DNA from: Globomyces pollinis-pini
Lineage: Eukaryota; Chytridiomycota; Chytridiomycetes; Rhizophydiales; Globomycetaceae
Assembly: GCA_025399215.1 (NCBI GenBank)
Contig: MU621166.1
Span: 1-64,000 of the forward strand
Reading direction: 5' to 3'
DNA: 64,000 bases
Positions 1-64,000 of the stretch are shown piece after piece; positions within the stretch are counted from its first letter, which is position 1; each line of letters begins with the position of its first letter. The notes below the pieces were generated by a model. The model worked only from the letters and a program-made list of their open reading frames with translations. It ran no database searches and had not been told where the DNA came from. Both the position numbers and the translations under genes were made by a program.

Positions 1-613
1 GTTCTTAATTCATTTAATTGGTTTGGAGATCCATCGAATATCTGGCTTTGATTCATACCAGATAAGATTCCAGATAAGTATCCTGACAAGTTGATTTCGA
101 ATATTTTAATGCTTGCTAATTCATCATCTATTTCATCATTTAAATGAATCGCATTAATGTTGTTTGTATATTGTTTGATGTATAATAGATTTTGAGTTTC
201 CGTATTTACATCCAAAACCGAGAGAGTCAAGTTCCTAATTAATTGTAAGAAAACGATGAATAGATCATATAAAATCAAAGAGAATCTTTTTGGTTTTGAA
301 TCTAAAATCAAATCAAAATGGAATGAAATTACCTTGAGTGATAAAATCTAAGATGATTGGTGTACCAAATGTTAAATTTAAATGTCTTATAATAAAGTAT
401 AGATTCAATAGTATCAATAGAATAGAAACTGAACGTAATGATTGAGATTTTAATAGTAATGGTTGAAACTAAGTTAAATTAGATTAAGTTATTTACAAGT
501 TGACATAAACATCTAAACATAAAGTTCAATAGACTTTCATCCAAGAAATAAACCAACATGAATTGGATATACAAGAGATGTTCTAATGATCCATTCAACC
601 TCTTATCAAACAT
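1..613 (-). CDS. DUF1746-like multi-span membrane protein (3' end cut by the window edge)
   Basis: Three exons can be read on the minus strand. The first starts at the ATG at 613 (MFDKRLNGSLEHLLYIQ..) and carries a hydrophobic segment. A 28-nt intron (gtaaat..cttag) joins it to a second exon with another hydrophobic stretch ending in TPIILDFITQ. A 31-nt intron then leads to DSKPKRFSLILYDLFIVFLQ, followed by a polar acidic region that runs off the left edge. The order 'FLD.SL..F..R..' helix, 'G/TP..IDFI.Q', 'SK.....L.LYDL.I.FLQL' matches my memory of the fungal DUF1746 family, whose biochemical role is unknown to me. The match rests on pattern, not a search. The C-terminus is missing. Confidence 0.6.
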
Positions 614-918
614 CAAAATTAATGAAATTTTTACTTGAAATCAAAACTGAATATGAAAAAAAAATAGAAATCAATGATGGTGTGTGGGTGGAGAGTGTTT
701 CTGAATCGATTAATAGTCTATGGATATTCACTTAATAAACTAGCGTGTAAATAATAATTTGATTGTTATAGACTCATAATATTCCATCACCATTTAATAT
801 CATCAAATAAGCGATACATTTAGATTGGTTATCAAACTATCATATCACATAAAATTTGACAAAATTGCTATAAAGAACACGCGATAGTTAAACTCATTCT
901 TAAAAACCAACAAAAACG
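614..918. other. Intergenic, divergent promoter region
   Basis: No coding frame with supporting codon pattern is visible on either strand. The stretch separates two divergently transcribed genes, so it presumably holds both promoters. I see no clear motif beyond A/T runs. Confidence 0.5.
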
Positions 919-1879
919 ATGGGTTTACTGAGTAAATCAACCAGCAATCAGCTATCAAAGAAAGAAATTTTAGAATTATCCAAAGATTTTGATTGTAACA
1001 ATGATTGAATTAAATGTTGTAGTAACTACAACACAAATTCAAGATTTATTCACGCATTATTCACAAGTAATCAACAACATATCAAACGCGAAACGTCAAA
1101 CCGCTGGTCAATGGATAACGAATAAAGTAGATCATGATATACTAAATCATTTAGGTATTTGCTACCTTATTCAATCTGGGAGATGACTCTCCACTACCTA
1201 CATTTCGAAATTACGTAGAGAAACTGTTACAGTGGAAATCTAATACTCAAATAGATCGTATTGATTGTATGTCTTGTCGAATTTGATTTTTTAAATAGTT
1301 TTTTTTTCAGTTTTGGATTATGATCAGGATGGTGTAATCAATCAATCTGATTTATCAATTTTCATTTTTCAAAAATCTGGTTATAAAGTAAAATTCAATT
1401 GAATTGATAGTTTTGTAGTTACAAATTGGGGATCGTGTCTGTGTTCTTAATGATGCACGTAAAGGAGTATTAGCTTTTCACGGTAAAACATCGTTCGCGA
1501 AAGGGAAATGGGGTGGAATCGCGTTAGATGATTTCAGTACTGTGTTTTAATTCATTTTGGTTGTAGGTGGTAAAAATAATGGGACGATTGATGGGAAAAA
1601 GTATTTTGATGCCAAAGAGAATCAAGGATTATTTATCTTATTTAAGTTCATCATCTTGGTATTCATTTGAATAATTTAATCAGATTTGGATAGGAAAAAC
1701 ATTGGAAAGACGCTAGAGATATTCTGGATTTATTTGGCCTTCCTGCCTCAGAAAACTCTTTGACACTGGAAAAGTTTCAAACTAAATGTTCTAACGATCG
1801 ATGGTTGATGAATAGAATAATGCTTAATCCAAACATGAAGGTTGCAAAACCTTCCAAAGAAGTTGTCCAAAAGTCATAG
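919..1879 (+). CDS. EF-hand plus CAP-Gly domain protein with a possible N-myristoylation signal
   Basis: Translation from the ATG at 919 gives MGLLSKSTSNQLSKKEILEL, a Gly-2 N-terminus like that of myristoylated EF-hand proteins. At least six introns of about 28-44 nt must be removed (the first is gtaacaatg..gttgtag at 992-1019). After splicing there is one clear EF-hand loop (DYDQDGVINQSDL) and then a CAP-Gly domain: IGDRVCVLNDARKGVLAFHG, GKWGGIALDD, GKNNGTIDGKKYF. The usual CAP-Gly GKNDG motif reads GKNNG here. The tail ends SKEVVQKS before TAG at 1879. CAP-Gly domains bind C-terminal EEY/F tails of tubulin and EB proteins, so a calcium-responsive microtubule role is an inference. I know of no standard family with this pair. 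The last intron (about 1652-1686) is the least certain junction. Confidence 0.6.
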
Positions 1880-1924
1880 TCAATTTTTTATATTAGGAGT
1901 TTAAACAAAATGCATAGTATCTCT

Positions 1925-3005
1925 CTATTCATTAGTTTCTTTTTTGGCCTTTTTTTCTTTCTTAGGTCTTTTTTTAGTAGCGTCGCCTTCTTCATTATTA
2001 GATACAGACTTTCGCTTCTTGGATGTTACATTCTCTTCTTCGAGTTTTGTCTTTTTTGACTTCTTCTCTTTTTTATCAACTGCAGAAACAGGAGCTGCAA
2101 CTTCCTTGACAACATCTTCAGTTTTTGTCTTTTTTGACTTTTTTTGTTTTTTATCAACTGCTGGCAGAGTTGTATCTTCCTTGACAACATGTTCTTCAGT
2201 CTTTATACGTTTCTGTTTCTTTTTTGGAGTCTCTTCTGTCTCTGATTGATCAATTTCAATTGATTTTTTGAGCTTCTTCACTTTTTTCGCTTCTTGTTCA
2301 ATAGGTACTTCCACTTCTTCCACTTCCGTGTCCACTACAACACCATCTTCAGCATCGGCATATGGATCAGAAAGCCCTTTGGCAAGCATATGAGACTCAA
2401 GCTCATCATGGTCATCTGTCTCAACCGCTGGAGTTACCAAAGCCATTGGTGGTGCTTCAATATCTTCACTCTGTAACAGCCCACAATCACTGGATGACTT
2501 GAATGTACCGTGAATGGACATCATATCATTCGCAGTATGAAGTCTATCGTTAATAAGAGGATGGATTACTTTGCAACCTTAAATTTCACAATTGAACCTG
2601 GTTGTATGACATTTCCAGAGACTTTAAATCATCAGATTAAGATAATTGCAAACCTTTTTCAGAATTACCAACCCAATGATGTGCATCTTCGTCCCAAACC
2701 CATTCCTTCTTTGGAAATTGATCAGCTGCGATTGAAGCATTGAACAATCCATAAACTAAACATCCAATATGATCCGGTGAAACTTTATTGACGACTCCAA
2801 CTATCCAATAAATGAATAAAATAATAAGTTTACCTAATGTTGAATCTACAGGAGGTGAGAATAAAACAAAATCTGCAGAAATTGGGAAATGCATATAAGG
2901 AGATTCCGATTTAATGACTGACGCTCCATTTTTTTTAATAACATTGTTAAATGACAGTACTAAGCCATTGAGTTCAGGTACAAATCTGGAAACGTTAAAT
3001 GGCAT
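1925..3005 (-). CDS. RPA43: RNA polymerase I subunit RPA43
   Basis: The minus-strand start at 3005 gives MPFNVSRFVPELNGLVLSFN, then a shared-fold stalk domain (SADFVLFSPPVDSTL) and, after an intron, VGVVNKVSPDHIGCLVYGLF, the most typical A43 segment. Further short introns (about 26-32 nt, one ending ..aacgatag at 2551) join VSGNVIQPGSIVKFKVAKLH to the tail that starts TANDMMSIHG. The protein forms the Pol I stalk with A14 and contacts Rrn3 in the nucleolus. The last 150 residues are acidic and then strongly Lys-rich, with near-repeats of DKKQKKSKKTK, typical of nucleolar proteins and longer than in yeast A43. Identification is confident; exact splice sites are inferred. Confidence 0.85.
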
Positions 3006-3453
3006 TTTCAGTACTTGGTAACTAGTGCATTTAAATAATCCTTAATTCCATCGTCTATTCTTCCTATAAAACAGGGGGCTAGATGAACTGTGAGAGATAT
3101 AGTCGCTTTTTGAAATGATGAGTTCATCAGAAACAGGTTAAAAAAAAATAAAAAAATTCAAATTGAAGACAACAGAGAATTACTCAATTGTCCATAATAC
3201 CTTGCTAAAGCTATATTCTTTGCTTATAACAATTGTTTGGTCAATTACATTAAGAGTCTCATAGTATATTTTATAAGTTTGGATTTAGTATTCCATAGTC
3301 AACAGCAGAGAGACTTCCAACAATATCACTTCAATTCAAATGCATAGAAAACAACCTAAAGAGTCACCACATGGAAAGAAAATCATGGTCTGTGTTTGAG
3401 ACACCTTGGCGTCCAAAAGAAATTCAAGGGATTTAATTCTTAGCGTCACTTTC
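3006..3453. other. Intergenic region between RPA43 and a GPI protein gene
   Basis: It holds A-rich tracts and no convincing coding frame. An ATG at 3371 could be joined in frame to the next gene by a 41-nt gtctgt..caag intron, which would lengthen the signal peptide, but the donor is unusual for this window. Confidence 0.4.
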
Positions 3454-3834
3454 ATGAACTTTCTCACTTTAGCATTAGCACTACCAGCATTATCTCAATT
3501 GGTCCCAGAATCACCCCCAAATGGACCTTGCTCTGATACCATTAAATGCCAAAAGGGTTTGGTATGTGTTGCTTTAACCAATGGTTTAAGCTCTTGTCAA
3601 ATCCCGCTCATTCCAGTTCCAGAACCATCAGGAACTGTGGTTGTTACTAGTTTACCTGGAGGCATTACCATTCCTTCAAACTTGCCTACCAAACTACCTA
3701 CTACTGTATCAGCTACTGTATCAACCACTGCTTCTCCTACGAAAGCACCTGCAGCCACCACTCCAGCTGGGTCAGCTAGTGGTTTAGACAAATCTAGTTT
3801 GGTTTTGACATTCCTACTATCTTTCTTTCTTTAA
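3454..3834 (+). CDS. Small secreted, probably GPI-anchored Ser/Thr-rich protein
   Basis: I chose the ATG at 3454 because MNFLTLALALPALSQLVPES is a compact signal peptide and upstream in-frame codons run into a stop. The mature part has a short Cys module (GPCSDTIKCQKGLVCV..LSSCQ, four Cys), then a Pro/Thr/Ser-rich linker with repeated TTVSATVSTT-type motifs, and a C-terminal hydrophobic tail (SSLVLTFLLSFFL) after small residues. That layout is typical of GPI-anchored cell-wall proteins about 125 aa long. The Cys spacing resembles small chitin-binding or EGF-like knots, but I cannot name a family. Confidence 0.6.
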   Translation: MNFLTLALALPALSQLVPESPPNGPCSDTIKCQKGLVCVALTNGLSSCQIPLIPVPEPSGTVVVTSLPGGITIPSNLPTKLPTTVSATVSTTASPTKAPAATTPAGSASGLDKSSLVLTFLLSFFL

Positions 3835-3850
3835 CCAATAAAGAGTGAAT

Positions 3851-3927
3851 CAGAAAATCTGATTGTCATTCACTACATTATTATTGCGAACCAGAAAACT
3901 GATTACCATTGACTGCATTATTCTTGC
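3851..3927. repeat. Two diverged tandem copies of a roughly 37-bp unit
   Basis: Copy one (3851-3887) and copy two (3892-3927) share cagaaaa.ctgatt..cattcactacattatt..gc with a few changes. They lie just after the stop codon of the GPI protein gene, probably in its 3' untranslated region. Confidence 0.6.
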
Positions 3928-4015
3928 TTATTCAAACCCAACTTTAGCTCATGTACATCAAACTGCACAACATACTTTAAGCAGAAATTTAAATAGTTTT
4001 AAATTAGTTGTTTCT

Positions 4016-4061
4016 GGGATTAGGGCGTTCGTATGCTAGCATTTCTAACTCCCTAAATCCC
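4016..4061. repeat. Imperfect inverted repeat (possible hairpin)
   Basis: gggattaggg at 4016-4025 pairs with ccctaaatccc at 4051-4061, one unpaired A, loop of about 25 nt. It lies in the 430-bp gap between two convergently spaced plus-strand genes. Role unknown; it could mark a 3' end. Confidence 0.35.
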
Positions 4062-4263
4062 TTTCACCAATCTACCTAAAGTACCTAAACACGGGTTTAG
4101 TGCCCAATCCATCGTAAATTCACCGCGAGTTGCATGCCGGTTTTTTTTTTTCAATCAGATTTTCTGGGTGTTGTATGTTGTTCTATCCAGATTTGGGTAA
4201 TAGATGTTTCTGATTGTCAATAACGTTGCTTATAAGGCTGGGTATTTTAATTCTAGGAACTCA

Positions 4264-7200
4264 ATGATTTGCAAAATGCTTCTAATTCTTTACTTTTTAG
4301 CATCTCCTTGCTTTAGTAATCCTTTGACACAGTATCGACGCGATGACTCATGTGCAACCAAATGCAGTGGTGATGAGTTAGTTTGCTTCCGTCATTGTAA
4401 TGCAGGCGAGGTACCAATACCTGGTTGTGAAGATGACTGTACTTCAAATTATAATTCATGTATTGCCCATTGTCCACAAACAGGTTGCATTGATAGTCAT
4501 GGTCAAACTCATCCCGTTGGAACCGAACTTACAAATGATTGTGAAGGTGATTTACGTGGATCAATTTTTAAAACTTGTCAAGCTGATGGTCAATGGCGTA
4601 ATCACTATGACTGTTTTTGCAGAAAAACGAAATTGTTTCCTGCCACGGCTTGGAAACAAGAGATATCTGTAGCCTGCCCAAATGCCGCTGGACAAACTGC
4701 TGTGGCTAGTTGTGAAATAAATGGGTGGGACGTTCGTACCCCTTGTCCACCCAATTTAATCTACAATAAAGACAGAAAAGCGGACGTAAGATGTACCAAA
4801 TGGGGCAGAGGAAATGGAATGACGTTAATAGCTGATATGTTTAAAAATTTCGAAAGATTTCTATACGAACAATTGATTGATCCAGACTCTCCAATATATC
4901 GATCAGAAGCCTTTAAATTTGCATTTGGAGGAGGGAAGGACAGGGCTCTAAAATGCTTCAACGATATTGCAAATGTTTTTCAGAATTTTAGACCTATTCA
5001 AATTGTGAACTGTGGTCAACGATGGAGTGTGGAAAGTGGTACATATTTAACAATTGGAATATATATGGACAGTATCCTTATGTCTCCAAGTACAAATTAC
5101 AAGCCTGGTGATGATTTGACATATACTGGTGCTTTAGCTCATGAACTTTCACATCTTTTCTGTGATACTCAAGATAAGAACCCGCAAGGACAGACCATTT
5201 ACTATCCAACTGTTCCTGCAAATGTTTGGTTTGAAGCCAACCGACCTGAATATGGTGACCCATATCGTATTTTCACCGAGTTATCGATGGTCCAAATGAA
5301 ATTCGTTCCCACCCATACTATTGTTTTTCGACAACCTGGAAAAGCCGCATTAGAAGGTAGAAATTCAAATAGAGGGTGCGATTTTTTCGGTGATGACATA
5401 AAAGACTATCCAGGTACATCTTCTGATTGCGCAAGTCGATGTGAGCAGGAACCTTTATGTACTCATTGGTCTTGGAACAATTTCAATTCAGGCACATGCT
5501 GGTTGAAAGAAGGTGATGTTATCAGGGATGACGCATTTTTAGCTGATCAAAATACTTTTTGTGGTATCGGATCAAGATCTACCAGTTTCATTGGCCCAAC
5601 TCAATGCGAAAAATGGGGTTGGACTTATTATGATTATTTCGATCTACCTGGTCATGATATTTCCCATTCACCTGCAACTATTAGAGCTGACTGTCAAACA
5701 TTATGTGAAGCCGTACCTGGATGCAATGCATGGTCATGGTCTCAATCCCAAAATATGTGTTACTTTAAAGGAAATGTGAATTCTGATACTCCACGTACTT
5801 CCAATGGAGACATTTATACAGCTATCTTGTGTGGATTCAATGATTGTGATAAATCGGGAATTGTCTATGTGGATAATCACGATATGCCAGTTGGAGATGA
5901 TGTGAAAGATATTGGAAATGGACATTCAAACACCCATGGTGATTGTGTTCAAATGTGTAAAAACCGTGGTGACTGTACTGGTTATACTTTTAATAAGAAT
6001 GATCTGATGTGTTACCTGAAGAAATTCAATGCCGCATTCCCTCCAACTGCACCTAATGCTATTGCAAATTCCGGTTATGTATGTAGAGGAACTCCTCTTA
6101 CTAATGTGGTCCGAGTGGATAATCCATTTGCTGATGCTCATGGGTATGTTAATCCAGAATACACATCCCAAGTCGAAAACTCTATTGGTAGAGACGGCTC
6201 AATTGCAGGTGTAGCTAACGATGTGAAAAATCAACCTACTGGCATTTGGATTGATAATATCGCACATTTGGATAAGATTGGAGTTCATCTTAGAAATGCT
6301 GCTAGACAATCCAGTCCTCAAAATCCAGTTTATATACAATTCCTTGTCTATAATCTACCTGGACGTGACTGTCATGCTCTTGCTTCCAATGGTGAATTAT
6401 CCACTGGGGAACTAAATCGTTATAAATCTGAAGTAACCCAACATTTTATTAATCATTAGTACATCGATCGATTTGTGAATGAAATCAACAAAAACAATAA
6501 TGCCAATGTTCGTATCGTTCTTCTAGTTGAACCTGATTCTCTGCCTAATGCTGCTACCAATTTAGAAAATCCCAAATGTGCTGCAGCCGCCGGTGAATAC
6601 AAAGAAGGTGTTGCATATGCTCTTGCAAAATTAAGCAGCATTCCGAATGCTTATCTTTACATTGATATCGCACACGGAGGATGGCTCGGATGGGAAGATG
6701 GAATGGCAAAAATTACCACCATTTTACAAGACACACTTGGCTGGTCGAAAGCTATGGCTGCATCCATGAACATCCAATGGAAGCTTCAAGGATTTGCCTC
6801 AAACACTGCCAATTATAGCCCTATCAACGCTTGTTTTATCGGAACATGTATTGGTCCTGCAAAAGAAAAGCTACCGCTGTTTTATGCGAAAAATAAAGCA
6901 GGAGTGGAACGATTGACGGTAATTATATATATCTAACAATCATTAGTATGATTATAACCCCGCCCTCGATGAATTAAAATACATCAACTTTTTGGCCGAC
7001 TCATTTCGAGGTGTTGGATTACCAACACGATTTATTATCGATTCTAGTCGAAATGCCATTCCTGGGATAAGAAACAAATGGGGATCATGGTGTAACATTC
7101 GAGGAGCTGGTATTGGCATGCGTCCTAGAGCCAATCCATTTCCAATGGTTGATGCTCTAGTGTGGGCAAAACCTCCAGGTGAATCTGATGGAGCTTCTAG

Positions 7201-7330
7201 TGGTAATCGATCTGATGGTTTTTGTAATCCAAACCACCCAGAAGGGTCTGATGCACTTCCAAATGCACCAATTGCTGGTGAATGGTTCCATGATCAATTT
7301 GTCCAACTTTGCCAAAACGCTAAACTCTGA
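4264..7330 (+). CDS. Secreted fusion: Cys-rich region, HELSH metalloprotease-like domain, three PAN/Apple modules, GH6 cellobiohydrolase
   Basis: The ATG at 4264 starts a signal peptide (MICKMLLILYFLASPCFS). About 150 Cys-rich residues follow, then a domain holding ALAHELSHLFCD (HExxH zinc motif) and, some 35 residues on, EYGDPYR, which could supply a third Asp ligand as in M35 aspzincins. Three Cys-rich PAN/Apple-like modules come next, with CTHWSW, CNAWSW and CTGYTF cores. The GH6 part starts near DNPFADAHGYVNPEY and keeps YNLPGRDCHALASNGE (acid Asp), EPDSLPN, IDSSRNA and KPPGESDG. Two tiny introns lie inside GH6: 6433-6459 (27 nt) and 6919-6946 (28 nt); each contains a stop and restores frame when removed. 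The stop is at 7330. GH6 cuts cellulose from the non-reducing end. The protease label is tentative. The usual CBM1 is absent, so the PAN modules may do the binding. Confidence 0.8.
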
Positions 7331-7957
7331 TATTTCTCGATAATAAAAGCACTCTACTTAGAATATAGAATTCTTTATTTCAATTCTTCAAAAGTGGTTA
7401 TTCCATCAATAAGTTCTTCGGCCAATTGAACAAGCTTCTTTCTTTCCAGTAGGTTTAACAGAGTTTAGTGGGTTGGTTTGTTCATTGTTTTTAAAAGTAT
7501 AAAATTGATCAAGGACTTCTAATGAATATACAAAACAAGTCGACACGATTCAAGCAAGTCTCGATAATAAAAACACTTCACTTTGAATATAAAATTCTGT
7601 AGTTTGGCCCAATCGTAGTTTATGTTTTCAATTATGGCGGACAATAGTGATTATGACGGACAACTTTATACTTCATACTCGGATATTGTACTTTTATATT
7701 GATTAAGGAACTACTGTTAAGTAGTAGTACTACACAATTACAAACGCATTGACCTGTACAGCATGTTTTAACATGCAAAGTACTGTATAGCAATTAACAC
7801 AGTATGCAGTACGACATAGATGTAATAGATCATTCAAATACTTTAAGATCAAGTGTAATTTGAGATTTCTTTTCAAATACATTCCCTCTCTGTTCATTGT
7901 CTGAGATGAAACGTTCAGTGATCTGTGCCATGACTTTGACACAAATTAAACAACTTT
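7331..7957. other. Intergenic region with a duplicated segment and possible minus-strand gene remnant
   Basis: About 45 bp after the GH6 stop (near 7337-7381, tctcgataataaaa..cact..) recurs in diverged form at 7559-7603. On the minus strand, 7381-7520 reads in pieces like protein (KLVQLAEELIDGITTFEEL ending at a TAA, preceded by VLDQFYTFKNNEQTNPLNS in another frame). A 22-nt intron could join them, but no start or further exons are visible, so it may be a small gene or a broken one. Confidence 0.3.
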
Positions 7958-9899
7958 ATGGTAACTGATATTGATGATTATTTCAAGGTATGTAGAATTT
8001 GAACATTCAGTTAATTTTGTTAGGTATTTCTATGTTACTCCTCTCATCCTTACTTAGGTTTGTTCTGATAATTTACCTAACCTTTTAAGCAAGAAGACAT
8101 TTTGAAAGTATTTGTTGATGCTCGTGGAAATAAATTGATGTCAGAATTCAATGAGAACTTGACAAAATCACAACCATTCAAGACTGTTAAACAGCGGAAG
8201 TTTAAAAAACCATTACCAATAGAAGAATCCATTCATAAATTCACATGTATATCAAACATGCTAAATAATCATAAAAAATTGCAATTTGAAAGGGAGACGA
8301 TTCAGCAGGTTTCTAAATGGTTAGTAATTGACTGCCTAGTTGATGGACAATTATATCGCTGACACAGATTTCAATTCCACTGCACAATTGATTACTCGTT
8401 TGTTAAAAAGCTCATTTCTACACACATTAAATGGGATTTGGATTATAGATATGATTGTTGTTACATTTCGGGAAACCGAAAAATTGACCCTCACTTTAGT
8501 AAAACGACTATCAATAGACAATGTAGAAATTCAATTGATCGCTCTAAAATTAATCACAGCTCTATTGGATGCTTCATTAAAAGTTAAAAAAGATTTGATT
8601 CAAATGGTTGAATGTTCAGGAGCTAGATATGCCGTCAATCAATTTCCAAAAGATTTAGAGTCGGACATGAAGCTGACAGTTGCTGATTTTCAGGAAGTTT
8701 ACATCCATTGTTATAAGTCTATTATTCATGTTCAAACATTTCCATTGGACCCATACCAACAAAATCTGATATCTGGATGTCTCTCGATATTAGACATACC
8801 CGAGGAGTCACCATTGTATCAGGTATTCAAAGTGTGTGTAACTGTAGGCATCCTTAGAGAGTCTCTACAGCAGTTCATTCATTGCTCTTGTCATTGTTAA
8901 TCGGTCTCTTAGAACGAATACTTATGTAAATTAGATAATTTATGTCTCACTGTCAGTTTAGAAAAATTCGTTCAAATTTTGGATTGATCAACGTCATGAT
9001 TGGCGTACATGGTATTATCATTAGAAACTGGATCCATACAGACCAAGGTAACAAGTAACATTGAAATTTTAATCAACAGAATTATCTAATATTAAGCATT
9101 TGTTTCTAAAATTGGAAGAATTACTCTATATTGGCATTAAACTATACACTAGACTGTTTTTATATATGGAAGCTGAGGATACGCCAAACGATACAGATTT
9201 GATCTTGGCAACAATTTCACATCAGTTTAAACTATTTTTATCCCTTAATGATGCTCTAAGCTTAGAATTGTTAGAAAAGTTTTTAAAATCAAAAACTGAC
9301 GAACAAATACGTGAAGAATACTTGAGAATGATGGTCACCAAACAACTTAGAGACAAAAAATCTACATTTTTGTATGATATTTAATTTTAAATTTTTATAG
9401 GAAATTGCGAAAAGCTGTCAATTTCACATGTATAGAAACAATTTTTCAAAGTCATTTGGAAACAATGATGAAAGGAAATTGGATGGTAATGGAAGTCAGT
9501 TTGCTACCAACTGCAAGATTCTTTCAGCTTGACCAGAACAAGTCAAAAATAAATTACAGTGAGGTGCATGTATTACGAAATGCATCAACTCCCCAACCAC
9601 CATTGATCAACTCAAGTATCCATTATTGGCAATTAATAATTTTAGTACAGTTTTCAGATATTATCGAATTATCGGAGTGTACTGAAAGTAAAGTGGGTAA
9701 CAGAAGATGGACAATGAAACTGAAACATCATGATTCACTTATGCTTCAGTTCAGTTCAGAAAAAATTCAAATTGATTGGGTAGATGGTATTCGATTTCTA
9801 TTGGAACAGGTGGATTGTATAACCAAAGAAACGAAAAAAGATATATCAAAGATGGCTGATTTAAGACTGATTCCTATCGAATTCAGTTTAGTTGCTTAA
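7958..9899 (+). CDS. ELMO/CED-12 family protein with C-terminal PH domain
   Basis: The ATG at 7958 (MVTDIDDYFK) joins in frame to QEDILKVFVDARGNKLMSEF once 7988-8089 is removed. An armadillo-like helical region follows (FNSTAQLITRLLKSS.., VEIQLIALKLITALLDAS), then the ELMO region (EVYIHCYKSIIHVQTFPLD) and, after a 29-nt intron near 9376-9404, a PH domain: FLKLRKAVNFTC, WTMKLKHHDSLMLQFSSEKI, DWVDGIRFLLEQ, ending MADLRLIPIEF. That tail matches the end of animal ELMO1-3 (SMEIKLRLLDLE). ELMO proteins work with DOCK exchange factors to activate Rac and steer actin. At least six introns are needed. The middle part around 8930-9100 is the least certain. Confidence 0.75.
7988..8089 (+). other. Back-to-back intron array, three modules
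   Basis: Three segments of 36, 34 and 32 nt (7988-8023, 8024-8057, 8058-8089) each begin GT and end AG and touch without any base between them. Removing all three joins ..GAT TAT TTC AAG to CAA GAA GAC ATT in frame within the ELMO gene. Confidence 0.7.
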
Positions 9900-9989
9900 T
9901 TGTAGTTGTTAATTTAATGTGGGTGAACTAATTAGAAATTTTATTGCATTGATCTGAATATATGTATATAGTATTTTGGGTCAATTAAA

Positions 9990-11328
9990 TCAATCAACCT
10001 TTTGTTTTTTTAAGTATTGATCAGATAACCTACGATTCTCCTCTAATTTTTGGGTATCTGGAAATCCAACATCCCAATAACTAAGATCAGACTAGAATTA
10101 TTACCCTGGTGGAGTATCCGGACGTTTACTCCAAACTCGATGTCGCGAACTTAATTGTGGTCCAATTGGCGTAGGTCCTCCCAATTCCTCCAATGGCCTT
10201 AGGTTTTTTGTCAGTCTATAATACTATCATTATCTTGGGAGATTGTAATTACATCTTTACAACATGGACAATCTACTCCATGCATTTGCTTTCTTGTGTC
10301 CTTGTCTCTTACTACTTCCTCGTATACATAATCTTTGTTTCTACTCTTTGGACTGACAATCTTTTTTGACTCTTTCTTTTCGGCATATCTGCTTTTCTTT
10401 TGATCATTCGTTTTTGGTGTCAAGATCGGTTCCGTCTTATTGTTGAATTTAAGAGTAGTTTTAGTTGGACTATGACTGAGTTGATTCAGGTTATCTGGAG
10501 TTTCATCCTCCAACTGGGTAGGAGGACGATCAGGTAATAGTAGGATTGGTGAAGTAAGAATTTCAATCCAATCTTTTTTCTTATTGGAACTTGGGGTGGT
10601 TGGTGGTTTATTCTTACGGGGACTCTGCTTTGTTTTCTGGTATTGTTTGGTGATCGAATTAAACACCGTATCAAGTTCATTGTGGAATATTTCTACATGA
10701 CTCTTGTTCGGTTCAGAATTGATATCACCACCGGTTTCAATATCGTTTGTTTTTGATTCCAGTAACTTAAGTTTTTCATTCAAAGTATAGATTTGATTTT
10801 TAAACTCCTCACGTTCTTGTCCAATCTTATTAAACAATCTCTATATAAGAATAATTAATAATTTACCGAACATTTTCTTTGGTGAGTTGATTAATTGTTT
10901 TATCTTTAACATCCAACAGAACTCTATCACATACTTCGTTTGGTTGATTCCACTTCACACGTTTCCTGTTGGATACATTAGATTTCAAATATTTGGATAT
11001 TACTTGATTTCATTTAGTTTTTCAGATAGTTTTGTACACTTCACCATCATCTTTTCGACATGGTTTTCACTCCTACTACATTTTTCTTGGATAAATACCA
11101 TTTGAGCTTGATATTGCTTGATTTTACTTTCATAATTTTCTTTCATAGATTGTAATTCTTGATTATACTTTAATTCTAATTGATGGATTGAGTTTTGAGT
11201 TTGCATTTGGAAATCTATGGTTACTTCACCATACATAATATACTTGAGATATCTTGCTCATGTAGTTTTCCTAGTAACTTTAATCCATCTTGAAATGTTG
11301 TAGGATAATCATCCACTTGTTCGTCCAT
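9990..11328 (-). CDS. SAE2: CtIP/Sae2/Ctp1 DNA-end resection factor
   Basis: From the ATG at 11328 (MDEQVDDYPTTFQDGLKLLG) short introns lead through a long coiled coil (HQLELKYNQELQSMKENYESK) and a second one (EEFKNQIYTLNEKLKLLESK), as in the CtIP tetramerisation region. A Ser/Thr/Pro/Lys-rich middle holds SP motifs. The conserved C-terminus is YVYEEVVRDKDTRKQMHGVDCPCC, then SSRHRVWSKRPDTPPGYWDVGFPDTQ split by a 24-nt intron (gtaataatt..gatcttag). The CxxC and RHR..TPP.(F/Y)W.VGFP.TQ motifs define the family, which activates Mre11 nuclease to start homologous recombination. Joining CPCCKD to ELGGPTP needs an intron of about 69 nt, long for this window, so that junction is uncertain. Confidence 0.85.
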
Positions 11329-11463
11329 GTCCAGGCAAGAATTAAAATGGTCAGATTTTGCACTCAAACTTACACAATTATACACAAATGTTCAACATTT
11401 GATGTGTCCTTAGTGTGCAATAAACCATGATATAGATTAAGCAATAACCAAAATATAGAATCT

Positions 11464-12785
11464 TTATTCATTCAAAAATGCTTCAGTCACTTCTCTTTTC
11501 TCTATAAAATGGGTTGAATTTGCTATATCATCAGTCTTTTGATATTTAGCTTCAGTATAAATATCCTTTTGGGGTAAAAGATACAACATAAGTGAATCAA
11601 CAATAATCTGTGCGAATTTGAATAATGTCATAGCTGCTACAATATTGATAATACATGCCAACGGATCTAAAATCCCAATGGTACCCGTTTGTTCAAAAAC
11701 AAAACGAATACCATGACGATTGAGATATGTTATTGATCCATCAGTATTGTGATGTACATCTATAATCTTAAATTCCGACTTTTGAACTAGATCTGTTTAA
11801 AAGAATTATGTTACTAATTTGAGGGATGTATCTGTACGTGACGTTTGATGATGATTTGCTGGTGTAAATTATTGGTGCTAATTGTTAGTGCTTCAAGCAG
11901 ATACCCGATATAACCATCCCAGCAGATCTAAATGGCTCCTTGTTTCCCTCGTTTGCAAAGTCGTCCAAACTAAAGGAGTTGGTAGGAGGACAACTACTGG
12001 TTTGAAGGAATTTACCCATAGTAATCACATCAGCAGTTGAATTGTAAATGTTTGATTTTCGGTAGGCTTCATTGAATTCTTCAGTCACTTTATCTGGAAA
12101 TCCATTGCAAGCGTCCACCAGAGTGCCAACCATTTCTCCAGCTGAATACACTGTAAAACTTGAGGAGCCAAAGGAAGTAGCAGATTGTACTCGCACACTG
12201 AGAGTTAACCAATTATAAAAAATACCTGTGGTCAACTTGAATGGTTAAATATTCCACATTCGCAACGTAATATGATTTTTTTGGAAGTGCAGGATCGTTA
12301 TAAGAAAGTGGTCTGCATCTCACAGAATCAGGAATAAGATTATCACAACCAGCTGGTACAGGAGGAGTAGTGGTTGTTGTAATTCTTGTTGTAATGAAAA
12401 TAGTGTTTAATTCACCAGAGAATGGGAAGGCAATCTGTTCAGGGGTCATAAATAAGCATCCATCTGGGTTGAATTGACCTAATGTAATTAAAACCAATTT
12501 TTATAATACCAGGAGAACAATAGGAAGGAATGTTTCCTGCAACAGATTCATTGAACTTTGCAGACATTCGTACGGAACCAGCAACAGGTGGGCTTTTATC
12601 CAAATACGACCCAGTGGTGATCATATTATAAATAATATAGATACTGATAATCAACAGTGTACCATAATATAAAAGTCCTAGCCGCCAGTCACGTACAATC
12701 ACCACTTTGGGAGACGAATAGGTAATGTATTGAAGACTAAGTTTAGCACAGCAGTTTTGGTTTACTAGTGATTGAGCGATTTCAT
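11464..12785 (-). CDS. P2X receptor-like ATP-gated channel, copy A
   Basis: The start at 12785 (MKSLNHYL) joins through a 29-nt intron to QYITYSSPKVVIVRDWRLGL, the P2X N-terminus with the Tyr-x-Ser/Thr-x-Lys motif before TM1 (LLIISIYIIYNMIT). The ectodomain has DKSPPVAGSVR, FNPDGCLF and FPFSGELNTIFITTR. The end has GIRFVFEQTGTIGILDPL, a second hydrophobic helix and a YTEAK (YxxxK) trafficking motif. P2X subunits form trimers that open a cation pore when ATP binds; in amoebae they act on the contractile vacuole. It is the first of three same-strand copies with introns at shared places. It lacks an obvious signal peptide, as expected for this topology. Divergence from animal P2X is large, so ligand is not certain. 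Confidence 0.8.
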
Positions 12786-12947
12786 TTGTGAGAGAACAAT
12801 TGATGCTCCATTTGGAATATTTATTTTCAGCCCAGTGTAGCACAAAGTGAATCAGAGACTGACAGTTGACATGAGTCGCTATTCATATGTTTGTATAATA
12901 ATAGATTTAAAGTAAGAAAATAACTTTATTGCCATAAAATTGGTTGT

Positions 12948-14301
12948 CTAGTCCTTCTTGACATCTTTTGGAGCCTCTGGAGGAGGAGATACTGCCGCAC
13001 TATCAGTTATCTCGATAGCTTGCTCTTGATATTTCGCATGATAATACACGTCCTTTCTCGGTAAAAAGTACACCATTAATGAATCTACAACGACTCCAGC
13101 CACCGAAAACAATGCTGCAGCAGCAACCAAGTTTAGAATTAAAGCCATTACACTGAATATTCCTATTTGTCCTGTTTGAGAAAACACGATGCGAATTCCA
13201 TTTCTAACTAGATATGTCAGAGAACCATCAGCGTTGACAACCGTTTCTGTCAATTTGAATTCGGCACCCTCAACTACTATCAAAAATGAAACAACATACC
13301 TATTGCAGGGAGATATTTGTAAATTAACTGCTTTGGGGGTGAATTGTCATTTGTGTATGCAATTGGAACTGGGGTGTTAGTATCTTTTTTCCACACCTGA
13401 AATAACAAGTCCAGAAGACCGAAGGGGCTCATTCGGTTTTGCTCCGGCAGCCCCAGAAATGTTTGCTAGATCAAAATCGTTTGCGCATGATGATGCATAC
13501 AATAAGTCTACGATTCTCATGACATCCAATGTCGAATTGTACTGATTACTTTCTCGATATGACGAATCAAACTTTCCAATATCAGTAGATATTCCACCAC
13601 CACATTTTTGAACTGCTCCTTGCATATTTTGTCCACTATACGTAACATATTCAGCATTTGCAACATTGATGGTAGATGTTGCACGTACACTATATTGGTT
13701 ACATTAACAGTATCTATACCTATGATCTACTTGAATAGTTATGTATTCTACATTGGCGACAAAGTAAGTTCGTTTTTTTAGACTAGAATCTCCCATAGTT
13801 GGAGTTTTGCAAGTTTCATTCAATGGCATAGTATATGAACAACCAGCTGGAGGTATCGGAGTATCATACGCAGATACTCTAAAGATAGTAAAATAAACAT
13901 TACTTCGTACCTGGTAGTAAGAAATAATGTATTCAATTCACCAGCAAATGGGAATGCAATCTTTTCAGCAGACCAAAATAGACATCCATCAGGATTGAAT
14001 GGACCTAGTTTATCAATTAATATTGACCAGTAAATACCAGGCGTACAATAAGATGGTGTTCCTCTCGTTGTTTTGTTAAATCTAACTGTATTTCTAATAG
14101 AACCTGCTACAGGAGGTACCTTGTTCAAATAATTCTTATTTGTAATCATATCGTAACCAATATAACAACAAATTCCAATCAAGGTTGAATAATACAACAT
14201 TCCTAGTCTCCAATCTTTTACCACCACAATTTTGGGGGATGAATATGCCAGTAAATCATCGCTGTAGGGTTGTTACAGTTCAAGTTGACTTACAGTCTCA
14301 T
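12948..14301 (-). CDS. P2X receptor-like ATP-gated channel, copy B
   Basis: The ATG at 14301 (MRL) joins by a 31-nt intron to DDLLAYSSPKIVVVKDWRLG and TM1. The ectodomain contains KVPPVAGSIRNTVRFNKTT, GPFNPDGCLFWSAEKIAFPF and YFVANVEYITIQVDHR. The C-terminal half has GIRIVFSQTGQIGIFSVMAL, TM2 and YYHAK (YxxxK). A 28-nt intron (gtgtgg..ccccag, near 13364-13391) is placed exactly where copies A and C have one: it splits VIS|VPIAYT here and equivalent motifs there. Copy B ends at 12948 in a Pro/Lys-rich tail. Function as for copy A, by family knowledge. Confidence 0.8.
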
Positions 14302-14567
14302 TGTGTTGCTTTTAAAAACGCGTAGAATGGATGAATTGAAAATTAAGGTTTCTTCCCATTTTCAGATAACAAACACATTCACTATCGCGGATTATATACT
14401 TCTCGTGGCAGCTTAATGTATATATCTTGCATTGCCATGCTGTTGTGAGGAATACAGATTGAAAGATTGCTGGTTATTATAATCATCAAATTCTCAGTCA
14501 ATAATCAACTTTGAGTGAACTTTTTATTTAGCTTTAAAACATGTTAGAATGTGTCGAGATGAACAAA

Positions 14568-15944
14568 TTACTTCTTTGGCCCTACTGCAGAGCTGGATCT
14601 ACTATGGGCCGGCTTTTCGATATCATCATCTTCCACCTTTGTCTCTTGAAACTTTGCGTTATAATAAATATGTTTCTTTGGTAATAAATAAATCATTAAT
14701 GAATCAACCACAACTTGTGCAACGGAAAACAAAGCAAATGCAGCAACCAAATTGAGAATTAAAGCAATAGGATTGAAAATACCAATAGTACCAGTTTGTG
14801 CAAATACAATACGTATACCATGACGACTAATATATGTTACTGAACCATCTCCATTCATTTTCATTTCAGTTACTTTAAACTCTGATCCATCAACTATGGT
14901 AAAGTGAGATTTATCAATGATTTACTAATAGCAGGAAGATATTGATATTTGAGATGTCCAGGTTGTGATCGACGATTGGTGTAAGCAATTGGCACTGTTT
15001 TGTTAGAAATTGTATAGATACTTGAAATAATTAATCCTGCAGATCTCATATCCTCACTTGTTTTGGCACCAGGTGCTTTTGATTTTATTGCTAAATCAAA
15101 TTTATCTCGATTTCCACAATATGAAGCTTGTAGAATATCAGTAATTGGCATGACATCCAATGTAGAATTGTAAATGTTATTCTCTCTATACGTCTCATTA
15201 AATGTAGACACGGCTGTTTCGACTTCATTACAATCATTGATCAAACTTCCAACCATTAAATCAGAAGTGAATGTTGAATAAGAAGCAGCACCAATGGATA
15301 TAGATGATTGTGCACGAACACTATATCATGAGAAACAAGTTCGTACCTATGATCCACTTGAATGGTTAAATATTCCACATTGGCCACGTAATAAGTCTTT
15401 CGAATGGCCGTGATATAATTAGCTGGTGGGGTTGTACAATTAGCATTATTGGGTTCAGAATAATCACAATTTGAAGAATCCACAATCTTGGAAGTGGATA
15501 CTATAATCTTGGTAAAACATCAATTGAAATTACCACGAGTGGTCAAGAAAATGGTATTCAATTCTCCAGCATATGGGAATGCAATTTGTTCTGGTGTCCA
15601 ATAAACACATCCATCAGGATTGAATGGTCCTACAATTCATCACGATATTGGAATACCTGGAGTACAATAATCCGGAACTCCTCTGGCTGTTTTATTAAAT
15701 CGAACGGAAGCTCGTACAGATCCTGCTACAGGAGGTGATTTATCCAAGTAACTACCAGTCGTTATCATGTTATAGATGATATAAGCACTAATCAATAACA
15801 GTATTGTGTAATATAATAGCCCTAGTCTCCTGAAAATGTTATAGATGGATCTATTACCAATCCTGGACAACCACAATTTTTGGTGACGAATAGCTTAAAT
15901 ATTGTAACCTAGAATTTTAAAAGATATAAACCATACAATCCCAT
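14568..15944 (-). CDS. P2X receptor-like ATP-gated channel, copy C
   Basis: The start at 15944 (MGL) joins by a 28-nt intron to LQYLSYSSPKIVVVQDWRLG; a further 28-nt intron sits inside the Trp codon of DWRLG. TM1 (LLLISAYIIYNMITTGSY), DKSPPVAGSVRASVRFNKTA, a Cys-containing ectodomain with NVEYLTIQVDHRYE, then GIRIVFAQTGTIGIFNPIAL, TM2 and YYNAKF follow. The end at 14568 is a short Ser-rich cytosolic tail. The extra intron in DWRLG is not seen in copies A and B, so it was gained here or lost in both others. Confidence 0.8.
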
Positions 15945-16037
15945 ATATTGCAATTATAATAGATGAAAAACGATAAAGTCGATGGATGTTTAAAATGGAT
16001 TATATTTATGAAAATCCACGATCATGTAGAATACCAT

Positions 16038-16721
16038 CTATGAACTAATACCATGATCATCTAGGATCATTTTTCGTAATGTAATCGATATCCTTCTAGT
16101 TCTATGAATATCTTTTCCATCAATGGTATCAAACGTTCTGGCAGGGATTCCATGTTTCCATTGGTATCGCGATTCATCTGTTAAAATAACCACATCTCCT
16201 GGTTCTAAAAATACAGAATATTTATAAAAATCATTTGTAAATTCCATTATACAAGTACCAAGTAAAGTGGCAATGAGTATCCCATCCATAAACCGTGCCT
16301 AGTACAAAGTTATTCGATTGATGATTACCAAATCAATGTGTGGGATTAATCCTTCTCCAGGTTGGTAATCATTGGCAATTAATTGATCGAATAAAGGATA
16401 TCTGAGTCAATTTGAAAAGTTCAATACCTTGAACATATTGAATGTGGTAAATTATCAAATCCGATAGTATCCAATGGTTCAAATATTGAATCTAATTCTC
16501 CAAACTTCATCACTTGATTCCTACTCTTCAATTCATTGAACCAATTTTGATCTTTTATAAACTGTAGCATTTGATTTAATTGTGTGTTGTTTAATGCCTG
16601 TCTTTAAGTCGTTCTAATTGCTACATGCTTATGTAAAGACAATCCCTTGGGTGGGTTATTGGTATCTTCCAAAGGACCAAATAAATCTTCCATTGTGTTA
16701 TCCTCAGTGTAGTCTGTCATT
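16038..16721 (-). CDS. AlkB-family 2-oxoglutarate/Fe(II) dioxygenase
   Basis: Four exons read from the ATG at 16721 (MTDYTEDNTMEDLFGPLED). After introns of 26-30 nt come NQVMKFGELDSIFEPLD, YPLFDQLIANDYQPGEGLIP, then HID (two Fe ligands), RYQWKHGIPARTFD (third His) and RRISITLRKM (Arg that holds 2-oxoglutarate). The order and spacing fit the AlkB fold; 'L.PGD.V.LT.ESRY.WKHGI' is typical of eukaryotic ALKBH4/6/7/8-like proteins. AlkB enzymes oxidise alkylated bases or protein side chains; the substrate cannot be set from sequence. Length after splicing is about 190 aa, with no extra domains. Confidence 0.85.
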
Positions 16722-16881
16722 ATGGTTTATGTTTTTGAAACTTTTTCTCAAAGTATAAGCTCATGTCATTCATGGTTCAATGATAGGAAATAATGAGAGA
16801 TAGAGAGTTTGAATGAACCATAATGTATAGAAAATCGATTTATAAAGTAGTTAAAATAGTATAGTAATCAGCATTGAAGTT

Positions 16882-17770
16882 TTAAAACTCTTCATCTGAC
16901 ATCAAATCTTCCTCAGGATAGTCTCCTACTTTGACCAAGTTTGGTCGAACCATGGCACCATAAGGACTTGGACAGGTGAAATAGGAAACTCCATTTACAC
17001 TTTTCGTTACTTTTAAAGATTATTACCTTCCATTATGTTTACCAACGGGTTCATCATAATGAATACCTACCCAATAACCTGGCTTGAAGTCAGTGGTGCC
17101 TAAAAGGTTAATTCTGATATGAGATCAAGATGGTATGTAAGTATAACATAGGTAACCATAAGAAGCTATTTAACTATCCTCATAAAATGTACAAATTGAT
17201 GGTCTGTTTAACGTACCCACAAACTTCACCTCTCCTCTCTTCTCTAATCCACCTTCTCGGGAAACAGCACATCGATCCCCAACCTTGATAGAATCCGCTT
17301 CAGCCTTGAAGTCATACACCTCCTTTTCTTCTTTGTCTGCAAATCTTCCCATTTTATGTAATTTTTTGAAAGCCAAGACAGAGTCTGAATATTAGCTAAT
17401 GTTGAAATCACAAACCAGTTCGTTTTTCGTATTCTTCTGTTGATAATTCTAGTTTCTGAACTTTTGATAGATCATTGAAATCAATTTTCTTGACTGGGTT
17501 GGTGTCAATTACTTGAATTGTCATAAAATCTTCGACTGGATATGATCCCAACATTTGATTTTCATATTGAGAAGTAATCTGACCCAGTTTGTTGTTATTT
17601 AATCCAATCAATGATAAAGACATGGAAGAAGCTGGAATTCCAGTGATGATCTCCAACCTCTCCTTTAAAGCTTGAATAGTGATTCCTCGATCAAAACGCC
17701 TTTCTGAGTTGGCATTGTGTGAGCTAACAAAGACGGTAACAACCGAGTTGGCTTGAGGAAGTTGCATCAT
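16882..17770 (-). CDS. TBCB: Tubulin-folding cofactor B (Alp11/TBCB)
   Basis: Starting at the ATG at 17770, the first exon is a ubiquitin-like domain ([20 protein letters not shown].., IIGIP-type loop, [20 protein letters not shown]) ending [10 protein letters not shown] short intron leads to [20 protein letters not shown] and a CAP-Gly domain ([55 protein letters not shown]). The protein ends SDEEF, an acidic tail like the DDF/EEM ends of this family. TBCB receives alpha-tubulin from the chaperonin and passes it to TBCE. It is the second CAP-Gly gene in the window. Confidence 0.9.
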
Positions 17771-18061
17771 TTTGTCCAAGTTTGGGTGAAAAAATGATTT
17801 CCAGAAAAACGAAATAAGCTAAACTGGACTATCAGTAACTATTAGTACAATTGAATTCAAGAGGATTTAATGAACTCTTGTAAAAACCAGGAATCAGGAA
17901 TCAAGTGTGTTTATACCATTTTTTATATGATCAAGTACTCGGTTTCATTGTAGTTTATAGTTTTCAAGAATTGATAAGATTTCAATTTTGTATCACTTTT
18001 ATTATTGAGGTTTTGATTTCGTTTGGGTTCATAATTTTTTTTTTTTTTTTTATACAAATCA

Positions 18062-18373
18062 ATGGGGAAATCAATTCGTAGTAAATCGCAAAGAATCAAC
18101 CGAGCTATTAGAAGAGAGCTTATTCATAAACCTAATGAAGACAAACGATTGGCACGATTAACAGAGAAGCAAAAGCAAGAATTAGTTGAACAATTAGCCA
18201 AAGAGAAAGAGGTAGTTGAAGACAAGACTAGTGAAGAACGAATGGATGTACCATTAAGTAAAGTAGAGAAGCAAAAGTTATTTTTATCACGTAATCAGTA
18301 TAAGAAGAGACAACGAGCACAATCTAAAAGTCGACGTACAGGAAGAGTTCAAATCGTCAAGAAAAAGAAATAG
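18062..18373 (+). CDS. LLPH/DUF2423 small nucleolar protein
   Basis: One intronless frame of 103 residues starts MGKSIRSKSQRINRAIRREL. The MGKS.RSKS start, overall length near 100 aa and very basic Lys/Arg content, with a C-terminal KSRRTGRVQIVKKKK, match the fungal DUF2423 family, related to the animal LLP homologue, which acts in late 60S ribosome assembly. A poly-T run (18028-18050) lies just upstream. Confidence 0.8.
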   Translation: MGKSIRSKSQRINRAIRRELIHKPNEDKRLARLTEKQKQELVEQLAKEKEVVEDKTSEERMDVPLSKVEKQKLFLSRNQYKKRQRAQSKSRRTGRVQIVKKKK

Positions 18374-18408
18374 TAATATAGTTTTTTGAATTTTACTTTT
18401 AATGACAA

Positions 18409-18508
18409 TACTAAGTTACTATTCTATTACTATAAGTTACTATTTTGTTACTATTACGCTACTATATTATAAGTTAGTATTAAGTTACTATTAAGTTAGT
18501 ATTAATAG
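18409..18508. repeat. Degenerate AT-rich short tandem repeat (taagttacta-like)
   Basis: About eight loose copies of (t)aagtta(c/g)tatt occur between the LLPH gene and the flippase gene. They look like slippage-derived 3' or promoter sequence without function that I can name. Confidence 0.5.
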
Positions 18509-18630
18509 TTGGTGTGTGGAGTAATTGAGATGGTGGCGTTAAAGACCAAATTCAAGTTTTGGTTAGTTGTTGCTTCTAACAATAAAAATCACGAAAAAAA
18601 TTCAACAATTTGTAAAGAAACTGTAATTTG

Positions 18631-21600
18631 ATGGACCATAAAATTTATCCAAATCAAGAAGAAAGTACTAATTCAAATAATAATAATCAAAATTTAATTT
18701 TATCAAATTCAATTCAAATCGATAAAGAAATGGTCAACTCTTTAAATTCTCCTGCTATATCAATGAATAATTCTCCAATTCAAACTTCTCCTATTGTAAT
18801 AGGTATCATACATTCTAATTAACATAAAAAAAAAAGATGATAATGGAAATGGTGTAGAAATGCAACCTATCATAAAAAAAATGGATTCCATTAAAAAATC
18901 TAGAACTGACTTTGTTAGTTTATCTCCTGAAAGAAAGAAATCAATTCAAAAAGAATTATCAAGAAAATTATCTTCTAGAGTTTCCTTATCACGAAAGAAA
19001 GATGCTCCTTATGAAGTACATTTCCCAAAATTAAAACATCTTAAAAAAGCAAATTACATTAGAACTACAAAAACTACTTTACTCACATTTATACCAATGA
19101 ATTTATATTTTCAGGTTTAAATATCATCTCTAACATTCTCAGTTTGGTCGTTTATACAATCTGTACTTTTTGTTGGGTGCCTTGGCAGTTTTTGCTGGTT
19201 ATTCTAGTTTCTCTTGGACATCTCAAGTGGCACCATTATTGGTGGTACTAGCTTTCTCGGCTGCAAAAGAAGCTGTCGAAGAATTCGTAAAGCATTATAA
19301 TTTTTGATTTCTATAGAATCGTTATAGAGCAGATAAATCAGCCAATTTAACACCATCAACAATTGTTGAAGATGGAAAAAAGAAATGGATTGAAAGTCAA
19401 GATTTACAACCCGGAGATATTGTTTACATGGAAAAAGGTTCAAAATTTCAAGTAGATACAATTATATTATCTTCATCATATGAAGATGGAACAGTTTTTA
19501 TTGAAACTGCTGAACTTGATGGGTATTCAATTGTGTACTTGACCAGTTAGTGAAACAAACTTGAAAAGAAAATCTACTGTACCGTTAACAACGTCTTTCA
19601 GGACAGATGCAGAAATATGTGCAATTAAAGGTCAAATTCAGTGTGAGCACCCAAATGAAAATTTAGTATCTTTTGAAGGCAGATTATCACTAAATGAAGG
19701 AGATAGGGCTCCAGTCGCGCCGCTTAGTATGTTAAATATGATCCCAAGAGGATCCGTCTTGCGTAATACCGAACATGTTTATTGTATGGTCGTTTATGTG
19801 GGATCCAACACGAAAATTATGAAGAACTTGAAACAAGGGAAATTAAAATCGTCTTCTTTAGAGAAACGACTTAATTCATTAGTTGCAGCAGCATTTGGTT
19901 ACAATATGATTATTCTTGCTGCATCAATCATAATCGACTATTTCCAATTCCGAAATGCTATGTCTAAAGAGGTTGCTATGAAAGCAACTGGTGCTCAGTC
20001 TTATGCAACAGAATGGTATGTGGGTTTCCAAACATCCACAACCGCACAGGTATGAATTTAGTAGTGGTCTAACTGTTTATAGCATATTTGGGCACAAACT
20101 GTTGGATTCTTTACTTTATACACATATGTGATTCCTATTTCCTTGTTTGTTACAATGGAATTAGTCAGATTAGGGCAGGCTACTTATATGACAAAGGATC
20201 CAAAAATGAAATACAAAATTGAAAATACGGATGGTTCATTTACCATAGCTCCAATGCGAGCCAATAACAGTAACTTGAATGAAGATTTGGGATGTGTAGA
20301 CTATATCTTTTCAGACAAAACTGGAACATTAACACAAAATTCAATGAAAATGGCAAAATGGTTTTTATCAGATTATATATTAGATGAAATGAGGACTCCT
20401 GGTGTTGTATATAAACATATTGAGGTAATTTGAAGATATATGATTTATTTTAGGATCCTAATGTTCCACATGAAGCGCGAGAAAATATGAAGTTGTTCCT
20501 TCAAGCATTATCAATTTGTCATGGTGTTATACCAGCTGTAGATGAGAAAACACAGAAAATGATCTATGAAAGTCAAAGTCCAGACGAAACTGCACTTTTG
20601 ATTGCCTCTGAACAAAACAATTACAAACTATGGAATCGTACAAAAAAATCAATGACTATTCGTATTAATGAAGTGGATCAAGTATTTGAAGTGTTGAGTA
20701 CTATTGAATTCAATTCAACTCGAAAGCGTATGTCTGTTATTGTGCGAACACCAAAAGGGATTCATTTATACTGTAAAGGAGCTGATAACATTATGTTGGC
20801 CAGATTGAGCAATACCAAAAATGATCAAGCAGTGATTGAAAGAGCCAACAAAGCATTGGAAGATTTTTCTAATGTTGGATTACGTACTTTAATGATTGGA
20901 TACAAGACCTTGACGGAAGAGGAATACGAAAATTTTAGAAAGGTGTATACTGAGGCCGAAATTAGTTTAGACGACCGAGAAAATCAAATGGATCAAGCAT
21001 CTGATTTGGTTGAAAATGGGTTAACAATGCTAGGTTGTACAGCCATTGAAGATCGGTTACAAGATTTGGTACCAGAAACAATTGAAAATTTGTTGAAGGT
21101 ATTGTTACATTAATCATAATTGTTCTAGGCGGATATTAAACTATGGTTATTAACGGGTGATAAACAAGAAACCGCTATCAATATTGGAATTTCATCGCGT
21201 CTCATCAATCGAACCATGGATATGATGATCTTGAAAGCTGATGATCCAAAACATGCGGAAAAAACTATGGATGAAATGATTAGTAAAATGAAAAATGGAT
21301 CTCCTGTAATGAAAGTTTTGTTTCCTAACTTTACTAGAATCAAGTCTATGCATTGATTGTGAATGGAAATATTTTATCATATGTGTTTGCAGGTGGAAAG
21401 GACAGTAAAGCTAAATTTTTGGAAATCGGTACACGTTGTAAAACTGTTATTTGTTCTCGTGTTACACCATTACAAAAAGCATTGGTAGTTCGATTAGTTC
21501 GAAATGCGTTAAAGGGTTCCATCACATTAGCGATTGGAGATGGTGCGAATGATGTTACCATGATCCAAGAGGCACATATTGGAATAGGGATTATGGGTAA

Positions 21601-22475
21601 AGAAGGTACACAAGCTGTTAGAGCAGCCGACTTTGCCTTTGGAGAGTTTAGATTCTTGGAAAGATTATTGACTGTTCATGGTCGATTCAATTACCTTCGA
21701 TTATCTAATCTGATTCTATATTCATTCTACAAGAATTTTGTTTTTATTACTGTTCAATTTTATTTCGGATTCACCAATGATTGGTCTGGCACGGTAACTT
21801 TTGAATTTATTTTATCCTATAGTTATGTTATGAAGAGATTTTCTTTTCATCCTTTAATGTGTTTTTTACCTTTATTCCACCATTAGTTTATGCTCTATAT
21901 GAACGGGATTTACCAGAGAGTATGATAGAGAAATATCCAGAGTTGTATCGTGAAGTGAAGAATGGATTGTATTGGAACAAATTTATAATTGGACAATGGT
22001 TTTTCACTGCCATGGCACATTCGTTGATTATTTTTGGGACGATTTATCTATTAAATAATGGTGCCATTGATGTTGGCGGAAGATCGACAGGTTATTGGGT
22101 TCAATGTTATCTGTTATCAGCACCAATGTTATTGGTAGTGTTATCTAAAACTGGTATTATTTCAAAATTATGGATTTGGTTCGTTGTTTTTGGTTTGCTG
22201 ATCAGTTTTGGATTGAATGTATTATTGATGACATGTTTATATCTTTTATCATCATTTTATTATTCTGACCCTCAAACTTCGGTAATAACACATGCACTAC
22301 CCGCTTACTATTTGTTGTGTATATTGCTCCCTGCGTTATGTATACTGCCAGATTTAGTGGGAGATTAGTAAGTTTTTTAGTCGCTAACTTTTTGTTTAGT
22401 ATACGAAGATTATTTTATCCTACAGATACCGATATCATGCTCGAACATAGTGTTATGAATCGATTGACGGTGTAA
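18631..22475 (+). CDS. P4-type ATPase, phospholipid flippase
   Basis: The first Met is at 18631 in an Asn/Ser-rich N-terminus; introns of about 26-35 nt split the gene into some 11 exons. Motifs in order: [56 protein letters not shown] (split by a 28-nt intron; the P4 version of TGES), [16 protein letters not shown] (phosphorylated Asp), [55 protein letters not shown] and [20 protein letters not shown]. Ten membrane segments are expected. The final exon is [24 protein letters not shown]4-ATPases move phosphatidylserine or phosphatidylethanolamine to the cytosolic leaflet with a CDC50 partner, which is not in this window. It fits the DRS2/DNF group; finer assignment needs a tree. Confidence 0.92.
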
Positions 22476-22896
22476 ACACTCTAATTGACACGTTTTGTCT
22501 TTTAATTACCTAGAAAATAATAATAAACATCTCCTATTCGGAATATGCTTTCATAATTTATATTTCGATGATTTGGAATAATGATATTTTTAGTGGTTAC
22601 AATGTATCTAATTACATTACAGTGTATCTGATTACATATTACACAATAGATATCAGATATATATTGTGATATCCAAGTATAGTTAGTTATTTTTGAACAG
22701 GTGGCTTGGACTTACAACAACCATTAACGTACATGCTAAATACTTTTCTAAAAAACAATCAAATAATTACCAAAGAAATTAAAAGGAACTTGAAATTACC
22801 GAAATAGAATTCATTTCTTGAAAGGAATTTTTTTTTGAGAGATCTGTGTAATAGTGTTACATTATTACGAATCACAGACTTAACAATACAAATACT
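22476..22896. other. Intergenic, AT-rich
   Basis: No gene of useful length. A short minus-strand reading near 22696-22740 ends KSKPPVQK before a stop and could be the last exon of a tiny gene, but no start or splice set convinced me. Confidence 0.3.
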
Positions 22897-24117
22897 ATGT
22901 TGTCAACATTCTGCTTCTTATCCTGGTCTCTCTTAGTATTAGGTCAATCGGAATCAAATTGTGAAGTATCTTTACAAATCTACGATAATTCTACCACTTG
23001 CGCTTTCTTCATTAGAGATCATCCTGCCTTTAGTTTATCCTTTTTACAAGATAATTATTGTGTCTGTAAATCGCTGGATTCATTACTACCATACAAGGAA
23101 ATTTATTGTGCTCCAAATCCTCAAAAACCATTGACAAAGTCTTGTAAACCAACTACAACGTCCACTATTACACCAACTGCCACAAGTACTTTGGAGGCAT
23201 CAAGTAGCGGAGGAGCAATCAACTTTTTAGTGGTCATTTTGATATTTTTGTGTATAGTTTGTTGCTTGGGAATTCTATTTGGTCTTAGAAAGTTATGTCT
23301 ACTTCAATTCAAACACAAAAAATCGATATCAGCATCACATTTTTTAAACAACAATGATCATTTGTATCAACATAGCAACATCAGTGAATCCAACACAGTA
23401 ACTAGATCTGTTTATGCAGTGGGTCATGGTCCTAAAGAATCTAGTCCAATTGCTGGAGTAATGGGGAATAACTCTTTAGATTTCGATCATGGTAATGGAA
23501 ATCAAAATCTTGCTACTAGTTTTGATAAGATTCCTTCAACTAATGCCAAATTATATTCACTAGGGAATCTTTCCTATATTGATGAACCTCCAAGCGATGA
23601 AATGAAGCCAATTCATGGGTCAAGTACTGATCAGAACATAAACATCACATCAGATTATGAAACTGCAAGCAGTCATAATCAAGTCTACAATGAATCGTTT
23701 AATGCAAACCATGCTCAAAATCAAAACTACAACCCAGTCCCAGTGACCTTTAATGATAATAATGAAAACTCTTATAGTAGTATTCAACGAAATTATTCAA
23801 CCCGGCTGAATCCAACAATTAACAGAGATATGGGAATCGCTTTGAATAGAAGTTTAGAAGAAGGAAGTTATGGACATGAAACGTCAAGGAATGAAGGACT
23901 CTATGAAAATACCAATTCGGCTGAGCTGGAATCATTCTTGACTGCCAGTGAACAAGAAAATAAGGCAACCAAGAATTTAAATGATCTTGGATATATCCCT
24001 CGAAAAGAGAAACAATTTGGAAACACGTCCAACTTTTCGTTTGAAAGAGGTCAATCTACTGGACTCTTTAAATTACACCAACCTCAAAAATTCACTGGTA
24101 ATAATCCACGCAACTGA
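22897..24117 (+). CDS. Single-pass type I membrane protein, unknown function
   Basis: One intronless frame of 406 residues. MLSTFCFLSWSLLVLGQSES is a signal peptide. Residues about 20-85 have eight Cys in a compact extracellular domain, followed by a Thr/Ser-rich stalk (TTSTITPTATSTLEASSS). A transmembrane helix spans roughly residues 109-131 (INFLVVILIFLCIVCCLGI). The remaining 275 residues are cytosolic, low complexity and rich in Asn, Ser, His and Tyr. The plan recalls fungal wall-stress sensors (Cys head, Ser/Thr stalk, one helix, tail), but the Cys head is not a WSC domain that I recognise. Confidence 0.6.
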   Translation: MLSTFCFLSWSLLVLGQSESNCEVSLQIYDNSTTCAFFIRDHPAFSLSFLQDNYCVCKSLDSLLPYKEIYCAPNPQKPLTKSCKPTTTSTITPTATSTLEASSSGGAINFLVVILIFLCIVCCLGILFGLRKLCLLQFKHKKSISASHFLNNNDHLYQHSNISESNTVTRSVYAVGHGPKESSPIAGVMGNNSLDFDHGNGNQNLATSFDKIPSTNAKLYSLGNLSYIDEPPSDEMKPIHGSSTDQNINITSDYETASSHNQVYNESFNANHAQNQNYNPVPVTFNDNNENSYSSIQRNYSTRLNPTINRDMGIALNRSLEEGSYGHETSRNEGLYENTNSAELESFLTASEQENKATKNLNDLGYIPRKEKQFGNTSNFSFERGQSTGLFKLHQPQKFTGNNPRN

Positions 24118-24329
24118 TTTGCTGCTTGACTTTGAATTTCCACTTTTAATAATAAATCACTAGTTAATCGAACGTTTAAATTCTTGTTTTGCTTCCATGA
24201 ACACATCTAACCACCCAAATAATTCATCAGTCTGAGCTTTTCATTAACATTTGAACCGTCATCCATTCACTTTGGGTTTTTAATTTGATGCAAGATTTCA
24301 TTCTCTTTACATTTTAAATTTATCACCAA

Positions 24330-26603
24330 ATGTTGAGTGATGAAGAACTAGAATTCTTTCTAAACGACGATATTGTCTCCCCTGTAGCTGCTTCACAGAA
24401 AACTGTACCGGAACCTATCGATACTCTCAAGAAAGTCTTTGATACAAATACTCATTCACAGACCTCAAATATTGACAGCATTCCATACAACTATTCTGCC
24501 ACAGAACCAAGATATGAAGCATATAATTCTGCTGCCAATGCTGATTTGAATGATAATATTCACCTGATTTCACCCAACACAAAATCCACTACAGACAAGG
24601 AAGTTTCCAAATATACTATAAAAGATACCCTATTTGACGAATCAGACTCAGACGTAGATGTAGTAGATTTGATGTCAGGAATATCACGTCCTTCTTTATC
24701 ACATTCATCGTCATTACCTGTTGCTTGGACAAGAACTAGCTTTATTGACTATCGAGCAAAGGCAGGATTAAACAATTCCTCGAAAAAGAGGTATTTACCA
24801 TCAAACGATCCTAAAAATGCATCTTCTAATTTACCGTTGTTAAAAAACAGAACGATTGCCAGGATAAATGAATCCTCTCCGGTTGATAGTTCATCAAAAC
24901 CTGGATATTCAAATGCACCAAATCCAAAATATCCGACCGTCATTGATTTAACTGATGATTTTGATATGGACTCGGACAAATCAAATCTAAACAAACAGAG
25001 CTTTGCGCAATCGAACTCATTCAGTTTTAAATTAACAGACGAAAAGTTACTTTTAAAATTAAATCAGATTAATGTCTGTTTACATAAACTTGCAACAGGG
25101 ATGATAGAAGCGTGGCAACCTGATGATACTCCTAAAGAAATTCGACCACATGTTATAGAACTATCGGGGATATATAAACTTTCACATCCGATTGATCCGT
25201 TTATTGGTACATGGTCCAGTAATTCGAACTCATGTAGTGTCGAAAATTGGCAAATGTTACCCAATACAATGTGTGGAATATATTCATGGATCGATGAATC
25301 GGATGCTTTGGATAACTTATTCGAGAATGACATTTTTTCTCCAAAACTTCGAGTTCTACAGCAGATCAATATTGAAATCTTCAATTTCATGGTATCAGAA
25401 TCTCAAGAAAAAACATTAGATGATTACGAAATTGAATATACTCATCACATAAAGGATTTAATTAAATGGTACAAATTAAAATGTGACAAAACGCAGCCGT
25501 CAATAATTAAGAAAGTACATGGTTCTAGAACCCCAGCAAATTGTAGCGCTCTTGCAAATCAAATTCTAAATATTCCTGGCAAAATTGATTCCAAATACTT
25601 TGTGATTGATCAATTTTCACCAACAAACATACATAGACTTGAAGCATTCAATCAACGATTACGAGATTTCATTGAATTTTCTAACAAAGAGTCTCTCACG
25701 GCTGATATCTCACTCTTACCAAAACCATTTTATGTTGGAATGTTGTGTGAAGAATATCAATTACCTTATTATTATCAAAACCAAACATTTCACATTTTTA
25801 AAACCAAAGAATCTACAGCTCCCACTCATTGGCAATCATTAGTGAATAAAGTATTAGGAATTACAACGCAACAGTCTTCTACAACCAACCGCAAACGATC
25901 ATCGAAACCTCAAGTTCGACGAATATTAGGTGCATCCGAAAGTGCACAAAATTGGTCTGAAAAGTTCCCGAATTTAAAAGAATGTTATCGACCGTTGAAT
26001 GCTTATAATGCAGACATCTATAACTTTATCGCGAAAGATCTAAGGTCAACACAAAAAACAATTTATCCTTCCAAATCTCTTTTAGATTTTATGATTGCAT
26101 TGGCCAAACGATACTCACTCGATGTGAATAACAAGAGAAACAAGGTGACTATTTCCAAATCATCAAGTACATTTATTCCAATGAATTGGAATCAACTGGT
26201 TCCTGAAGTGGTCAAAGAGGTGGAGGAAGCTATAGATGAATTCACAACTGACACTCTAACTCACTTCAAGGTTGTTTCAAAACATATAAAAAATAGATCT
26301 AAACCAAACACCAAGGGAGTGGAAAGATCAGTGAGCCGTAAACGAAAAGCCGATGATAATAATGATGATTTTTTAGAAATTCCTTCTATTCGAGGCGAAT
26401 ACCATTCCAGTTCCGCCAGTTCTGACAAAAGAACATCAGTAGTAGGCGAATATGCGCCTCCATTACGTGAAAACAATGTGGGTCATAAGTTATTGCAAAA
26501 AATGGGTTGGAAACCTGGTGAATCCCTCGGAAATTCAAATAAGGGGATTGTTAATCCAATTGCTGTTACCAAACGATTCAACAAAACCGGTCTGGGTAAT
26601 TAA
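24330..26603 (+). CDS. G-patch protein with four tandem R3H-like repeats
   Basis: One uninterrupted frame of 757 residues, unusual here because nearly all other genes have introns. The C-terminus is a G-patch: NNVGHKLLQKMGWKPGESLG.., ending FNKTGLGN. Between about residues 240 and 640 I see four repeats of 90-110 residues, each with 'IxxFhxx', then 'hxxLxxxYxL' and an ending like ENWQML, ANCSAL, THWQSL or MNWNQL. Their order of helices resembles the R3H domain of the Sqs1-like gene at 29.1 kb, without the Arg-x3-His pair. The N-terminal 230 residues are disordered and acidic. G-patch proteins activate DEAH helicases such as Prp43 or Prp2, so a splicing or ribosome-assembly role is inferred. 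The repeat reading is mine and needs profile searches. Confidence 0.65.
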   Translation: MLSDEELEFFLNDDIVSPVAASQKTVPEPIDTLKKVFDTNTHSQTSNIDSIPYNYSATEPRYEAYNSAANADLNDNIHLISPNTKSTTDKEVSKYTIKDTLFDESDSDVDVVDLMSGISRPSLSHSSSLPVAWTRTSFIDYRAKAGLNNSSKKRYLPSNDPKNASSNLPLLKNRTIARINESSPVDSSSKPGYSNAPNPKYPTVIDLTDDFDMDSDKSNLNKQSFAQSNSFSFKLTDEKLLLKLNQINVCLHKLATGMIEAWQPDDTPKEIRPHVIELSGIYKLSHPIDPFIGTWSSNSNSCSVENWQMLPNTMCGIYSWIDESDALDNLFENDIFSPKLRVLQQINIEIFNFMVSESQEKTLDDYEIEYTHHIKDLIKWYKLKCDKTQPSIIKKVHGSRTPANCSALANQILNIPGKIDSKYFVIDQFSPTNIHRLEAFNQRLRDFIEFSNKESLTADISLLPKPFYVGMLCEEYQLPYYYQNQTFHIFKTKESTAPTHWQSLVNKVLGITTQQSSTTNRKRSSKPQVRRILGASESAQNWSEKFPNLKECYRPLNAYNADIYNFIAKDLRSTQKTIYPSKSLLDFMIALAKRYSLDVNNKRNKVTISKSSSTFIPMNWNQLVPEVVKEVEEAIDEFTTDTLTHFKVVSKHIKNRSKPNTKGVERSVSRKRKADDNNDDFLEIPSIRGEYHSSSASSDKRTSVVGEYAPPLRENNVGHKLLQKMGWKPGESLGNSNKGIVNPIAVTKRFNKTGLGN

Positions 26604-26682
26604 ATCATTTCATTATTTCCTTTTAATATATTGATTGCAACATCAAATAATTTTTTAAGATGTAATATTAATTTATTGGTAT

Positions 26683-28605
26683 TTACACACAGTTTGATGG
26701 AATGGTAAAGCTATTTCGAAATACATTATCTCTTGCACCTACACCCATTCCACGTTTGGCAAAACCTTTCATTATATCACAAAAGTTATTTCCATTATTC
26801 AATATCCGATCCGCGGTAACAATTGCATCGCGAGCTTGAATGAAAGTTGGATTACAAGGTTGCATTTTCATACCATTGACTAATACTTGAAGAAATTTTG
26901 TATTTCCTCCTGTTCCCTTTGAAGATGTTTTAAAGTTTTGATCAAATCCGAGTCTGTCAACCATGTTCCAGTATACTTCAAATAACATCGAGGCCCATAC
27001 TTCACCAACTTGATGAACCTCTTTCCTCTTTACTAAAGCGGAAAATGTTAAATTATTTGTTTTCAAATTTGTCGAATAAGGTGCCGATCGAATTCCTTTT
27101 TGATTGTTGTTGGTAACGTATCTTCCTACTAGTTGGTTATCATTTCTTGTTTCCACTCCAGTCATTTCCAACACAACAGCAACGGTATCACTCCATCCTT
27201 CCCCTAAACCGGCCGATATTTTCTTTTGTAAACAATTGCCAAGTGCGGCACCACCAGTTAATCGATTGGAAAGTCCATGAGTCAATTCATGAATAACTAC
27301 ACTATTGTCCAAACCGCCATCTCTTCCAAGTTTGACTGCTCGATCAAAAATAAACATCTTCATTACACCAGGTTTTCCGTCAGGTGGAGTACCGAAATTG
27401 GCATTATTTTTACCAGATCCATCTTGAACAAGTGCCAAAACAGGATCACCTCCAAATTTAGGATCCGTTTTCCCATTGTTGTTGAATTGAAAGTTTCCTG
27501 CTTTCTCATCAAATCCATAATGATATAGTATATCATGAAATTGATTTGCAACAACAAATACATTTGTAATGGTAGCAGCACGGTATTCGCTCGGTTTCTG
27601 ATTCTTATCATCAAATGTAAAGTCGAAAGTAAAATCAGTTCCGTTCGCTTGTCGTCCATTTAAGGCAAGTTTGTTTAGATTTTTTTGATTGGCTGAATTT
27701 TCCGTTGCAAAAACATTGTTTCCAAAAGAGATATCTTTCCCAGCAAAATGCCAACCTAAAGGAGAGGTAGTTGGATCAGCAGGATTGACCAAAAGCTTTG
27801 GTTTGGTATCAATAGGATCTACCCCACCAATGGGGATAGCCCTATATTGAAAAGTTTGGCCATTGTTTTGTCGTTTCATTAGTCGCCCATCTTGAATTGC
27901 CAAGTGAGAAGTCCAATCTGCTGCACCAACAATATTCCCATTGGCTTTATTAACCATCACATTTAAATACTGCGATTCAACTTCAGATGTGACATCCCAA
28001 ACATGCAATAAAGAACCTTGAGGTGTTTTGTACAGTTTTTCTTCACAAGTTATATCTTGTGTTTGAGTAAATCCAACATTTGAGACCACAGTGACTTTTT
28101 GATACTCCTGCACTTTCCAATTAGTGGTGGTGAGAGTAAACCCCAAAGCTGTTCCAACTTTCATGGCAGCATCCTTACATGTCACACCCTCTCCTCTTTT
28201 AACCAACTTTGGTTTCACGTCAGTAGAAACCCAATGATTTCCTTGAGATAACACATTTCCAAAACTGTCCATAGTAAGAGTAGATGCAGAATTAGCGATT
28301 TCAAAACCTTGAGATTTTTTGGACATATAACAGAAATGAAGACCAGTTGATGTATCTGTATATGCATTTTTAATCACAACTTCGTCACCAGGACTCATTG
28401 CTAAGTTATTGGCAACCCATTTCGTGGCAGCCGATTTCAATCCATCCAATTGAAGTTGTTGAGTTTTACCAGCAAATGGAATAGTGCTATCAAATTTGGA
28501 CTCTGGACTCCAAAAAGCTGGAAATGAATTGAGTTTCAATTGACTTTGTTGTTTCCTGTTCAAACCGTGTACAGAAATAATTATACATAAAATGATATGA
28601 TACAT
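26683..28605 (-). CDS. Fungalysin-type extracellular metalloprotease (M36)
   Basis: The Met at 28605 gives a signal peptide (MYHIILCIIISVHGLN). The propeptide has an FTP-like region (SPGDEVVIKNAYTDTSTGLH, FEIANSASTLTMDSFGNVLS). The catalytic domain follows, with YHWDVTS-like linker, NQFHDILYHYGFDEKAGNFQ, and VVIHELTHGLSNRLTGG (HExxH) followed by LGEGWSD (third ligand Glu). Further family motifs are GIRSAPYSTNLKTNNLT and GEVWASMLFEVYWNM. About 640 residues in one exon, which fits M36 length (around 630). These secreted enzymes digest host or substrate proteins and are expanded in chytrids and dermatophytes. All catalytic residues are present. Confidence 0.93.
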   Translation of the reverse strand: MYHIILCIIISVHGLNRKQQSQLKLNSFPAFWSPESKFDSTIPFAGKTQQLQLDGLKSAATKWVANNLAMSPGDEVVIKNAYTDTSTGLHFCYMSKKSQGFEIANSASTLTMDSFGNVLSQGNHWVSTDVKPKLVKRGEGVTCKDAAMKVGTALGFTLTTTNWKVQEYQKVTVVSNVGFTQTQDITCEEKLYKTPQGSLLHVWDVTSEVESQYLNVMVNKANGNIVGAADWTSHLAIQDGRLMKRQNNGQTFQYRAIPIGGVDPIDTKPKLLVNPADPTTSPLGWHFAGKDISFGNNVFATENSANQKNLNKLALNGRQANGTDFTFDFTFDDKNQKPSEYRAATITNVFVVANQFHDILYHYGFDEKAGNFQFNNNGKTDPKFGGDPVLALVQDGSGKNNANFGTPPDGKPGVMKMFIFDRAVKLGRDGGLDNSVVIHELTHGLSNRLTGGAALGNCLQKKISAGLGEGWSDTVAVVLEMTGVETRNDNQLVGRYVTNNNQKGIRSAPYSTNLKTNNLTFSALVKRKEVHQVGEVWASMLFEVYWNMVDRLGFDQNFKTSSKGTGGNTKFLQVLVNGMKMQPCNPTFIQARDAIVTADRILNNGNNFCDIMKGFAKRGMGVGARDNVFRNSFTIPSNCV

Positions 28606-29110
28606 GATAGATTGAAAACAGACATTGGTTTTGAGGTCATGGTTATATAATCTCTCTGAAACTCTCACAAAATGTTGGCTGGGAACTAGCCAAGGATGAA
28701 ACTGACCATTTTACCCTCTGTCTGTGTCATAATTTGACGTGACTTGATGATGTAAAGTTAAGTGACGCAATACAAGGTTCATTAGTGAACTTCGATATGA
28801 TTTGTGGTGATGTTATTGAGACAATAATTGGTTAACTAAATGCGTATCATTTAACGTCTCTACCAAAGTTAACGAAAACACGTACCCACCTCAATATTTT
28901 CATATGAGGTTATTATTGAACGTGCCGTTAGTTAAGGTAAAAGCATTTTTTGAACGGTCAGTAACGCAATTTGTAATGCAAGCTGGATGTGTAGACGTTA
29001 TTACAAATCGTGTCATAAAATAACCAAACGCTCCTTTTAACAGCTTAAATTTAAGAAATAATTGCCAAATTTATATTACCCATAATGAATTATATATGTA
29101 ACTACAAGTC
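28606..29110. other. Intergenic region between fungalysin and the Sqs1-like gene
   Basis: About 500 bp without a coding frame. A 9-bp inverted repeat (atttgtaat near 28969, attacaaat near 29001) is present. Promoter of the fungalysin gene should lie at its left part. Confidence 0.4.
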
Positions 29111-30873
29111 CTACTCACCACCCAAACCACCTCTCTTGGATCTAATTACCGCTTGAATTGGCTGTACAATTCCATCATTACTAGCACCTAGAGATTGTCC
29201 TGGAGTCCAGCCCATCTTTAACAACATTCGATGGCCAAAGTTGTTTTCACTAATTGGTATTGCCTTTGCTCCCACTACATCCCCCATCTTTGGTTGTGCT
29301 GCATTTATCACTTCATTGGTAAACGTAGTGCTTGCTTTGGACGGCTTTCGACCATCTTTTCCTTTTGATTTTGCTTTTCCTTTTCCTTTACTTTTTACTT
29401 TGCCTTGCTTTTTATCAATCTTTTTTGACCCTTTCTTCTTTGTTCTATCATTTGCATACTCCTTATATTGATGCTGGCTTGTGACCATATCAACTATATG
29501 GCTCCAATTATCAGGACATTTGGTTAATCCAGTTCGATAAACAATTAAACTTTTATGATTCCCTTTACCATAAATCTTTGGTGAAACATGATAGAATTTC
29601 GCAATTTGACATACAATTCGACGAACCGAGCTTGGCATGGGAGGAAGCAAGATATACTCGGGTCTATCATTGTTCTGTACAAATTGGCGTATGTTACTAT
29701 TAATCTTTCGAAGAACTCTCTGTAAATCTGTTACAATGTGGTCATGATTGTAGCCCTTTCTCTGTGATTTTAGTCCTTTCGATAATTCGTTTGAAAAATT
29801 CAGATTTTCAATTTGCTGACGCTTTAATTCCTGCTTTTGCCGCCGTCTTCGTAATTTTTCTAGTTTTCTTCTTTTGCTCTTTCCGAAGTCAATTGGTTGC
29901 GAGTCATCGCTCTCTGAGTCCTCTTCATCTAAGAACTTCGAGTTTTTCCTTGGCTTGAATCGATAATTTCCTTCCAATCTGTTTGTAAACTCTTCATCTG
30001 AATCAGTCATTTCAATCATTTTAGCCAAGGTGGTTGGGGATAATTCCCAAGTGTTGATCTTTCCTTCAAATTCAGATTTAATGAAACGTTCTTCTTCATC
30101 CAAGTCAAATATATGCGTTTGCTTTAATGACTTGCCGAGGGATACTGCAATGTCTACCGAATCATCGTCTGAGCTACTCTCTGAGTCAACATTTCTGTGT
30201 GGGTGATTGCTCTGTTTCATCATTTCCATCACCATTGTCGAATGCTTATTATTAGATTGGCTATTGTTTGAATCATATGTATATTGATTGGTATCTGAGC
30301 CTGAATTCGAATCCAATTCACTATTAGATTCAATCCTTAATTCGTCTGAATCATAGTCAATATCATCCAACTCTTCCATTAACACTTCAAATTGGTTCTC
30401 TTCAAAGTCTAATTCACTATCTGAATCATCTTCAGAGTTTAAATCCGAGTCAGACAATAGTAAATCTGTATTTTGTAATGTAATGGAGTTTTCAATAATA
30501 CTATCTTGATCCATATGCTCCATATAGTCTCTCAGGATTTCATCTGCCAACAACTTCCGTTCCAACGTTTGACGTTCTCTTTCTTGTTGTCGTTTAATAT
30601 TTCCTGCAGTTTTTTTCTGTTGTGTTGGAGATTGATTTTTAAATTTTTTTGATTGAGTTTTATTGTTATTCTTTGGATACCTTGTGTTATTTTTAGGTAA
30701 TTTTGAATCCAATGGAATGAAATCTTTAGAATTAGAGGAAATCCAATACCTTGATTGAAATAGGATTGAACAGGATTAGTTATTATGGAATCTTCTCCCT
30801 TCTTGTCTACAAAAAACAAATCCTCGTCTGGCCTAGATGCTAAATCCGTTTCCAATCGTTTTTGTTTTGTCAT
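29111..30873 (-). CDS. SQS1: Sqs1-like R3H and G-patch protein
   Basis: The first exon starts at 30873 (MTKQKRLETDLASRPDEDLF) and joins through a 26-nt intron (gtattgga..ctaaag) to DFIPLDSKLPKNN. A basic N-terminus is followed by acidic serine-rich tracts (SDSDLNSEDDSDSELDFEE). The R3H-like domain is near LQRVLRKINSNIRQFVQ..PPMPSSVRRIVCQIAKFYHVSP; the usual His of the R3H pair reads Gln. The C-terminus has NNFGHRMLLKMGWTPGQSLG and ends RGGLGGE. The layout is that of yeast Sqs1/Pfa1, which binds and stimulates Prp43 in ribosome assembly and spliceosome release. It is about 575 aa. Confidence 0.8.
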
Positions 30874-31013
30874 TTTAAAGTGGAATTTTAAAGAAAGTCA
30901 ATTCTGTATAAAAACAGATTGTGGCTTGGTGACTCATTTAAAGACACGTTCAAATACCCACTTGTAATACATTTTGACTAGTAATTGAAATGATGGATCA
31001 ATTGATTGAATGA

Positions 31014-32487
31014 GATGGTTGTCATTCTAAGTTCTTTGTACAATTGGATGTTTTTGAATTAAAATACAACAAAAAAGAGTGTAAACAGACTATATTAGTA
31101 GATTTGTCTTAGTTAGGTTATGAATGGGCCTGTGAACCAATATTGGATGGAGTAATTCGTGTTTTGATTTTCCCAATTATGAAACTATCCTGTGGTTGTT
31201 TAAACATTCAGATTCATACAGAAGGAAATCCTACATCCAAAAATGCCGATCCAATTCCGGATTTTATTGGTTTGGCCTTAGCATATTGATCTTAGGTTCA
31301 ACCTTCAACTCCATTGTTGACTTGCATAAGGTGATATTCAACTTGTTAACTCTACCAGGCTATTCCTTCATTAGTCCTAACTAAAACTGTAAATCAATTT
31401 AAAGTAGTTGCTTGTCTTGTTTGTTTTCTTAATGTTTATTGCTATACTGCTGAAAATACCAATACCTTAATAGTTAATAATTTAGCTCTAGTAATTAAAA
31501 TACTACTCACTTTGTAGAGAGATAAAGCTATTGATCAATTGAAGCTACATGCAGATTATTCTTCTATATTCCAAATAAAAATACCTTACAACGAATTCAA
31601 CTCAGAAACAGGAACAGGTAACCAATTTGTTATGGGACGTTTATTTGATTTAATAGGTTTTAATATACTAATTAATATCTTAGGTATAATAATTAGCCCT
31701 CACAATTTAGGTTTTTGCATTTGTATCTCATTCTAGATAAACATTGTAAGGGATTCCTTTTTTTAATGTTAGTCAATCAATATCTAAACGTTGAACAATC
31801 TTTGAAAGCTAAAGTGAGAAATTTCCTGATATCAAAACAAAACTCCCATGATGCCCAAATCAAAGCGTTGAAAATGAAATTACAGTCAGAGATGGATTTT
31901 TTAGAATTAGAAGGAAATGCAGCCTGTAATTCAATATTGAACAATTTAAATCACCATATGGGAAATCAAAATACCACTCACCAGAATGAAATTGTGAATG
32001 AAACAAGGCCAGATGTGATTGTTGACAATTTAAATAGCGGATTGACCTTCTCTGCTGATGATGATGCAATGTTTTCATTTGATGAGAGACCTAGGATCGT
32101 TTCCAAATATACTACAGACGAAATTGAATGTAAGATCTATTCTGGTTTATTTTGTTAGTTGACAAGATTGATGTTAAAGCTGAAAAGGGTATTCAGTGAC
32201 TATTGATAGCTAATTAATTTAGAAGGTATGTGCACTATTTTTAAATATGATTATCTTAGAAACAGTAAAATTCAAATTTTTATCCAGTTCGTTGCCAATC
32301 AAGGTGCCAACATTTGATCATAATACCGGGCAGAAGATTAAAAGTATAGAAGGTACCATTCTACTAGCGATTGTTAACTTTTTTAGACATTGAAGAAGAA
32401 TCTGGCTTTGAGCCTCCACATGTGTTTGCAGCGCGTACTTACGCAGCCGAATCAGTACTGGGAACCAAGCCATCCAATATACAATAA
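31014..32487 (+). CDS. Unknown multi-exon protein with coiled coil; start not found
   Basis: Conserved-looking exons join in frame: KFFVQLDVFELKYNKKEC, YEWACEPILDG, IHTEGNPTSKNADPIPDFIG, STFNSIVDLHKAIPSLVLTK, then after a long intron RDKAIDQLKLHADYSSIFQ, DKHCKGFLFLMLVNQYLNVE, an amphipathic helical stretch (KAKVRNFLISKQNSHDAQIK), acidic segments, and a tail SGFEPPHVFAARTYAAESVL ending before TAA at 32485. I do not recognise the family. The gene holds one back-to-back intron array (31618-31736) and a possible 3-nt exon (32223-32225). Frames before 31030 contain stops, so the true start lies in an exon I could not place. A possible extra exon (FCDGYDKSMTKNELSTLFDL, 32516-32575) may belong here or to the next gene. 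Confidence 0.5.
31618..31736 (+). other. Back-to-back intron array, four modules
   Basis: Modules 31618-31656 (39 nt), 31657-31683 (27), 31684-31710 (27) and 31711-31736 (26) each start GT and end TAG, with no base between. Removing all of them joins GGA ACA G to AT AAA CAT and continues the frame. Confidence 0.7.
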
Positions 32488-32687
32488 AGATATGTTTTTT
32501 GTTTGAAATACTAAGTTTCTGTGATGGATACGATAAGTCCATGACCAAGAATGAGCTGTCAACATTGTTTGATCTGTTTCAGTGTAATGTGACGTTTGAT
32601 TGGTTTTTTTATTTGATTTTCCCAGTTACTTGATTACCATTCGTATTTTTTGACCTTGGATTTATTGATTTTGAGTAGGATTCTGGA

Positions 32688-33969
32688 ATGCAAGAAGGAT
32701 ATCATAGGGAAAGTAGCGTCCCTATTTTGTTGGTCGAAAACGATTCCCAAACGAGTTACCATTCCCTTATAGGGTATCAAAAATCACCAAACTCATCGTT
32801 TAAACAATCATTTGTCTTACCGAATGAATTATTGTTGAAAGTCTTTAAATACTTGAAAACTAATGTATATTTACCAATACCTTTGTTACCTTTTACTGTT
32901 TACAAAACCTTTTTAAATTTGGCACTGGTTTCTAAACAATTTGCTACGTTAGCTTTACCAATCTTACATCGGTATCGTATCTATTCACAATCTTTAATCT
33001 CTCTTCAATAGGTTCTATTATAACTCAAAAGTCCATCCTAGAACTGGTAATCATTTATGAAATCTAATCAATCAGGGTTGAAATTTTGTTCAGATTTACA
33101 AAAAGAAGACCACCCGATTTGGTCCAAGATATGTGCCGTATCATTAGCATGTTTGTATCGTCATGGTATGCTGTGTTTTGAGAGAAATTGATCAATTATT
33201 CATATAGAATGGGGAATTGGTGCACCAAGATTATTCTACATAAACAATTCTACCAACCACAGCGACCTCTATGTTATATCTCAGTTTCAAAATACATATC
33301 CCAATCCAAAGTCTTCGGAATGGAATCAGATTATTGCTTGTTCTATGGATATACATGACTGTTTCAATAGTTTATTAGAAGAATCCCATGTTGGACTGTT
33401 AGACTCTCAAGAACACATATCTATGTTATTACGATATTCCGAAAGGATGGATATAGGCTCTTATTTACACTTCATAAGGTACCCATTTCACAAATACATT
33501 TGTATTTTATGTTGTGATTCTTTTATCTTGTTTATAGTTCAGCTAACAATTAATTAGGTTGCCATCAGGGTGTGTTTTATTTCGTTGCAAGCCTATAGGG
33601 ACGGAAACAGAGGAGCAAACATATGGAAGTGGGGAAATTATTGTTTGGGATGCATTGATATTTGGAACTTGTACCCTTTGTTCTACCAGATTATTAAAGC
33701 TACAAGTTTGCGCTGATTGTCGAGTCACACAATACTGTAGTCGAGATTGTCAGCGGAAAGATTGGGAAAGGGGGCATCGACGTGTATGTAAAGCATTGGG
33801 GTTTCATCCCATTTTTTCAGATGTAACCAATGAAGATGAGGACAATTTTCAATTAAATGATGTGAATAATGAAGAAACTGCAACTGCTGAAGATGTGGAA
33901 GTTGATACTAATGTAAACACCGAGGGACCACATTTAAACAATGATCAAGTTGAAGGATCTGGCAGTTGA
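32688..33969 (+). CDS. F-box protein with C-terminal MYND zinc finger
   Basis: The ATG at 32688 leads to an F-box (SFVLPNELLLKVFKYLKTN..FLNLALVSKQFATLALP). Introns then link FYYNSKVHPRTG, LKFCSDLQKEDHPIWSKICA, WGIGAPRLFYINNSTNHSDL and, across an intron of about 79 nt, LPSGCVLFRCKPIG. The MYND finger is CTLCSTRLLKLQVCADC..QYCSRDCQRKDW..HRRVC, with all zinc ligands. An acidic tail ends VEGSGS. F-box proteins recruit substrates to SCF ubiquitin ligases; MYND fingers bind PPxLx-type peptides, so it may be a substrate adaptor. The tail sequence is duplicated downstream (34035-34195). Confidence 0.8.
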
Positions 33970-34034
33970 ACCTAGACAAATTAAATGGAATGATGTTGTA
34001 ATATAGTATATTAGTCAATGATTTTGGTCTTTAA

Positions 34035-34195
34035 CCTTTTTTCAGATGTAACCAATGAAGATGAAGGTAATATCCAATTCAGTGATGTGAATAATGCAAT
34101 TGCTGAGGATGTGGAAGTTGATACTCATGTAAACACCGAGGGACCACATTTAAATAGTGATCAAGCAGCTGAAGATAGTAACTAGACAAAACTTT
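34035..34195 (+). repeat. Duplicated last-exon segment of the F-box/MYND gene
   Basis: 33811-33981 and 34035-34195 are diverged direct copies starting tttttcagatgtaaccaatgaagatga and coding nearly the same acidic peptide (SDVTNEDE.., DVEVDT, VNTEGPHLN). The second copy is open to TAG at 34183-34185 and carries its own acceptor-like tttttcag, so it could be an alternative last exon or a relic. Confidence 0.7.
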
Positions 34196-34234
34196 GAATC
34201 CGTGAGTGAAATTGAGGTCCAGATTTAGAACAAA

Positions 34235-36346
34235 ATGAGCCACAATCCAAGTTTGAAAATATTTTTTATGGAAAAGGTATATTAGGAATAGCTTATTTTC
34301 AGGATAAATCCAATCATAAACCTTTTGTTTGCTTGGTTTGTGATAAGCATTTTAATACTACTCAGCAGTTAAAAACTCATTCGGTAGTTCATTCAACTGA
34401 GGTATGTTTGGAATTATTATTTAAATATTCGATTCATTCATATCTAGTTCTATTAATTACACTATTAATTATCATTAGCGTCCATTTGAATGTGAATTTT
34501 GTAGTCAAACTTTCAAAAGGAAACATCATTTAACAGACCATATCATTTTACATACAACACCTTCTGAAAAATGTCCAATATGTTTCAAAGATGTTAAATT
34601 ATTAAAGAAACATATGAAAGCTCATGAAGACGAGGTAATTGGATTTTACTTTAATTACCAGAGACCATATCAATGTACAATATGTAAAAAACAATTCAAA
34701 CGTAAAGAACACTTGAAAGATCATTCAATTATTCATGAAAACATTACTGAATTCTACAATTGTTCAATTTGTAATCAAAAATTCAAACATGCATATCAAC
34801 TCAATTTTCATTTAAAAAATCATTCGGATGATGTAATTTGAATTCTTTTATAGTTTTAGCGTCCATTTTCTTGTAGTCAATGTGAAAAAACTTTCAAAAG
34901 GAAGGATGGATTAAAAGTACATGAAAAAATACATACACAAAAGTTGGATTATACTTGTGAATATTGTGGAAAATCATTTTTGCATTCTTCAAATTATAAA
35001 GATCATTTAAGGAGACATCTAACCCCAAAACGTTGTCCAAAAAGGTCTACAACACCTACACAATCAAATATAGATGATAATTTATCAACAAATGATGAAG
35101 GAAAAATGAACATTATTGTTCATCCTGACCAATCTTCATTTGTGGTAGATAGCTCATTGACTCCGAATGTGGATGGTATATTAAATGTCACAAATCCATC
35201 ACCGCTAGAAATAGTTGAGCCAAATGCAACTTTGCAAAGCAATGAAGACTATTGTCACTCTTCAGGAAATCGGCATATTTTAGAATCTAAACATAAATTA
35301 AATTTGGAACAAGATATTACCCCGAAAAGGTTGAAACTAATTACAGACAATCAAGATATCCACAAACCAGAATCAAACAACCTGGAGAGAATAGAAAATA
35401 GTTTACATACCACTAAACCTGGACCTAGCAAGAAAACGATAAAGAATCGTAGGAAAAGAGAACGCCAGAAACTTAAAAAGGCAAAAATACTTGCTGATGC
35501 AGCTACCGATAATGCAATGAATAAACCAGTCTCCTTGGATAATAATATAGGCACTAGCAAAGATGATAAAGAAAACGATACAGTCCCAGTCATCAATGAA
35601 ACAACAGTTACAACCGAATCAATCACTGATAACCAAACCAATGAACTGATCCAGCATTTAAATCCATGTAGAAAAACTAACATAAATAATTCAACAAAGA
35701 TATTTGAATGTGGATTATGCCAACTTCAATTTGATAATTTAACTTTACTTAAACAACATTCCAAAACACATGATTTTAAATGTGGAATGTGTTCGAAAAC
35801 TTTAACATCGCATTATGGATTATTACAACATTTGAATACACATTCTGATAAACGAGAAAGATTCTATTGCACTTATACCAATGAAAATGAGCGGTCATGT
35901 AGAAAGTCATATTTATCAGTAAAAATAACCGTTATTGATCATTATAGGAAGCCAGTTTAAAAGTACATATCCGAACCAAACATTTAAATATCAAACCATT
36001 TCAATGTCCTCATTGTGAATATCAAAGTTCCTTCAAACATGTGCTTTTAAAACACATCAAAACACACGATAAAATAGATCCACTATTAGATTTCAGTGCG
36101 CCATCAATTGAACCATCCCCATCCAGTATATTCTCACAAATCAGCGGGTTTCAGAACAATGAAGTCGTTGAAACTAGGAAATTCAAATGTTTTTTGAATA
36201 ACTGTCAAGCAAGGTTTAAACGTATGTACGATTTGAATCGACATGTACAATCAGCTTTTCATGCTAAAGATCATGTCAGTGATGTCATACCTACTGATGA
36301 TGATATGATGAATGAAGATGATATACAACATTCTATTGAACAGTAG
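34235..36346 (+). CDS. Multi-C2H2 zinc-finger protein, probable transcription factor
   Basis: Starting at the ATG at 34235 (MSHNPSLKIFFMEK), a 26-nt intron leads to fingers such as CLVCDKHFNTTQQLKTH, CEFCSQTFKRKHHLTDH, CTICKKQFKRKEHLKDH, CSICNQKFKHAYQLNFH, CSQCEKTFKRKDGLKVH and CEYCGKSFLHSSNYKDH. A disordered basic linker of about 230 residues separates these from a C-terminal set (CGLCQLQFDNLTLLKQH, CGMCSKTLTSHYGLLQH, CPHCEYQSSFKHVLLKH and a final long C2H2). I count at least ten. Several phase-0 introns fall in the inter-finger linker, between the Glu and the ArgProPhe/Tyr. Target unknown. Nothing marks it as TFIIIA. Confidence 0.8.
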
Positions 36347-36385
36347 CCTTTTATATAAAAATCAATGTGTCTGAACGACACTGTG

Positions 36386-36453
36386 TATGTCCAATCAAAC
36401 TGTTTATTTTACTTTTTGATATGTCCAATCAAACTGTTTATTTTACTTTTTGA
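36386..36453. repeat. Perfect 34-bp tandem duplication
   Basis: tatgtccaatcaaactgttt.. occurs at 36386-36419 and again at 36420-36453 with no change, so the duplication is recent. It sits between two convergent genes. Confidence 0.85.
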
Positions 36454-36470
36454 AAAAGACACTTCCATCA

Positions 36471-36668
36471 TCATTTTAAATGAGTAGTCAAGTAGCATAG
36501 TGAACCAAAGTGCAAACGCGTCAATAAAAACGCTAGTGCTGTGAGAATGTGGTTTAACAGATATGAACTAAACAGTTTTGCTTTCTTCCCACCTATCTTC
36601 CCGCCATCCGATTTAGCTTGACGTTGAATCAAAAGTATCTTTTTATAACCTGGTCCTTGCTTGCTCAT
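36471..36668 (-). CDS. Small hypothetical membrane protein
   Basis: Reading from the ATG at 36668 gives 65 residues: MSKQGPGYKKILLIQRQAKS, a Gly/Lys-rich stretch, then one hydrophobic segment (LFSSYLLNHILTALAFLLTR). No family recognised. It ends at 36471, 17 bp from the tandem repeat. Support is only the open frame and plausible topology. Confidence 0.35.
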   Translation of the reverse strand: MSKQGPGYKKILLIQRQAKSDGGKIGGKKAKLFSSYLLNHILTALAFLLTRLHFGSLCYLTTHLK

Positions 36669-36733
36669 CGTTGTCAGTGTGAACAAATAAAGTTCAGAAA
36701 TCGTGAAAAGCAACTTTATATTACAAAATACAA

Positions 36734-37209
36734 TCAAGGAGTTGGAAATGAATCCAACAATTCAGTGATATCATTATCTAAATGGTGATTCAATTCATTT
36801 GCACCAAAGACACCATCCGGGATGAATGGTAAGAAAGGTTTGATAACCATTGGAGGTTGAATTGGAGCACCAATGACCAAATCCATTGAAACTTTACTCT
36901 CCACAGGTTTGAAAACTAACATCAATACATGTTACAAAAAAAACCTTTCCGTAATATCTGTGATATCCGAGTTTGTGTCAAACTTGATTGACGTGATTTG
37001 GATTGATTGAATTTACCTGTTGGTTTCCTATCCATCATGGTAGAATTCTGAAATGTCCACGATACTAGTTTTTATAAACTATCACCAAATTTACATGGTT
37101 TTGGATGAGGTTGATAATGTAAATCCAATGCTGTCAAATTCATATCTGAAACGGGTTTTGAATTGTTGAATTGAAAACCAAGATATTGCTTGGATTTTGG
37201 TAATATCAT
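36734..37209 (-). CDS. Small unknown protein, three exons
   Basis: The ATG at 37209 gives MILPKSKQYLGFQFNNSKPV..LDLHYQPHPKP, a 30-nt intron, LSWTFQNSTMMDRKPT, then a 102-nt intron and FKPVESKVSMDLVIGAPIQP, ending ITELLDSFPTP. About 110 aa, Pro-rich, no family recognised. The 102-nt intron has an internal AG|GT about 29 nt before its end, so it may be two abutting introns (73 and 29 nt). Confidence 0.45.
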
Positions 37210-37407
37210 TCGTCTTTTTCTCTATTAGAATTTAAACTTTTTTTCGACGCGTTTCTGTTCGTGTGATTTGATCAAGGATAGTGAGGAGCATACTCAAGAC
37301 TCCACCAGTAAACACATAGTTTGTATTTCTAGATATAGCAACTAAACACATCATCAAGTTTAAAAAAAATGTATTGATGGCAAAATAAATGACTAGGTAG
37401 AAACATT

Positions 37408-37686
37408 TCAGGGGGTACGAGGAATGAGTGGTAACTCATTCTGAATGGTACCGAATCCATATTCAGCCAATTGATCTAAAGAAGGGAAATCTTTTACAAG
37501 TTCCTCAAATGTACATTGATTATCATGAGTAAGTTGTTCGACAACTTGATTGAGTCTTTCTAACCTATCATCTCTAATTCGGAATTTACGTTGGATGGTT
37601 GTATAGACTGTGGTGGTTAGTTGTGGTTTGGTTGATAGAAATGTATATTTCGTTAATTCTGTTCGAAGTGGTGCTTTTGATTTCAT
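37408..37686 (-). CDS. Small basic protein, possibly mitochondrial
   Basis: From the ATG at 37686: a basic, Thr-rich N-terminus (MKSKAPLRTELTKYTFLSTK) without acids in the first eight residues, which could target mitochondria, then FRIRDDRLERLNQVVEQLTH and an acidic end TIQNELPLIPRTP. 92 residues, no family recognised. An upstream in-frame TTG could lengthen it by 18 residues. Confidence 0.45.
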   Translation of the reverse strand: MKSKAPLRTELTKYTFLSTKPQLTTTVYTTIQRKFRIRDDRLERLNQVVEQLTHDNQCTFEELVKDFPSLDQLAEYGFGTIQNELPLIPRTP

Positions 37687-37785
37687 TTGCTTTTTGCGTG
37701 TGATTGAAAATTTGATGATTGTTTGTTTAAATTGTAACAATGTGTTTTTTTGACATGCCTGATTTGGAAGGTGGTGTACATTTCA

Positions 37786-37904
37786 GTCTCTTTATAGATG
37801 TACTAGTTTAGCTAGGAAAGAGATGTACATTTCAGTCTCTTTGTGGATGTAATTTGAGTCTCTTTATAGATGTACTAGTTTAGCTAGGAAAGTGATGTAC
37901 ATTT
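37786..37904. repeat. 47-bp direct repeat with 72-bp period
   Basis: gtctctttatagatgtacta.. at 37786-37832 recurs at 37858-37904 with one change (aaagaga to aaagtga); shorter pieces (gatgtacatttcagtctcttt) fill the space. It lies in the 300-bp gap between the small protein gene and the seven-TM RGS gene. Confidence 0.85.
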
Positions 37905-38041
37905 GAGTTATCTTTATCTGTTTGCAATTAGACAGTGATCAGTATATTCATGGAAGAACTTAGCAATAGTTTGGAAATAATTGATTTATACAAGAAACTA
38001 AATTTATTTTTTAAATATTGAAGAGATGAAACCATAACTAA

Positions 38042-39834
38042 TCAAGTATCACAAGGCTTCCATTGTCGATACTCGATCGTTTCAGTAAATAACGGAATTT
38101 GATGTTGAATCAACCAATCTCGTGCCACAGGTTCTAACCCATCAAACAACTTGATACCTGGTATTGCGTTCTTGTCCATTTCTTTCGCTGCTCTGATACA
38201 AGCTCCAAGTGGGTAGCTTGGGAAGTGAATCTACTTTTAGTGGTTTTGTTTTTATACCAGTTGTTTGGATTTTGGGGAAAGGTATTGTTCGATTATGGCA
38301 TGTCGAGTTTGAATGATTAATTCATTGTTGGTGTTTTCGGTTGCTAATTGTCGATATTTTTTGATATCAAGTAGGAATTGTAGATTTTCAAGTCCTTGAT
38401 CATTTGCGAGATAATTGATAAAAAGTTGAGCCAAATCTGGATATGTTAAAATGTTCTCTAGGGCATTAGTGGGATTGATGGGGATTGTTTGTTCTGGGAG
38501 TTTGTCAATACTTCTTTGTGATTGTCGTAGGCCTAGTCTCTGATCGTATAGACTGTTTTTGCTAAGTGTCGATTGTGTTTCATTAATATGGCTATTGCTA
38601 TGTCTATGTTGTTTAAATGTAGCTATATTTATACCTTTTTGGTTAATTGGTAAATTATATCATACCTATTACATAAGTATCAAATGAATATACCTAAAGA
38701 ATTAGAACAAGCAAATTACCTTTGTGAGTGTCTATGTTTAGCAAAAGGAACGGAATCATTAAAGGAAGAAGTTGAACCAAAATCTTCAACAATCACAATA
38801 GGTTTTCTATAAATAACGATAAAGGAAGGCAATGCAAAAAAGAGGAGAAAGCATACAGTAGGAATCACAATTTCAATACTACGATTAAGAAACATTAGAA
38901 TACTAATCAATTAAATTATCAAACAACACAGTAGGATTATAAATATCAAACAGTTTGATGATAGCAGCAAAATCTAGTAACAAAAAAGTACCAATGTATT
39001 GGTATCTCAGTGCAAAAGTATCAGATTGACAACTAATGATGAGATTTTGGATATGAGTACTGAACAATGTAGGAAGCAGCAGCAATGTTTGAGAGTAAAA
39101 CAAAAATTAGAAGGATGATATTAAAAGCGGAGATGAATGGAGTAGGTTGGTCGTTCAAGTATGCTTGATAATCCCAAGGTGATGCTAGTGCAGTGAGGAT
39201 GATGAATGGGATGAGACAAATGTAAAAATATACTTTCCAAGTATATTTTTCTGTAGTAAGTCTTTTATAATGATCTAAGGTTAACTTTATCAACTATGTA
39301 CCTGATAGAGTGAGTGGTTACACAGAATACCTGAAATATTAGGATATTTTAAAGTACCTATCAATTTGTTTAAAAAAAGATTATAATACCTATGAGATGA
39401 GTGTTTTCATATTACAAAAAGTACCTTTTATAGATTAAATTTAGATAAAGATACCTTCGTGATCAACCGTTAAACCAAAAGATTGTTGAACATCAGCAAG
39501 TTTTGAATGGCAATAGTGTTTAAATATGAGTGGGAACCAACCACAGAAAGCTAATAAAGCTAATGGGATTAGAGAGTATAGTTTTACCCAAGATACGAGA
39601 AGTAGCGTCAATAGATTTCTGTGAAATTAAAGAAGCAGTTTCATAAGAATGTAGTAAAGATCTTAATATGGAATAAGAGAATAAGAGTAGACCTAAGAAA
39701 GGGGTGAAAGACCAAGCTCTATAAGCAATAGAAGGTCTTTGATAATATAGACAGAATATTGGTAGAGAAGGTAAATATATGATAGCATTTAAGATACAGC
39801 ATAATATAGATAAGTTTTTATCTGATACAATCAT
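38042..39834 (-). CDS. Seven-transmembrane protein with C-terminal RGS domain
   Basis: From the ATG at 39834 the spliced protein shows seven hydrophobic segments: ILCCILNAIIYLPSLPIFCL, TPFLGLLLFSYSILRSLL, ALLAFCGWFPLIF, FYICLIPFIILTALA, ISAFNIILLIFVLLSNIAA, IGTFLLLDFAAIIKLF and IVIPTVCFLLFFALPSFIVI. A Ser/Gln-rich linker leads to an RGS domain: NALENILTYPDLAQLFINYL, DQGLENLQFLLDIKKYRQL, AAKEMDKNAIPGIKLFD, ending QWKPCDT. 7TM-RGS proteins are known from fungi (GprK type) and plants (AtRGS1); the RGS part speeds GTP hydrolysis by G-alpha. The gene has two back-to-back intron arrays (38604-38719, 39275-39454). It is divergent from PDI across the TAGGGTT cluster. Confidence 0.8.
38604..38719 (-). 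other. Back-to-back intron array, four modules
   Basis: Read on the minus strand, modules of 26, 28, 31 and 31 nt (38694-38719, 38666-38693, 38635-38665, 38604-38634) each start GTA and end AG and abut directly. Removing all joins CAC TCA CAA AG to A CAT AGC AAT in frame. Confidence 0.75.
39275..39454 (-). other. Back-to-back intron array, six modules
   Basis: On the minus strand six modules of 30, 35, 32, 27, 29 and 27 nt (39425-39454, 39390-39424, 39358-39389, 39331-39357, 39302-39330, 39275-39301) all begin GTA and end AG with nothing between. Excising all 180 nt joins GTT GAT CAC GAA G to AT CAT TAT AAA AGA in frame, linking the third and fourth membrane segments. Confidence 0.78.
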
Positions 39835-39872
39835 ATTAAAGACGCGTTTCTTTGTAAGTAATAAGCCAACTG

Positions 39873-40023
39873 ATTAGGGTTAAAATCACTTGTTAGGGTT
39901 ACAAGTAGTTAGGGTTATTTTGTAGTTAGTAATAGTAATTAGGGTTACGAGTAGTTAGGGTTACTAGTAACTAGGGTTAGTAGTAGTAGTTAGGGTTACA
40001 AGTAGTTAGGGTTAGTAGGGTTA
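39873..40023. promoter_or_regulatory. Cluster of nine TAGGGTT (telobox-like) motifs in a divergent promoter
   Basis: TAGGGTT occurs nine times in about 150 bp, mostly as (g/a)gttagggtta with taca/tagt spacers, all in one orientation. It fills the gap between the divergent 7TM-RGS and PDI genes. AAACCCTA teloboxes are known promoter elements of ribosomal and housekeeping genes in plants and some fungi (bound by Tbf1/Trb-type proteins). The spacing is too loose for a telomere remnant. Confidence 0.5.
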
Positions 40024-40042
40024 TTTTATCCCTTGATTTTCC

Positions 40043-41444
40043 ATGCGATTGATTACTTTAATAGGATTCGCATTCGCTTCTTCTGTTGTTGATGTCACTT
40101 CTTCAAATTTAAAAAATGTATTCTTTTTTTTTAATCACTTAGATCATCGATGGTTCAAAAAATGTTTTACTAGAATTATATGCTCCTTGGTGTGGTCATT
40201 GTAAACAATTAGCCCCGTATATTATCTATTATTAATATTAGCGTATACGAAAATGTTGCTGATGCTTACAAAAAACATTCAGATATTATCATTGCTAAAG
40301 TAGATGCTGATAATTACAAAGATATTGCTACTAAATATAACGTTCAAGGTTTCCCTACTCTCAAATGGTATCCTTAAAACTTGATCTTACCTAAAGGTTC
40401 CCAAAAGGTTCAACGGATCCTGAAGACTACACTGGTGGACGTGACGAAGAATCTTTCTTTGATTTTATAAAGGAAAAAACTGGTTTGAAATCTGCTTTCA
40501 AAAAAGCACCTACCTCTGTTGTCGTTCTCTCCTCCTCAAATTTTGATGAAATCGTCTTGAATTCAAACAAAAATGTACTCGTAGAGTTTTATGCTCCTTG
40601 GTGTGGTCACTGTAAAAGTTTGGCTCCCATTTACGAAACTGTTGCAAAAGCATTCCAAACTGAATCCGATTGTATAGTGGCTAACTTGGATGCTACCAAA
40701 GCTGAAGATGTTGGCACTAGATATGATGTCACAGGCTACCCTACCTTAAAATTCTTTGCAAAAGATGGTTCCATTACTGAATATGAAGGTTTTTCCTACT
40801 TTTATTTATCTTTAGGTTCATCTTTTACTTATATTGATCCATAGGTTCTCAAAAACAGTTATATTGATAATAGGTTCTCTCAAGCTGTATTAATGCTAGG
40901 TTTATTGACTACTATTATTAATACCAGGTTCTCGTTCCAAATTGGATCTCATTGATTTCTTAAATAAACACTGTGGTACTTTCCGTAAAGAGGATGGGTC
41001 CATTACTTCTAAAGGTGGTTTGGTCTCAGATTTAGAACCATTGGTTGCGAAATTCTTGAAAGCTGATACTGCTTCAAAGGTCGAAATTGCCAAGGAAACC
41101 ACTACTAAGGGTGAAGCTCTCGGTTCAAAGTATTCTTTATAATGATGTTGACTATAGGTATTTAAAAATTTCAACACTAATTGTTTGTCAGGTATTTGGA
41201 TAATTTGAATAAATCTAATCAATTATTAGGTATGCAAAATATTATGGAAAAACAATGAACAAAATCATCAAGAACAGTGGATACATTGATAAAGAAGTTG
41301 CCAGATTAACAAAGTAACCATATTAAATTAATTAGTAGGATTTTGGATGCTGGAACTACTGCACCTGAAAAAGTGGATGACTTTATGATGAGACGTAATA
41401 TTCTAAACACTTTCCGTGGTCTTGATGGACATGAGGAATTGTAA
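40043..41444 (+). CDS. Protein disulfide isomerase, two thioredoxin domains plus ERp29-like C-terminal domain
   Basis: The ATG at 40043 gives a signal peptide ([20 protein letters not shown]). Two thioredoxin domains each keep the APWCGHC active site ([34 protein letters not shown]) and a cis-Pro ([15 protein letters not shown]). A C-terminal all-helical domain follows ([50 protein letters not shown]), as in ERp29 and the PDI-D group of Dictyostelium and plants. The protein ends DGHEEL; HEEL is a plausible ER-retrieval signal of the KDEL class. Eight or so introns, two of them back-to-back arrays. It folds secretory proteins in the ER. Confidence 0.9.
40789..40927 (+). other. Back-to-back intron array, five modules
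   Basis: Modules 40789-40815 (27 nt), 40816-40844 (29), 40845-40873 (29), 40874-40899 (26) and 40900-40927 (28) each start GTT and end AG and abut directly. The exon that follows also starts GTTCTC, like modules 3 and 4. Removing all joins TAT GAA G to GT TCT CGT in the PDI frame. Confidence 0.75.
41130..41229 (+). other. Back-to-back intron array, three modules
   Basis: Modules 41130-41157 (28 nt), 41158-41191 (34) and 41192-41229 (38) all start GTAT and end AG. The following exon also starts GTAT. Removing all joins GGT TCA AA to G TAT GCA AAA in the PDI frame. Confidence 0.75.
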
Positions 41445-41910
41445 TAAAGTCCCAGATGCATTTTCATCTAATTTGCCTTTGTTTTAAAATTTCTTTGCAA
41501 CTTGTTCGAATCGATAAGCCTGACCAATGGATCATACTTGGTCACTTCAAAACTCAGCATGTAAATACAAAAGTTCAAGCATAATACTGGGAAAGGGATG
41601 AATACTAGTAATTAGGAGATTCGGAAACTGAATGAAATAAATGACCATGCGAACTGGTATTATTCCACCTTGTATCCGAGTCAATAAGGCCGAATTCGGA
41701 TGGTTTAAGGGACCCATTTCAATTCAAATATTTACTTCCTGGTATAAGATTTTGTAAAGACAATCATCATAAATGGATATTCAATCTCTCTATACCAAAA
41801 TGATTCCATCGAATCTTCCAGTGTCCGACTCCAATTCTGTTTCAAAATGAGACAAAACGCCCTAGAGTTTAAAACACCAAAAAAATAAGGCCACCAAGTT
41901 CGACAATTGA
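41445..41910. other. Intergenic region with a 38-codon open frame
   Basis: An ATG-started plus-strand frame (from about 41643; MTMRTGIIPPCIRVNKAEFG, ending in TAA) is open but has no recognisable motif. I do not call a gene. Otherwise nothing seen. Confidence 0.3.
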
Positions 41911-43041
41911 ATGACAGAAAGTACTGAAGTATTCACACTTCCGGTAGTGCTAGAGCTCTCCGAAATATGTCAAATGCAAGTCCAAATTGAAAATGAAGTA
42001 TCACGTCGAACTCAACCCATCAATTTCGAATATATCAAAGAACAAATTGAATTACTATCAGAAGTTCGACAACATAAACAAAACTTACATAACACAATGT
42101 TTGAATCCGTCAATAAATGTACTACAGCTTCCTTCTACCTCTTGTGTCATCTGAACCTCACTTTGGACTCTACTTTGGAAATCATTAAATGTTTAGCCAA
42201 CAGTACTGATTTAGAATCCGTCTATACAGGCTTGAACATGAATCCCACACTAACATGTGATTTATTCAAAGTATTAAAATCCGTACCGAATTTAAAAATG
42301 TTGAATTCTTTTGGTACTTATTTACCAATTGAATCTATCACGATCTTGTCACATTTCAATCAATTACAAAACTTGACCATCAATGTGAATAACGATACTA
42401 TTGATCATTCCAACCCAATCTTTAAATTCATTCAAACCACCAAAACGTTGGATTTCGTTTATTTATCTTTTGGACAATTGACACCGTTATTGATGAGACA
42501 ATTGATTGGATTGATGCAAGAGTGTGTGAATGTGGTAGGTTGGCATATTTCATGTCCTGATATCCATCATCATCATTCGGTATTACGTATGATTGAAGGG
42601 TTACGTGGTCAACCTTATATAAAAGAATTCACAATGGTCACTCGTAATCCCAATTATATGTATGAAGATATGATTTATGATATGTTGTATGGAATCTTTA
42701 AAAGTAATGATAATTTGGTAGTCAATGTATATGATCAAGTAGCATTTCATTGTAAAGAATTCAAACGATTGGATAAAGAAATACAAATTCGAGATCAATT
42801 TTCAATTATATTAAAATCAAGTCGATTATTACTATTGATGGATATTCCAATAGATTTATTGATTGAAATATTATTGAATTATGTACGTGTGGATGATGAA
42901 GTTTGGAGTTGGTGTGGTCATGTGTTGTTGGATAGAAGATCGGTTGGTTGGTTGGTACCGAATTCGTATTCGGGATTTTCTCATGATGTTTTGGTACGTC
43001 ATTGTAGGGATTGGTACTTGAAGCATACACTTGAAGGTTGA
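41911..43041 (+). CDS. Unknown 376-aa protein, leucine-rich-repeat-like
   Basis: Single intronless frame. The middle third has loosely repeated 'L..L..hNh..' units (TCDLFKVLKSVPNLKMLNSF, FNQLQNLTINVNNDTIDHSN, TKTLDFVYLSFGQLTPLLMR, CVNVVGWHISCPDIHHHHSV) like RNase-inhibitor-type or F-box-associated LRRs. The C-terminus has LMDIPIDLLIEILLNYVRVD, which resembles an F-box core placed unusually at the end. No family can be named. Confidence 0.55.
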   Translation: MTESTEVFTLPVVLELSEICQMQVQIENEVSRRTQPINFEYIKEQIELLSEVRQHKQNLHNTMFESVNKCTTASFYLLCHLNLTLDSTLEIIKCLANSTDLESVYTGLNMNPTLTCDLFKVLKSVPNLKMLNSFGTYLPIESITILSHFNQLQNLTINVNNDTIDHSNPIFKFIQTTKTLDFVYLSFGQLTPLLMRQLIGLMQECVNVVGWHISCPDIHHHHSVLRMIEGLRGQPYIKEFTMVTRNPNYMYEDMIYDMLYGIFKSNDNLVVNVYDQVAFHCKEFKRLDKEIQIRDQFSIILKSSRLLLLMDIPIDLLIEILLNYVRVDDEVWSWCGHVLLDRRSVGWLVPNSYSGFSHDVLVRHCRDWYLKHTLEG

Positions 43042-43183
43042 TTTTTTTTTAATATTCTATATAAATACCATTTCTAATTCACTTTTATACAACTTATACA
43101 ATTTGGTAGTGTATTTTAAGAATTCACACTAAAACAACAAAGATTCTGGTACCATTGATTTAATAATATATTATAAAATGGAT

Positions 43184-44664
43184 CTATTCATCTTTGCAAA
43201 CATATTTACCTTTATATATCCCATCAGAATCCTTTACCAATTCCATCTTGGCACCAAACCAAAAAGACGCCGAAAAAGACGTTTCAAGGGATCGTACATA
43301 ATGCCATGCATGACGTGGGATGTACAGTAGATCCCCCGGTTGTAGGATAGTTTGCCAACTGGGCGTTTGTGAAAACAATGGATATTTTTTGTGATTGGGA
43401 TTTTCTAGATCAATGGATGAATTGTGTCCAAGATGACTAATGTGAGGATATAAATGATCTGTATGGCATGCATCGTAGATTCTGAGATACTTTCGACCTA
43501 CGATTTGTGCTAGAACGTTTTGGTAGGGGTCGTTATGAAGTGGGCTGACGGTACCAGTTGGTCCAAACCAGGCAGAGATTAATGGTTCTTTAGCAAACTC
43601 ACAATCACTTGGCGAGTCTTCATCCTCTTTTGTGTGACTATAACAGAATGGTGGGATTCTAATATCATCTCTAAGGGATGGTATCTGATCAAGTAATGGA
43701 TGTTGTGCTAAATATCCATGAGGTGTATCTTTCCCATTTCCATCATCTTGTGCAAAATATTGATCGATATAATCATTCAGTGGCATCACTTCATGAGACC
43801 ATGTCTTACTTAAGAATGATATGCTTGCATCTTCTTTTGCAACAGTTTCAACTGGAACTAACCGACCGACAGCCTTGCTTTTCAAGTATGCTAAATCGTT
43901 CCATAAGTTTAACGCTGGCCATGAGTTTAATACTTTGGTTAAAATGACTGGTTGCTTCTTCTCCATGTACAATTTACGAAACTCTTCAATAGTCAATTTA
44001 CTTCCATCTACACGAGGAATAGGTTTGGATAGCGGATCATCGATAAAGGGTAGAGTAGTTTTCAACTTTTTGTTTGATAAAGTCTTCTTTTCTGTAACTT
44101 TTCGCTTTGAATGCGATTTGTTACTTAAGATATCCTCTTTCTTGTCCATTGGAACTGTTTTAGAAATCGATTCAGCTATCGGTCCCCATTTAACCACTCC
44201 ACCACGAAGCATCGCCAAATCAAGTGCACGAAAAGCAGCATTGATCATCTCTGTCCTTTCTTGATCCGATTTATTTTCTACCCCACAGAGTAAAGATTCT
44301 GCCACATAACTATCAATTAAAAAATCAATCGTGTGATATACCAACAACTTGCAGCATAAGCACCAACATGTGATGAAGCATCCAAAGGACTATTTAAAAA
44401 TGGAAATGTTAATTCTCTAGCTAATTCTGCTGCTTTTTGAACTTTAGTAACCAATACTGATCGTTCCAACTTTGACCATTTATTTTTAGAGTTTTTGAAT
44501 TTGTAATGACTTGTACAAGTTTTTAAAATTTGTAAAATGTATTCTACTTTACGCAGTGCATGCAGAACATTGGAATCAATTTCGTCCAAGTTCAAAGGCA
44601 TATTTTCTAATTCCAAGAATGGTTTTCTATCATTCAACTCTGTGTTTTTCGCCATATCGTTCAT
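43184..44664 (-). CDS. JmjC protein hydroxylase of the JMJD5/KDM8 type
   Basis: Two exons: the start at 44664 (MNDMAKNTELNDRKPFLELE) opens a helical N-terminal region that continues across a 31-nt intron (gtatatcac..ttgatag) into AESLLCGVENKSDQERTEMI and RALDLAMLRGG. The JmjC domain has FRKLYMEKKQPVILTKVLNS, FLSKTWSHEVMPLNDYIDQY, SAWFGPTGTVSPLHND (Fe ligands His and Asp), LRIYDACHTDHLYPHISHLG, and LYIPRHAWHYVRSLETSFSASFWF (third Fe ligand His). The N-terminal helical part with this JmjC type is characteristic of JMJD5, an arginyl hydroxylase/protease-like enzyme. Confidence 0.85.
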
Positions 44665-44802
44665 TAATGGTATTTGAAAAAAAAATTAAAACACCATCAA
44701 GATTTGAGTTGTAGACATAAGTGTGTATTCACAATAATTAGTTTCTTTACGTGGTTAATATCATATCGGAACTTTTTTAAAAAAACACGCTTCTACTTTC
44801 CA

Positions 44803-45745
44803 ATGTCTGACCATCCAGTTGTACGAGCTTGGTTCGATAGCGTAAAACAGTGGGCAGATTGGCATTCATGTTCAGATTTATTGGATTTAATTATCGTTTG
44901 GGTAATTCATTATCATTCAAGAATTCATTTATTAGTCATTTTACACGCAAATCAAAAGTAATCCTGCCATTAAATTGGTTATGATATTAACAACAATTCG
45001 TGCTATCAATATCCCACTTTTTTGTAATTCATTGAGGAGTTGTAACAATTGTTAGATATTTCAGCTGATTATTCCCCAACAGATAGTTACACAAAGTTAG
45101 TTGCTCTTGGAATTGGACTAGAGTTTGGTTGGTATGTTTTTGATCATGTCAATACGATATCATCATTTCATAGAGTATTAGCATTTTGCAATTTCAAATC
45201 CGAGAAAATCATGGCAACATTATTTTTGATGTTGTCAATTGGAATGGGAGGTGTATTACGATTTTTCAGATCTTGTTGTAGAGTTACCACCTGTATGATT
45301 AGTTCCCGTGGTCAGTTGGATTCTCTTATTGTCGTAAATAACTTGGTTGGAGAAGCCATCATGATTGGATTTCTGATTTATCGTTGTATACAATACAAAG
45401 CTCAAACACAAAATCCAATATTTGATTCATTTGTTGAAGAGTCGAAAGCAAGAATTGTTATCTTATTGCCTTTGGGTATAGCTGAAGCTTTGTTTTACTA
45501 CTTGGAACTTCTACCCGAGACACGCAATTCCGTCAATTGGTTACTAAGCATTGGTAATTGAATCATTCACTAACAGATCAGGAACAATCTCAAGACATTT
45601 TAGTGGAACAATGATGTGTTTAACCATTACATTGGCAAAATTCAAAATGCAAAGTATGAAAACAAAGGGAGTCAATACATCTGAAAAAATTGTTTCTGTT
45701 GTTCCCAAGTCGGGCACTCTAAACAAGTCGCTCATGACGAAATGA
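44803..45745 (+). CDS. PEX11-like membrane protein, copy A
   Basis: Exons join as MSDHPVVRAWFDSVKQWADW.., SFYTQIKSNPAIKLVMILTT, then SDYSPTDSYTKLVALGIGLE FGWYVFDHVNTISSFHRVLA and several hydrophobic helices. The last exon is uncertain: stopping at 45561 gives ..LLSIGN, but an intron ending ..acattttag at 45602 leads to GTMMCLTITLAKFKMQSMK, which resembles the end of copy B. Small multi-helix proteins with a C-terminal 'GT.S...' glycine helix recall PEX11 peroxisome-division factors. The match is weak and based on layout. Confidence 0.4.
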
Positions 45746-45835
45746 ATTCCTTTGTTAGTCGCGTTTTGAATGTTGAATAAAAAGTTTTTAACTATTCCAA
45801 CCATTACTTATTCACAGTTAACTTGAAAGAGTCAA

Positions 45836-46719
45836 ATGTCTGAAACGTCATATAGTTGCCTATGGGTTGAAGATTTATCACGTAATGGGAAATATAGTGG
45901 AACCATGATATTGATGGATTTGATTTTCACACTTGTAAAACCTATTCTGTTAAAGCTAGTCTGTCTGGATGGTTACTCGGTTACCAGCTACCAAACTACT
46001 TATCATTTTCGTGGGACTTCGATCTATTATTCAATTACCATTACTCTGTAATGTAATTTTTCTGCTTACTTTTTAGATGCATGCGCAGATTATTATGTTG
46101 GGTATAGTAACGCAACTTGCTCTACGATCGTATTCGGATTACAAATGGGTATTAAATATCCAGCTCCTAATAAGATAGGCTGGTTTGTCACTGACCATAT
46201 CTTCGCGTTTTCTACGTTTCATCGACTATTATTCTTCAATCCCAGTACAGCAAAGAAGAAAGTAATGGTCAGTGTTCTTTTCGTGGTTTGCATTATTGGA
46301 TTTATCTTGCGATGTATGAAAGGCAAAAACATAATAGAAACACAAGATATTAGTTATATTCAATCACTAGAAACAGCGGCGTTAATTAATAGCGTTTTGG
46401 GAGAATTTTTTATGTCAGGATTTCTATATTTTGTGTATCAAACAGAAACAACAAAGAAGAATGCGAATCTGAAGGCCGAATGTTACACACGATTAACCTT
46501 GCTTCCAATTTTCAGAGTATTTGAAATAGTATTTGCGTTTCTTAGTAGTATGTATGTAAAAAAGCAATGGAATTATTTGAGTGTAGTTTGGTTTACACAA
46601 CTTGGTAAATGAATGATTCCATTTAAGATTCTTTAGGTTTGATTACCCGACGTATGCCAGGTACAGTTGTATCTGTTTTGATTCTTATAAATGAAATGAA
46701 ATCTTTGGAAGAGAAATAG
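45836..46719 (+). CDS. PEX11-like membrane protein, copy B
   Basis: The second member of the pair. Readable exons: MSETSYSCLWVEDLSRNGKY.., ASLSGWLLGYQLPNYLSFSW, DACADYYVGYSNATCSTIVF, KIGWFVTDHIFAFSTFHRLL, CIIGFILRCMKGKN, LINSVLGEFFMSGFLYFVY and, after a 33-nt intron, GLITRRMPGTVVSVLILINE, ending SLEEK. Copy A shares VFDHVNTISSFHRVLAF against VTDHIFAFSTFHRLLFF. The first splice junction (after FTL, near 45934) could not be settled in frame. Confidence 0.4.
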
Positions 46720-46931
46720 AAATAAATTCTAGAGTCTATAGTTTTCAATTCATCCCACAAAATTTAATTTAGGATTTGCTTTATCTAATAATTTACCGCA
46801 ATATTAAGAATTGATTGGCACTAGGTATAACACCATGAATTTGATTTTAATTTTATAATTTTCTTGGTTACCTGATATTCCCGTTGGATACCCAAGAAAA
46901 GTCTAAAATAGTTTACCAAATTAACAATCCG

Positions 46932-47428
46932 ATGAGTTATACAAGATACTCAAGATGGATAGCTGATAGTAATGGTGATCCCAAAATGTATTCAAACAGA
47001 AAGTCATTTCACAGTCATAAGAAGTCTATGCTTCATAAACGCCCTGAACCAAAAATATTGTTTCCACATATTGATATAGATGGAAAAGGTACAAATTATA
47101 TTTAAACATAGTCATTCTTGGTTTTAACGAAAGAAACAATGCTACATCTCAAGTCGATAGACTCTGGGAAGAACTTGATGAATCTTATCAAATAATTGAA
47201 ACACTGACTACAGAGCGAAATTCTGCCGTGATTTGTCAAACTACATTGGATCGAAAACTAATGGACATTCAAAGTAATCAAGATTCCATAGTTGCAGAAA
47301 CCAAAAAAATTCACGAAGTTTGTAATGAAATGCGTAGGTATCTTCAAAGTATACACAATGGAACTTATCATTTCAATGATATTGTCCATCTGGAAGACTT
47401 GACTGCTAATTCTCCCTCTTGTGATTAG
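46932..47428 (+). CDS. Unknown coiled-coil protein, two exons
   Basis: From the ATG at 46932 (MSYTRYSRWIADSNGDPKMY) a basic exon ends HIDIDGK. A 23-nt intron (47089-47111), the shortest seen here, joins it to VILGFNERNNATSQVDRLWE and a coiled coil (ELDESYQIIETLTTERNS, KLMDIQSNQDSIVAETKK). It ends LTANSPSCD. About 158 aa. No family recognised. An earlier exon may exist near 46800-46920. Confidence 0.45.
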
Positions 47429-47463
47429 TAAGAGTTACGTTCAAATCTGCACCTGTTATTGCA

Positions 47464-48204
47464 ATGTCTTATTGCATACAGGTAAAGCCAATAAATAACT
47501 TTTGCATGCTGAATTTTGTAACAAATGCATCTCCAGTATCAACTATTTAATGCATCTGAAGAAGTTGATAAACTTCGTGAATTAGTTGAACCAAATCTTA
47601 ATTGTAAAAAGTTCAAAATAGTGCACTGTGAAGATCCTGTTCTTTAATAAGGCCCTCGATTTCCTCATTCTAAGACATACCGTATTTTCCTCTTTTGAAT
47701 GATTTCCGAATGGTGGGGATTAGGGTCTCTAAAATTTTCTCCAAATCAAAACCATCAACTTGAATGGATCAGTCATTGTTTGGTCATTTCATTAACCCAG
47801 AAAAGCCAATTCATTGCCCTCCTCAGGATTGGAATACTTTCTGTGAGGACTGTAAAAGAAGTTGGGGACAGTATTATAATGAGCTGGGATGGAAGCAGGA
47901 CTCGCCAGCGGAGGAAATAGAGACTACAAAGGTGTATAACTCTGATGGTGAATCCGTTGAACTTGAATATTTGACACCGGCAATGATTCAAATATTCAGG
48001 ACCTCAGAGATTTATCGATTGGAGAAAGAAGAGGAAGAGAGAATTTCTAACCTACAAACTCTGAATACTAGAGAAGATTCAACATCTAATGATATCACAT
48101 CTTTCAAAACAGAAGCTCTGCAAAAAATATTAGACCATGAATTTAACAAGGGTGTTGAAGAGAGGAAACCTGTTTTATGGCCTGTTTTACCAATGAACTT
48201 TTGA
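47464..48204 (+). CDS. Unresolved multi-exon gene
   Basis: Protein-like pieces are YQLFNASEEVDKLRELVEPN (47535 on), SLKFSPNQNHQLEW, and a long last exon with GHFINPEKPIHCPPQDWNTF, CEDCKRSWGQYYNELGWK and an acidic helical end ..KPVLWPVLPMNF. I could not find a set of introns that joins all of them, so start and junctions are open. No family recognised. Confidence 0.35.
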
Positions 48205-48618
48205 TGATGTAAGTGCATTCAATACATTAGCAACGGTGATGATTAGCGCTATCCTTGCACTACAAGCAGCAGTGACCGAGGAATTACATATTTCTATATA
48301 TGTATAGTACCAGTTACTGCTGGATGAAGACAACGGAGCTTAACTGAGTTGCATTTTTTTGTTCCGTACTAATGTTTTAGATTAATAATGAGAATAGAAT
48401 GAAAACGATACAGTAATCTACACAAAGAACTGTTTATTTTAGCAACTATGGAACTAAGAAAATAATCAGTTTCTAATATATTTGATGTATGATACCACAA
48501 ACGGTGAAATTATTTTTGTAAATGGTGTATTTTTAAGCAACTAACAATGGCAAAATATTTATTAGCAATTGTTACTGGGATAAATCTGGTCTCTCATTTC
48601 ATTTTGATATTGACGGTC
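48205..48618. other. Intergenic region between convergent genes
   Basis: No coding frame, repeat or motif found. It presumably holds two 3' ends. Confidence 0.4.
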
Positions 48619-49489
48619 CTACCATATTAGTTCAAACAGATCGTACCCATCTTGTAGACCAAAATAAGCTCCATCGGCCAATCCACAAAACAGTCCAGTT
48701 TCTACTATTCCCGGAATACACTGCAGTTTTATATCTAATGATTTTGGATCACTAATTGTATCAAAATTCACGTCAACGATAAAATTTCCATTGTCAGTTA
48801 CAACTGGACCGGCTTTATTGACTGCCATTCTTAGCTTTGGAGAACCTCCCATTGCAGTCAATTTTTTCATCACTGAGACATAGGCCAACGGAACTGTTTC
48901 TATTGGCACACCTTTTTGCCACTTTAAATTAATTTGACCATGATTACTGCCTTTCCAAGAACTTCTGAATCTTTACGATAATCGGCAACAATAAAGAATT
49001 TTTTGGAGTTTGCAATAACTAATTTTTCTTGTAAATGACATCCTCCACCACCTACAACATTATAAATATGATCATCAAACCCTTGATGCAATTAAATTGA
49101 GGATCTACTTCATCTGCACCATCGAAAGCAACGTCAATTTCTACGTGATAGTCAGAAACACTAATTCTCACCAGGATATTGATTCAATGTTCCCAAAGGT
49201 AAACCATGTTCCACAATCAATTGTTGAGCTTGGAATGAGGAAGGGATACATGCGATTGGAGAGATTTCTTTTGCTTTATAACGTTCTCCCAGTCTTTGAA
49301 CAGCATATACAACTGTACTTCCACTTCCTGTAATAAATTGAAGACAACAAAAATACCAATTCCAATCACCTTAGTTGATGCACTGACTTGCTGATCAACA
49401 GCCGAAAACGATGCTTTAGATTTCGCTATTTCAAGTAAATCACTCATCTTCGTGTGAAATGGTCGAATAGAGAAAAACTTTTTAATCAT
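48619..49489 (-). CDS. RKI1: Ribose-5-phosphate isomerase (RpiA/Rki1 type)
   Basis: Start at 49489 ([20 protein letters not shown]); the Met fifteen residues on is an alternative. A 28-nt intron splits [19 protein letters not shown], the phosphate-binding start. Further motifs are [86 protein letters not shown] and [19 protein letters not shown]. It catalyses ribose-5-phosphate/ribulose-5-phosphate exchange in the pentose phosphate pathway. The Asp and Lys of the active-site loops are present. KG before GGG reads VG here. Confidence 0.9.
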
Positions 49490-49740
49490 TGAATTTGGAA
49501 AGCCAAAGAAAGTCAGAAGATAAAGACTCTGACTTTGTTATAAATAAGAATCGTATGTGATGTGATGATTAATTTTAATTCACGTTTTATTAGCACAAGC
49601 AACACATAAATGTACACCAGAGTTGTACAGTGTAATAATTTTTAAAAGGATCGATTAAACTGTACTGTGGTTGATTTGCGCGTGTCTACAATTTAAGGAT
49701 CGAAAAGCAATGGCAAACAGGACTTTCACTAGATTGCAAG

Positions 49741-50693
49741 TTAATCATGTACCCATCCAAGTTCATGCCCATTTTCCATCATTGGTTCCAAAAAACCACG
49801 AAAAGAACTACCATCTGAATTCCACCGTAAACCGAATCCTTCCTGAACTCGAATTTCAAGAACAAATATGTCGTGTGGTAGTCGATGAATATTGAACCAT
49901 ATAGCTTGTTTCAGGATCTCTAACAGTATTTTATTTGCTAGTTGATTCTTGTTTGATTCTGTACCAACGAATAAATCCACTGAAACTCCAAACCAATTCG
50001 ATTTAGATCGATGAATATGTTTTGAAAAAGCTCTTGCACCAGTGGTTAATTTTGAAACAGGTTTAAAAGGAGTATTAAAAGATTCTATCAAATGTTTGAT
50101 GTTTGGTGGAAAAGTTGAATCAATGGACCCCAGTGTCCGACGCAACCCCAACAGTAATTGAATATCAAATAAATCTAATTGTTGTAGTAATAGATCCAAA
50201 TCAGATTCTTTTTTGCCTGACTGTAAATTGTCTATATACGGATTGAGTTTGTTGTATAAAACCGTTAAACTATCAACTGTGATATCTTGAAAATACTTTG
50301 TAAATGTTTGACTATCTTCAATGGATTGGTTAAATATAAAGTGGAAGAATTGTGGTAAAGCTGGTTTATGATTTATCCAAAATTCCAAAATCAGTTGAAT
50401 TCGTTGATGATAAGGTTTCAACGGGTAATTTGATTGATCTAAAAATTCTGCATCCAGTTCATGATCCATAGACTCAGTGTCTAATAAAGTTTTGCTTATT
50501 AAATGTTCTGGTCGTTTCTCCAGTATTGGAAGAATCAACAGTGTCATTGATTACTTGATAAATTTATGCCTCTTTTAATATGTAGTTTAGAACGCTCTTC
50601 TATGTACTGATGAAGAACTAAACTGGTAAAAATTTCAGGTTCACTCGTCACAAACGTACTCCCTAGTGCAAAAAGATCAAAGCTCCTTTCCAT
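49741..50693 (-). CDS. Unknown conserved protein with a GFGLRW..FRGFLEP end
   Basis: The main exon (50547 to 49741) codes 268 residues with TGARAFSKHIHRSKSNWFGV, NIHRLPHDIFVLEIRVQEG, GFGLRWNSDGSSFRGFLEPM and ENGHELGWVHD at the very end. This end looks like a conserved eukaryotic family I cannot name. Upstream, an ATG at 50693 opens MERSFDLFALGSTFVTSEPE IFTSLVLHQY, which a 74-nt intron could join in frame to TESMDHELDAEFLDQ; otherwise the start is at 50547. Confidence 0.5.
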
Positions 50694-50923
50694 GATTCTA
50701 TTGGATTCTACTAGTAAAATGCAAATATTAGAAGCTTTGTATGTTTTCCTATTAAGCTTTCAAGTGCTTTTCAAATTCCAATTACCGATCTACACCCTAA
50801 ATAGTATTCAAATTAAAAAAGTTCAGTGATACTATCTTTACAATTATTAACTATAATTATGATAGCCATTTGAAGGTAACGCCTAAAGTAAACACGTAAA
50901 ACAGAAACAATCTTTCCTTAAAT

Positions 50924-52404
50924 ATGCCAATTATTGAAACCCAATACACTCTGATTGAACAGGATGACAAACTATATATCACAATCCCTTTGAACAATGT
51001 AGCATCATCAAAGGTTGATGTTTATTGTATGATTTATTGATTTTTACAAGTAGCAAATGATAGCTATGTGAAAGTGAATTATTCTCCTTATTTCTTCGAA
51101 CTAGATTTATATGGAAATATCAATCCAGAAGAGAGTATTGCAACTATTGAGCAGAAAATGATCAGATTGGAGTTGATCAAAGCTTCAGTGGGAAAATGGG
51201 AGTTCTTAAAATATACGCGACCAGATCGATTACAGCGACGTAAGGATGCAGATAAGAGATATTTAGAATTTCAAGAAAAGGTTGAATAAATGTATTATTA
51301 ACGTAAATAGAAAAAACACGATAAACTATTGGAAAAACGAGAGAGGGAACGAGATTTGGTACGACGACAAATAGAAGTGGAACAAACACATCGCAAAGAA
51401 GTTGAGGATATTAAAAATAAAGAATTACAAGAAGCTAAAAAATATATCAATATGTGGTCTACAGAATTGGAACAAAAGAAACTTGAACGACAAGATTCAA
51501 AATTGGATGATGATATGATTGTAGAGAAGAAAACGATCAATGATATTTTCGCTAATGACGAATCTGGTATCGTAGAATTGGACGATACAGAAATTGTGGA
51601 AAATGTAGAAAGTGACAGTGATTCTGATATCGATGTTGAAATGATTCGACAAAAGGTGCAAGAATCTTTAAAACCAATGCAACCACCCCCTCCGAGAAAG
51701 ACGGAATCGAATGTGATTCGACTAAAATTTACTTCAAGAGGTGCCATTCCAACCGGAACAGCCAGGGAAACGGAAGATGGTAATTTTTAATCATTCATTT
51801 ATATTAGCTAAATGGCTTGCGCGAATTAAATTGGCCAAAGCCATTCATGAAAAGAAGGGCGGTACGTTGCCTGAAAATGAGGTGGAGAATAATCAAAATG
51901 GTATCTATGGCTATAAAGTTAACAGTCTAGCTGATAAACTGAAAGAAAAGGGAATTGAACTTTTCAAATTTGGAAACTTTGAAGCAGCCATTAATGCTTT
52001 CACAGAGGCATTCCAATTGAAACAACAAGACTTTAGGTAATTAATGTCACTTGTAACATTATAGTATACTATCCAATCGCGCTGCAAGTTATTTGAAACA
52101 AGGAGAATACGAAAACTGTATTAACGACTGTACCTTGGCTATAGAGATGATAGATATGGAAGAAACAATCATCAAGGATGAAATTAAACAAGATGATGGT
52201 CGTTCAGATAATAGACGACAAGTTAAAATCAAGTTACTCATTAGACGTGGTACAGCTAGGATTCAAATTGTCAAGCAACAAGATTCTATAAATCAATCCG
52301 AGCTTAAAAAAGGATTATTTGACTATGAGACAGCGCTCGTATTAGATCCTTCAAATGAAGAATTAAAAGGTGATTTGGAAGGGTTAAAGCTATTAGTTCA
52401 GTGA
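50924..52404 (+). CDS. DNAAF4: DNAAF4/DYX1C1-like axonemal dynein assembly factor
   Basis: The ATG at 50924 opens a p23/CS domain (YTLIEQDDKLYITIPLNNV, VKVNYSPYFFELDLYGNI, KWEFLKYTRPDRLQRRKDAD). After small introns comes a charged coiled coil (KKHDKLLEKRERERDLVRRQ), an acidic stretch, PPPPRKTESNVIRLKFTSRG, then ADKLKEKGIELFKFGNFEAA and three TPR helical pairs (YYSNRAASYLKQGEYENCIN, SELKKGLFDYETALVLDP). CS, coiled coil and C-terminal TPRs in this order define DNAAF4, a cytoplasmic co-chaperone that preassembles ciliary dynein arms. Its presence implies a motile flagellum. The C-terminus ends KLLVQ. Confidence 0.85.
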
Positions 52405-52553
52405 TAGCTAATAAATAAATAAAATATAACTAATGGTCTAAAAATTGAAGCACGAGAATATAAAACAATTTAGGTACGTGTAACGGTTGTTCATTTGCAT
52501 ATAAAAGCTTTATTGAAAGATTTGATTTGTTTTTGACTTTTTGATATATTTTG

Positions 52554-53144
52554 TTATTCAGGGAAACTCTTGTTTAATCCAAAAATTCGAACTTTATGCA
52601 TAACAGGTAGTTTTGCAATTAAAACCACCATTAAGCTCGCCAAATTCAACATGAAGGTTGGAAAGTCGTAATGAGCAAAATGAGTGCTCACCAAGAATCT
52701 ATAATATTTAGTTGCTAAGAATTTACAATATAATAGGGACTGCAGTTAGATATTTCTTTGCAGGAGTAAAGTGATCGCCCCTGTCGATTTGCTCCCACAA
52801 AGTTAAACCTTGATATTCGTTTTGATTGACCGAGAAAGGGACTCCAGAGACCCAATGGAATAATAGGAACATTATCTAAAAAAACATTAGATTTTAATTT
52901 AAAAAAAGAGAAATGAATCAGAATTGATGAGAGTGAATAAGAAATCATTACAATATTAAATATAAGGTTAGTTAGCGTCCAAGATAGTTCAGTTGATATT
53001 CCAGGCAACACAGCGACTCCAACTCTGATGATGAAAATGATAATTCCTAAAACAATCCAAGAGCCTACGCATTAATAACCCGGATTAAATGCCTCTAGAA
53101 TTAATCCACTTTGTATTTGGGTTGACGTCTACTTTTGTATGCAT
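52554..53144 (-). CDS. ORMDL: ORMDL/Orm sphingolipid regulator
   Basis: Start at 53144: MHTKVDVNPNTKWINSRG, then a 28-nt intron with GC donor (53065-53092), SWIVLGIIIFIIRVGVAVLP, TELSWTLTNLIFN, MFLLFHWVSGVPFSV, LTLWEQIDRGDHFTPAKKYL and FLVSTHFAHYDFPTFMLNLA SLMVVLIAKL, ending HKVRIFGLNKSFPE. Motifs NPNT..NSRG, WTLTN, GVPF, LWEQID and VRIFG(I/L)N are those of ORMDL proteins. They sit in the ER membrane and restrain serine palmitoyltransferase. Four helices. The GC donor is supported because no GT gives this frame. Confidence 0.9.
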
Positions 53145-53399
53145 TTAGATATAGTTCAAAATGGTGAAAAAACGGAGTGAATTTAATTCCCATGAAGCCA
53201 AACTCCACTGCAGCCACATTCGAAGCTGCCAGTCATTGGGTATGAAGTCATAGTTTTCAATACAAGATTGGAATGCATTGATTGTATAATGACTTAATAG
53301 AAATTTAGAAGATGCACATTTGTATATGACTGGTGTCTTTTATAATTATACACTAATACTAACTGTTCGCTTATAAACCTTACAAAATATTCATATAGT

Positions 53400-54174
53400 C
53401 TACTTGCGTTTCTTCTTTCGACCACCACGCGTCACATGACTACGCTTTGCTACAACTTCTTCCATCTTCCGCTTTATGTACCCTTGTGTTTTGGAATCTT
53501 GCATAATCTCTTGTACAAGTGTTTGCTTCTGTTCTTTTCGTGTTAAGCGATTGTAATAATCAGTTGGTCCTCCAATGATACTCCCAATCTATATGGTCAG
53601 ATATGTTTCCATTATTGTCATACCTGGAAGAATTTTGGCAATCCTTTCGTGTTATCTCGCTTATAATGTCTTTTGGGATCTAAAACATGTCGACTTTTAA
53701 TAATGTGTAAATCTCTCTTAATTTCCTCTGTTAGTGGGGTAGATTCCATATCGAACCATTTCTTTCCAGCAGTCTCCTTTTCCTACTTGGTTAATAAGGA
53801 TCATTGTACCTTTTTCTTCACATCTAAAGATGGCAGTATTGTTTTTTCATGTTTTTGAACAGTCAATTGATCAACAACACCATCTTTCAATTGATCTCCT
53901 TGTTTTTGATTTGACTGTACCAGTTGTAATGAATTTAATTTCAGTTTTGTTGGAGCAAAACGTGATTGATTATTATAATCGAAATAAACATAATTTTGCT
54001 TATCAATACCAGAATCTAGTTGAGGTGGTAATACTCTGTCTTTTCTTTGCTTTTCAGGTTCTAATAAACTAAAAATAGAATAAGTGATAATAATTATCAT
54101 TACATAACATCCTCCTTTCTCTTTATCAATTCTTTTTGAGCATTAAGCAAAAGTAATTCCAACTCAGTTGGCAT
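53400..54174 (-). CDS. FCF2: Fcf2-domain ribosome biogenesis protein (DNTTIP2/Fcf2)
   Basis: The ATG at 54174 opens a leucine-rich helix (MPTELELLLLNAQKELIKRK). After an intron a polar linker leads to EETAGKKWFDMESTPLTEEI, RDLHIIKSRHVLDPKRHYKR DNTKGLPKFFQ and, over a further intron, IGSIIGGPTDYYNRLTRKEQ KQTLVQEIMQ, ending in basic RGGRKKKRK. AGKKWFDM, DPKRHYK and RLT(K/R)KERKQT are core Fcf2 motifs. Fcf2 is needed for early 18S rRNA processing in the nucleolus. Confidence 0.9.
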
Positions 54175-54177
54175 TTA

Positions 54178-54220
54178 AAAAAAAAAGAAAAAAAAACAAA
54201 AAACAAAAAGAAAAAAAAAG
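54178..54220. repeat. Poly-A-rich low-complexity tract
   Basis: About 43 bp of A runs broken by single C or G bases, directly upstream of FCF2 (minus) and downstream of the HIT gene. It may serve as a nucleosome-free promoter tract. Confidence 0.6.
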
Positions 54221-54228
54221 ATTATTCT

Positions 54229-54891
54229 TTATGATTTATTTAAAGGATTTTTACCACTTTCAAGTCCTTCTATCAAGTTGTCTAGTGTGATAAACCAACT
54301 AACTCTATATCTATAAGGATATTTTGCCCAACGCCAAAAATTATTGAAAGGTAAACCAATCATATGTAGATGTAAATGGTTGACTGATGTGAATGGTGGG
54401 ACGTGAAATCCTAAAACTTGATCTTTTTCCGAGAAACCTATAAAAATAAGTTTAATTCAAACAGTACCTTGGTCTGTAAGAATCTTGGAAGCAATCAATT
54501 TCATGTCTTTCAGGAGAGGTAGATGTTCTGAAGTTAAATTATATACGGTATCTAGGATTAGAGGTAGTTTAATACCTATATGAGATTTAGGGATTAGTAA
54601 CCAATGTAATTTAGCAGCAGGGTTAATATCATGAAAACCCAAGAAGTTTTTATCATCATAAATGATAGTATTTGGACCATTATTATTAATGATAGCACAA
54701 AAAATGCAAGGTAATCTATTCATTTTACGCGAGGATAGTGAACGAATATTATTGCAAGGTAGTACTGAGTCTAATGAATGTGGAAGCAGTTTCTGGATAC
54801 AAAGAATATCCAGAAGTAAGTTACAGTCCGGGTACAAGTAGGAAGTTAATGGAATTAAAATACTAGTGATGACAAGGAATCGAAAGAACAT
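54229..54891 (-). CDS. HINT3-like HIT-domain protein with hydrophobic N-terminus
   Basis: Start at 54891: MFFRFLVITSILIPLTSYLY is a signal peptide or anchor, absent from the second HIT protein at 62.9 kb. The HIT domain has LPCIFCAIINNNGPNTIIYD, FHDINPAAKLHWLLIPKSHI, a 30-nt intron (gtactgttt..tttatag), then GFHVPPFTSVNHLHLHMIGL PFN (HxHxHxx motif, all His present) and WFITLDNLIEGLESG. CxxC near the start and PP after the middle fit HINT3/aprataxin-branch HIT hydrolases, which cleave nucleotide phosphoramidates or adenylates. The secretory signal is unusual for the family. Confidence 0.85.
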
Positions 54892-54893
54892 GT

Positions 54894-54910
54894 TAGGGTT
54901 CGCTAGGGTT
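54894..54910. promoter_or_regulatory. Two TAGGGTT telobox-like motifs upstream of RPL17
   Basis: tagggttcgctagggttaaaacg lies between the divergent HIT gene and RPL17, about 60 bp before the RPL17 ATG. AAACCCTA boxes are typical of ribosomal protein promoters in several lineages, so this placement is meaningful. Confidence 0.5.
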
Positions 54911-54967
54911 AAAACGTTTCATTTTATTTCTTGGAGCCACTTCTGGTAAATCTTCACATTTAATTCA

Positions 54968-55741
54968 ATGGCAAGGTACGAACACACATTCAATCAATCC
55001 ATCCATCCATCTTGAAAATTATACTATTATCATTCTTATTCAACTTTCGTTTTCTTTCGGTATTAATGCCTTTTTTTTTAGATACGCTAAAGTCGAAACC
55101 AGTGCTAAATGTAAGAATATACACAACTTTAACTCGGATTGCAATAACTCACAATCCTCACTATCACAATATCACTTTTATTGAACACTTTATTGATTTT
55201 ATTTAGCTGCCAAATCTCAAGGTTCTTACCTCAGAGTTCACTTCAAGAACTCCCGTGAAGTCGCTGCCACCCTTGCTGGTATGAACTACAAGAAAGCCGT
55301 CAGATTCCTTGGAGATGTCAAGGAACACAAGCAAGCTGTTCCTTTCCGCAGATTCGCTGGTGGTATCGGTCGTACTGCTCAAGGAAAACCACATGGTGTC
55401 TCCAGAGCTCGTTGGCCTGTAAAGTCTGTTGAATTCATTTTGGGATTACTGAAGAACGCTGAATCAAACGCTGTTGTTAAGGGTCTCGATTTGGATAAAC
55501 TTAAGATTGCTCACATTCAAGTTAACCAAGCCCCAAAACAACGTCGTCGAACTTTCCGTGCCCACGGTCGTATCAATCGTAAGTTTAACATTCTATTCAT
55601 CTTTTTTTAGCATACATGTCCTCCCCATGTCACATCGAATTGACTCTTGTCGAAGAAGATGCTAAGGTTGAAAAGGATACTACCTCCGCTGTTGCAAAGC
55701 TCTCCAAAAAGAAACTTATTCAATTAAGACCAAAAGCTTAA
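54968..55741 (+). CDS. RPL17: 60S ribosomal protein L17 (uL22)
   Basis: The start at 54968 (MAR) joins through a 106-nt intron (54976-55081) to YAKVETSAK, a 96-nt intron (55111-55206), [20 protein letters not shown], the central [40 protein letters not shown], and a 32-nt intron (55579-55610) to [19 protein letters not shown]. It ends [12 protein letters not shown]. All uL22 signatures are present, length about 180 aa. Codons are richer in C-ending forms (CTC, GTC, GCC, CGT) than the neighbours, as expected for high expression. The first two introns are three times longer than the window's norm. Confidence 0.95.
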
Positions 55742-55929
55742 ATATACTTTTGTAGCTTACACATAAATTCTTGTTTTCTTATCATCATTTGCTCTGTTAT
55801 TTTTTCAAAGCTTGAGTCGTTTTTGATTTCATTAGGATTAAAATACATTTTCTCTTGGTGAGACTCTATTATCCATTGAAACAATACAACAAATTAAAAT
55901 TTTTGTTAATCAGATATATTCTTGCACTT

Positions 55930-57550
55930 CTAAAACTCTTCCATCTCAAGTTTTGCCATCATCATGGTGATGAAGCTTGCGTAACTCCAGGTTAAATCTG
56001 GAGCGCCTACTAGTTTCCCAGTGACTCTGTGAATCTGTTCAGTGTAAAATCCTTTTTGGGTGTATTTATGTACGCGATTAACGAAACTGGACCCCACTTG
56101 TGTTAGATTCCCAACCACACTATCGTTAATCAAAGAGTGATATAAATTTTACAAGCCATAAGTTATTTCATTATCCTTTATAGTGTATGGCAAATCAAGC
56201 TTTAAGTTGTCTAAAACCCCAGGCAAAAATGTTTTGAAGAATAACAGATTTGTCTTAGTAATCTTGATTAATCTATACATCAATCAAAAAGAAATCACCT
56301 AACTCTCATATAATACAAGTTCAATTTGAAAATGAATTCTGCAAATGCATGAGTACTTAAAATCCAAGGATTTGCTTGACTCACACCATTCCCATTGTAA
56401 ACATCACCTGGATATCTTCCGGTTAATGGGATATCAAAAGACTGATTGATTTGATATTCAATTTCAAATAATCGTAACAATTTCGCAGCTGATATTAAAA
56501 TTCTATCGGAATGTAATTGAAAATTAAGATTTGAATTTTCATAGAGCTTGTTGGAATAATCTGTATGAAGTACTCCTAATAGTATTGCAACATCTAACGC
56601 TGAAGGTTTCTTTAATTTCTGATCCTTTTCGTTTTTTATAGTTTGAACATTTAAAGAGGTAATCACATTGTCATTCAATGGATCCCAAAACTTCTCCATA
56701 CTTTCTGTGATTTTGATTAATTGTGATTTGTAATAATCAGCTGCATAAGGGTCATTAAATAAAATGGCGATATCGATTCCGATTGATAGAGCGTTCTGTT
56801 GAACAATTCGCGTATAGAAATGATCTGCTAATACTTCTTCCCACAAATCTACTGATTTTTGTGGCCAAACGTGACTAATGTATTCAAGGTCAACCTTAAT
56901 AGGAGATTTAGCTGGTAACTCATTTTTGTATAGCCATGATACCTTGGATATAGATCCACCACGTTTGAGAAACGTTTTGATAAAACAACCAAGGGTAATA
57001 ATACGTAATGCAGGTCCTAGACTAAATTAAAGAGGTATTGATAATACCATCGTTTTGTGGACGTCCCCATGCACGATCGAATCCTCTCCCATCTACATAA
57101 AACTTGGGTTCTCCTAATCCAGATATGGTGGGAGTCTTTTGATGGCGGACCACTAATCTTGCATAATCAAACATTTGATTTTCATAATAAAGGGATTCTT
57201 TAGATCCAACAACAGATTTCTAAATTCAGCATTCATATGAATAAAATTACTTCGTAAAGGCGATTGATAGTTTGCATGACCAGAGCAGCATCCCTAGTCC
57301 AATGATAATAGTAATCTGGGTTAGATCTGGATGGAGAAGCAATGACTGTACCCAATGGAGTTCCTTCTGGGGATATATTTGCAGTCAAGGAAAGAATTGA
57401 TCGATTGTACTGTGAATACATCCAATCATCTGTTGCAACAGGCTTAAATTGAGATGCAAGATTCTGAAAGTCCAATACATTACCCTCCGTTAGTAGGTTG
57501 ATGCTAAGTATCTGATTGATGAACAGTGTGATCAGGAGGAGGTTAATCAT
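55930..57550 (-). CDS. Glucoamylase (GH15), secreted
   Basis: Start at 57550 with a signal peptide (MINLLLITLFINQILSINLL). The (alpha/alpha)6 domain has SPEGTPLGTVIASPSRSNPD YYYHWTRDAALVMQTINRLY, VGSKESLYYENQMFDYARLV, SGLGEPKFYVDGRGFDRAWG RPQNDGPALR, the catalytic acid region VDLWEEVLADHFYTR, and LTGRYPGDVYNGNGVSQANPW with STHAFAEF. Introns of about 30 nt split five exons; the last reads VVGNLTQVGSSFVNRVHKYT and ends LEMEEF. No starch-binding domain (CBM20) follows. It releases glucose from starch or glycogen outside the cell. Confidence 0.92.
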
Positions 57551-57839
57551 TGCTGGTTTTGGTGAAAATTGTCACAAAGATTAGTAGTCACTATGCTTTA
57601 TAGAGGAAAACAAGAGTTCCCATAGGTCTGGTATATTATTTGAGTTACAAAAGCACTATCAAATATGGATATCTCAGTAGTTTCAATAACCGTCGGTATC
57701 ATTGCATCTTTAATACTATTTTAGCTATCAATCTTAATTCATTTGAAGATGACGTTTATCCACTGATTCAATGATAGGCCGTGATTTCCGACGATTGTTT
57801 TACTTTTCCTTCATTTGGACTTAACCTTAAAAACATACT
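57551..57839. other. Intergenic, divergent promoters of GH15 and the acyltransferase cluster
   Basis: No gene. A 19-codon frame from 57665 (MDISVVSITVGIIASLILF) is hydrophobic but too short to call. Confidence 0.35.
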
Positions 57840-59390
57840 ATGAGCCATTTAGCTAATCTAGAAGCAATCTTGGATACTTGTGACAATAAAGGTCTAGCCA
57901 AAGTTACAATGCATGGAATTGTAACGTTAAAAATCAATACTGTACGAATTCTTTGTTAATATGAAATAGAAAAGGGAAATTACGGATTCCATGATATACA
58001 ATGCGATATATAGAACTATTTTAGATTTCCCTCGATTGTCTACTGTTATCATTGATTCGAAAACGTATCCAGCTGGAAAAACTTTAGAAGATCTGGATTT
58101 AGACTGTGAAATTTCGAGAATAACGAAATGCTATTCAAAAGATAATTTAGCTTCAATGCTTTTTAAGGATATGAATACAGCGATAAAGAGTCCTTTGGGA
58201 TATAGATTTAGAATATCGGTGACTGGAGTCAACATTGTAGATGGAAAACCATTGGTGACATTATATATTCAAACAGCAATGATACACACTCTTTCTGATG
58301 GTACTAATTAGTTGCTTATTCTTAGGAATGGGGACAATTCTTGTAGTTCAAAAGTTAGGAAAGTATTTGGAGGAAAGTCTTCATGATAACCAATTGATAT
58401 CAAAAACAGCGACATTAAATACTGAAAAGGTCGTTCCGATTGAAAAATATCATCCGATAGTACCATCTTCAGTTCCAGCATATTATGGTTTATGGATTCT
58501 AATATTCGTACAAAGATTTTGTATTGGTTTGTTTTTTATGCTTCAATCTGCTCGTAATCTTCTATTTTACAGAAGTTTTTCGTATTCTGGATCACTGGAT
58601 CCATCAAACGTGAAATGCGACAATATACAGTCTCCAAATGGCTTTAGACACTTAGAAATGGCACCAGATATAGTAGAAAAACTGCGTTTGCAAGCGCGAG
58701 AGGTTCTTCCACCAATAAATTTGATTCTTGTAGGTGAATGGAAGCATTGCCAGCGTACTCATAATTGCCTCAACTTTGGCGTATATGTCAGTGGTGGAAT
58801 CTAATAACGTCAAGCTTCCAAAATCGTACAATTTAAACTTTGTGGTCGACTCTAGAAGATACTGTGATGATGTGGCCAAAGGTTCTTTGGTGCAAGGAAG
58901 TGCATTTTACCCAATGCCAAAGTATGGTTACAGACTTCTAGATTCAGATAAGTTTTGGGATCATGTCAGAGCCTTCAAAGCAATAATCAACTATTACCTG
59001 ACGTATATCTCACCCTACATCAAGGTCACCTCATTATTTCCATACAAGCTACTGGCACTGATATTTCATTTGCATAAATTAAATCATAAAAGAGACTACC
59101 CTATTGCAGTCAGCAACTTGGGAAGTTTCACATCCGAGCAATTGAAATTAACTAAGAGCATAGATATTGTGGACTTGATGGGTTCAGCAAACACCTTTTG
59201 GAATGCAAATCGACATCTATTTCAAGTAACAAGTGTTACGATTTCAGGTCGAATGCGTTTAATGGTTACATATCCAACTTATTTAGTGTCTGATACAGAG
59301 GCTGATTTATTTATCAGTCAACTAAATCGGGTGTTACATGCCGTCACTACAAAAAATAGGGAAGTTACTTGCAAAGAGGCAAGAGCTTAA
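57840..59390 (+). CDS. HxxxDG acyltransferase-like protein, copy 1
   Basis: Start at 57840 (MSHLANLEAILDTCDNKGLA). Introns of 28, 25 and 32 nt are removed. Motifs: AIYRTILDFPRLSTVIIDSK, AGKTLEDLDLD, GYRFRISV, MIHTLSDGMG (HxxxDG catalytic motif, His intact), a hydrophobic stretch LWILIFVQRFCIGLFFML, SGSLDPSNV..SPNGFRHLEM, and in the second half NLNFVVDSRRYCDD, YPIAVSNLGSFTSEQL and LMGSANTFWNANRHLFQVTS. The plan (two lobes, HxxxDG in the first, SNLG..F in the second) is that of CoA-dependent acyltransferases of the condensation/alcohol-acetyltransferase (AATase) clan. Substrate unknown. First of three tandem paralogues. Confidence 0.7.
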
Positions 59391-59599
59391 TAAACATAGT
59401 TCAAACAATCATGAGCTTATTGCCAGCTTTAAGGGTCTTATTATTATAATAATATTTACTGGGCTGGAGAAGTAACAGCCATAATTTAAACGGTTTGTTT
59501 AGATGTAATGGATGGGCGGAGAATTATGGACCCAGCCTCCTCCCTCCATTCGAGCTGATAACATTTTTCTCTAATCTCTTCAATAGGACTGTCTATCTC

Positions 59600-61130
59600 A
59601 TGAGCAGATTATCGAACATAGAGCAAGTTTGTCACTCAGTGATGAACGAAGGTTTATCAAAGTTGACCATGAACGGAATGTCTCAACTGGAAATTAAATC
59701 AGTAACCAGAATTCTGTATTTTAACTATCAAGGATATCCCTATTAGCCAAAAGACCATCCGTGATGCCTTGTATAGAACAATCGCAAAAATGCCAAGATT
59801 GTCAGTGGTAGTTATTAATGGAATCTGTCACCCTGCTGGTAAAACTCTTGGTGACTTGGACTTGGACTACAATATCTTTGAAATTTCTAGTCCTTTGGAT
59901 AAAGATGAACAAGAAAAGTATCTTCGGGATGACATGAATACAGTGATTGATAACGGCTTGGGATATCGTTTTACATTTTATGTCACCAAACCATTTGTGA
60001 AGAATGATACTAAGGTAGTACATTTAAATATACGCCTTTCCATGCTACATTCACTTACAGATGGGATGGGGCTTATGATTGTCACTAAATGTTTTGCTGA
60101 AAGCCTTGAAGAATCTTTGACAGCCAGTGAACCACTACCGCTGACAACGCCATTAAAAGATCCAAAGGCCGTGATAAACATCGAAGACAGACACCGAGTG
60201 ATTCCTTCAAAACTGCCCTATTACTATGGTCTTTTTATTTTCTTATTTTTGTGGAGGTTGATGATGGGCATTTGGTTAAGCTTGCAAGCGTCCAGAAATT
60301 TAGTATTCAGAAAACCGACATTTTCTGGAACGAAAGATCCTGCGTTACTGGATGTCAAGAATGTTAAAAATCCAAATGGATTAAGAATCATTGAAATTGA
60401 CAGTCAGCTAACAGCTAAGCTAATCAGCAAAACAAAAATGGTAATATTGAAAATATAATAACAATAGGCAAAAGGAAGCGTAACTAGTTTAATGACAATT
60501 GCAGCAACAAATGCTTATATTGATCTGGCAGAACATCATAATGAGAAATTTACGGACAGATTTAATATGTGCTTCGCAGCAGATTCCAGGCCATTTATTG
60601 ATGATCATTCCAACTATGAACTATTGCAAGGAAATGGGTTTTATCCACTAGTGACTTTTGGATATAAGATCAAGAACACAGACTTATTTTGGGAGCATGT
60701 GAATGTCTATAAAAAATCTATGGTTAACATTTTGACACACTTTTCTCCAATGGCTTGGGTTACTTCAATACTCCCCACAAAATTATTGGTTGCTGTTTAT
60801 AATATGCATCGCTTACATCACAAAAGGGATTATGCAGTGCTTATCAGCAATTTAGGAAATTTTGATTCAAACAGGTTGAATTTAACTAAAAATGTAAAAG
60901 TGATTGACACCATTGGAAGCGGGAACAGTTTTTTCCAAGCCAATCGACATCTTTTTCAACTGACAATGTTTACAATTGAAGGTGCGATGAGAATTGTATT
61001 AGTTTATCCAACTTATATGGTTACTGAAGAAGATGCTGATCGTTACGTTGATACGTTCAAAACTATCTTAAAAAATGCTGCAGAAAGTTCAGACTTGAAT
61101 TGTTTAGAAATGCGAAAGAGAACTTTATAA
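59600..61130 (+). CDS. HxxxDG acyltransferase-like protein, copy 2
   Basis: Start at 59600 (MSRLSNIEQVCHSVMNEGLS). A 31-nt intron ending ..ctatcaag leads in frame to DIPISQKTIRDALYRTIAKM. It has HPAGKTLGDLDLDYNIFEIS, GYRFTFYVTK, MLHSLTDGMG (intact HxxxDG), the hydrophobic LFIFLFLWRLMMGIWLSLQA, SGTKDPALLD, NPNGLRIIEI and, after a 27-nt intron, AKGSVTSLMTIAATNAYIDL, AADSRPFIDDHS, YAVLISNLGNFDSNRL and GSGNSFFQANRHLFQ. About 480 residues. Gene order, strand and splice positions match copies 1 and 3. Confidence 0.7.
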
Positions 61131-61309
61131 AGATTTTATTAATATATTGCTCTATCATGATCGTTTTGCAATTGGTAAAATCTGAATAGAGATCAACGAA
61201 AACGCGAATAAATATTCTTCAATATTTGTTTTCACATGCTAATGCTTGTTTATTTAACTGTTATCAGTACAGGGTCCATTTAAAATCTAAAAAATTGTTA
61301 TTAATCTAA

Positions 61310-62827
61310 ATGGCGAGTCTTACAAACCATGAACAAAATCTTCATCCGATTAACAATTGGGGTTTGGATAAACGTACAGTTCATTCAATATCTACAATTG
61401 AGGTTCATACAGTATGTATAATATTATCTTTTTATACTTAGGAATCTCCTCTGACAAAGACCACCGTATTAGACGCGCTTTACAGAACGATTTCAAAGTG
61501 TCCCCAACTCTCTAGTGTGGTAGATAATGGGAAGTTTAAGCCTGCAGGGACAACACTCGCTGATCTAGACTTAGATGTAGAGTTTATTGAAATTATTCAA
61601 AGCTTGACGAAATTCAAAAAAGAGAAAGAGTTAAAGGCTGATATGAATAGACCATTAAACGAATATCTTGGGTATCGTTTCAAATTCTTCATTACCCAAC
61701 CAGTCAAAGGACGGGATAAAACTGTTGTTCAAATACATACTCGCATATCTATCCTCCAATCGTTGATGGATGAAAGTGGGCTAAAATTGTTACATCACTG
61801 CTTTGGGAAGTCATTAGAAGAAGCTATCATTAGCGAAAAACAGATTAGTTTAGCTACACCATTGAAAAATTTAGAAGATGGGATTAACGTGAAGAGCATT
61901 TCTAGCCAAACACTTTACTCAACTGTTCTTTTGATGTTGCAATATACGTGGAACTTGGTGATAGGATTTTGGCTACTAAACCAATTTGGAAGAAACTTTA
62001 TCATTCGTCACTTTAAATACTCGGGAAGTAAAGATCCTTCCAATGTTGACCAAGAAACTGTGAAGAATCCAAACGGTATAAGACTTATCGAATTGCCTGC
62101 AGATAGGTTTAACACCGTGATGGTTGAGGGTAAAAAGGTAAACACAAGTGAAATGGCTGACGAATAGATAAACGGAAGTATAACTTCGATCATTGCCATC
62201 TCTGGTCTCATTGCATATCAAGACTTAGCTACTCATCAAAAAGCCAAATTTTCCGATGTTTATAATGTTGTTCTGGCAGCAGATTCAAGGGCACCAGATG
62301 TTTATAAATCGAAAGAATTTCTTAGAAACCAAACTTATCAACTATATTTCTATGGATACAAGCTAAACCAAGGCGAAGAGTTTTGGAAGCATGTATTGTT
62401 GTTCGAAACTAAGGTTCAAACGGCTCTTAAGTCCTTGTTATCATTCATTCAATGTTACAACTTTATTCCTACTTTCTTTATCAAAAGAGTAATGATGCTC
62501 CAAAAATTGAATCAAAAACGAGACTATCAGTTGCAAATCAACGATTTGGGCACATTGAACATAAAAGATGAAGAATTATCGAATAGGGTGTACCTGACAG
62601 ATTGTATTGTCACATCAAACAGTTTTTACACAGGTAACAGAAGCTTATTGCAAATCACCAGTTTGATTGTGAAAGACAAATTACAACTAATGATTGGTTA
62701 TCCAACATATATGATTACAGAGGATGAAATCGATTACTTTATTGATTCTTTGCTGAATGTCTTGGATAAAGCTGTTCAAGATCCATCTGTTACTTGCTTA
62801 AAAGCCCAAGCTACAAAATACAATTGA
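61310..62827 (+). CDS. HxxxDG acyltransferase-like protein, copy 3, catalytic His lost
   Basis: Start at 61310 (MASLTNHEQNLHPINNWGLD). A 30-nt intron leads to ESPLTKTTVLDALYRTISKC, AGTTLADLDLDVEFIE, GYRFKFFITQ and then ISILQSLMDESG, where copies 1 and 2 have H(T/S)L(S/T)DG: the His is Gln and DG is DE. The rest is kept: SGSKDPSNVD, NPNGIRLIEL, a 30-nt intron, INGSITSIIAISGLIAYQDL, AADSRAPD, YQLQINDLGTL (Ser of SNLG is Asn-Asp) and TSNSFYTGNRSLLQITS. The open frame argues against a pseudogene; it may bind substrate without turning it over. Confidence 0.65.
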
Positions 62828-62936
62828 CAATAAAGAGGTTATATTTGAATTAGAAACTTAGAACTGTCATGAAGCAACTCATTTACTCATATAGTACATA
62901 TCTAAAAGTAATGCCGAAGTTATAAGTCCAAATTCA

Positions 62937-63446
62937 ATGAAAACCCTTTTCCAACAAATTTTTCAGTTTAGTATGACATGTACCTTTTGCAACATCATAA
63001 GTACTCAGGATCCTGAAATAATTCTATATGAAGATGAACATTGCATTGCATTCAAAGATATCAAACCAGCTGCCGAATTTCATCTATTAGTCGTTCCCAA
63101 AATACACAAAGCAAGCGTACATACTTTAAATGGCAATGATGCTGATTTGATACAGCATATGCAGCAAGTAGGCCAGCAGCTGCTTGACCAGAAAGGAATA
63201 TCAGTAGAAAACCAACTGATGGGATTCCATATTCCACCATTAGTCTTGATTCCCCACCTCCATCTGCATGTTATCGGAATGCCATTTAACGGATTGATTG
63301 GAAAAGCTTTGTTTTCAGAATGGTCTATTACAAGTTGGTTTATCAATTCAAAGCTTTTACTGGAGTCTTTAATTCAGAGTGGAAATAAACATGGCTCGGA
63401 TGAACATTGGTGTTGGAAATGGACTAAAAATATTGGAAATCCTTAG
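62937..63446 (+). CDS. HINT3-like HIT-domain protein
   Basis: Intronless frame of 169 residues. Start at 62937; the internal Met at residue 13 (MTCTFCNIIS) is an alternative and matches the CxxC start of the family. It has IILYEDEHCIAFKDIKPAAE, FHLLVVPKIHKASVHTLNGN, GFHIPPLVLIPHLHLHVIGM PFN (intact His triad) and SWFINSKLLLESLIQSG. It is a paralogue of the gene at 54.2 kb but lacks the hydrophobic leader, so probably cytosolic or nuclear. Predicted adenylate or phosphoramidate hydrolase. Confidence 0.88.
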   Translation: MKTLFQQIFQFSMTCTFCNIISTQDPEIILYEDEHCIAFKDIKPAAEFHLLVVPKIHKASVHTLNGNDADLIQHMQQVGQQLLDQKGISVENQLMGFHIPPLVLIPHLHLHVIGMPFNGLIGKALFSEWSITSWFINSKLLLESLIQSGNKHGSDEHWCWKWTKNIGNP

Positions 63447-63502
63447 ATTAAGTAATAAATCAACTCTATGAATTTGATTTGCAAATGGGATTTATTTCAA
63501 AC

Positions 63503-64000
63503 TTATGTCAACAAATGGATCATTAAATACATCCAGATTGCACACAGAATATCCGTGCCTGCACTTGTAGAGGGGCCAAACAAATCTTTCGTTATTGGGG
63601 GAAATACTTGAGGATTGACAATTTTGAAACTAGCTGACGTTGCACCTCCTGCTTGCCCGTCTGTTAAACAAACATCTTTGTTCAGAAGACTATCTTGGCC
63701 ACTTCCGCTAATACGAAGTTGATATGTACCATCAATAAGTGGGGAAATCAACCAAGAGGTGCTGTTAGACGGACCAATAGTTCTGTTTCGATCCATTACT
63801 ATGCCAAAGGCTTTTGGTCCTTCTTCCCCCTCTTGTACATGCTGAAGAGACAAATCAATACTGTTTGGAATTTGAGTTACAAATGGAGTATATGTCCATT
63901 GGATTATCAATGGAGTTCCAACAACACCAACAGTCGATCTGTTAGGCGTTTGTAGTATAAATGACCCTATGCTTGTACCTCTTATGCAGTCAGAATTGGA
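63503..64000 (-). CDS. Kre9/Knh1-like Ser-Thr-rich GPI-anchored protein (5' end beyond window)
   Basis: The minus-strand frame is open from the right edge: a segment SIGSFILQTPNRSTVGVVGT, then PLIIQWTYTPFVTQIPNSID, LSLQHVQEG, NSTSWLISPLIDGTYQLRIS and SASFKIVNP. 'P..v.aG.p..I.Wty........v.l.L......' and 'w.i.p.l..g.Y.lri' are the marks of the Kre9/KNH N-terminal Ig-like domain found in fungal wall proteins. The C-terminus (SAGTDILCAIWMYLMIHLLT) is a GPI-type tail. The role would be in beta-1,6-glucan-linked wall assembly or adhesion. Signal peptide lies outside. Confidence 0.75.
   Translation of the reverse strand, partial: SNSDCIRGTSIGSFILQTPNRSTVGVVGTPLIIQWTYTPFVTQIPNSIDLSLQHVQEGEEGPKAFGIVMDRNRTIGPSNSTSWLISPLIDGTYQLRISGSGQDSLLNKDVCLTDGQAGGATSASFKIVNPQVFPPITKDLFGPSTSAGTDILCAIWMYLMIHLLT

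Follow-up and report, generated by a model that had tools for sequence, protein, structure and literature searches.

Apparent head-to-tail arrays of mini-introns joined at AG/GT junctions in the chytrid Globomyces pollinis-pini

A gene of the chytrid Globomyces pollinis-pini that encodes a predicted 7TM-RGS protein is interrupted by a 180-nt run that reads, on the minus strand, as six very short introns placed end to end. Is such a run one intron, six introns, or an accident of base composition, and if six, how did they come to abut? The first-pass annotation of the 64,000-nt stretch that we analyzed (positions 1 to 64,000 of contig MU621166.1; hereafter, the window) had described six segments of 27–35 nt, each starting with GTA and ending with AG, with each AG touching the next GT, and we reproduced both their coordinates and their number from the sequence (Table 1). 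GTA starts and AG ends were present in six of six units, whose lengths sum to 180 nt, and all five internal joins were AG/GT, the ratchet-type juxtaposition of an acceptor with a donor. The upstream exon ends in ...GATCACGAAG and the downstream exon starts with ATCATTATAAAAG; once all 180 nt are removed, ...LTVDHE is fused to DHYKRL.... Whole-run removal therefore restores the frame, as had been claimed, but it is not the sole solution: among the 64 subsets of units that might be retained, two leave the frame open, one in which none is kept and one in which unit 4 alone is kept, which would add nine residues.

The RGS domain of the 462-amino-acid gene model was matched in Pfam with an E value of 8.3e-9. 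We read the model as containing seven hydrophobic segments, which would place the array between the third and fourth, and hydrophobic segments 77–95 and 132–150 indeed flank it, in keeping with the position first proposed. Among the 8,000 candidates scored, the lone database match to the model was P0121 (BC833DRAFT_588685 of G. pollinis-pini, 401 amino acids), which was identical to it over 87% of it and which, as a deposited gene-model protein, lacks both the six-unit array and a second, four-unit array of the same gene. Rfam returned no match within the window, and searches for second copies of two loci each returned just the locus itself. Between the 7TM-RGS gene and a neighboring PDI-like gene lie telomere-like CCCTAACTACT repeats (window positions about 39870–40025).

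Table 1. Arrays, array units and host genes in the window, with the evidence for each.
Feature	Position	Strand	Evidence
7TM-RGS gene, model of 462 aa	38042..39834	-	gene model, RGS by Pfam, hydropathy, P0121
Six-unit head-to-tail mini-intron array, 180 nt	39275..39454	-	sequence, gene finder, absence from deposited protein P0121
Array unit 1, 30 nt	39425..39454	-	AGGTA chain, gene finder
Array unit 2, 35 nt	39390..39424	-	AGGTA chain, gene finder
Array unit 3, 32 nt	39358..39389	-	AGGTA chain, gene finder
Array unit 4, 27 nt; sole unit retainable in frame without a stop	39331..39357	-	AGGTA chain, gene finder, subset test
Array unit 5, 29 nt	39302..39330	-	AGGTA chain, gene finder
Array unit 6, 27 nt	39275..39301	-	sequence, gene finder
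Second array of 7TM-RGS gene, four units (26, 28, 31, 31 nt)	38604..38719	-	AGGTA chain, gene finder, absent from P0121
PDI-like gene, model of 352 aa	40043..41444	+	gene model, matches to structures
Five-unit array (27, 29, 29, 26, 28 nt; GTT type), PDI-like gene	40789..40927	+	sequence, gene finder
Three-unit array (28, 34, 38 nt), PDI-like gene	41130..41229	+	gene finder
Predicted three-unit array (36, 34, 32 nt)	7988..8089	+	gene finder only
Predicted three-unit array (27, 27, 26 nt)	31657..31736	+	gene finder only

We also trained a small gene finder on 264 kb of sequence, made up of the window and twenty fixed 10-kb pieces. Under a flat length prior (18–250 nt) combined with a high penalty for each intron, arrays came out merged or split: in the six-unit array, for example, unit 4 was called as a 27-nt exon flanked by introns of 97 and 56 nt. 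Because of this behavior, we made a tiling test of the flat-prior gaps and a second run with a length prior, in which exon bases were omitted from the splice scores so that AG/GT was not favored. The length-prior run returned exactly the same six units. It also gave 31 cases, 18 in the window, in which successive introns had zero bases between them, compared with 0–3 occurrences of each exon length from 1 to 20 nt, and introns outside 18–44 nt were rare (27 of 709). Runs of two or more units numbered 14 among 678, of which 8 were in the pieces, one of these including a doubtful 157-nt piece; with the other 6, the window is rich in arrays for its 64 kb of the 264 kb.

In the flat-prior run, 349 of the 550 predicted introns were 18–39 nt long, 66 were 40–99 nt and 135 were 100 nt or more, a distribution that peaks at 23–38 nt with a thin, flat background above. 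Taken as a class, the 201 gaps of at least 40 nt are in our reading probably for the most part wrongly joined genes. Gaps of at least 45 nt that tiled fully into units numbered 9 of 191, compared with about 0.9 in shuffles, and of the 182 that did not tile, 132 were longer than 100 nt.

We then compared array units with single introns, using 31 array models, some of which are pieces of one array and 17 of which came from loci fetched for their AGGTA chains; runs with any unit outside 20–42 nt, such as the run with the 157-nt piece in L024, were excluded. The units averaged 29.1 ± 2.9 nt (n = 122) and the single introns 28.7 ± 2.9 nt (n = 615), a correspondence that the first-pass annotation had noted in the window and that extends to the six units at 27–35 nt. 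Scored as a group, most units (101 of 122) had a YTNAY branch motif at the right distance, as did most single introns (489 of 615), compared with 51% in the Markov control. The reversed motif YANTY was also common (70 of 122 units, 333 of 615 singles), so the branch motif is weak when taken alone. Moreover, our own gene model had helped to choose some of the units on which these statistics are based, and we therefore repeated the motif count on units picked solely by the spacing of AGGT[AT] in chains of four or more junctions. Of these spacing-only units, 77 of 87 contained YTNAY, compared with 43.3 ± 4.4 (maximum 56) in 500 shuffles; random GT..AG segments (n = 721), whose GC content is higher, had the motif in 31% of cases. 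Splice-site scores at internal sites were similar to those of single introns (p = 0.11 for donors, 0.16 for acceptors), with donor scores of 0.47 for first, 0.07 for internal and -0.08 for last units, the internal and last ones being slightly lower. Of the 122 units, 8 could be retained singly without closing the frame. By length, branch motif and splice-site scores alike, array units look like complete introns of the single kind.

These comparisons bear on the simplest alternative, in which each run is one longer intron, spliced from its first GT to its last AG, and the internal AG/GT sites are leftovers of a minisatellite that the spliceosome ignores. Such an intron would yield an identical protein, P0121 included; internal donors do score slightly below first donors; and the flat-prior predictions do contain gaps of at least 40 nt. 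Against it, intron lengths in this genome peak at 23–38 nt with little above, and ignored repeats should have lost both the branch motifs, which the spacing-only units keep far above shuffles, and the splice-site scores, which at internal sites are like those of real ones. We therefore regard the single-long-intron reading as unlikely, though it deserves to be kept in view. With a spliceosome that handles introns of ~23–38 nt, and with units that keep their signals, removal unit by unit is the most likely course, and arrays are probably processed in this way. The units would most likely be excised singly and in any order, each AG/GT serving as the acceptor for one unit and the donor for the next, and every complete order of removal would give the same mRNA.

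Arrays at other loci cut, as whole runs, into conserved protein sequence. In an HDAC6-like deacetylase, six units fall inside LDWDVHHGNG; a CLK-like kinase has five at HDLG/LIHTDLKPEN, and a PHYHD1-like dioxygenase has ten (contig C12 from 42083, locus L029), and in each of these cases the spliced model matches solved structures across the site. For the PDI-like gene of the window, the listed matches span the five-unit site (residue 222), and the three-unit site (residue 290) was reached by none of the 60 matches listed. In an HD-domain protein, five units lie just upstream of the Pfam match. For the ten-unit gene, the deposited protein P0122 includes units 4 and 8 (57 nt) as 19 residues. The residues of these two units are missing both from P0124, a relative from Boothiomyces, and from 2opw, a solved structure, which leads us to read their retention as an annotation error, although some transcripts may retain them. 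More generally, an exon of zero length is awkward to annotate, so that deposited models may not be reliable at arrays; P0122 differs by two whole units from our model and from relatives. On the minus strand of locus L037 (contig C451), two arrays lie within 1.4 kb of each other, one of them with nine units by spacing and two identical 28-mers; the flanks, joined by eye, read IGG/TSLGGGT, which may be a pantothenate-kinase motif.

If the units are introns, the question becomes how they came to adjoin, for which either repeated insertion or duplication at an AG/GT junction had been suggested. In the ten-unit array two identical 28-mers adjoin among less similar units, and the C451 array likewise has two identical neighboring units. 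Overall, adjacent units (91 pairs) resembled each other more closely than did units taken from separate arrays (p = 1e-5), and non-adjacent pairs of the same array showed a weaker tendency in the same direction (p = 0.017); 10 of 91 adjacent and 11 of 137 non-adjacent pairs exceeded the 99th percentile of between-array pairs. The 15 unit pairs of the six-unit array were no more alike than between-array pairs (lowest tail fraction 0.055), and in most other arrays, too, no clear similarity between units is left. For some arrays, then, the alike neighbors give good support to tandem duplication; for the others, the six-unit array included, we infer it.

Separate insertion events are the other way to build such a run: mobile or reverse-spliced introns, of the introner-like kind, would have entered earlier AG/GT junctions one after another. 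AG/GT is a proto-splice site reported as preferred for intron gain (PMC3443670), and in most arrays, including the six-unit one, the units look unrelated. However, ungapped genome searches that allowed up to 3 mismatches found no other match for unit 5 of the six-unit array and no copy elsewhere of the identical units from the C12 and C451 arrays, so that none of the three units searched had a near copy outside its own array, let alone the dispersed near-identical copies typical of introners. Where similar units are present, they are neighbors or members of the same array. Judged by the three units searched and by these resemblances, independent insertion seems improbable to us as the source of the arrays.

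We consider it likely that the run in the 7TM-RGS gene is a tandem array of mini-introns that were duplicated at AG/GT, have kept their signals and are removed singly. An array could be born through the exact duplication of one mini-intron, whose exon/intron edge and own end share AG or AGGT: slippage or end joining over this short homology would copy precisely one intron. The two copies would form a ~29-bp repeat, able to grow and shrink like a minisatellite, and they would diverge freely except at the donor, branch site and acceptor, which would be preserved because each unit must still be recognized. The proposed role of AG/GT homology, which we infer, agrees with a published model in which exonic pieces are duplicated (PMC4974935, PMC3443670).

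How often would such runs arise by chance? We counted AGGTA junction chains with 20–40-nt spacing on both strands of 50 third-order Markov copies of the window, which gave means of 1.98 doublets and 0.04 triplets and, in all 50 copies, zero chains of four or more. The real window has three doublets together with chains of 3, 4 and 6, and its excess sits in the long chains, the doublets being near expectation (3 vs 1.98). The genome scan for such runs, called for when the array was first noticed, likewise placed them above chance: genome-wide, AGGTA triplets numbered 311 (146 + 165) at N{20,35} but 16 (6 + 10) at N{60,75}, and at least 3 of these 16 (in C49, C424 and C451) hold an extra AGGTA at intron spacing inside. 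Doublets numbered 1404 at intron spacing and 679 at N{78,93}. A reversed-pattern control gave 106 for triplets, below the real 311, but it exceeded the real counts for doublets (2249 vs 1404) and for a first, looser pattern (691 vs 523), we think because the reversed word, ATGGA, is common; our assessment of chance rests on the spacing controls and not on the reversed-pattern ones. An unbiased random 200 kb showed a small excess of AGGTA and AGGT[AT] pairs at intron spacing, and arrays are a minority of intron positions. The notion that the run is an accident, AG and GT being frequent in AT-rich DNA and having been joined by eye, can appeal to the frequency of AGGT[AT] pairs, to their small excess in the random 200 kb and to the reversed-pattern controls for doublets and the loose pattern, but with triplets so enriched at intron spacing, no Markov window containing a chain of four, and conserved proteins intact on either side of arrays, it is already contradicted by the genome scan and scarcely merits belief.

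Complete spliceosomal introns arrayed head to tail have not, to our knowledge, been reported. A search of titles and abstract openings in the open-licence PMC literature also found no description of them, and we class the arrays as an apparently new form of complex intron. Several known systems share features with them. In the stwintrons of ascomycete fungi, two or more spliceosomal introns also form one intervening sequence that is spliced consecutively (PMC7138796, PMC9024468, PMC12403724), but there one intron lies within a splice element of another, which fixes the order of removal (PMC7138796). The six-unit array was rightly set apart from stwintrons: each of its units has an intact GTA and AG, no outer donor, branch site or acceptor is interrupted by an inner intron, and the units simply abut. 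The ratchet points of recursive splicing in Drosophila similarly juxtapose AG and GT at an apparent zero-nucleotide exon; unlike the arrays, with their ~29-nt spacing and up to ten units, ratchet points lie in long introns and are reported to require a cryptic exon (PMC8605326), whereas the whole six-unit run spans 180 nt. At the dual-specific splice sites of the polyubiquitin gene UBC, one AGGT can be both donor and acceptor within tandem repeats, but those repeats are coding monomers kept in variable number (PMC10809524), whereas the array repeats are non-coding, intron-sized and set within single-copy protein sequence.

Intron gain through duplication around AGGT, which creates splice sites in the process, is a closer precedent for the proposed origin (PMC3629103, PMC3443670). 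Two gained introns of fission yeasts, in two genes, comprise tandem 24-nt exonic repeats (PMC3629103), one of the two cases being called unsettled in the same paper, and the proto-splice site there is given as AGGC but cited as AGGT by PMC4974935. In those cases a duplicated exonic piece became one intron, whereas the arrays repeat the intron itself with its own signals. Introners and introner-like elements show how a single genome can rapidly acquire many introns that are alike, but they are dispersed across genes (PMC9860276, PMC4457414), unlike the three array units searched. Part of the dispute over how introns are gained comes from the usual loss of the sequences they were derived from, as two papers note (PMC3629103, PMC4974935); some of the arrays still have the source next to its copy, and others look older.

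How introns are defined could likewise be studied in the arrays as a natural experiment, in which one AG/GT would be used as both acceptor and donor in series of 2 to 10 units. We put it at somewhat better than even that tandem intron arrays are a distinct architecture of a lineage whose spliceosome reads introns of ~29 nt, in which the intron acts as the repeat unit of a minisatellite. Arrays would then arise through duplication mediated by AG/GT, grow to at least ten units, occupy hundreds of sites, and be tolerated because modular, order-free splicing unit by unit leaves no trace of their length in the mRNA.

Two further loci show repeats on a similar scale. At C2:114782-114855 (minus strand), three exact 23-nt units lie between AGGTA junctions, which may be either a very short intron array or an unrelated minisatellite. 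The second lies at the 5′ end of the CLK-like kinase gene (L001:2466-2747, minus strand; contig C1), in a region of which the gene finder modeled part only and in a different frame. Six exon-like pieces of 15 nt, almost the same in sequence and with a predicted product of (YDDRR)n, are interspersed there with seven intron-like stretches of 25–30 nt, a pattern that reads as conserved coding pieces separated by diverged introns.
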